Origin: a virus
Virus record (IMG/VR): IMGVR_UViG_3300032224_000292
Span: 1-30,003 of that record
Direction: 5' to 3' (one strand)
Length of the DNA stretch: 30,003 nt
The notes beneath the pieces were generated by a model, which made no database searches, was not told where the DNA came from, and saw only the letters and a program-made list of their open reading frames with translations. Of this stretch, positions 1-30,003 are shown one piece after another; the stretch's first letter is position 1; the number at the start of each line of letters is the position of its first letter. The position numbers and the translations under genes are program-made.

Positions 1-243
1 GTCACGCTCTGTTGACTCAGTTAACGCAGTTGCCTGCGTTGCTAAATCTGCGTATAATTGTAGAACTACGGTTGAGCCAGGAATTGCCTGCTTTGCAGGA
101 CGCTTGTCAGCGACACTACGAATAAGGGGTTCTGAACGCAACGCAAATTCTAACAGTCGGTCATACGCTGTCTGTACTAGACCTGCGCCACCAGCGGTTC
201 CGCCGAGGGTGCTTGAGCCTGTACTTGAATAGGCATTAGCCAT
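1..243 (-). CDS. Major capsid protein, N-terminal part (cut by window edge)
   Basis: Eighty-one codons are visible, from an ATG at 241-243 to the left edge. GGAGGTGA lies just upstream of the ATG, the strongest ribosome-binding site in the late block and fitting for a highly expressed product. The sequence has a Gly/Ser/Thr-rich start, then YDRLLEFALRSEPLIRSVAD and a segment on Ala/Pro/Gly and hydrophobic residues ending in ATALTE. This resembles the start of HK97-fold coat proteins of the N4-gp56-like family, where an N-terminal helix precedes an ALTE-type loop. It follows a scaffold-like gene, the usual phage order. Family assignment is from memory of the pattern; the fold-defining part lies outside the window. 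Confidence 0.7.
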   Translation of the reverse strand, partial: MANAYSSTGSSTLGGTAGGAGLVQTAYDRLLEFALRSEPLIRSVADKRPAKQAIPGSTVVLQLYADLATQATALTESTERD

Positions 244-280
244 TGTTCACCTCCAAGGTGATTAAGAATTACTATGGATA

Positions 281-748
281 TTAATTGCCTTGAATCAATT
301 GAGTAAGTTCTTCTGCGTTAGCCGCGTTCATAACTCTATTCAATAAATCCTCAGCCTTGTCAGGGTTCATACCAAGTTGAGCAACTACATCTTGCTGCCG
401 TAGGGCTGCTCGATTAAGTTGTTGTTCTTGGGTTTCCTCTGGCTTAGTTAATCCAAACAAATCTCCATTATCATCAAGCCAGTTATTAACTGACTCTTCG
501 TTAACTTCTTCTAAGTCTTTAAGGATTAAACGTTGTGCCTTTAGATTGACACCCTTCTTTTCTAGGACTTCCTTGACGACTCTCTCACGCTGCGACTTGG
601 AAAATCCCTCAAGTTGCTCAGTGAGTTCCTTAATACGCTTCTCGTCTGCACGTTTGGCTTTTCTTAGTTTCTTAACTAAGTCATCGCCTTGCAGAGGTAC
701 ATCGTTATCTTGGTCTTCGTCTTCGTCTTCCCAGTAGTTGTTGCTCAT
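281..748 (-). CDS. Capsid scaffold/assembly protein
   Basis: Encodes 155 aa from the ATG at 746-748. This start is preferred to an upstream in-frame TTG at 779-781 because AGAAGGGTGGG sits a few bases before the ATG. The N-terminus is extremely acidic (Glu/Asp alternating at residues 6-15), followed by a charged, heptad-like helical stretch (about residues 25-75) and an Ala/Gln/Glu-rich C-terminus. There are no enzyme motifs. An acidic, coiled-coil, low-complexity protein of this length directly before the coat gene is typical of scaffolding proteins that fill the prohead and leave before or during DNA packaging. The role is inferred from position and composition. Confidence 0.65.
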   Translation of the reverse strand: MSNNYWEDEDEDQDNDVPLQGDDLVKKLRKAKRADEKRIKELTEQLEGFSKSQRERVVKEVLEKKGVNLKAQRLILKDLEEVNEESVNNWLDDNGDLFGLTKPEETQEQQLNRAALRQQDVVAQLGMNPDKAEDLLNRVMNAANAEELTQLIQGN

Positions 749-834
749 AGCAACCCACCCTTCTATTCGTTGTAGTCGCAAGCCACAGTTTCCAATCGGG
801 GAATTGGTCTGGCTCTTGCTATCGGTCTAATACG

Positions 835-861
835 CTATGTGAGGCCGATGGATTCACATAG
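835..861 (-). other. Intergenic stem-loop before the scaffold gene
   Basis: Inverted repeat CTATGTGA (835-842) / TCACATAG (854-861), a perfect 8-bp stem with an 11-nt loop. It lies 9 bp past the stop of the 379-aa gene, in the 122-bp gap before scaffold and capsid genes (the largest gap in the late block seen here). There is no T-run on either side, so it is not a standard intrinsic terminator. It could be an RNA-processing or mRNA-stability element separating capsid expression from the upstream genes. Confidence 0.35.
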
Positions 862-870
862 GAATCTATT

Positions 871-2010
871 TTAGAACTGTCCTGAAGAAGAACCTTTACG
901 TAAATATTGAGTTGATAAAGAACCTTGGCCTAAAGCAGTACCTGAACTACCAGAAAACTGGTTTATTTCTAATTGTGATAATTGTTCTTTCTTACGTTTA
1001 GCAGATGCTAATTCTTTAAATGTTGCAGCCTCAGCATCGGCTTGATTATAAGTAATACCTGACTCACCATAAATTCGGCCTAGGCTTCCAGCAGTAGGTA
1101 ACTCTTCACCAATTTGACTGTAACCTCGTTGTGCTTGCTCTCTATTGATACCGTAAGCAGCAAGGTCTTCAGCGGTTGTAGAAGTAGCAGATAGTCCTTG
1201 TCCTATTGCAGCACCACCAATTTCAGCAGCAGTTGCTTTTTGTTTAAGATTTACTAAAGCCTTCTTAGGGTCTAAGAAATAGTTAACAAGGTCTGCTTCA
1301 CCAATACCATAGAAGTCTTGAAATGCTTTCTTTGTTGATGGGTCAGCCATTTTAACTCTATCTACCGCAGTAGATACTCTATCGGTAAATTCAATAGAAG
1401 ATATATCAGCACCAATAACATCTGCTATTGCAGACTGTTTAGTATCTGTATCAATACCAAAGTAACTTTCAAGACCATATGCTTTAAGAGTCTTTGTATA
1501 ATCATCTTCTAGTGTTAAATATTCGGCTTCACTTAATACATTTAAACCATTAGCACGGCGGGTTTCATTACCCTTAAATCTTTTGATATATGCTGCATTA
1601 AATTTAGGGTCAGTCTTTAAAGCAAGAGTTGCTTCTTCGGGACCATAGCCTTCACGCATTAAAGTTTCTATTGTGGCTCCTAATGAGCCTAAACCATATT
1701 GATTAAATACACCTTTAATGATTGCAAAAGCATCTCTCATTTCTGGAGTTATTTTTTTATCATCTGCTAATTTCTTTAATCTTGCAGCCTCTGCTGCTTC
1801 TTCTGCTATTTGTTCTGGAGTTTTGCCAGCATTTGGATTATTTACATAATCAGTTATATTGCTAAACCCAGGTATTATATTTCCACTTTCGGGTTGATAG
1901 GCAACATTAGGTATAGTTGATGCAGCAGGAGTTGCAACCATTCCAGATAAAGGATTGTATGGAGTAGGTGCATCTGGAGTATATTTACCTGTAAGTGGGT
2001 CGTATGCCAT
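871..2010 (-). CDS. Presumed internal virion protein (379 aa)
   Basis: I do not recognise a characterised family. The N-terminus is rich in Pro, Gly and Tyr with a repeated 'DPLTG/NPLSG' pattern, followed by an Ala/Glu helix (about 65-90). A mostly helical domain with an NETRRANGL...LSEAEYLTLEDDY segment follows (about 148-172). The C-terminus is Gly/Ser/Gln-rich and probably flexible. There are no membrane segments or catalytic motifs. Its ATG overlaps the preceding stop codon (TAATG) with little Shine-Dalgarno sequence, so translation is probably coupled. It sits between two larger uncharacterised proteins and the scaffold/capsid pair, so a structural or DNA-ejection role is inferred from position only. 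Confidence 0.55.
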   Translation of the reverse strand: MAYDPLTGKYTPDAPTPYNPLSGMVATPAASTIPNVAYQPESGNIIPGFSNITDYVNNPNAGKTPEQIAEEAAEAARLKKLADDKKITPEMRDAFAIIKGVFNQYGLGSLGATIETLMREGYGPEEATLALKTDPKFNAAYIKRFKGNETRRANGLNVLSEAEYLTLEDDYTKTLKAYGLESYFGIDTDTKQSAIADVIGADISSIEFTDRVSTAVDRVKMADPSTKKAFQDFYGIGEADLVNYFLDPKKALVNLKQKATAAEIGGAAIGQGLSATSTTAEDLAAYGINREQAQRGYSQIGEELPTAGSLGRIYGESGITYNQADAEAATFKELASAKRKKEQLSQLEINQFSGSSGTALGQGSLSTQYLRKGSSSGQF

Positions 2011-3683
2011 TATGCTATCAATCCAAAGTTTTTAAGAATACTATTAGCATAACCAGTAGCAGTTTCTCTAGCATTGGTAGTCTTACCCCAACGTGGGTCT
2101 TTCTTAAGGACACGTTCAAATTCGGTTAAATTCATCGCTCCCTTATTTCCATTATTTTTAAGTGCTGTTTGAATAGTTGGATTCAATACATCAATTTGTG
2201 CATCAGGTATTTCTAAAATCTGACGCATTGCAGATTTATAGTTAGCAGATAAATCATCTAGGTCAACCTGCTCAGATAGAACATCTGATAGGTTAGAATA
2301 AGTAGCCTTAGATATTGCAAGTATCTTTGCATTGATTGCTTTAGTGTCATTCTCATTATTTTGCAATGAGGCTGATACATACTTCAAGGCATCTTTATTA
2401 CTTAAAGTTACACCGTATCTTTTGGCATAGGCTAGTGTGCTATTAACTGCTTGAGCAGCACCTGAACCACCCTTTAACACTGTGTCAATATCAGAACCAT
2501 CAAGTGCTTTGCCAGCAACCTTGCGTTGTAGTTGAAGTATATCTTCAGTATCTAACTGATATTCACCTGTGGTTACCTGTGAGGTACCACCAGAATCTGT
2601 ACCTTTAGTAGTAGTAACTTTAGCATTCTTTTTTTCCAATGCTCTTAACTCTTTATAATATTTAGTTAGTTCTTCTTCTGAAGCGGTCCGTCCTACATAG
2701 TCTATAAAGAATCTATTTAGGTCAGAATCTGCTTCATCTTTTTTAGTTACATATTCATCATAACTTACCTGTGGTCCACCAAGGCCAGCAGTCTTAAGGT
2801 CTTCTTGTATGTATTTAAAGAATGGTTTTGGTTCAATGTTTTTGTTTGTTTCTAAATCATTTATCATTGCTTTAGTGTGCTTTTGTAAAGCATATGATAA
2901 TGCTTTGCCAAAACTCTCACTAGTAGTATCAAGTCTGTTGTAATCGTTTTCAGGAATTCTAAGACCAGCACTTCTTAGGTCATCAAACAAACCTTTAAGC
3001 CCACGAGAAGATTTGATGGAATCCTCTATAACTCTTTTTCTTACTGCATCAAAGTTAGAGGTAGCAGGTGTGTAGTCTTTAACCATTTGTCCAGCATTCT
3101 TAGCCATAAACAATGGAACTTTAGTATCTTCTGATATGTATATATACTGTTGAGTTTGACTATCACCTTCAGTACCACTAACCCAACTACCACCAGTATT
3201 AGGGTCAGTTGTTACTTTTAAACCTTTAGCATTAACATCTTTTACAAACTCATTATCACCAGCATATTGCTCATTGCCAGGGGTGCCACCATCTGCAGTT
3301 GTCTGTGCATTTTGTAGTGTTTTAATTTCTGTTTCTAAGGTTGCGGCTTTATCTCTTTGAAGAGTATCTTGTGCAGTTTTTAATTCTTTTTGTTTATCTT
3401 CAATTTGTTTATTTCTTTTTTCTTTCTTTTCAACATCTGCTATGCTAGAGAGTTCAGTATCAATTGATTTTATTTCAGCAATGCGTGCTTGAACTTGAGC
3501 ATCTAATTTTGTTAATTCAGCCTTTGCTGCATTGTATCTTTCAATACCACTCTTACTATTATTGTCTTTCCAAATAGCCATACTGTGACGTTGAACCTGC
3601 ATGTTTTCAGCATCACGAGAGTTTAATGCCTTAAGACCTCTTTGCTTGTCTCTTAACTCACGTTGCTTCTTTGATTCAGCCAT
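2010..3683 (-). CDS. Presumed internal virion protein with N-terminal coiled coil (557 aa)
   Basis: The first about 130 residues are strongly charged and helical (many Lys, Glu, Asp, Gln), reading as a coiled coil. A Thr/Gly/Ser-rich linker follows (about 130-175), then a largely helical domain including FFIDYVGRTASEEELTKYY (about 323-341). A second Thr/Gly/Ser linker (about 357-372) leads to a helical C-terminal region. No known enzymatic motif was found. The start ATG overlaps the stop of the 1707-aa gene (TAATG), with AAAGGA in front. Such long helical proteins next to a giant one resemble the internal core/ejection proteins of podoviruses in general layout. That comparison is an inference, not a sequence match. 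Confidence 0.55.
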   Translation of the reverse strand: MAESKKQRELRDKQRGLKALNSRDAENMQVQRHSMAIWKDNNSKSGIERYNAAKAELTKLDAQVQARIAEIKSIDTELSSIADVEKKEKRNKQIEDKQKELKTAQDTLQRDKAATLETEIKTLQNAQTTADGGTPGNEQYAGDNEFVKDVNAKGLKVTTDPNTGGSWVSGTEGDSQTQQYIYISEDTKVPLFMAKNAGQMVKDYTPATSNFDAVRKRVIEDSIKSSRGLKGLFDDLRSAGLRIPENDYNRLDTTSESFGKALSYALQKHTKAMINDLETNKNIEPKPFFKYIQEDLKTAGLGGPQVSYDEYVTKKDEADSDLNRFFIDYVGRTASEEELTKYYKELRALEKKNAKVTTTKGTDSGGTSQVTTGEYQLDTEDILQLQRKVAGKALDGSDIDTVLKGGSGAAQAVNSTLAYAKRYGVTLSNKDALKYVSASLQNNENDTKAINAKILAISKATYSNLSDVLSEQVDLDDLSANYKSAMRQILEIPDAQIDVLNPTIQTALKNNGNKGAMNLTEFERVLKKDPRWGKTTNARETATGYANSILKNFGLIA

Positions 3684-6600
3684 TAGTATCCTTTGTATGC
3701 TTTAGCGGTATATGTATCGCGGGAATAGTAACTAAGAATTGATTTAAATATTGCTCTGCTTGCCTCTGTTAGAATAGCGTCTCCACTACTTAGGCTTGCA
3801 ATTAAATTATCTACTTCATCCTTGAAACTTCTTTTAATATCAGAAAAGTTTTCTGCCTCACGAAGTGAAGCATCATTAGCCAAAGATACAAACTGACGTA
3901 CTCTTGATGTAACCATTGCTAGTCTCTGACGTGTTCCAACTGGCATTTGAACAGATGAGTCTTTAATCATCTCTTCAAGATTAGATAGCATATTTAGTTC
4001 TGTTGCTACTTCATTACCACCAGCAACAAGTGCTGTTTCTAGTAATGGATTAGACATCTTAAGTAAAGCACGTTGTCTTGTTGCTTCAGCAATCTTTGCT
4101 GACCTAGCAGTAATGCTAGGTGTTGACTTTAAAAAGTCTTTCTCTTCTTTGGCAATATCGTAATAGGCTTGCTTATCTTTAGCAACTAGAATATCTAAAT
4201 AGTATTGTTCTAAAGATTTATTTCCAAGCAATCCTGCTGCCTCTAGATATGCATAAGTAGGGGCATCAAAGTTACCTGTATGTGGTGCAAGTATCCATGC
4301 TGTTTCACCATACTTCTTAATGTTGGCTTCATTTTGGATAGACCAGGATTTAACTGCCTTAGTCTTTTGAATAACTACATTAGTCTGCTTCTCATTACGA
4401 GCAACTGTATAGATTAACTTGCCTGGGTTCTTACCCACAAACGTAGCAACTGCTAACTCATATGGGTCTTGAACATCACCCTTATACTTCTGAGTTACTG
4501 CATTTACTAGGTCATAAAATTCTGGACGTAATCCTGTTATGCCTACCTGTTTAAGGTAATCTGGCAGATTAATACTCTCTTGAACCGATGGAGATACTGG
4601 AGAAAACAGACCAAGAATATTACGCATTACAACCACATTATGAGCAGATATTCTAATTTGCTTTAAGTAGTTGTACTTATCTTGTGCAGATGCATTAGGG
4701 TCTAAGTACTTAGCCATCTGTTCATCAGTATTAAAGGCTTGATTGTAGGCAATAGCCTGCATAGCAGCAGTTGATTCTTGCCTATCCTTCTCATCTTTAG
4801 GTACTATTGAATATAATTTTTGTAGTGATTGTGGAACTAAAGCACGCATTACTGTCATGCCATCGCCTATATCACCTAAAGCATAGTTATCTAATTCTTC
4901 TGATAATGCTTTTGTTTGCGGTACTTTACCTAGCAAAGACTTCATACTTAGTACGCTTAACGCACCAATAGGTCCAGATAGTGTAGGCATACCAGCATCT
5001 GGAGTAAATGAAGGGTTAGCCATAGTAAGTTTAAATGTAAATTGATTAAATTTTGGTTGTTTAAAACTTTGTTCGCCAGGTCCTAATGCACGAACTGTTC
5101 TATCTACAACACCAAAGATAACGTTATCTGTTGGCATCATGATATATGGCTCACCATTATTATCCTTATACACACCACCAGCGGCATCTAAACCAAGATG
5201 CATCAAGCGCATACGGAATAAAACTCTAGGTGCTACATCTTTTAGGCGGTACATTCTGCGCCAAAAATCCTCAGTAGCACGGTAATAGCGACCAGTATTA
5301 CGTACTGATACAGCAAAGTTAGTTCTAACGTTAGGGTTATCAACAAACTTTAATACAGAATCTGCTGCTTCTTGAACAGATATTTCTGTTACAAGTTTCT
5401 GAGCATGCTGTCTTGTATCCTCTAGGATTGCTGACTTAACTCTATCTCCTATAACTTTACCTTCATCTTCATACTCTCTTAATTTATCTGCATAAAGTTT
5501 TCTAGCCATTTGTTTTTCTAATACATCATAATTCTTACGAATATCTAGATACTTAATCATTACTACTGGCTGGCGTAGGATACCTGTTACTTGGTTATCC
5601 ATCAATTCCATCATACCGTTACCTAGTTTGGCATAAGCAGTTTCCATATCGGAAATACCTGGGCCTTCAAGGGTAGTAAACAATTTACCCTTAGGTTGAT
5701 AGCCTTTAGTTAACTCTTCAAATTGCTCAAAGGTTATTTTTTGTGCTGCCTTTTGAGCCTTGTTAGATATTCTATTTCCACTACTAATTTCTTCTTTTGC
5801 TAATTCATCATAAAGAGATTTAAACTTATTGAATAATCCTTCATTAAATCCTGTTGCACTGCCATGGAAAGTTTGACGCATATCTAATAGAACACGGTCT
5901 ACTAAAATTTCAGCAATTTCCATATCGGTTAGTCCTTGCAAACGCAAGGCGCTAGTATGGGCTGTCATACCCAAGAAACTCTTTAATGCTTCAGGGTCTT
6001 TAACTGAGTGTGTAATTTTTATATCTAATGAAGGTATTAAACTCTCATCAAATTGTCCTAATAAATCTGTATTCTTTCTTAAACCTACATTTTCTAATAG
6101 GTAAGTTTTAGCCCCAGCAAAGTCACGTTCTGTTCTTAAGCCCTTACTAAGAACAAATGCAGCAACTGGATTAAACTTAAATGATTCACCAATGCCTTGA
6201 TTTTTTCTAGTATTACCATAGAAACGTTCTACAAAGTTTTCAAAGTGAACTAAAGAAACACCACGGCCTGCAAGGGATTGAAGTGAAGCCAACTTCTCTG
6301 TGTCTATTCTTTGGCCATTCTTACCTTGAACTAAATCTGGGAAAAGACCTACGGCTACATCCAGATTACTCATGTTAACTAACTGCTCAGTTACTTCGGC
6401 TGATTGCCGTCCAACAAGGTTTGCTCCCGCAACAACAGACCTAGTGCCTGCTGCTAGATACTGTGAGTTTAAAGTTAATCCTTGTATTAAGAATTGAACT
6501 TCATTATCATTTAATTTACCAAGAAAACCTTTACGGTTCATTGCCTCAGTAATATATTGTGCTTGTGCAACTTTGCGTTCTAAAGATGATAAGTCTTCAG

Positions 6601-8806
6601 GTTCTTTTCCAATTGTATTAGCGTAATCTCTAATCATTGCAAGTCTTGCATCTTTATCATACATATCAGCAGGAGTTTTTCTGCCCAATTTTCTAGCAAT
6701 CTTAACTCTTAACTGCTCACCAGTCTTAGAACCAGAATATGCTGCAGCAATTCTGCCCATTCTGTGACCTTTACGGTCCATGTATGCAAATAAATCTTTA
6801 GCAGGTGCTGTTAAATAGTAAATAAAACCTTCATCAATACTACTTCGTATACCCAAACGTGGGAAAAGTGTAAAAGTAGACCAGAAGTTAATTATGTTAG
6901 TTGACAATGCGCTACTTGTAGCACCGCCAAACATAGCAGAAACTAGATTTCCTCTATTTGCTTCATAAGCAACCTGTGCTAATTGTTGATAATCAAGGGT
7001 GGATATAGCACCACGCTCTTGGAATGGATGAATGATGCCTTGTGAATCATATTTTACTGCATCACCCTCTAGTTTAACACCAGCCTTAGATACAACATTT
7101 TCAAAACCTATGGGAACATCTAGTTTTTCAGTAACTGCAACGCCTACTGAAGAACCATACTTATCTTCAAGGGTTTTTCTTATGTACTCTCTACCTTTTT
7201 CTGTTCCTTCAATTCCTAAACGTTGCATAATTGCAACATCAAGACTGCGAAGCATAGCAACTTGGTCATTTGCATCAGCAGTAATAAACTTAACGGTTAA
7301 AGCCTCTGATAAATCTTTTGGTAATACTTGACGTGCTGTATCTCTAAAGACATTTGCACTTTTAATAGATTGTTTGTTATCAACAACATTAAGTTTAATT
7401 TCTTTATTGTGCGGAGTACGGGCAGTAAGAAGAGAAACTTTTTCTTTAAGAGTTTTGCGAGAGAATTTTGCAAAGTCTGTTATTTCTGAACCTATTATGT
7501 CAGCCTCACGGGTAGAACCTGCTTTAACAAGAGCCTTTGATATCTCTTCAACTGATTTAGCAATCTCTTTATTTGTTCCAGACTTAGGATTTAAGAAATT
7601 ACTTAGCGCTTTTTGAGCACCAGTAGTTAATCTGCGTTGATTACGTGCAGTTGCTATACCATTACGGAAAAACTGAGCACCATCTACCCTACCAGACATA
7701 AACATGGAAAGATTATCAACGTTTGAGAAAACTGTTTGAGCACGACTAGCATCAACAACATTGTTTCTTTCTAAGAAATCAATAGCCTCATCATTGTTAT
7801 AGCCAGGAAAACGTCTTTTAATATCATTACGTATTGCAATCTTACTAATTGAATCTGGTTCAGCATTAAGTCTTTTAATTTCAGGACCAATTTGATTATC
7901 CCATAATTTAACTACATCTTTGTTGTCGCGAAATATGTCCTTTACTCCAGCAACACCAAACTGCTCAATGGTCTTACGCATTTGAGTACCAGTTTGATTA
8001 GCCATACCAAAGGCCTTAGCCTTAAATAAGGCCGTTGCTCCACCAGTAACCCAAGTTGTTGGGTCATGGGCAATTTGATATATAAAATCTATAGGACCAG
8101 AAATACCTGGCAGTCCAACAGCACGAGCAATATCTCTACCTGGAGATACCTGTGCAAATTTAACGCCATCCATAACTTTTTGGAATGATTCTGGGTTATT
8201 ATATGCTTCTTCTAAAGCATCTAGTAATTTAACATTTACTGTGCCACCAGCAGCAGCAATAATCTCTCCTGGTTTTTTACCAGCAATTAAACCCTTGGCT
8301 ATCTCAACTCTTTCAACACCAAAATAATCTTGAGCATTTGTTAATGCACCTTGGTCATAAACTCTACGACCATCCCAAGCATCAGTAAATGATTCTTTGG
8401 TAAACAAACCTTCACCTTGGGCAGCCTGACGTGCTAGGAGGTAAGGTGTATCAATTGCTCTAGTAAAAACGCCTGCAGCCTTAAATAATAAAACTAATGG
8501 ACTCTTAAGAATGTTGAATCCAGTTTTTACTGCACCAGTAAGATAGTTACTAGCACCTGGTTCTGCTAATTGATAATCTGCTTCTGGAAATAAAAATTTT
8601 AATTTCTCTTGAGCACTAGGGTCTAACCCTTGGAATTCTTTACGTGCAGCATCAATAGGTTGTTGATTTAATTTTTTGTTTTTATCAACAGTCCAACTAA
8701 ACTGCTCTAATTGAGTTCCTGCTTGTATAGGAAGATTTGCGCTTTGAGCAGCGGCATAAAGATTTGGACTAGCCTTGGCTACTATTGGGTTAAGACGATA
8801 TACCAT
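3683..8806 (-). CDS. Giant presumed internal virion / DNA-ejection protein (1707 aa)
   Basis: The largest gene in the window. Composition is soluble and helical, with no signal peptide. A hydrophobic patch around residues 95-115 (GFNILKSPLVLLFKAAGVF) and Gly/Ala/Pro-rich patches near 1250-1290 could touch membrane. I saw no convincing lysozyme, polymerase or protease motif, and it does not look like a tape-measure protein with repeated Trp/Phe segments. It lies between the portal/protease cluster and the scaffold/capsid pair and is coupled by TAATG at both ends, with AAGGGT before its ATG. By size and position it is best compared with the giant ejection proteins of T7-like or N4-like phages (T7 gp16 type), an inference without sequence homology. 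A siphovirus or podovirus morphology cannot be decided from this window. Confidence 0.6.
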   Translation of the reverse strand: MVYRLNPIVAKASPNLYAAAQSANLPIQAGTQLEQFSWTVDKNKKLNQQPIDAARKEFQGLDPSAQEKLKFLFPEADYQLAEPGASNYLTGAVKTGFNILKSPLVLLFKAAGVFTRAIDTPYLLARQAAQGEGLFTKESFTDAWDGRRVYDQGALTNAQDYFGVERVEIAKGLIAGKKPGEIIAAAGGTVNVKLLDALEEAYNNPESFQKVMDGVKFAQVSPGRDIARAVGLPGISGPIDFIYQIAHDPTTWVTGGATALFKAKAFGMANQTGTQMRKTIEQFGVAGVKDIFRDNKDVVKLWDNQIGPEIKRLNAEPDSISKIAIRNDIKRRFPGYNNDEAIDFLERNNVVDASRAQTVFSNVDNLSMFMSGRVDGAQFFRNGIATARNQRRLTTGAQKALSNFLNPKSGTNKEIAKSVEEISKALVKAGSTREADIIGSEITDFAKFSRKTLKEKVSLLTARTPHNKEIKLNVVDNKQSIKSANVFRDTARQVLPKDLSEALTVKFITADANDQVAMLRSLDVAIMQRLGIEGTEKGREYIRKTLEDKYGSSVGVAVTEKLDVPIGFENVVSKAGVKLEGDAVKYDSQGIIHPFQERGAISTLDYQQLAQVAYEANRGNLVSAMFGGATSSALSTNIINFWSTFTLFPRLGIRSSIDEGFIYYLTAPAKDLFAYMDRKGHRMGRIAAAYSGSKTGEQLRVKIARKLGRKTPADMYDKDARLAMIRDYANTIGKEPEDLSSLERKVAQAQYITEAMNRKGFLGKLNDNEVQFLIQGLTLNSQYLAAGTRSVVAGANLVGRQSAEVTEQLVNMSNLDVAVGLFPDLVQGKNGQRIDTEKLASLQSLAGRGVSLVHFENFVERFYGNTRKNQGIGESFKFNPVAAFVLSKGLRTERDFAGAKTYLLENVGLRKNTDLLGQFDESLIPSLDIKITHSVKDPEALKSFLGMTAHTSALRLQGLTDMEIAEILVDRVLLDMRQTFHGSATGFNEGLFNKFKSLYDELAKEEISSGNRISNKAQKAAQKITFEQFEELTKGYQPKGKLFTTLEGPGISDMETAYAKLGNGMMELMDNQVTGILRQPVVMIKYLDIRKNYDVLEKQMARKLYADKLREYEDEGKVIGDRVKSAILEDTRQHAQKLVTEISVQEAADSVLKFVDNPNVRTNFAVSVRNTGRYYRATEDFWRRMYRLKDVAPRVLFRMRLMHLGLDAAGGVYKDNNGEPYIMMPTDNVIFGVVDRTVRALGPGEQSFKQPKFNQFTFKLTMANPSFTPDAGMPTLSGPIGALSVLSMKSLLGKVPQTKALSEELDNYALGDIGDGMTVMRALVPQSLQKLYSIVPKDEKDRQESTAAMQAIAYNQAFNTDEQMAKYLDPNASAQDKYNYLKQIRISAHNVVVMRNILGLFSPVSPSVQESINLPDYLKQVGITGLRPEFYDLVNAVTQKYKGDVQDPYELAVATFVGKNPGKLIYTVARNEKQTNVVIQKTKAVKSWSIQNEANIKKYGETAWILAPHTGNFDAPTYAYLEAAGLLGNKSLEQYYLDILVAKDKQAYYDIAKEEKDFLKSTPSITARSAKIAEATRQRALLKMSNPLLETALVAGGNEVATELNMLSNLEEMIKDSSVQMPVGTRQRLAMVTSRVRQFVSLANDASLREAENFSDIKRSFKDEVDNLIASLSSGDAILTEASRAIFKSILSYYSRDTYTAKAYKGY

Positions 8807-9213
8807 TAGTACCCTTCGTCTAGTAAACTTCTATATATTAATTCAGCCTCACCAGATGGGTCATATGGGATTAAATTTCTAATTACATCTTGGATTGTAT
8901 ATGAAGGATTAGGTAGTTTTGGTTTTGCTTCTGACCCAGGTCCATCACCTATATCAATACCAGAAGTAATAGGTTCATTAGGACGTGCAGTAGGTGCCAT
9001 TAATGGTGTTGGCATTTCCATTTGAGGAATTGGATTGCCAGCCATAGGGGCTGCTACTTGGTTGTTATAAGTTTCTTGTCCTTGTCCGTATGGTAATCCT
9101 GGGATGTAAGTTGCAGGTTGTGTTGTACCCCCGTCAGTGCGTTGACTAAGAGCGCCAGGGCCTGATATTGGGGCTGGGTTATTCGGTTTTCTATATCCAC
9201 CTTGCTGCGCCAC
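8806..9213 (-). CDS. Pro/Gly-rich small virion-associated protein
   Basis: Encodes 135 aa from a GTG start at 9211-9213, chosen because AGGAGGAA precedes it by two bases. The first about 95 residues are low complexity, rich in Pro, Gly, Gln, Thr and Asn and probably unstructured. The last about 35 residues (YTIQDVIRNLIPYDPSGEAE and on) look folded and acidic. The stop overlaps the ATG of the 1707-aa gene, and the gene follows the Ntn hydrolase closely. No family is recognised. It may be an adaptor, a scaffold-like protein or a substrate of the neighbouring protease; none of these is shown by the sequence. Confidence 0.5.
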   Translation of the reverse strand: MAQQGGYRKPNNPAPISGPGALSQRTDGGTTQPATYIPGLPYGQGQETYNNQVAAPMAGNPIPQMEMPTPLMAPTARPNEPITSGIDIGDGPGSEAKPKLPNPSYTIQDVIRNLIPYDPSGEAELIYRSLLDEGY

Positions 9214-9221
9214 ACTTCCTC

Positions 9222-9791
9222 CTACTTAGTAAATTGTGTTTTGATATTTGCGGTTCCACCGCACCATATGTTGTACTGAATTGCTATGTTAATTGCTTTC
9301 TTTGCTACACCTGTTGCTTTAGCATGTGTTTTAGTTTCAGTTTCCATTGAGACTAATGCACCAAGGGCTAATGCCCCACCTGTGCCAATCCCATAAAAAC
9401 CTTTATCGTCTCGCATATATCCATAGTCATCACTAACTTGATATAACTTTCCATTAAAACAAATTAATGCATCCCAACCAGAATCATCATCATTCTTACC
9501 CTTAGGATTTGGGTCATATCCCACTTCAGTTAAAGTTTGCTTTATAGATGGCAATACTCTAATCATCATAAATCTATCTGGGTCTTGCGTCTTAATTACT
9601 TTAGGTGGTTGCCATAAGTTATTAAGAATATCTCCAGCAATAGCATCTCCTGCTACTGCAATTAGATACTCGCCAACTTTAACTATCTTGTCGCAGCCTT
9701 TTGCTACATATGGTCTATCTGTATATGTAGTCATAGAGTCTGCTGCTAAGACAACCCAGCCTTTACCTTGAATACCAACTATTGCTGTCAT
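9222..9791 (-). CDS. Proteasome beta/HslV-like Ntn hydrolase, candidate prohead protease
   Basis: The 189-aa product begins Met-Thr-Ala-Ile-Val-Gly, with VVLAADSMTT next. After removal of Met, Thr becomes residue 1 and the Asp of AAD is residue 17, exactly the Thr1/Asp17 spacing of proteasome beta and HslV subunits. A DKI motif supplies Lys at 34, matching catalytic Lys33 with one inserted residue, and AVAGDAIAGD matches the Gly/Ala/Asp turn that follows in the family. A GIGTGGALALGAL segment (about 135-147) matches the later conserved Gly-rich core. The start is ATG at 9789-9791 with GGCGGGGG upstream, 15 bp after the portal stop. No unfoldase partner is nearby. Its place directly after the portal suggests a capsid maturation protease; the Ntn-hydrolase fold is well supported, the role is inferred. 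Confidence 0.75.
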   Translation of the reverse strand: MTAIVGIQGKGWVVLAADSMTTYTDRPYVAKGCDKIVKVGEYLIAVAGDAIAGDILNNLWQPPKVIKTQDPDRFMMIRVLPSIKQTLTEVGYDPNPKGKNDDDSGWDALICFNGKLYQVSDDYGYMRDDKGFYGIGTGGALALGALVSMETETKTHAKATGVAKKAINIAIQYNIWCGGTANIKTQFTK

Positions 9792-9806
9792 TGTCCCCCG
9801 CCTAAG

Positions 9807-11552
9807 TTATCTTCTTACAACAGTCCTTGCGCTTGCACTACCTTTACCAGTAGAACTTAAACTAGATAAAAGACTTTGTAATCCGCCACCTTGCTGTTGA
9901 GGAGGTAAACCTCCTGCTAATGCTGCAGTGGGAGCAGGGGACATTTGCTCAACCTGTGGAGCACCAGCAGGAGGTAATTCTGGTTTAAAGATTTGCTCAA
10001 TAGCGTCTTCAATGGCTACACCTTTTTGACGAGCCTTGATTACATCAGCAATCTTTATAACTATGTCGCTTGGGTCCCCACCTTGTGTTGCAATTTGTGG
10101 AATTGCTTGCGTATATGCTGCTAATGAACCAATCAAAGAGTTACGCATCTCTTCAATTTCAATCTTTTCTTGTTCCATTGTTACGTTAATACCAAATGGT
10201 AGTTCACGCATAACCATATCTTTAGAAATAATTTTAGCACCTAGTGCTTGAAGCATGAATATAAGTCCTTGTGCTGGATTAAGTCCAGCCAACATGCCAT
10301 ATCTAACATCTGCAGAGTAATCACTCTTAATGTCTTTAGATGGTTTGTAGTCAATGCTGTAAGGAGAACCAGCATCTACACCACGAACTGTTTTTTCAAA
10401 ATCAAAGAATGTTTCATCAATTTCAAAACAAAGAGAGATAACATCTTTAAGTACTGAAGCAAAGATTGCTTGAGCAGATTTAACTTGAGTATCAAAGCCA
10501 CCCATAAGTGCTTGCACACCTTGGCCAGTAATAATACTTGCATCGAGGTTACCAGTACGGGACTCAGGATAACGAGTACCTAAACGTAACTCTTGTTGCA
10601 ATAATGATTGTTCAGTAAATGCACCTTGTGGAATAGGAAGTTCTACACGTTTTACTCCGCCAGGGTTATTGGTGCGGATAATTGCATCTCCACCAAATTG
10701 AATTTCTTGAACATCATTAGGAACAACAATTGGTGATTGAACTGATTTCTCTGCTGCTTCCATCGCGAGTAATGCGAACCTGTTACGAAGCAGTTGGATA
10801 CCTAGAACATCATCAAATTGTCCACGCATCTCTCCATCTACAGAGGGACGTCTAGCAACTATTACCATCATTTTACCAGTTGGATTAATAGCCTGAGATA
10901 AAATTAAGTTATTGCGAGCAGGAATATAAATCAATGATTGGTCTTTATCGTAGTAACGAATAAACTCAACCAGTGTATTTAGATTCTGGTCATAGCCATT
11001 AGGTCCTAGAATCTGTTGTTCATATTCTGGGAACTGGGCTATTAACTCAGCAAGTGTTAATGAGTATCTCTTCACGAAGGCAATGCAACGTCCGTAGCGG
11101 TCAAATTCTGGGTAAGCCCCAACTGGACTTTCTACACGTATACGCGGCAGCCCCGCTTCTTCGTCTAATTCAATTATGAATGGGACGAAACCGAATGTGA
11201 TGTAATGGTCTGCACCTGTGTACATCTGCACTTGTAAATTAGAATGAACAAAATAGTTAGCAGCAATGCGGGTTCTTTTATCAGCAAAAGAACGAGCACG
11301 GTCAGATACCTGATTTGCTGCAGAACAATTAACTGCTGGAAGTGGAGCCATTACCTCAGATAGGTCACGGGCAACAATGTCAATAAAGTTTGCTACTACG
11401 TTGGCTTCTACACCTGATGGAAAAAAGTTAGGATATACCTGAGCAATATTACCTTTACGGACAGCAAGAACATCCTGTGCTCTGCGGTCTCTCTCAGTAG
11501 AGCGTTGCTTAAGAGATTCAACTCTTGCTGCAACTTGTCTAATATTTAACAA
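9807..11552 (-). CDS. Portal protein
   Basis: Encodes 581 aa from a TTG at 11550-11552. AAGGGTGGG lies about 8 bases upstream, almost the same site as used by the scaffold gene, and the only nearby alternative (GTG in that site) is followed by a stop in frame. It has an N-terminal helical region, a mixed central domain with ESPVGAYPEFDRYGR (about 141-155), and a segment with TGQGVQALMGGFD (about 344-356). An acidic, Glu/Ile-rich helix (about 450-475) and a Pro/Gln/Gly-rich flexible tail follow. Size, domain order and position between terminase and protease fit the dodecameric portal that forms the DNA gate at one capsid vertex and docks the terminase. Confidence 0.8.
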   Translation of the reverse strand: MLNIRQVAARVESLKQRSTERDRRAQDVLAVRKGNIAQVYPNFFPSGVEANVVANFIDIVARDLSEVMAPLPAVNCSAANQVSDRARSFADKRTRIAANYFVHSNLQVQMYTGADHYITFGFVPFIIELDEEAGLPRIRVESPVGAYPEFDRYGRCIAFVKRYSLTLAELIAQFPEYEQQILGPNGYDQNLNTLVEFIRYYDKDQSLIYIPARNNLILSQAINPTGKMMVIVARRPSVDGEMRGQFDDVLGIQLLRNRFALLAMEAAEKSVQSPIVVPNDVQEIQFGGDAIIRTNNPGGVKRVELPIPQGAFTEQSLLQQELRLGTRYPESRTGNLDASIITGQGVQALMGGFDTQVKSAQAIFASVLKDVISLCFEIDETFFDFEKTVRGVDAGSPYSIDYKPSKDIKSDYSADVRYGMLAGLNPAQGLIFMLQALGAKIISKDMVMRELPFGINVTMEQEKIEIEEMRNSLIGSLAAYTQAIPQIATQGGDPSDIVIKIADVIKARQKGVAIEDAIEQIFKPELPPAGAPQVEQMSPAPTAALAGGLPPQQQGGGLQSLLSSLSSTGKGSASARTVVRR

Positions 11553-11566
11553 TTAATTACCCACCC

Positions 11567-11773
11567 TTATTTGTATCGTTCGGGAAATGTTTCTCTTTTT
11601 AATTTTGCAATAAACTCAGGAGATGCCTTACCGCCTTTTGCTTCTGTTTCTCTTCTTCTTTTTTCTTCAGCACCACGGATTTGATAAGTTTTTTGTTTAG
11701 GACTCATTGGTTTTTTCTTTGTTGCTTTTTTAACTGCTTTAACACCTTTAATAATTTTATTAGGGTCAACCAT
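11567..11773 (-). CDS. Small basic protein (68 aa), basic family member 5
   Basis: Begins MVDPNKIIKGVKAVKKATKKK, matching the N-terminal pattern M-x(1-2)-P-x-K-I-x-K-x-[VI]-[KR] of its neighbours. The rest is Lys/Arg/Glu-rich with no Cys and no hydrophobic core, so it is probably an extended or helical nucleic-acid-binding peptide. The ATG overlaps the stop of the 260-aa gene (TAATG). It ends 15 bp before the portal start. Function is unknown. An internal, DNA-associated virion protein is a plausible guess from its charge and its place in the late block. Confidence 0.55.
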   Translation of the reverse strand: MVDPNKIIKGVKAVKKATKKKPMSPKQKTYQIRGAEEKRRRETEAKGGKASPEFIAKLKRETFPERYK

Positions 11774-12555
11774 TACCAGCCGCTTTCTCTAAGATAGTTT
11801 ACAAATCTTCTTTTTTGGTCAGGTGTCATGTTTTTCATTTTATCCGCAATATTTTTATTTCTTGCCTTAAGACCTTCTGCAGCACGTTTATCTGCTTCCC
11901 TGCGTTGGCCAAATTCAATTGCTTCTTTTCTAGCAATGTTATTTTTTTCTTGAGCCGTAAGTTCTTTGACACGCTCTATTACTTTTTCATCAAGTTGTTG
12001 ACGTGGCTTTATATCCATACCATATTTAGTTTTACCAGCAGCCTCATCACGCATTGCTCTTTTAACTTGAACTCTTGTTTCTAAACGTTTTCTATCAGCA
12101 GGGTCCATCTTCTTAAGCATCCCTGCTAATTTTTCTTTTCTTACTTGTTTTTCCAAACGTTTTGCTGCTACTTCTTCAACTTCAGAACGTTTAGCAATGC
12201 TATTACCTCTAGTTAAAAAAACTTCTTTTTTGGCTGGCTTAGTTGCTTTAGCCTTTGGTGGGTTACCTAACTTCATACGCATTTCATATGCAGAAAGACG
12301 TTCACCACGTTTAATATCTTCAGGATTACGAGGACGACCTTGTTGTTTATTAATTGGAAATTTTTGTGTTAATCTATTTCTTTCTTCGGGAGTAAGACCA
12401 GTTCTTTTATTAATTTTTCTACTTGTGTTACCACTGCCACGAACTTGTTCTCTAGCAACTTTACTAGCCTGACCAGCAGGAATCTTGGCTACTTTTTTCT
12501 TAGCCTCTTGAGCAGCGCGGATTGCCTTAGCAATTTTGCTTGGGTCAATAGCCAT
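11773..12555 (-). CDS. Lysine/arginine-rich protein (260 aa), basic family member 4
   Basis: Begins MAIDPSKIAKAIRAAQEAKKK, the shared N-terminal motif of this cluster, then runs as a highly charged Lys/Arg/Glu/Ala sequence to the end. Segments such as PEERNRLTQKFP and KMDPADRKRLETRVQVKRAM, and a C-terminal NMTPDQKRRFVNYLRESGW, look like short repeated 'DP/TP-[ED]-x-[RK]-[RN]' helix caps, suggesting internal repetition. It contains no Cys. It is coupled to both neighbours by TAATG overlaps. It could be a DNA-condensing or core protein; I know of no characterised homologue. Confidence 0.55.
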   Translation of the reverse strand: MAIDPSKIAKAIRAAQEAKKKVAKIPAGQASKVAREQVRGSGNTSRKINKRTGLTPEERNRLTQKFPINKQQGRPRNPEDIKRGERLSAYEMRMKLGNPPKAKATKPAKKEVFLTRGNSIAKRSEVEEVAAKRLEKQVRKEKLAGMLKKMDPADRKRLETRVQVKRAMRDEAAGKTKYGMDIKPRQQLDEKVIERVKELTAQEKNNIARKEAIEFGQRREADKRAAEGLKARNKNIADKMKNMTPDQKRRFVNYLRESGW

Positions 12556-12806
12556 TACTTACCCATGTTTCTATAAACTTTAGTTACAAACTTTTTACCT
12601 GCTTTACCAATACCACCAACAATTCGTCCTCCTGCTAATGTTAATGCTAAATCTGATGCGTTTCTAGGAATAATAACATCGGCAGCAATCTTTGCGCCTT
12701 CTTTCATATAACCAAAATCTTCTTTTAAACCAGACTTGACACTACGTTTTATAATTGGTTTTAACTTTTTAGTAGCACCAAGATTTGCTTTACTAGAGGT
12801 AGCCAT
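12555..12806 (-). CDS. Small basic protein (83 aa), basic family member 3
   Basis: Starts MATSSKANLGATKKLKPIIK, a divergent version of the cluster's basic N-terminus, lacking the Asn/Asp-Pro. A Gly/Ala-rich amphipathic stretch lies in the second half (about 50-70, IPRNASDLALTLAGGRIVGG and on), followed by a basic tail. The Gly-rich hydrophobic part might associate with a membrane or pack as a helix hairpin. Stop/start overlaps link it to both neighbours. Function is unknown. Confidence 0.5.
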   Translation of the reverse strand: MATSSKANLGATKKLKPIIKRSVKSGLKEDFGYMKEGAKIAADVIIPRNASDLALTLAGGRIVGGIGKAGKKFVTKVYRNMGK

Positions 12807-13150
12807 TATTTCATACCATTTGGCCAGTTAAGTTTACTTCCCATACTTCCACCACGGACACGATTAGGACGAGCAGGTGGTGTATATTTAAGGTTATTTG
12901 CCGTGCCAGCAATAATTTTATCGCTACCTGTTTTTAAATTGTATTGTTTTGATGCTTTCATATATGCGTCTAAATCTGATATTTCTTTATCTAGTTTAAT
13001 ATTTCCTGATTTAGTTTTGTTAGCAGCCTTAAGTCCACGTTTGTTTGCTCTAGACTCTGCATAAGTAGGGTTTACATTTTTGCTACCCTTGCCAGTGATT
13101 CCACCAACAACACGAGTTACTGCTTTAATAGCCTTCATAGGATTTGCCAT
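12806..13150 (-). CDS. Small basic protein (114 aa), basic family member 2
   Basis: Starts at the ATG 13148-13150 (MANPMKAIKAVTRVVGG), two bases beyond the stop of the preceding gene. A longer in-frame version reaches 13225, but it would overlap the neighbour by 74 bp and would lose the N-terminal motif shared with the other members. The rest is Lys/Asn/Gly-rich with one acidic helix (GNIKLDKEISDLDAYMKASK). No membrane segment and no known domain. Presumed to belong to the same basic virion-associated family. Confidence 0.55.
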   Translation of the reverse strand: MANPMKAIKAVTRVVGGITGKGSKNVNPTYAESRANKRGLKAANKTKSGNIKLDKEISDLDAYMKASKQYNLKTGSDKIIAGTANNLKYTPPARPNRVRGGSMGSKLNWPNGMK

Positions 13151-13151
13151 G

Positions 13152-13709
13152 TTAGTTACCACGTTTCTTTTTTGATGCTGCATATGCGCTGCCTGCTGTT
13201 CCAGCAACTGCTGTTCCTTTAGCAACTTTCTTTACAGTACGAGTAGTTTTAGATTGCATAGCATTCTTCATGCTTTTTGTTTCGCGTTTAGCAAGACGAT
13301 AGGCAGCAGCATAGGCTTCTGCTTTTTGTTTTTCTTCAAGATAAGAACCTCTATTAACTTGTTTTAAAGTCATGTTTGATGGGGCATTTATTTTTCCACC
13401 AAGAGGAGGAGTGTCCATTGCTGGTCCTCTTCCACTCTTAGGAAAAGTTGTTGGCTTGTCCATTCCCATCTTTGTTAAAAAATCATTAAATTCGCCAACA
13501 GTTATATCATTTCTTTTATCTCTATTGCTAATCTTTGAAATTTTTTTAGTTGTTTTAGCAAGTTGTTTTGTTCCTTGCTTCATGGCCTTTGCTTGTTTAA
13601 TTGTCATATTAGGAGTTTGCTTAAGATGTGGAGATGAAGCAACAATCTTTGCATCTTTTAATGCACGAGCACTTTTAACTGCTTTAACAATTTTTAGTGG
13701 ATTAGCCAT
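13152..13709 (-). CDS. Basic protein (185 aa), basic family member 1
   Basis: Starts at the ATG 13707-13709, 10 bp after the terminase stop, with AAGGAACTC upstream. An in-frame extension to 13751 would run into terminase and is not used. Begins MANPLKIVKAVKSARALKDA, the clearest copy of the cluster motif. The middle has a Lys/Thr/Ser/Asn-rich stretch, then NDITVGEFNDFLTKMGM and a Pro/Gly-rich linker. The C-terminus has a short Ala/Gly segment (VAKGTAVAGTAGSAYAASKK) between Lys clusters, which could be a membrane-interacting helix. Function is unknown; virion-associated DNA binding is a guess from charge and context. Confidence 0.55.
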   Translation of the reverse strand: MANPLKIVKAVKSARALKDAKIVASSPHLKQTPNMTIKQAKAMKQGTKQLAKTTKKISKISNRDKRNDITVGEFNDFLTKMGMDKPTTFPKSGRGPAMDTPPLGGKINAPSNMTLKQVNRGSYLEEKQKAEAYAAAYRLAKRETKSMKNAMQSKTTRTVKKVAKGTAVAGTAGSAYAASKKKRGN

Positions 13710-13719
13710 AATGAGTTCC

Positions 13720-15606
13720 TTATCCGTAAGTTTCTTGCCATTGTTCTGCAAAGGCTTCGTCTAGATTGATTGAGTACTTTTTGCTGTCTTGCGCTTTAGT
13801 TGACCAGCGATTAGAAGCGTAACGACTTATCCTGCTGTTCTGCTGCATAAGTTCCCTTGCCTTAAGCACGGTAAACCATAGAGCCATAACGCAGTCTGTC
13901 TTGCCCCTAGTATTAGGCTTCCAAGTTATTAACTGTTGGACTAATGCTTTAAGACCTTCTGAATGGTCAGTAGATGCAATTTCAATAATATTATTATTCT
14001 GGAACTTGCCATCTCTTTCAGTGCCCATGAGCATTGACATACCAGCCACACCAAAGTTTGAATCCCATTTATTCTTGCTGGTAAAGTGAGACTCTAGTCT
14101 GCATCCATAAGAAGCAAGCCAGTTGCGAAGGTCGTCATCTAATGAGTACGCTTTTTGGTGTGCGTTAATCTCAACGCGTAATTCTTGGGGTCTATACTTT
14201 AAAACTAATTCTTCTATACTGCTTTGAATTTTTTGCGGAGTAGGCTCTGACATGTTTACACAGTCAATGACATAAATTCTGCCATCTGCTCGGTTGTAGG
14301 TAATCACCACAAACGCGGCATTCCCGCCCATTGCGGGGTCGAACCCGATTATTGTATACCCCTCAATGTGCGAGGGATGTCCCACGGAACCCGCTTTCAG
14401 CGGTCCGCGTTTGCGTTGTCCATTAATACAACCTTGAACAAGCAAAGGGGGAAATATAGAATCTTCTTGAACATCTTCTTGTTGGTACACCAACGCCCAT
14501 GTTGATGGTGTAACTTCACTTCTTCTTTTAAATAGTGTTAGGCCGTCCCATTTTTGGAAGAGTCCTTCTTCGTCAGGAACCTCAGAATCCCCATCCCACG
14601 GAGCGTCCGACTTAGGCCAGAGCGTTTCCCAGTCTTTCGGCTTCTCTGAATATTCCAATACAGCAGGCATGCCCATATAAGTAAAAGGGCTTTTACCACC
14701 AGACCAGTGTTTCGTCTCGCGGAGTTCTTTGTAGAAGTCTTGTGGCGCAATTCGTGTCCCTACGATTAATAACTTACCGTTCTTACCCAAACGGGTAATA
14801 ACTTCTTTCTGTAGCCAGTTGATTTGTTTTTCCCATTCATGGGCGTTTGCTGTAGTGATGCAGTCATCAAGAATGATGAGGTCAGCACGTGCTCCATAAA
14901 TCTGTCCACCCATACCTAGTGCTTGTATGGTTGGGTCTTTCTCTGATGAATTTCGGGCATCGCCCCCAAGATAAACGGTATCAACTCGCCAAGTATCAGA
15001 GTCTTCTTTCCAACCACCTTCGGGGCCAAAAGTTGTTTGCAACTTTAACCAGCGTGGATGGGAGAGACGTTGCTTGATTGCGTACACGAACTCGCGTGCT
15101 TTGATAAGCGTTTTAGAAACCACAATGATGCGGATATTTGGATTGAGGGCAATGCGATATGTGGAGTAGTTTACGGTGATGACCGTACTCTTAGCGTGCT
15201 CAGGTGGCACATTGATTAAGAGACGTGATGGGTCGCCAGGTTCATAAACCATACTAGGGTGAAGCCATGAAGGCTCGCGGTCTTCTAGTAAGTCAATCCA
15301 ATCCAAGTGGTGAGGGAATACCCTCTGCTGCAAAAATATCTCAGAGAACTGGGGGAAGTTTATTTCTTCCTTAGGGATACCCAAAGAAGAGAGGGAGGCA
15401 TCCTTAGCGGTTGCTTTAGCCTCGGTTAAGTCAGCGGCAAACTTCTTATCCCTCAGGCACCAGATTCTCACGGTGTCGGGTTTCTTGTTACATAGTTCCA
15501 TAGCCTTATGGACAGAGTGTCCTTCGGACACCAAGGCTAATACTTTTGCCTTTGCTGCTGCCATGGCCAAGGTTTTGGGGTTAGTACCCCCTTTATCAAA
15601 ACTCAT
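13720..15606 (-). CDS. terL: Terminase large subunit with N-terminal HTH-like domain
   Basis: A 628-aa packaging motor. Residues about 14-62 form a helix-turn-helix-like segment (VSEGHSVHKAMELCNKKPDT) of the kind found in small terminase subunits and transposases. The ATPase domain has a Walker A variant PPEHAKST (134-141) and Walker B DLIILDD (242-248). The C-terminal RNase H-like nuclease has GFDPAMGGNAAFVV as its first acidic strand and a conserved Asp in CVMALW. It cuts concatemeric DNA and pumps it into the prohead through the portal. The start is ATG 15604-15606 with ACAGGAC very close, a weak site. It is the first gene of the left arm. No separate small terminase gene was found in the window, so the N-terminal domain may provide DNA recognition. 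Confidence 0.93.
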   Translation of the reverse strand: MSFDKGGTNPKTLAMAAAKAKVLALVSEGHSVHKAMELCNKKPDTVRIWCLRDKKFAADLTEAKATAKDASLSSLGIPKEEINFPQFSEIFLQQRVFPHHLDWIDLLEDREPSWLHPSMVYEPGDPSRLLINVPPEHAKSTVITVNYSTYRIALNPNIRIIVVSKTLIKAREFVYAIKQRLSHPRWLKLQTTFGPEGGWKEDSDTWRVDTVYLGGDARNSSEKDPTIQALGMGGQIYGARADLIILDDCITTANAHEWEKQINWLQKEVITRLGKNGKLLIVGTRIAPQDFYKELRETKHWSGGKSPFTYMGMPAVLEYSEKPKDWETLWPKSDAPWDGDSEVPDEEGLFQKWDGLTLFKRRSEVTPSTWALVYQQEDVQEDSIFPPLLVQGCINGQRKRGPLKAGSVGHPSHIEGYTIIGFDPAMGGNAAFVVITYNRADGRIYVIDCVNMSEPTPQKIQSSIEELVLKYRPQELRVEINAHQKAYSLDDDLRNWLASYGCRLESHFTSKNKWDSNFGVAGMSMLMGTERDGKFQNNNIIEIASTDHSEGLKALVQQLITWKPNTRGKTDCVMALWFTVLKARELMQQNSRISRYASNRWSTKAQDSKKYSINLDEAFAEQWQETYG

Positions 15607-15628
15607 AGTCCTGTCCCGTTTTCATTCA

Positions 15629-15649
15629 GTTACTGTTAGTTAGTAACAG
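15629..15649. repeat. Two overlapping alternative hairpins in the left-arm leader
   Basis: GTTACT (15629-15634) can pair with AGTAAC (15642-15647), or CTGTTA (15633-15638) with TAACAG (15644-15649). Both stems are 6 bp with loops of 5 to 7 nt and cannot form together. They lie in the presumed 5' leader of the terminase mRNA, about 20 bp before its start. Confidence 0.35.
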
Positions 15650-15670
15650 GTAGTAGATACAGTCTGTAAC

Positions 15671-15691
15671 GCAAGTTCCTGAAGAACTTGC
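15671..15691. repeat. Perfect 8-bp inverted repeat in the left-arm leader
   Basis: GCAAGTTC (15671-15678) / GAACTTGC (15684-15691) with a 5-nt loop. Outside it, ACAGT (15660-15664) and ACTGT (15693-15697) could extend the structure. It lies just downstream of the predicted promoter on the minus strand, so it is either a leader hairpin or an operator. Confidence 0.45.
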
Positions 15692-15716
15692 TACTGTCAG
15701 AAAATAAAATAGTCTC

Positions 15717-15745
15717 TATATAGTATAATCCGTCCAAACAGTCAA
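15717..15745 (-). promoter_or_regulatory. Sigma70-like promoter for the left arm
   Basis: Read on the minus strand: -35 TTGACT (15745-15740), 17-bp spacer, -10 TATATA (15722-15717). Five of six bases fit at each hexamer. It points to terL about 110 bp downstream and is the best promoter match I found in the region. Found by eye; no weight matrix was run. Confidence 0.6.
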
Positions 15746-15758
15746 AACGGACACTTTT

Positions 15759-15779
15759 GGCCAAAGTATTTTTTTGGCC
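15759..15779. repeat. GGCCAAA/TTTGGCC inverted repeat
   Basis: GGCCAAA (15759-15765) and TTTGGCC (15773-15779), a 7-bp dyad with a 7-nt T-rich spacer. The left arm is also part of the 10-bp palindrome TTTGGCCAAA (15756-15765). It lies just upstream of the left-arm -35 box, a usual place for an operator. Confidence 0.4.
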
Positions 15780-15800
15780 CTACCTATAACCAGTACAAAA

Positions 15801-15817
15801 TAGGACAAACTAGGACA
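15801..15817 (+). repeat. Direct repeat TAGGACA x2
   Basis: TAGGACA at 15801-15807 and 15811-15817, starts 10 bp apart, so both copies face the same side of the helix. This could be a two-site binding motif. Two short copies alone are weak evidence. Confidence 0.3.
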
Positions 15818-15896
15818 GTAGCAGGGGAGATACATTGTACGGGAAAATCTTTTAGGTAGATACATATACTACTTCTACTCTCCATTAAGCATACTG

Positions 15897-15916
15897 GGGT
15901 CAATACGCGTTGACCC
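15897..15916. promoter_or_regulatory. 20-bp dyad, operator candidate over a TTGACC box
   Basis: GGGTCAA (15897-15903) / TTGACCC (15910-15916) with a 6-nt centre. The right half carries TTGACC, which has a TATCAT 19 bp further on (15935-15940), a poorly spaced promoter reading into the right arm. The perfect symmetry and 13-bp half-site spacing fit a dimeric repressor site. Which protein binds is unknown. Confidence 0.45.
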
Positions 15917-16040
15917 TAGACCGTTACAGCCACCTATCATACAGTATAGAAGCGTGCTGAGCGGAAGGCAGTCTTCGGCGCAGTAATCACCTATCTGGCG
16001 CCTCAGTTAATGTTTAGTTTTTGTGTCAGCCATTCATTCC

Positions 16041-16067
16041 TTGTCAAGCGGAAAGGCTGCTTGACAA
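16041..16067. repeat. 9-bp inverted repeat containing TTGACA
   Basis: TTGTCAAGC (16041-16049) / GCTTGACAA (16059-16067), perfect, with a 9-nt centre. The right arm contains a consensus -35 TTGACA (16061-16066), but no good -10 lies 16-18 bp beyond it. It shares the GTCAA/TTGAC half-site with the dyad at 15897-15916, so the two may bind the same regulator, or this may be a leader hairpin. Confidence 0.45.
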
Positions 16068-16121
16068 TTCCCTTCTGGCAGATGTGTCTGGTTTTTGTAA
16101 TTAAGATTTTGTCTTAGTTAC

Positions 16122-16168
16122 CGTAGGGGATTTACCCCTGCGCTAGTGCTAGGGGAAAAGTCCCCTAG
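16122..16168 (+). promoter_or_regulatory. Tandem leader hairpins with alternative pairing before the first right-arm gene
   Basis: Hairpin 1 (16122-16142) has an 8-bp stem around AGGGG/CCCCT with an ATTTA loop. Hairpin 2 (16149-16168) is CTAGGGGA/TCCCCTAG with a 4-nt loop. The second half of hairpin 1 (CCCCT, 16135-16139) can also pair with the first half of hairpin 2 (AGGGG, 16151-16155), so a 1:2 + 3:4 or a 2:3 fold is possible. Hairpin 2 ends 4 bp before the AAAAGGAGAT ribosome-binding site. CTAGTG flanks it as a direct repeat (16143-16148, 16165-16170). This has the geometry of an attenuator or translational switch. Confidence 0.5.
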
Positions 16169-16184
16169 TGAAAAGGAGATAATC

Positions 16185-16487
16185 ATGAATACATTCTCAT
16201 TCGAGAGTGCTCGTGTCAATAAAGTATGGGATAACAAGAATCGTTTCAATCTTGGTATCCAAGATACAAGAGCAGTTGCTCAACCAGACGGTTCCTTCAA
16301 GTCCGTCTTCGTTGCTTCACGCATAGTCACAACCAGTGACCCAGACCACCTGGAGTTCATCCGCAAAAATCTTGTGGACTCAGATGACTGCGTAGTTAAC
16401 ATCCGTGGCTACATGGAAACCAAGGCTGGCAAAAAGCCTGGCACTTGGTATGACAACATGGTAATCACAGACATCGTGCTGGCCTAA
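16185..16487 (+). CDS. SSB-like OB-fold protein (100 aa)
   Basis: The first gene of the right arm. ATG 16185 is preferred to an upstream ATG at 16146 because AAAAGGAGATAATC precedes it and the longer start would include the leader hairpin. The sequence alternates beta strands: FNLGIQDTRAVAQPDGSF, then FVASRIV, then CVVNIRGYMETKAGKKPGTW and YDNMVITDIVLA. The last part resembles the 'v.VrGrletr...g...ytt.vvvddi.l' end of single-stranded-DNA-binding proteins. An SSB fits the replication cluster downstream, but the protein is short and has no acidic C-terminal tail. Treat as OB-fold-like, SSB role inferred. Confidence 0.45.
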   Translation: MNTFSFESARVNKVWDNKNRFNLGIQDTRAVAQPDGSFKSVFVASRIVTTSDPDHLEFIRKNLVDSDDCVVNIRGYMETKAGKKPGTWYDNMVITDIVLA

Positions 16488-16499
16488 CAAACCAGCCTG

Positions 16500-16982
16500 A
16501 TGACATCATTTGCCTTGTCATCTTCTACGCAGTTCTTCTCCTGCTCCCATGAGAATCCAGCCACTCAGTTGGATTCTCGTGAGGAGTATTGCGCAGAATG
16601 TAACTTACTTCAAGAAGGTTCTAGCGTGGAAAACGCACTCAACCTTCACGAAACTAATAGGAGTGAGCAGGAGTCAGAACCTGCTCAGTCTTCGGATATA
16701 CCAGACGATAAAGGGTTTGCCCATCAATGGACTAATCGTGATGGAGAATACCTAGATGGTGTATACGATATAACCAATCGTCTTCCTAGTTGGTTATACC
16801 TAGGCAAACATGTCTTCCCTATGTTCAAGCAAGATGAACTCAATGCTTATCTTGCTTTACCATCAACCGACACAATATGTATCGTGTGTCACTTACAAGT
16901 CAACCGATTTGTAGGATGCCAACAATGTATAACTCCATCTCAATCTCTATACAATGAGATAAGAAGGGTTATGCTGCTATAA
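16500..16982 (+). CDS. Cys-rich, probably zinc-binding protein (160 aa)
   Basis: Starts 12 bp after the SSB-like gene without a clear Shine-Dalgarno sequence. A GTG at 16626 with AAGAAGG in front is a possible shorter start, but it would drop the first Cys/His cluster. The sequence has two Cys clusters: C14-x-H...C31-x2-C34 near the N-terminus and a C-x2-C-H...C-x2-C cluster near residues 126-142. Between them is an acidic Ser/Glu/Asn-rich linker and a WLYLGKHVFPMF core. Likely binds zinc. No family is recognised and no function is assigned. Transcription is closed directly after it by the terminator at 16989. Confidence 0.5.
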   Translation: MTSFALSSSTQFFSCSHENPATQLDSREEYCAECNLLQEGSSVENALNLHETNRSEQESEPAQSSDIPDDKGFAHQWTNRDGEYLDGVYDITNRLPSWLYLGKHVFPMFKQDELNAYLALPSTDTICIVCHLQVNRFVGCQQCITPSQSLYNEIRRVMLL

Positions 16983-16988
16983 GCACAA

Positions 16989-17035
16989 AGCAAGGTGGGG
17001 TTGGTGCCTCACCTTGCTACCAAAATTTTTTTATT
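16989..17035 (+). terminator. Rho-independent terminator
   Basis: A 12-bp stem (16989-17000 with 17007-17018, one G-T pair), AGCAAGGTG against CACCTTGCT, 6-nt loop, then a T-rich tract (17026-17035). It follows the 160-aa gene by 6 bp, so the first two genes form their own short transcript unless read-through occurs. A small palindrome TTTGCGG/CCGCAAA follows at 17034-17049. Confidence 0.8.
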
Positions 17036-17090
17036 TTGCGGCCCCGCAAAGTATATTCATTGGATAACTACGAGTCGAACAGGAGATAGC

Positions 17091-17222
17091 ATGGCAAACA
17101 ATGATAGAAAGAACGGCAAGGCTTACAAGAAAAAGCCTAAAGTTCAAAAGAAAACAGGCAAGACCATTAACGGATATAGTCCAAGCAAGTTGGCTATCCG
17201 CGCCAAGAAAAGAGGAATGTAA
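17091..17222 (+). CDS. Very basic small protein (43 aa)
   Basis: ATG 17091 with CAGGAGATAGC in front; the longer in-frame ORF to 16995 runs through the terminator and lacks a site. The product is Lys-rich (about 35 percent Lys/Arg), with KAYKKKPKVQKK and SKLAIRAKKRGM, no hydrophobic core and no Cys. Probably a disordered nucleic-acid-binding peptide. It overlaps the next gene by TAATG. Function is unknown. Confidence 0.55.
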   Translation: MANNDRKNGKAYKKKPKVQKKTGKTINGYSPSKLAIRAKKRGM

Positions 17223-17386
17223 TGTATCTAGATACAGGCACCATCATAGGTATAACTATAGCCCTGGCCTCAAGCATCTTGACTATCGGCTATTGCTTAT
17301 ATATTATTACAACACAGAACGGTATCATCAAGCGCATGAACAGTGCCAATGTAGCACTACGCAAGCGGACAATGGAGATGAAATGA
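17222..17386 (+). CDS. Small membrane protein (54 aa)
   Basis: Not long enough for most ORF cut-offs. Reads ATG at 17222 (TAATG overlap with the previous stop; AGAGGAATG just before). A single hydrophobic segment, TIIGITIALASSILTIGYCL and on (about 7-29), then a polar basic tail (NGIIKRMNSANVALRKR). The N-terminus is short and the tail positively charged, so it probably has N-out, C-in topology. No family recognised. It could be an exclusion or host-membrane protein acting early; not shown. Confidence 0.55.
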   Translation: MYLDTGTIIGITIALASSILTIGYCLYIITTQNGIIKRMNSANVALRKRTMEMK

Positions 17387-17523
17387 AAACGCAAACAACA
17401 AATGAATACTTAAAAGAACTAGCACAGTTTTTAACTAGTGATGCATGGAGTGAAGAAAGAATAATGGAACTATTAAGCAATGTATATCTCATGGGATATG
17501 CTGAAGGAGTAGATAACAAATGA
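17383..17523 (+). CDS. Small helical protein (46 aa)
   Basis: ATG 17383 overlaps the previous TGA (ATGA), with ATGGAGATG in front. Acidic-amphipathic, helical, no Cys, one Trp, ends in MGYAEGVDNK. No family recognised. Retained as a gene because it is tightly packed with its neighbours by 4-bp overlaps. Confidence 0.45.
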   Translation: MKTQTTNEYLKELAQFLTSDAWSEERIMELLSNVYLMGYAEGVDNK

Positions 17524-17684
17524 GAACCAGAGAAGAACTACTTAAAATTAAAGAAGCATTTGCCTTTGCAATGCTTGACTTATTAGATGTATATGATGAA
17601 CTGCTAGCCACAGGTAGAGTATGGGTAGCAGATGAGCCAACAGTTAATGATGTTACCAAAAATGAGGAGGAATCTAATGCTTGA
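17520..17684 (+). CDS. Small acidic helical protein (54 aa)
   Basis: ATG 17520 overlaps the previous TGA (ATGA). Begins MRTREELLKIKEAFAFAMLD, amphipathic helix, then DVYDELLATGRVWVADEP and an acidic end (TKNEEESNA). Ends at TGA 17682-17684, overlapping the next gene by 8 bp. No family recognised; too short for a confident fold. Confidence 0.45.
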   Translation: MRTREELLKIKEAFAFAMLDLLDVYDELLATGRVWVADEPTVNDVTKNEEESNA

Positions 17685-17862
17685 AGAAGATACTCCCCAA
17701 TGGGAACATACCGTGTGGATACTAGCCAAAGTTAGATGCCGCACCACACATGTAGATATATATACAGCAGGTGATGAAGCACTTGACGACCCCAATGAGT
17801 GGCATATACTTGAGTTTGACAAAGGGGTTAAGCATAGTCAAGAGATTGTTAGGGTGAGATGA
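17677..17862 (+). CDS. Small acidic beta-rich protein (61 aa)
   Basis: ATG 17677 with GAGGAGGAATCTA just before it; an in-frame ATG at 17632 lacks a site. Begins MLEEDTPQWEHTVWILAKVR, then CRTTHVDIYTAGDEALDDPN and EWHILEFDKGVKHSQEIVRV. Compact alternating beta pattern with several Trp. No family recognised. Confidence 0.5.
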   Translation: MLEEDTPQWEHTVWILAKVRCRTTHVDIYTAGDEALDDPNEWHILEFDKGVKHSQEIVRVR

Positions 17863-17957
17863 TTGAACAGGTCATTGCAAGTTCATACCTCACACCATCA
17901 CAATCTTGGACATTCCTATTACTCTTTGGCTATATCACATGGAGGATTATTAGATGA
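17859..17957 (+). CDS. Tiny membrane protein (32 aa)
   Basis: Reads from ATG 17859 (overlapping TGA of the previous gene, AGGGTGAG in front) to TGA 17955-17957. The middle is hydrophobic and aromatic (SWTFLLLFGYITW), flanked by a short acidic start and an IIR tail. The end overlaps the transglycosylase start by ATGA. Supported by unbroken packing between two genes. The weak Shine-Dalgarno sequence makes expression uncertain. Confidence 0.4.
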   Translation: MIEQVIASSYLTPSQSWTFLLLFGYITWRIIR

Positions 17958-18373
17958 AGAGATTGTTAGCAGGGTATTTAAGTTGGTTGCTAGCGCTACT
18001 ATCAGTGCCATTCTTTCCCAGTCCAGCATACGCAGTGGCAGTAGCAACACAATTGCAAACCAATTGTATAGACACATCTATGTGGACACCACGAGTAGCC
18101 AAAGCATACGCCAAAGGGTTGATGCAATGGAACTATCCACAATGGAACAGGTCTGAATACATAGCACTTGCTAAACTTTGGGGTAAAGAATCAGGATGGA
18201 ATCATATGGCAGTGAACGAGAAGTCTACTGCAGGAGGTATCCCTCAGATTCTAGGGCTTGACCCTACTACCCCAGCCCCGCTTCAAATTGAGCGGGGGCT
18301 GGAGTATATCCAGCATCGCTATACAAAACCATCAATCGCATGGACGCATTGGCGTGCATACGGTTGGTACTAA
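17954..18373 (+). CDS. Secreted lytic transglycosylase (SLT domain, 139 aa)
   Basis: Has a classical signal peptide (MKRLLAGYLSWLLALLSVPF, AYA cleavage motif at 25-27), then an SLT-type domain. LAKLWGKESGWN (72-83) holds the presumed catalytic Glu79. GGIPQIL and RGLEYIQHRYTKPSIAW follow, and the protein ends HWRAYGWY. This matches actinobacterial transglycosylases of resuscitation/aggregation-promoting type, which cut the glycan strands of peptidoglycan outside the membrane. GGAGGATTATTAG precedes ATG 17954. It lies in the early operon and apart from the late lysis genes at 27255-28119, so host-wall remodelling early in infection, or a lysis role, are both open. Confidence 0.75.
   Translation: MKRLLAGYLSWLLALLSVPFFPSPAYAVAVATQLQTNCIDTSMWTPRVAKAYAKGLMQWNYPQWNRSEYIALAKLWGKESGWNHMAVNEKSTAGGIPQILGLDPTTPAPLQIERGLEYIQHRYTKPSIAWTHWRAYGWY
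18272..18302 (+). repeat. GC-rich hairpin inside the transglycosylase gene
   Basis: CCAGCCCCGCT (18272-18282) pairs with AGCGGGGGCTGG (18291-18302), leaving one unpaired G and an 8-nt loop. It codes for Pro-Ala-Pro...Arg-Gly-Leu, with unusually GC-rich codons for this AT-rich genome. May be only a coding constraint. Confidence 0.35.
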
Positions 18374-18388
18374 ACAAAGGAGATACAA

Positions 18389-18817
18389 ATGGCAAAAGGA
18401 AATGGCAGGACAATCAGTGTAAAATTACCCACAGCAAAGGTAATCGTTGCACTACAACAAGCACTAACCAAGTTAGAACTTGACTACACATCACAAGATG
18501 AGGCCGAAGCAAAGTATCAAAAGGCTGCAGAAAAATGGCGTAAAGAAGTAATCAAATTTGCTATTGATAACATATCAAAAGCAGAAAATATGCGTACTAA
18601 CTATCGTCAATGGAGCGGCAGTCTCAATGTTGATTTTGATTTAACAGTTAAAGAGAGTGAGTTCCCAGTTGAACCATTGCGTGACTTTGAATCAATGCAT
18701 CTTAATACTTATAAAGATATGAGAGAAGAGATAGCCAATGCTATTCGTATCCTTCAACTAACAGATGAAGAGACGGTATCAACATCAACATACAATTCAA
18801 TAGCCAGGTATTTGTAG
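18389..18817 (+). CDS. Uncharacterised helical protein (142 aa)
   Basis: ATG 18389 with AAAGGAGATACAA in front. Begins MAKGNGRTISVKLPTAKVIV, then a helical part (QQALTKLELDYTSQDEAEAK, AAEKWRKEVIKFAIDNISK) and an extended acidic region, then helices to the end. There are no Cys, no membrane segment and no known catalytic motif. Its strong Shine-Dalgarno site points to good expression. No family recognised. Confidence 0.5.
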   Translation: MAKGNGRTISVKLPTAKVIVALQQALTKLELDYTSQDEAEAKYQKAAEKWRKEVIKFAIDNISKAENMRTNYRQWSGSLNVDFDLTVKESEFPVEPLRDFESMHLNTYKDMREEIANAIRILQLTDEETVSTSTYNSIARYL

Positions 18818-18824
18818 CAGGTCA

Positions 18825-18851
18825 GGCGTCTGCCAATAGGGGCAAGACGCC
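18825..18851 (+). other. Stem-loop in the leader of the DUF4192-like gene
   Basis: GGCGTCT (18825-18831) pairs with AGACGCC (18845-18851), and the inner GCC/GGC adds 3 bp past an unpaired A. It lies 7 bp after the previous stop and ends 8 bp before the AAAGGAGATAAA ribosome-binding site. No T-run follows, so it is not a canonical terminator. It resembles the hairpin at 21161-21201 in position. Confidence 0.4.
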
Positions 18852-18870
18852 CTCTAACAAAGGAGATAAA

Positions 18871-19419
18871 ATGATAGAAACAGACTATGACTTACTGCGT
18901 GAGCAAGTAAAGTCAGAGTTACTTACTCAAGATGGTAAGTATAATCCATATGACCGCGATACCAATGTCCGTATTGTTGAAGACATTCGTAAAGCAATTG
19001 ATGCAATAGCAGATGGTGTTGTACCATCAGCCAAACATATAGCAGAGGTAGCCATTGCAACCAATGCTAACCTACAAATCCGTGACTTTATCATGGGTGT
19101 ACAAGAAGAAAAAGATATCAATTATATAGGTGAATACATAGCATTACTTGGTAATGTTATTGTTAAAGATAAAGCAGTACCATTAGCCACAGTATTTTGT
19201 GGATACCTATATCAAACTGAAGAAATAGAGCAAGCCAAAACTATGTTGCTTGAGGTACTAACTCTTAACCCAGATTATGCGTTGGCTAAGTTACTCAATA
19301 GAGTATTTGATGCACAATGGGCACCATCTGAGTTTGGTAAAATGGCACAACAACTACACTCTAGTGTTGTTGATACTATTTACGCAATAAATACTGAAGA
19401 AGTAACTAATGACAACTAA
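18871..19419 (+). CDS. DUF4192-like protein (182 aa)
   Basis: ATG 18871 with AAAGGAGATAAA just in front. The protein is helical, and the second half has the DUF4192 pattern of actinobacterial proteins: LATVFCGYLYQTEEIEQAKT, MLLEVLTLNPDYALAKLLNR and VFDAQWAPSEFGK, resembling a tetratricopeptide-like hairpin. The family's function is unknown. Overlaps the next gene by 11 bp, so they are translated together. Assignment is by pattern, not database search. Confidence 0.55.
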   Translation: MIETDYDLLREQVKSELLTQDGKYNPYDRDTNVRIVEDIRKAIDAIADGVVPSAKHIAEVAIATNANLQIRDFIMGVQEEKDINYIGEYIALLGNVIVKDKAVPLATVFCGYLYQTEEIEQAKTMLLEVLTLNPDYALAKLLNRVFDAQWAPSEFGKMAQQLHSSVVDTIYAINTEEVTNDN

Positions 19420-20407
19420 TACTCTTATACACGGAGCCGTACGCAAGAGTGCATGGCATAAGGCAGGCGTAGCAGTCGAAGCAACATCAGCCAGTGAGGT
19501 AGCCAGTCAAGCAGGATTAGACTGGACAGTTTCATTGCATGATATAACTGCAACCTATACAACTCCAGGTGAGAATGGTATGGATATAGTTAAAGATTAT
19601 ATTCCAATTGAAAACAAGAAAGCGGTTATTAAGACAGACCCATATGGTCAAACATCAGCCATTGGTGTAGTAGGTAATCGCTATAAAGTATTTCAAAATG
19701 CAGAAATCTTTGGTGCATTAGATAACTTAATTGATTCTGGTGGACTTAGATACGCAGCCGCAGGTGAGTATGATGGTGGTGCAAAAGTATGGATGTTAAT
19801 GGAAACTCCAATGGAGATGACCATTGCAGATGACCCGCACTCAGCCTTCTTACTAGCCAGGACTAGCCATGATGGTAGCAGTTCAGTCATTATTAAACCA
19901 GTGATTGAGCGTTTGTTTTGTATGAATCAAATCAATAAGATATACAGAAACAATAACAAGTATACTTATACATTAAGTCATACAACTAATGCAATACTAT
20001 CAGTATCAGAAATTGCCAACATCATACGATTAACCTATGATATGGCTAATGATTACACTGCATTAGCAGATACATTACTTGATAGAAAAGCAAGTCATGA
20101 ACATGCTAAGAATTATTTTAAGCGTGTGTTCCCACTACCTAGTAAAATAGAGGAAGCACCGTATCATCTACTATCAGTAGGTGAGAAGAAACAATTCACC
20201 AATGCTATCAATGCTAGAACTAAATCATTTGATATCTATGCTACCTCTCCTACACAGGAGAACATACGGAACACAGAGTTTGGTATGTGGCATGCAGTTG
20301 TAGAGTGGGCTGACTACAATGCTAAGGGTAAGAACCTAGCAGTTAGCACAATGGCTGGTCGTAATGACGCAGTTAAAACCAGAGCACTTGAATTATTGGA
20401 AGTGTAA
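19409..20407 (+). CDS. DUF932 / TIGR03299-type phage/plasmid protein (332 aa)
   Basis: Starts at ATG 19409. The N-terminal part has WHKAGVAVEATSASEVASQA and LDWTVSLHDI, then a GNRYKVFQNAEIFGALDNLI motif (about 88-107) and a central domain with CMNQINKIYRNN (about 171-182). The C-terminal helical part ends in AGRNDAVKTRALELLEV. This matches DUF932-type proteins that are common on actinobacteriophages and plasmids and whose biochemical role is not settled. It follows the DUF4192-like gene with an overlap and precedes a Cys-rich protein in TAATG overlap. Confidence 0.75.
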   Translation: MTTNTLIHGAVRKSAWHKAGVAVEATSASEVASQAGLDWTVSLHDITATYTTPGENGMDIVKDYIPIENKKAVIKTDPYGQTSAIGVVGNRYKVFQNAEIFGALDNLIDSGGLRYAAAGEYDGGAKVWMLMETPMEMTIADDPHSAFLLARTSHDGSSSVIIKPVIERLFCMNQINKIYRNNNKYTYTLSHTTNAILSVSEIANIIRLTYDMANDYTALADTLLDRKASHEHAKNYFKRVFPLPSKIEEAPYHLLSVGEKKQFTNAINARTKSFDIYATSPTQENIRNTEFGMWHAVVEWADYNAKGKNLAVSTMAGRNDAVKTRALELLEV

Positions 20408-20694
20408 TGGAACATATGACAGAACATAAGTGCCCTTGTTTACCTTGTCGCCAAGATAGAGTAAGGGCATGGGTAGGTAAGTTACTTGATGCTGGTATCC
20501 CTGCTGATAATATTATGATGGAGATTAACCAGTATGGTGGCAAAGTAATTATTTATTCAGGTAATGAAGATAGAAGTTGCCATCATTTACACAAAGAAAA
20601 ATGGTGCTATCAATTTAATGATAGGTCATTTGATTTTGCAATGACATGGTGGTATGCTCACGGAGCAAGACAACTACAAAAGGAGATGGCATGA
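20407..20694 (+). CDS. Cys/His-rich small protein (95 aa)
   Basis: ATG 20407 overlaps the DUF932 stop (TAATG); a second ATG at 20416 is also possible. Near the N-terminus is HKCPCLPCRQDR, a possible zinc knuckle, then a mixed alpha/beta domain with CHHLHKEKWCYQF. The C-terminal helix is aromatic (MTWWYAHGARQL). The Cys/His pattern suggests metal binding. No family recognised. Confidence 0.5.
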   Translation: MEHMTEHKCPCLPCRQDRVRAWVGKLLDAGIPADNIMMEINQYGGKVIIYSGNEDRSCHHLHKEKWCYQFNDRSFDFAMTWWYAHGARQLQKEMA

Positions 20695-21143
20695 CAATGT
20701 ACTATACAGAACTAGATGGTGCTGAACCAACAGTATCTATGCAGATAGGTGGTATCAAGTATACCTTTACTAATGACTCGCTTACTAAGTTAATAGAAGA
20801 GAAAGAACAACTTAAAATAGAACTAACACAAGTTGAACGCAAGTTTAAGAGTGCACAGTTTGATGTAAGAGAACACTTTCAATCTAGATACGAAACAGAC
20901 CAATTAGAAATCTTATCTGAAGTAGATGATGTTAATAGTCTACTCATTAACATAGGTAGTGAAGCACTAACTAAAACATGGTCAGCAAGCATAACTATCA
21001 CAGCCACAGTTACAGGTATAGAGGCATCTAATAAAGATGAGGCCGAAAATATTATTAAAGATAATATTGAGGTTAACATGACTGCAGATGGCGACATCTG
21101 GGTAGATGATGTGTCAATGGACTCAGCGTATCCTGAAGCCTAG
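20691..21143 (+). CDS. Uncharacterised protein with coiled-coil and beta domain (150 aa)
   Basis: ATG 20691 overlaps the previous TGA (ATGA) with AAAAGGAGATGGC in front; a longer in-frame ORF from 20646 has no site. It starts MTMYYTELDGAEPTVSMQIG, has a charged coiled coil (about 37-65), and a C-terminal beta-rich segment (KTWSASITITATVTGIEASN) with an acidic end. Similar layouts appear in actinophage hypothetical proteins. Function is unknown. Confidence 0.5.
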   Translation: MTMYYTELDGAEPTVSMQIGGIKYTFTNDSLTKLIEEKEQLKIELTQVERKFKSAQFDVREHFQSRYETDQLEILSEVDDVNSLLINIGSEALTKTWSASITITATVTGIEASNKDEAENIIKDNIEVNMTADGDIWVDDVSMDSAYPEA

Positions 21144-21160
21144 TGTGATACACTAATCTT

Positions 21161-21215
21161 GAGTGCCCTGATTTCGGCTATCTCCTTTCTCAGGGCAACT
21201 CATAAATAAAGGAGA
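21161..21215 (+). promoter_or_regulatory. Leader hairpin whose loop is complementary to the next Shine-Dalgarno site
   Basis: GAGT+GCCCTGA (21161-21171) pairs with TCAGGGC+ACTC (21190-21196, 21198-21201), with one unpaired A. The 18-nt loop contains TCTCCTTT (21181-21188), a perfect complement of AAAGGAGA (21208-21215), the ribosome-binding site of the nuclease gene 21219. The loop also matches the 16S rRNA 3'-end pattern CTCCTTTCT. The loop could pair with the site and silence translation. This is inferred from sequence only. Confidence 0.5.
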
Positions 21216-21218
21216 GCA

Positions 21219-21998
21219 ATGGCACAGTTAGTAATAGAACGAGACAGATACGGCAGACCACTAGTAGTGCCACCAACAGGTGGCAAACCAGTAGCCTATA
21301 CACGAGCAACAACAATTGCTAACTCATTAGATGATGCATCAGCATTAGTAGCATGGAAGATGCGGATGGCAGCAATAGGTTTAACTACACGGCCAGACAT
21401 ATTGTTATCTATTAGTGCAGCACAAGAAGATAAAATGGCAGTTAACTCTTTGATTGAATCCGCTATGGAAGTAGCAGGTGCAAACAAAGCAGCCAACATA
21501 GGCACAGCCATACACGCACTAGCAGAACGATTAGATTTAGGACAAGACTTAGGTGTTGTACCACCACAATGGATACCAGACATCAAAGCGTATGAAGAAG
21601 CAACTAAGATTCTCAACAATAAGTTCATTGAACAGTTCAGTGTGCTAGATAAATACAAGATTGCTGGTACACCAGACAGACTTGTTGAGTATAACGGTGA
21701 GTTATTTATTGCTGATATTAAGACAGGTCGAATAGACCATCCTAATAACATAGCAATACAGTTAGCAATCTATGCTAACGGCTTGCCGTACGATGGTGCT
21801 ACGGCAACCCGTAGTACATGGGGAGATGTAAACAAAGACAAAGCAATCATTATCCATTTACCTGCAGGAACTGGCACATGTAAGTTAGTGTGGGTAGATA
21901 TTAAAGAGGGCTATAAAGGTTTACAATTATCCATGAAAGCAAGAAAATGGAGAGACCAAAAAGGTCTTTCCTATTCATTCGAACAGGAGAACAAATAG
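21219..21998 (+). CDS. RecB/Cas4-type PD-(D/E)XK nuclease (259 aa)
   Basis: The active-site set is visible in order: GTAIHALAE with His99, AGTPDRLVE with Asp153, ADIKTGR with Asp166 and Lys168, then QLAIYANG with Gln181-x3-Tyr185, the RecB-family QxxxY motif. The N-terminus (about 1-90) is a variable helical domain. It is likely a DNA exonuclease or endonuclease in replication, recombination or host-DNA breakdown, with a RecA/DnaB-type ATPase 425 bp downstream. ATG 21219 follows AAAGGAGAGC. GTG of the next gene overlaps its stop (TAGTG). Confidence 0.8.
   Translation: MAQLVIERDRYGRPLVVPPTGGKPVAYTRATTIANSLDDASALVAWKMRMAAIGLTTRPDILLSISAAQEDKMAVNSLIESAMEVAGANKAANIGTAIHALAERLDLGQDLGVVPPQWIPDIKAYEEATKILNNKFIEQFSVLDKYKIAGTPDRLVEYNGELFIADIKTGRIDHPNNIAIQLAIYANGLPYDGATATRSTWGDVNKDKAIIIHLPAGTGTCKLVWVDIKEGYKGLQLSMKARKWRDQKGLSYSFEQENK
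21783..21807 (+). repeat. Perfect 8-bp hairpin inside the RecB-type nuclease gene
   Basis: TTGCCGTA (21783-21790) / TACGGCAA (21800-21807), loop 9 nt. It sits within coding sequence after the QxxxY motif. Its significance is unknown; listed as one of several coding-region hairpins in the right arm. Confidence 0.35.
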
Positions 21999-22426
21999 TG
22001 TCTCACTCAGAAGCACCAATCAGTATCACAATTAAAACAGCATCAGGTAGTTTAGTAACAGTCCGTGCAAGTAACGGAGAAGAACTAGACGCAGTGGTTG
22101 CAACAGGATTAGCAGCCATCACATCAGCCACAACAGAACTAGAACAAGCAATTCGTGGCACAGTACCAGCACCTATGACAGTAGGAACAATTGCATCAGC
22201 ACTAGGCGCAAGCATTTCACCAATGGATAACTCAACTGCAACGCTTAGTGGACGCAACTGCCCACATGGAAAGATGACTGCCATTCAAGGTACTGGTAAA
22301 GATGGCTCAACATATCGTGGTTACTTTTGTGGTGCACCTAAAGGTGCCTTTGATAAATGCAAGAATGTTTATCTAAAGACAACAGACGCAGCATGGAGTA
22401 CCTTCGTAGCAGAACAGGTTAAGTGA
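21998..22426 (+). CDS. C-terminal zinc-finger protein (142 aa)
   Basis: Starts at GTG 21998 (overlapping TAG of the nuclease gene), with ACAGGAGAAC upstream. An in-frame ATG at 21947 lies inside the nuclease gene. The N-terminal half is beta-rich then Ala/Thr-rich helix (NGEELDAVVATGLAAITSAT). The C-terminal half has NCPHGKMTAI, a GKDGSTYRGYFCGAPKGAFD stretch and KCKNVYLK, a four-ligand Cys/His zinc ribbon seen in many actinophage proteins of unknown function. It lies between the nuclease and the replicative ATPase, so a DNA-binding accessory role is likely but unproven. Confidence 0.5.
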   Translation: MSHSEAPISITIKTASGSLVTVRASNGEELDAVVATGLAAITSATTELEQAIRGTVPAPMTVGTIASALGASISPMDNSTATLSGRNCPHGKMTAIQGTGKDGSTYRGYFCGAPKGAFDKCKNVYLKTTDAAWSTFVAEQVK

Positions 22427-23238
22427 AAACCCTTAGACGCTCAATCAGTAAAGCAGAAGTGGGGGGCGAACCATTGCCCCCTGCTTTTCAAGCATTTGAA
22501 AGAGCGGGAATTATATTACGCAGAGCAGAGGTAACAGTAATAGCAGGCACACCAGGTGCAGGCAAGTCATCAATTGCATTAGCAATTGCTGCTAGAACTA
22601 AACTACCAACACTCTATTTCAGTGCAGATACCAACGCACATACCATGGCTATGCGTTTGATAGCAATGGCTGGCAACATGAGCCAGCAATCAGCAGAACA
22701 ACTACTAAAGAAAGACCCAGACAAAGCAAATGAAATACTATTACTAAACAATCATTTGTTCTGGTCATTTGAATCTACACCTACACTAAAAGATTTAGAT
22801 GAAGAAGTATCTGCATTCGAAACAGTATGGGGTAGAAGCCCTACACTTATAGTTGTAGATAATCTTATGGACATAGCAATGGATGGACACGAAGAGTTCC
22901 AAGGTATGCGTGCCGCAATGAAAGAACTTAAATATCTAGCCAGAGATACCAATGCTGCCGTATTAGTACTACATCATACTAAAGAAGGATTTGAAGGTTA
23001 TCCTTGCCAATCACGGTCATCTATTCAAGGATTAGTTAACCAAATACCAGCAATGGTATTAACTATTGGTCAAATGAAACAAGGAGATGACAACTTCTTA
23101 TGTGTAGCCCCAGTTAAGAATCGTTATGGTAAAGCAGACCAAACAGGCAGCAATTATGTTACTCTCTCATTTAATCCTGAGTCTATGCATCTAGATGATG
23201 TTATGATTAGATACACAGCACAACAGGAATTACTATGA
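22423..23238 (+). CDS. RecA/DnaB-type replicative ATPase or helicase (271 aa)
   Basis: Begins with GTG at 22423, overlapping the previous TGA (GTGA). Walker A is GTPGAGKSS (42-50), Walker B LIVVD (142-146), and a downstream LVLHHTKEG (181-189) matches the conserved His strand of RecA-fold hexameric ATPases. No N-terminal DnaG-interaction domain is apparent, so it is shorter than DnaB (about 450 aa). It resembles AAA_25/RepA-type or DnaB-like phage helicases. Followed directly by the resolvase and split primase, it is probably the helicase of the replisome; other RecA-fold roles are possible. Confidence 0.75.
   Translation: MKTLRRSISKAEVGGEPLPPAFQAFERAGIILRRAEVTVIAGTPGAGKSSIALAIAARTKLPTLYFSADTNAHTMAMRLIAMAGNMSQQSAEQLLKKDPDKANEILLLNNHLFWSFESTPTLKDLDEEVSAFETVWGRSPTLIVVDNLMDIAMDGHEEFQGMRAAMKELKYLARDTNAAVLVLHHTKEGFEGYPCQSRSSIQGLVNQIPAMVLTIGQMKQGDDNFLCVAPVKNRYGKADQTGSNYVTLSFNPESMHLDDVMIRYTAQQELL
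22450..22487 (+). repeat. Terminator-like hairpin at the start of the ATPase gene
   Basis: Inner stem GGGGGC (22462-22467) / GCCCCC (22476-22481); outer AAAGCA (22450-22455) / TGCTTT (22482-22487), with a 6-nt bulge on the left side only, and a TTTT run at its end. It lies 27 bp inside the gene. An internal terminator or translation-control structure is possible. Coding-region GC here is much higher than nearby. Confidence 0.4.
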
Positions 23239-23579
23239 GTAATCCAGCCAAGGCTAAGGGCAGTAGAGCCGAGGCAGATGTCGTAAAGTGGCTTAAAATC
23301 AATGGTTTTCCATATGCAGACAGACGAATTGCAGGTGCTCAACTAGATAAAGGAGACATCAGTGGTGTTAATGGAGTAACAATAGAAGTTAAAGACCACT
23401 ATCGTTTAGATTTATCTACATGGATAAAAGAATTAGAAATAGAAATAAAAAATGATAAAGCATGGACAGGCATAGTACTACACAAGCGCAGAGGTAAAGG
23501 AGATGTAGGAGAATGGTACGCAACAATGCCAGCAAAAATATGGATAGAATTAATTAGGAAGATTAATGGACAAGCATGA
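23235..23579 (+). CDS. Hjc-like Holliday-junction resolvase/endonuclease (114 aa)
   Basis: ATG 23235 overlaps the ATPase stop by 4 bp (ATGA). Residues KGSRAEADVVKWLK (about 8-21) with Glu13, then DKGDISGV with Asp41, and TIEVKDH with Glu51-x-Lys53 form the PD-(D/E)XK active site of archaeal-type Hjc resolvases and similar phage endonucleases. The size (114 aa) fits a minimal single-domain dimer that cuts four-way junctions formed during replication and packaging. It is placed between the ATPase and the primase. Confidence 0.75.
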   Translation: MSNPAKAKGSRAEADVVKWLKINGFPYADRRIAGAQLDKGDISGVNGVTIEVKDHYRLDLSTWIKELEIEIKNDKAWTGIVLHKRRGKGDVGEWYATMPAKIWIELIRKINGQA

Positions 23580-23952
23580 TATCGTTGCCTATTTAAATTA
23601 CATAGGCGCCACCCTGCCATCGGAAGGGCATGGTTGGCGCAAAATGCGTTGCCCTTTTCATGGTGATAAGCATGCATCAGCAGCGTTAAATTTTGAAGAT
23701 AAAAGATTTAAATGTTTTGGTTGTGAAGTACAAGGTGATGTATACGATTTAATTATATATAAACAAGGAGGTAATTATAGTGAGGCTATCAAATTCGCAG
23801 AGAGCATTTCTCTTGCAGGCAACAGAACAATACGCTCAACACATTCATCTAGCGGAGGAATACCTTTCAAGCCGTCATCTCTCGGTAGACGAAGCGAAAA
23901 AGTTTCACTTGGGGATAGTGAAGGACGCTCTTCCAGGACACGAGAGTTATAA
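23566..23952 (+). CDS. Primase CHC2 zinc-binding protein (first half of split primase)
   Basis: ATG 23566 with TAGGAAGATTA in front, overlapping the resolvase by 14 bp. C29-P-F-H32 and C50-F-G-C53 form the CHC2-type zinc site of DnaG primases, followed by GDVYDLIIYKQGGNYSEAIK, the usual end of that domain. After residue about 85 the sequence turns into a Ser/Arg-rich tail that does not look like primase. The real primase continuation lies in the +1 frame (23780-24415). Either this is a stand-alone zinc protein with a junk-like tail, or a frameshift joins the two. A strong 23606-23640 hairpin lies near its start. Confidence 0.75.
   Translation: MDKHDIVAYLNYIGATLPSEGHGWRKMRCPFHGDKHASAALNFEDKRFKCFGCEVQGDVYDLIIYKQGGNYSEAIKFAESISLAGNRTIRSTHSSSGGIPFKPSSLGRRSEKVSLGDSEGRSSRTREL
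23606..23640 (+). repeat. Long imperfect hairpin near the start of the CHC2 gene
   Basis: GCGCCACC and TGCC (23606-23618) pair with GGCA and GG-TTGGCGC (23627-23640), 12 bp with one mismatch and one bulged T around an 8-nt loop. It starts 40 bp after the start codon and codes for part of the zinc-finger region. Confidence 0.35.
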
Positions 23953-24415
23953 GGGTAGACTAGCAATCCCATACATCACACCATCAGGTGTGGTAGATAT
24001 TAGATTTAGAACTCTTAACAACAATCCAGATGAACCCAAGTATATGGGTATACCTGGTGCTAAAACCACAATGTTTAATGCACAGACAGTACTAACTGCT
24101 GGCAATTATATATGTGTAACCGAAGGTGAGTTAGATACAATAATTTTAGAAGCCAAAACAAAACACTCATCTATAGGTATACCTGGAGTTAACAATTGGA
24201 AACCTTATTATAGTAAGATACTAGATGACTTTGAAACAGTAATTGTTTTAGCAGATGGAGACAATGCTGGCTTAGAGTTTGGTAAGAAACTAAGTAGAGA
24301 ACTACCTAATGTTAACCTAATGCAAATGCCAGAAGGACATGATGTTAATAGCATCATAGTACAAGAAGGAAAGGAATGGATAGATGAGCGAATCAGAAAA
24401 TGTTTGGGAAAATGA
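23780..24415 (+). CDS. Primase Toprim domain protein (second half of split primase, 211 aa)
   Basis: In the +1 frame relative to the CHC2 gene, starting at GTG 23780. AAGGAGGTAATTATA just before it is a near-perfect ribosome-binding site, placed inside the CHC2 gene, which argues for independent translation. The Toprim core is present: TEGELD with Glu115, and LADGDNAG with Asp159 and Asp161. The N-terminal half (EEYLSSRHLSVDEAKKFHLG) matches the region before the Toprim domain in DnaG. The DnaB-interacting C-terminal domain is absent. It synthesises RNA primers, presumably with the CHC2 product. Confidence 0.75.
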   Translation: MRLSNSQRAFLLQATEQYAQHIHLAEEYLSSRHLSVDEAKKFHLGIVKDALPGHESYKGRLAIPYITPSGVVDIRFRTLNNNPDEPKYMGIPGAKTTMFNAQTVLTAGNYICVTEGELDTIILEAKTKHSSIGIPGVNNWKPYYSKILDDFETVIVLADGDNAGLEFGKKLSRELPNVNLMQMPEGHDVNSIIVQEGKEWIDERIRKCLGK

Positions 24416-24695
24416 TGAAGACTTCTGGAATTTTGTAGGAGAAAATAAAAGATTAGTTGGTCTATCAATATCAGATGGACAAGGATTAGATATACTTAAT
24501 GCACTAAGAGATATATATGTAACAATAGAAGAAGACCCAGACAGTGCATTGAAAATGCTTACGCTACTAGCCACAGTTATATATGCAAGTAGTATAGGAG
24601 AAGGCCAGCAATTCACTGATGAGATACAAGTAGCCTCAGCCATGGAACAGTTTGACTCTAGTATGAAGGAGATGTTAAGTGAAGAACCCAAGTGA
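24384..24695 (+). CDS. Uncharacterised acidic helical protein (103 aa)
   Basis: ATG 24384 overlaps the Toprim gene by 32 bp, with GGAAAGGAATGG about 4 bp before it. The N-terminus is acidic and aromatic (SESENVWENDEDFWNFVGEN), then a helical protein with ILNALRDIYVTIEEDPDSAL and LKMLTLLATVIYASSIGEGQ, ending in a Met/Glu helix. No Cys, no known motif. Similar ORFs appear in actinophage replication clusters; function unknown. Confidence 0.5.
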   Translation: MSESENVWENDEDFWNFVGENKRLVGLSISDGQGLDILNALRDIYVTIEEDPDSALKMLTLLATVIYASSIGEGQQFTDEIQVASAMEQFDSSMKEMLSEEPK

Positions 24696-24960
24696 TGTAG
24701 ATACAATCCTTAATGAGTTGCGTAATATTATAATGAAAAAGCAGGAAGACTATGGTCCGTTAAATATTGCCCTCGCTCCTGGCGGGGCAATGAATGGGCT
24801 GCGTGTTAGGATGTATGACAAACTAGCCCGTCTGAATAACATGGCGGATAAGGGCGCCACGCCGAACTATGAATCTATTGAAGATACCTTTATAGACCTG
24901 GCTAACTATGCCATAATAGGACTATTGGTACAAAGAGGACAATGGGAGGGCATAGATTAA
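24679..24960 (+). CDS. DUF1599/Nmad1-type NTP-pyrophosphatase-like protein (93 aa)
   Basis: GTG start at 24679 inside the end of the previous gene, with AAGGAGATGTTAA in front. The helical sequence has KKQEDYGPLNIALAPGG, MYDKLARLNNMADKG and ESIEDTFIDLANYAIIGLLV, the pattern of the all-alpha NTP-pyrophosphatase-like family often called nucleotide-modification-associated domain 1. Such proteins are linked to base or nucleotide pool changes in phages. It is short at 93 aa but keeps the core helices, including the EDTxxDLANY segment. The exact substrate cannot be told. Confidence 0.6.
   Translation: MKNPSDVDTILNELRNIIMKKQEDYGPLNIALAPGGAMNGLRVRMYDKLARLNNMADKGATPNYESIEDTFIDLANYAIIGLLVQRGQWEGID
24769..24788 (+). 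repeat. GC-rich hairpin in the DUF1599-type gene
   Basis: GCCC+CGC (24769-24772, 24774-24776) pairs with GCG+GGGC (24782-24788), one bulged T, loop TCCTG. It encodes Ala-Leu-Ala-Pro-Gly-Gly-Ala with GC-rich codons. Recorded as one of the right-arm hairpins; no proven role. Confidence 0.3.
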
Positions 24961-24963
24961 AAC

Positions 24964-25623
24964 ATGACAGATGCATGGGTAGATGAATACGAGTTGCTCG
25001 TTTCTACTCTTGCGTCTGAATACTATAGAAAGTATCCAGTTACAGAAGCAGAAGATATAAGACAAGTATTATGGGTATGGTTTCTTACACATCCAGTTAA
25101 ATATACAGAGTGGTCTAAATTACCACCTAAAGATAAAGAAAGATTAATTGCTAGGTCACTACGTAATGCAGCACTTAAATATTGTGAACAAGAAAAAGCC
25201 CGTAAGGTTGGCTACGACATATCAGATTTATATTACTACGACCCATCAGTTATAGAAGCATTCCTTCCATCTATCATAGGTAATACATATGAGATACCTA
25301 ATAAAATAAAAGACCTTAACTTTAAATTTGGGAAATCAGGTGAGGTAACAGATGGTAACAATTGGTTAGTTTTACGGTCAGACATAGAGAAAGCATTCAA
25401 CAGATTAACAGAGGCCAAACAAAATATTTTAAGAATCAAGTTTAGTGTAGAGAATTACGAGTGGAGTGACTTAGGTAAAGAACTTGATACTTCCGCAGAA
25501 GGTGCACGCAAAAGAGTTGAGCGTGCCATATCTTCTTTAGTAAAAATACTAGGCGGATGGCGAACATACAATGAGCCAGATGTTATAGAAAGTAAAGAAG
25601 AAAATGAAGAAGAACATGACTGA
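24964..25623 (+). CDS. Sigma-70-family-like transcription factor (219 aa)
   Basis: The N-terminal helical domain (about 1-85, with EAEDIRQVLWVWFLTHPVKY, then RLIARSLRNAALKYCEQEKA) looks like sigma region 2. The C-terminal part, TEAKQNILRIKFSVENYEWS, then DLGKELDTSAEGARKRVERA, has the helix-turn-helix of sigma region 4. An acidic tail (SKEENEEEHD) follows. It could redirect host RNA polymerase to phage promoters. GGAGGGCATAG lies about 13 bp before the ATG, longer than usual. Whether it is an active sigma factor is uncertain, but the fold pattern is good. Confidence 0.65.
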   Translation: MTDAWVDEYELLVSTLASEYYRKYPVTEAEDIRQVLWVWFLTHPVKYTEWSKLPPKDKERLIARSLRNAALKYCEQEKARKVGYDISDLYYYDPSVIEAFLPSIIGNTYEIPNKIKDLNFKFGKSGEVTDGNNWLVLRSDIEKAFNRLTEAKQNILRIKFSVENYEWSDLGKELDTSAEGARKRVERAISSLVKILGGWRTYNEPDVIESKEENEEEHD

Positions 25624-25855
25624 AGAACCTAAAGAAATAAGTAGTTTGTTTAAGAAAGATTATACCAATGCTATGGACCTACGAGGACATCCCATTGGGG
25701 ATATCTGTATGTGTGGTTCACAATTGTTTACAGCCATATTAGCCTTTGAATATGGTGAAATAGCATTTTACTTTTTAGATGGTGAATGTGTAGACTGTGG
25801 TTCACTAGTAACCCTACCTACACCAATAGATAATATTGGAATGGATTGTGACTAA
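25604..25855 (+). CDS. Small Cys-rich protein (83 aa)
   Basis: Starts at ATG 25604, overlapping the sigma gene by 20 bp; ATG 25616 is an alternative with similar spacing of AAGAAG. The C-terminal half has CMCGSQLFTA and GECVDCGSLV, a CxC/CxxC pair that probably forms a zinc ribbon. It overlaps the next gene by TAATG. Function unknown; placed with WhiB and FmdB-like genes as a cluster of metal-binding regulators. Confidence 0.5.
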   Translation: MKKNMTEEPKEISSLFKKDYTNAMDLRGHPIGDICMCGSQLFTAILAFEYGEIAFYFLDGECVDCGSLVTLPTPIDNIGMDCD

Positions 25856-26016
25856 TGCCTTACTATGACTTTGAATGTAAAGTGTGTATTAAAATTGTTG
25901 AAATTAATGAACCAACTCCACCACCTTGCACCTCTTGCGGTACTCTAATGGTTCGTGTATGGTCTCCTATACCAACCCACTTTAAGACAGGTGGTTTTTA
26001 TTCTACGGGGGGCTAA
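25855..26016 (+). CDS. FmdB-type zinc-ribbon protein (53 aa)
   Basis: ATG at 25855 overlaps the previous TAA, and the stop at 26014-26016 overlaps the WhiB start. The product begins MPYYDFECKVCIKI and has a second CTSC near residue 25, the usual MPxYDFxC...CxxC pattern of FmdB zinc-ribbon proteins. A THFKTGGFYSTGG end matches the family's 'HFKGSGFY' motif. Usually a regulator of unknown target. Short length and exact packing between neighbours make it a good gene. Confidence 0.7.
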   Translation: MPYYDFECKVCIKIVEINEPTPPPCTSCGTLMVRVWSPIPTHFKTGGFYSTGG

Positions 26017-26279
26017 TGAAATTCAGTGATACTCCAGCATGTACAGGTATTGATGTGGAGATATTTTTTACAGAAGAAAAAGGTCATTACGCTAACCTTG
26101 ATTATATAAAAAAGATATGCAATACTTGTCCAGTACAAGTCGAGTGTTCTGATTACGCAATGGAACACCTAGTTCATGGAATATGGGCAGGTACTACTAA
26201 GCAAGAAAGGGATAAGTATAGAAAAAAACGTGGGATAATTGGTAAGACAGTTGTCCCAGACTCTATATTTAAAATGTAA
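26016..26279 (+). CDS. WhiB-like Fe-S transcriptional regulator (87 aa)
   Basis: Four conserved cysteines at C9, C35, C38 and C44 (C-x25-CxxCPVxxEC) ligate the [4Fe-4S] cluster, and the GIWAG turn follows at 55-59, ahead of a basic C-terminus (KQERDKYRKKR). This is the diagnostic WhiB layout, a family restricted to actinobacteria and their phages. It probably binds the host housekeeping sigma factor and alters host or phage transcription. It starts at ATG 26016 in a TAATG overlap with the FmdB-like gene. Confidence 0.9.
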   Translation: MKFSDTPACTGIDVEIFFTEEKGHYANLDYIKKICNTCPVQVECSDYAMEHLVHGIWAGTTKQERDKYRKKRGIIGKTVVPDSIFKM

Positions 26280-26281
26280 TT

Positions 26282-26809
26282 ATGAATACATTATATTCTT
26301 TAACTCCACAAGAAGAAGCCATTGCAGTTGAGGTTGGATATCAAAGACAAAAACCATATTTTGGTGACCCTACTCGTAACATAAATTATTCAGAAGGAGA
26401 CCTTTGGGAATTGTGGCAACATGCTGTTGCTGCTGGTAGTGAACTAGCGTTTGCTAGAATGATTGGCAATACAACTTTTGTTCCTCATTTTAATAAATGG
26501 AAAAATGAATTAGATATTCCTGGCCTTGGTGAAGTTCGTTATACATTTAATGACCAGCCAAAATTAAGGTATACAAATAGAGACAATGATTCTCTTGTGT
26601 ATATATTAATGGCTGATGGTATGCGTCATAAGACTAGACGTGCTGCACCAGATTGGTTAGGAGCACCATATAAAGCAGTTGGCTGGTTATATGGCAGTCA
26701 ATGTAAAGTAGATATATTTAAGTACAATGAAAAATCTTGGTATGTTCCCGCGGCATATCTCTCATCAATGGATACATTACCTTTGGAGCAGTATGTCAAA
26801 ACTATCTGA
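26282..26809 (+). CDS. Uncharacterised protein, possible PD-(D/E)XK-like fold (175 aa)
   Basis: ATG 26282 follows the WhiB stop by 2 bp, with no good Shine-Dalgarno sequence. It has a helix with GSELAFARMIG (about 52-62), then LDIPGLGEVRYTFNDQPKLR (about 79-98), a DSLVYILMADG strand, and a GWLYGSQCKVDIFKYNEKSW segment. WYVPAAYL closes it. The order E-helix, E-x-R strand, hydrophobic strand, then VP-x-x-L resembles the next gene's nuclease-like pattern, but a canonical E-x-K is missing. An inactive or variant nuclease, or a modification-linked protein, is possible. Low certainty. Confidence 0.4.
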   Translation: MNTLYSLTPQEEAIAVEVGYQRQKPYFGDPTRNINYSEGDLWELWQHAVAAGSELAFARMIGNTTFVPHFNKWKNELDIPGLGEVRYTFNDQPKLRYTNRDNDSLVYILMADGMRHKTRRAAPDWLGAPYKAVGWLYGSQCKVDIFKYNEKSWYVPAAYLSSMDTLPLEQYVKTI

Positions 26810-27176
26810 CTTTGATTTAGATTTATCAGTTGGCCATGAAGGTGAAGCATTGGTTAATGAACTATTAACTGGTGGCAAAACCATTGAGGTTAAGACAGAC
26901 CTTAAGTGGAAGAATACTGGCAACCTATATATAGAAACAGTATGCTGGTCACACAATAATGAAGAGTGGTATCCGTCAGGATTATCTGTAACTAAAGCAG
27001 AATACTGGGCCTTCGTACTAGAAGAAGCAACTTTTATTGTCCCTATAAACGCACTCCGTCATGCGGTTACTTTGTGGGGACATCCTATTACGTGTAACAT
27101 AGAGCCTAACCCCAGCAAGGGTTACTTAATTAAACCTGAACTAATACTTCAGGCAATCAGAGAGTTGGCTAGGTAG
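26793..27176 (+). CDS. PD-(D/E)XK nuclease-like protein (127 aa)
   Basis: Begins at ATG 26793 with TTGGAGCAGT in front; a longer in-frame ORF from 26727 would overlap the previous gene by 83 bp, whereas this start overlaps by 17. GHEGEALVNELL supplies the helix Glu, and TIEVKTDLKW (about 30-39) gives Glu32-x-Lys34, the Exk part of the active site. It continues with NLYIETVCW and FIVPINAL. It is probably a small restriction-like or replication-linked endonuclease. The last gene of the right arm, followed by the 27205 terminator. Confidence 0.6.
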   Translation: MSKLSDFDLDLSVGHEGEALVNELLTGGKTIEVKTDLKWKNTGNLYIETVCWSHNNEEWYPSGLSVTKAEYWAFVLEEATFIVPINALRHAVTLWGHPITCNIEPNPSKGYLIKPELILQAIRELAR

Positions 27177-27204
27177 AGGGGAACTATCTAGAAAACAAAA
27201 AAGA

Positions 27205-27235
27205 CCCCCGCTCCAATAGTAATACTGGGCGGGGG
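27205..27235. terminator. Bidirectional terminator between converging operons
   Basis: CCCCCGC (27205-27211) pairs with GCGGGGG (27229-27235), with two more pairs inward. An A-rich tract (27191-27202, T-rich on the minus strand) precedes it and a T-rich tract (27237-27250) follows it. It can stop the right arm arriving from 27176 and the minus-strand operon arriving from 27255. A clear two-way terminator from sequence alone. Confidence 0.85.
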
Positions 27236-27254
27236 ATTCTTTATTTATATTTAA

Positions 27255-27446
27255 TTACTTAGCGTTAATACCAAATTCTGTTGCAGATGGGTCCAATGCT
27301 TTTAACACTGGTCCTGCTACAGCAGCAACACCTGCTAGCGCAAGTGTCTTCAAGTCAGATACGCCAGAAAGATATAGCGCAAGTACGGCAGCAACGGCTG
27401 CACGTAAATAGGTAGCAACAATTGCTTTTAATTTAGTTGTATTCAT
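27255..27446 (-). CDS. Holin-like small membrane protein (63 aa)
   Basis: Starts at ATG 27444-27446 with AAAGGACAAT in front. The middle is hydrophobic (YLRAAVAAVLALYLSGV and ALAGVAAVAGPVLKAL), enough for two short membrane helices, with charged ends. It lies directly beyond the CHAP endolysin and is the last gene of the lysis set, a usual place for a holin that forms membrane holes to release endolysin. The pattern matches 'AYLR..LAALLALYL...GPLLKALDP' proteins annotated as holins in related phages, from memory. Confidence 0.6.
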   Translation of the reverse strand: MNTTKLKAIVATYLRAAVAAVLALYLSGVSDLKTLALAGVAAVAGPVLKALDPSATEFGINAK

Positions 27447-27454
27447 ATTGTCCT

Positions 27455-27910
27455 TTAAGGGCGAGCAACGCCCATTACTAGGGAGTAAGCACGTTTTTTT
27501 AGAAACACACCATCTCCATTTGATTGACTGCCCTTATTATCCCCAGAGGTATTACCCTCATAGACTGTAAGGTATTTCTTTCCATCGTTACTAGCACAAA
27601 TACCAACATGGTCGGCCTCTGCATCAGCATCGAACTGGAAGAAAACTATATCACCTGGCTGGGCTTTACCAACTGGGACACTTTTACCATGGCTTACAAA
27701 CCACTTAAGTCCTGCATTACAAGAGGCAAATCCTTTTTTAGTTTGGGCTGCTATTTTATCTGCTAGCCCTGCTTGGTCAAAACACCAAGATACAAACATG
27801 GCACACCAAGGGTTATTGTTAAGTCCATACCATTTGCCATACATACTGTCATTACTTTTGCCAACCTCTTTATATCCAAGTTGAGATTTGGCTATGTCCA
27901 CTACATTCAT
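27455..27910 (-). CDS. CHAP-domain endolysin (151 aa)
   Basis: A single CHAP domain over the whole protein. NNPWCAMFVSWC (32-43) holds the catalytic Cys36, ADHVGIC (99-105) the catalytic His101, and VYEGNTS (116-122) the polar partner. KAQPGDIVFFQF is the usual strand before the His. It cuts peptide bonds of peptidoglycan, as an amidase or endopeptidase. No separate cell-wall-binding domain and no signal peptide, so export depends on the holin. The start ATG overlaps the previous gene's TGA (ATGA). Confidence 0.85.
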   Translation of the reverse strand: MNVVDIAKSQLGYKEVGKSNDSMYGKWYGLNNNPWCAMFVSWCFDQAGLADKIAAQTKKGFASCNAGLKWFVSHGKSVPVGKAQPGDIVFFQFDADAEADHVGICASNDGKKYLTVYEGNTSGDNKGSQSNGDGVFLKKRAYSLVMGVARP

Positions 27911-28119
27911 TTTTGCCCATTCTTTAATGATTGTATTACTAACTCTGTTAAAAATTCTACCTTATCGTCTAGTTGATTAACCTTATCACGGAGGCTTGAG
28001 CCTCCATTTGGTTTAAGTTCAGTAAGATAATGCTTTACCATCCATCTAACTGCAGCAGCAAGGGCTCCAACAAGTGTTGTTATTGCTACTACTAGTGCTG
28101 CGTAATCATTCGGTGTCAT
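27907..28119 (-). CDS. Membrane protein with C-terminal coiled coil (70 aa)
   Basis: ATG 28117-28119 overlaps the stop of the tail gene (TAATG). The N-terminal half is one hydrophobic helix (about 8-29, VVAITTLVGALAAAVRWMV), then ELKPNGGSSLRDKVNQLDDK, a coiled-coil region, and a polar end. This layout is seen in actinophage lysis modules, where the protein is a candidate second holin, an antiholin or a spanin-like part. Exact role is unknown. Confidence 0.55.
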   Translation of the reverse strand: MTPNDYAALVVAITTLVGALAAAVRWMVKHYLTELKPNGGSSLRDKVNQLDDKVEFLTELVIQSLKNGQK

Positions 28120-30003
28120 TATACGGTCCTAATCATAATGTCTATGATTCCTCCAAAGCCATCAAATCGTTTATCGGGTGGTGTCATACGAGTAAATTGA
28201 ACTTCCTCTATGACTGCTTGTAATGATTCAGATGTAGTTAAATCTTGCCAAGTAATAACATCACCAGTCTTTTCAATTTCTTCTAGTAATCTAATGCGGT
28301 CAAATGCTCTACCTTCGTAACCAACTTCGGCATTGTATTTATCTGTCTCTATATCAAAACAATAAACAGGAAACTTAATAAGTCTTACGCGAGGCGTAGC
28401 AATAGTTGCTTTAGCCTGGTATCCCTTGAATGTAGGCCCAAGGGTAGTATCAGTACTGTCACGTGTAAATGTAAACTTGTATGCCAAAAATTCTTGGGCT
28501 ACGGCAGGAACAGAAGTAGTAACCTCTACTGGTTCTACGTTTGCTGAGTATCCAATATGGTCATACTCTGTTTCACTACCACCAGCATTAGTAGCAACAG
28601 AAGATAACAATGTTTCTCCAACGGTAAATGAACCTCTAGCAATTAAACGTTTAAAGTTTTTAGGCTCTAAGGTTCCGTATCTAATTTTGCCTGTTTTTAT
28701 ATATCCAGTTGGGGCTAGAACTGTAGTTGATTGGATAGCAATACCATTGCTACCAGATGTAGTAAATGCTATCTGGTCTGAGTTACCTACAAAATCTACG
28801 CTAGTAGCATAGCCACCTACTCCACTAAGAAAGGTATCAGTAGCATAAGGAAAACGTAAGGTCTCAAGTTCATTACTTAAATCAATTCTGTATAGTCCAG
28901 GACATCCACCAATAGAACCAGTTACCCATACAAATCTATCTCTAAATGCAAAGTCTAATCCTGTATTGGCTGCTTCAATAATTAGTGGACCATAACTTAG
29001 GTCTCCATTAGTATCTGATATGGATGCCACACGCACACCTTTGTTGGTGCCAATTACTAGGTAGCCTAGATAAGATTCAATCTTAAGTGGATACTCACCA
29101 CTAGGTAGTTGCGCTGCAATAATACCTGAGGTGAGGGTTGGCATAACGCCAGCAGTAGATAAAATAAATTTATAGATAGCACCATTACCACCAGCATAGC
29201 CAGCAGCATAGATGGCAGAGCCACCCTCTGATATGGATGTCCAAGTCCAACCAGTATTAGGATGTGTGTATGTAGCGGTAGGTAAAGTAGTAGTGCCGAG
29301 AGCACCAGTTAATTCATATATAGATGTACCTATACCAGCAACAAGACGTTGTTTAACCCAAGCCATCTTTACCGCAGCAGTACCAGTACTGTAATGGTTA
29401 TTTAATGCACCAGTTGCACCAATTGTTTGATAATAAATACGAGTTGCGTTAGCAATAAATAATGTAGTTCCATTACTAACTACATCTACTATCGCAGATG
29501 CAGTAGTTGCATATGTAGTATTAGTTGAACCAGTAGTTGTAATGTCTTTGAGTGTGGTAGAACCAGGAATAAAAGCAGTAACTACATCTGTAGTAGTAGA
29601 CACATTTGATATAAGTTTATATATACCAGTACTAGTAGAAGTATTAGTAGTCTCTTTAAGTAAAGTTACTTGTCCTTTAGTCCATACATCTACATTAGAA
29701 GAGTCGGCAAATCTGTGTGCTGTTGTCTCGCCACCAGATGGGTCATAAAACTTAATACCTGTGCCAGAATGGAAAGATGATTGACTTCTAATCCACCAAC
29801 CAGTAAGTGATTGTTCACCTGGCTCTTGGTTATTATCAAATTGGTCTTTTTTATAAGGAGCAGTCTGTCTGATGTATGGTCTAGCATCTGATACTGCATA
29901 GATGAATGGCATACCACCAAGGGCTACATCATAGGCTACATCTGTATTTGTCCAGACGGAACTGTCTGCTGTAATACCAAGGTCAACGGCAATAGAACGA
30001 CCA
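28119..30003 (-). CDS. Tail or adsorption structural protein, 5' end outside the window
   Basis: At least 628 aa. An ATG lies at 29910-29912, but the frame stays open upstream to the window edge, continuing SVWTNTDVAYDVALGG before that ATG, and no ribosome-binding site precedes the ATG. The true start is therefore outside the window. Sequence is beta-rich with many Thr/Ser/Gly and repeated GGNGAIYKF, GYLVIGTNKG and TSGSNGIAIQST-like strand turns, which suggest a beta-propeller or similar. The conserved C-terminus has RFDGFGGIIDIMIRTV. A minor tail or fibre-associated protein is the best reading; it is the first gene of the lysis-linked block in the window. Confidence 0.65.
   Translation of the reverse strand, partial: GRSIAVDLGITADSSVWTNTDVAYDVALGGMPFIYAVSDARPYIRQTAPYKKDQFDNNQEPGEQSLTGWWIRSQSSFHSGTGIKFYDPSGGETTAHRFADSSNVDVWTKGQVTLLKETTNTSTSTGIYKLISNVSTTTDVVTAFIPGSTTLKDITTTGSTNTTYATTASAIVDVVSNGTTLFIANATRIYYQTIGATGALNNHYSTGTAAVKMAWVKQRLVAGIGTSIYELTGALGTTTLPTATYTHPNTGWTWTSISEGGSAIYAAGYAGGNGAIYKFILSTAGVMPTLTSGIIAAQLPSGEYPLKIESYLGYLVIGTNKGVRVASISDTNGDLSYGPLIIEAANTGLDFAFRDRFVWVTGSIGGCPGLYRIDLSNELETLRFPYATDTFLSGVGGYATSVDFVGNSDQIAFTTSGSNGIAIQSTTVLAPTGYIKTGKIRYGTLEPKNFKRLIARGSFTVGETLLSSVATNAGGSETEYDHIGYSANVEPVEVTTSVPAVAQEFLAYKFTFTRDSTDTTLGPTFKGYQAKATIATPRVRLIKFPVYCFDIETDKYNAEVGYEGRAFDRIRLLEEIEKTGDVITWQDLTTSESLQAVIEEVQFTRMTPPDKRFDGFGGIIDIMIRTV

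Follow-up and report, generated by a model that had tools for sequence, protein, structure and literature searches.

A proteasome-like hydrolase encoded behind the portal gene of an actinophage is probably an exchangeable accessory peptidase

What does a member of the proteasome family do for a phage when its gene sits directly behind that of the portal protein? The question is raised by a stretch of 30,003 nucleotides of viral DNA (here called the window), a 30-kb piece of a phage of ~40 kb. A first-pass annotation of this sequence recognized an Ntn hydrolase in the "prohead-protease position" and proposed, from location, that it matures the capsid. Here, we conclude that the protein (hereafter Ntn) is probably an exchangeable accessory threonine peptidase of the infected cell, similar to BPH and HslV, and that scaffold and MCP are most likely not its targets. 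This role is the most likely one because close relatives either keep the gene elsewhere or do without it, while their heads are nearly the same. The gene and its catalytic codons are located as follows:

9222..9791, minus strand: proteasome-like Ntn hydrolase gene, 189 aa, ATG start, no propeptide (Met1-Thr2); identified by PF00227, phrog_1040, AF2 and Foldseek
9786..9788, minus strand: Thr2 codon, nucleophile Thr1 once Met is removed; invariant in the alignment
9738..9740, minus strand: Asp18 codon, Asp17 of the mature protein; invariant in the alignment
9687..9689, minus strand: Lys35 codon, Lys33 equivalent with a one-residue insertion; invariant in the alignment
9648..9650, minus strand: Gly48 codon, equivalent of Gly47 of the oxyanion hole; invariant in the alignment

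The encoded protein begins Met-Thr-Ala-Ile-Val-Gly and matches PF00227 with 33 bits (Pfam cut-off, 22.4); an allele from a sister genus described below scores 49.5 bits. It matches phrog_1040, "peptidase HslV family," with E 8e-27, and all phage relatives of Ntn considered here are assigned to that same family. The nearest PDB entries by sequence are a proteasome beta subunit and BPH. Across 14 diverse sequences, with identity down to 29–38%, residues T2, D18, K35 and G48 (numbered from the ATG) do not vary, and the alignment retains a G-S/T-G-G motif throughout. In mature numbering these residues are Thr1, Asp17, Lys34 and Gly47, the catalytic Lys falling one position past Lys33 in our alignment. 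Comparison with ~40 relatives gives a dN/dS of ~0.1, indicative of purifying selection. A chance ORF at 9222-9791 is thus ruled out by the PF00227 and phrog_1040 matches, the invariant catalytic residues and the dN/dS. We also considered a bacterial origin; a genome scan returned only matches of 23–34%, mainly from planctomycete and proteobacterial MAGs, and because they reach no higher we claim no bacterial donor.

An AF2 model built from a shallow alignment of near-identical sequences was unusable (pLDDT 37), and a model from a diverse alignment (pLDDT 84.1, pTM 0.83) was used instead. It has the four-layer alpha-beta-beta-alpha fold. Foldseek places BPH at the top (E 1.7e-11, TM ~0.7), then HslV and proteasome beta, and these families lead the 1156 PDB matches with E up to 0.001. 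The structural comparison called for in the first-pass annotation thus returns the Ntn fold, and the profile matches, invariant residues and fold together show that its assignment of Thr1/Asp17/Lys33-type chemistry with a Thr nucleophile was right. In the model, H1 and H2 are present (helix 71-89 occupies the place of H2), and a long S3/S4 insertion is absent. The H2-S5 pore loop has 14–18 residues, of which 4–6 are acidic. With Thr1, the Asp/Lys pair and the oxyanion Gly all in place, the enzyme appears, from its sequence and predicted structure, to be catalytically competent. The earlier remark that no HslU-like unfoldase lies nearby extends to the group: a profile search found no AAA_2 unfoldase/HslU (PF07724) in 12 of its genomes, and the sole PF00004 match, considered as a candidate AAA+ partner, proved to be the P-loop of DnaB.

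Ntn does directly follow the portal, starting 15 bp past the portal stop. Its neighbors, most of them in the same late operon, are these:

281..781, minus strand: probable scaffolding protein (phrog_7813; immediately before the MCP in relatives)
871..2010, minus strand: 379-aa late protein (phrog_8424)
2010..3683, minus strand: 557-aa late protein (phrog_6654)
3683..8806, minus strand: 1707-aa large protein, a probable internal/ejection protein (judged by synteny)
8806..9213, minus strand: x135, a small conserved late-operon protein (phrog_8200; adjacency in relatives)
9807..11552, minus strand: portal protein (phrog_104, E 7e-24; 15 bp upstream of Ntn)
13720..15606, minus strand: terminase large subunit, TerL (phrog_38, E 1e-68)
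26016..26279, plus strand: WhiB-like regulator, a marker of actinobacterial hosts (PF02467, 57 bits)

The early module also encodes a DUF932 protein (PF06067; 19409-20407). From the window WhiB, together with the cultured relatives LanE43AprE7/F5 (ct2KA10 records), which grow on 'Ca. Planktophila', we infer a host among the freshwater Nanopelagicales or near them. The paper on these cultured phages names protein-degradation genes among those annotated, its main text giving no further detail (PMC10202952).

In a relative closed by a 48-bp terminal repeat (G006), the order is TerL, portal, Ntn, x135, 1707-aa protein, 558-aa protein, 422-aa protein, scaffold and MCP. The scaffold begins ~8.6 kb and the MCP ~9.1 kb downstream of Ntn, so that the phrase "prohead-protease position" is a loose one. 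The G006 MCP is 322 aa long and has no N-terminal extension; the scaffold is a separate protein, whose G006 homologue shows a weak match to the scaffolding family phrog_648. The MCP (314–400 aa) lacks an N-terminal delta-like domain and is accompanied by a separate scaffold of ~158 aa. T7 and P22, phages without head cleavage, similarly have a separate scaffold and an MCP without a delta-like domain. The group MCP occurs in a form of 314–322 aa (L084:16567-17535) and one of ~400 aa (L094:29782-30981), in heads that are otherwise alike, which suggests an optional inserted domain. The 1707-aa protein, which has no match in PHROG or Pfam, was considered as scaffold or MCP and rejected, since the true MCP and scaffold are located elsewhere in complete relatives. 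Its length is steady among relatives (about 1560–1713 aa) and its sequence similarity almost gone; the window protein and that of ct2KA10, for instance, do not match in blastp, despite 74% portal identity.

How constant is the place of Ntn? Of 162 loci retrieved with Ntn as query, 146 have the portal directly upstream; the remaining 16 pointed to a sister genus (G012-G014). What lies between portal and x135 differs among relatives: Ntn, Ntn plus an acidic-tailed protein of ~85 aa, a protein of ~75 aa, or two tiny ORFs. We therefore regard this interval as a variable slot, seen in the window around 9792-9806 and 9214-9221 and likewise in loci L389-L450; the ~75-aa slot protein ends in DEEDE-like residues. 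In the window lineage, late expression with the head operon is expected for Ntn, and to be packed tightly into a late operon right behind the portal, as Ntn is in 146 of the 162 loci, would be odd for a pure takeover gene. Genome position alone, however, does not settle function.

A search with the window portal gave 69 contigs with sufficient room downstream (portal identity 72–98%). In 32 of them Ntn follows the portal; in the other 37 (portal 72–79%) it is missing from this place, which is occupied by a protein of 74–80 aa. Four long contigs among these 37 (G039-G042, 36.8–40.5 kb), one of them closed by a 127-bp terminal repeat (G040), contain no Ntn anywhere according to two independent profile searches. 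Their identities to the window group are 74–75% for portal, 66–79% for scaffold and 68–82% for MCP. Because these genomes share scaffold, MCP and portal with the window group yet have no Ntn, the protein is dispensable for the head. A dedicated scaffold/MCP protease should be present in phages that share both substrates, barring a replacement.

The sister genus offers a second comparison. Relative to the window, its portal is ~51%, its MCP ~47% and its TerL 42–43% identical. Wherever the sequence extends far enough upstream (67 loci), Ntn is flanked by the endolysin on one side and a PD-(D/E)XK/WhiB/DnaB unit on the other, and in 67/67 the portal runs directly to x135 with no Ntn between. A hairpin terminator precedes Ntn in 41 of 44 sister-genus loci, as against 3 of 138 portal-slot loci. 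From its position and this terminator, the sister-genus Ntn is separated from the late operon, and we infer that it is expressed early. Exactly one copy is found in 9 of the 16 larger sister-genus contigs, all of the longest included, suggesting that the gene is of more than marginal benefit. Several other features of this region may be recorded. The hairpin between endolysin and Ntn is strong and conserved (L178:8820-8848, L055:3853-3881) and adjoins an opposite-strand, CxC-rich ORF of ~90 aa. Two unrelated endolysin types alternate beside Ntn (e.g., L009 vs L055); window-like endolysins (65–72% identity) co-occur with window-type Ntn alleles. The orientation of the early module with respect to the late operon is opposite in the two genera (L083/L084 vs L247/L248).

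Two types of allele occupy the sister-genus slot, one 37–42% and the other 81–88% identical to the window Ntn. In G032, for example, Ntn is 84% identical to that of the window, and the portal 51%, scaffold 37%, counterpart of the 1707-aa protein 27% (partial) and MCP 47%, the last figure having been obtained with the G006 MCP as query because the window ends before this gene. In a maximum-likelihood tree, early-slot alleles are split among three positions, of which two are nested within the clade of window-type portal-slot alleles, and three changes of slot are needed; a single clade of early-slot alleles is rejected, albeit modestly (p-AU 0.03). The acquisition of near-window alleles by the sister genus implies that Ntn moves independently of the head genes.

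These comparisons bear directly on the proposal that Ntn assembles in the prohead and cuts scaffold and/or MCP. The frequent seat behind the portal, the late operon and the unfailingly intact catalytic residues are all in its favor, as is the lack of matches to Peptidase_S78 (PF04586) or ClpP-type (PF00574) proteases in 12 genomes of the group other than G039-G042. Nonetheless, we consider it very unlikely. Near-complete relatives with much the same scaffold and MCP have no Ntn, and the sister genus keeps the gene outside the head module, behind a terminator; on these grounds we abandon the capsid role that had been drawn from location. The separate scaffold and the MCP without a delta-like domain also resemble those of non-cleaving phages. 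Moreover, some distant carriers possess another prohead or capsid protease, or its domain, a finding that the first-pass annotation had said would count against it, although it concerns the more distant phages (WaterT, pSal-SNUABM-04, DSL-LC01). In Microbacterium phage WaterT, Ntn is gene 15 (PF00227, 31 bits), and gene 24, right after the portal, is a separate "capsid maturation protease" by its deposited annotation (no Pfam match here). DSL-LC01 has its Ntn homologue before WhiB and a PF04586 (S78) match elsewhere in the genome, at 23 bits, near the cut-off. In Salmonella jumbo phage pSal-SNUABM-04, three prohead proteases accompany two HslV-like genes, and HslU is absent (PMC7823757). Other homologues lie beside dCMP deaminase (XacN1), ThyX (Pumpernickel) or thymidylate synthase and RNase H (AAS21), among small early genes (D'Alembert, Hum25), or on the early strand (VpV262, assigned by length and N-terminus only). 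We found no virion role for phage HslV-like proteins in the literature.

A different link to the virion would have Ntn, in the window lineage, trim internal or ejection proteins (x135 and the 1707-aa, 557-aa and 379-aa proteins), or be packaged and injected. This has a small chance of being correct and is the strongest surviving rival, because Ntn shares an operon with the putative ejection genes it adjoins and because its type partly tracks that of the 1707-aa protein: identity of the latter to the window is 52–87% with window-type Ntn and 24–40% in Ntn-less phages, and blastp finds no match with the ct-type. The strict co-evolution hinted at by ct2KA10 is broken, though, by G032, which pairs a window-type Ntn with its distant giant, and by G004, where Ntn is 87% identical but the giant 52% and the 557-aa protein 40%. 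The early slot of the sister genus is likewise ill-suited to a late virion role. A narrower version, in which Ntn is a virion-associated threonine protease in the portal-slot lineages, acting on ejection proteins or injected, and part of a module gained and lost, seems improbable; if true, a proteasome-family enzyme would have been recruited to virion maturation or entry. Ntn might also not be a peptidase at all but an Ntn amidase, a connectase-like ligase/transpeptidase or a decoy that enters and poisons the host proteasome. The family includes the ligase connectase, Thr1/Asp17/Lys33 alone leave the reaction unfixed, and actinobacterial hosts can carry 20S proteasomes, which counts for a decoy. 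Yet H1 and H2 are present without a long S3/S4 insertion, unlike in connectase, the nearest folds are the BPH and HslV proteases, and an invariant active site would be needless in a decoy. We judge this family of explanations unlikely.

How might an accessory peptidase of the infected cell work? Removal of Met would free Thr1. The subunits probably form a self-compartmentalizing ring like that of BPH, with no dedicated phage unfoldase, and this ring would degrade unfolded proteins in the cytoplasm of the actinobacterium during infection. The targets would most likely be host or misfolded proteins, in the service of takeover, amino-acid salvage or counter-defence. In the window lineage the gene would have been inserted in the variable late-operon slot; its sister-genus counterpart stands at the front of the WhiB/DnaB early unit.

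Phage proteasome homologues have been catalogued, but their function is not established. The loci described here provide natural contrasts: near-identical head modules occur with and without Ntn, and one and the same allele occupies a late slot in some phages and an early slot in others. These contrasts argue against a capsid role and toward a function at the infection stage. The known range is also broadened by the presence of a group-I-like protein in hundreds of actinophage contigs, since Fuchs et al. 2021 (PMC8665760) reported no AAH from any actinophage. The function can be tested in cultured carriers (Planktophila phages E7/F5, Microbacterium phage WaterT, Arthrobacter phage Hum25). A word of caution also follows: a seat behind the portal is poor ground for naming a capsid protease.

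Compared with known systems, Ntn most resembles BPH (PDB 5ovs, 5ovt, 5ovu), with which it shares the fold, a full-length sequence match and a compact group I subunit, as well as the long acidic pore loop and lack of a dedicated unfoldase described for BPH (PMC8665760). Identity is only ~20%, however, and Ntn is phage-encoded; Table 1 of PMC8665760 lists no BPH in phages, and we do not claim membership in BPH proper. With HslV (ClpQ), it shares the Thr1/Asp17/Lys33/Gly47 plan, the fold (PDB 1g3i, TM ~0.7) and the GxGG motif; it differs in having no HslU partner, <20% identity, no propeptide, and a pore loop much longer than the very short H2-S5 loop of HslV (PMC8665760). Connectase, described in the same account as a monomeric protein ligase of the proteasome family, lacks the first helix pair and has a two-helix S3/S4 insertion (PMC8665760), the reverse of the arrangement in Ntn.

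Fuchs et al. 2021 (PMC8665760) described two phage-borne proteasome homologues, PPH and AAH. Like them (AAH by description only), Ntn is group I-like, compact and found in Caudoviricetes. It is not PPH, because PPH is ~140 aa long and lacks H2 (PMC8665760), and it departs from AAH in that the present carriers infect actinobacteria. It falls within phrog_1040, a family known by name only. The classical prohead proteases (S78/HK97 gp4, T4 gp21/S77, U9/U35) are likewise encoded after the portal, but their fold and nucleophile are unrelated, and Ntn has its supposed substrates, scaffold and MCP, 8.6–9.1 kb away, while relatives that share the head genes manage without it. The cultured relatives LanE43AprE7/F5 (OX376640/OX376641) also have Ntn after the portal; there, Ntn is 30% and the portal 74% identical to those of the window, and the 1707-aa protein is not recognizably related by blastp.
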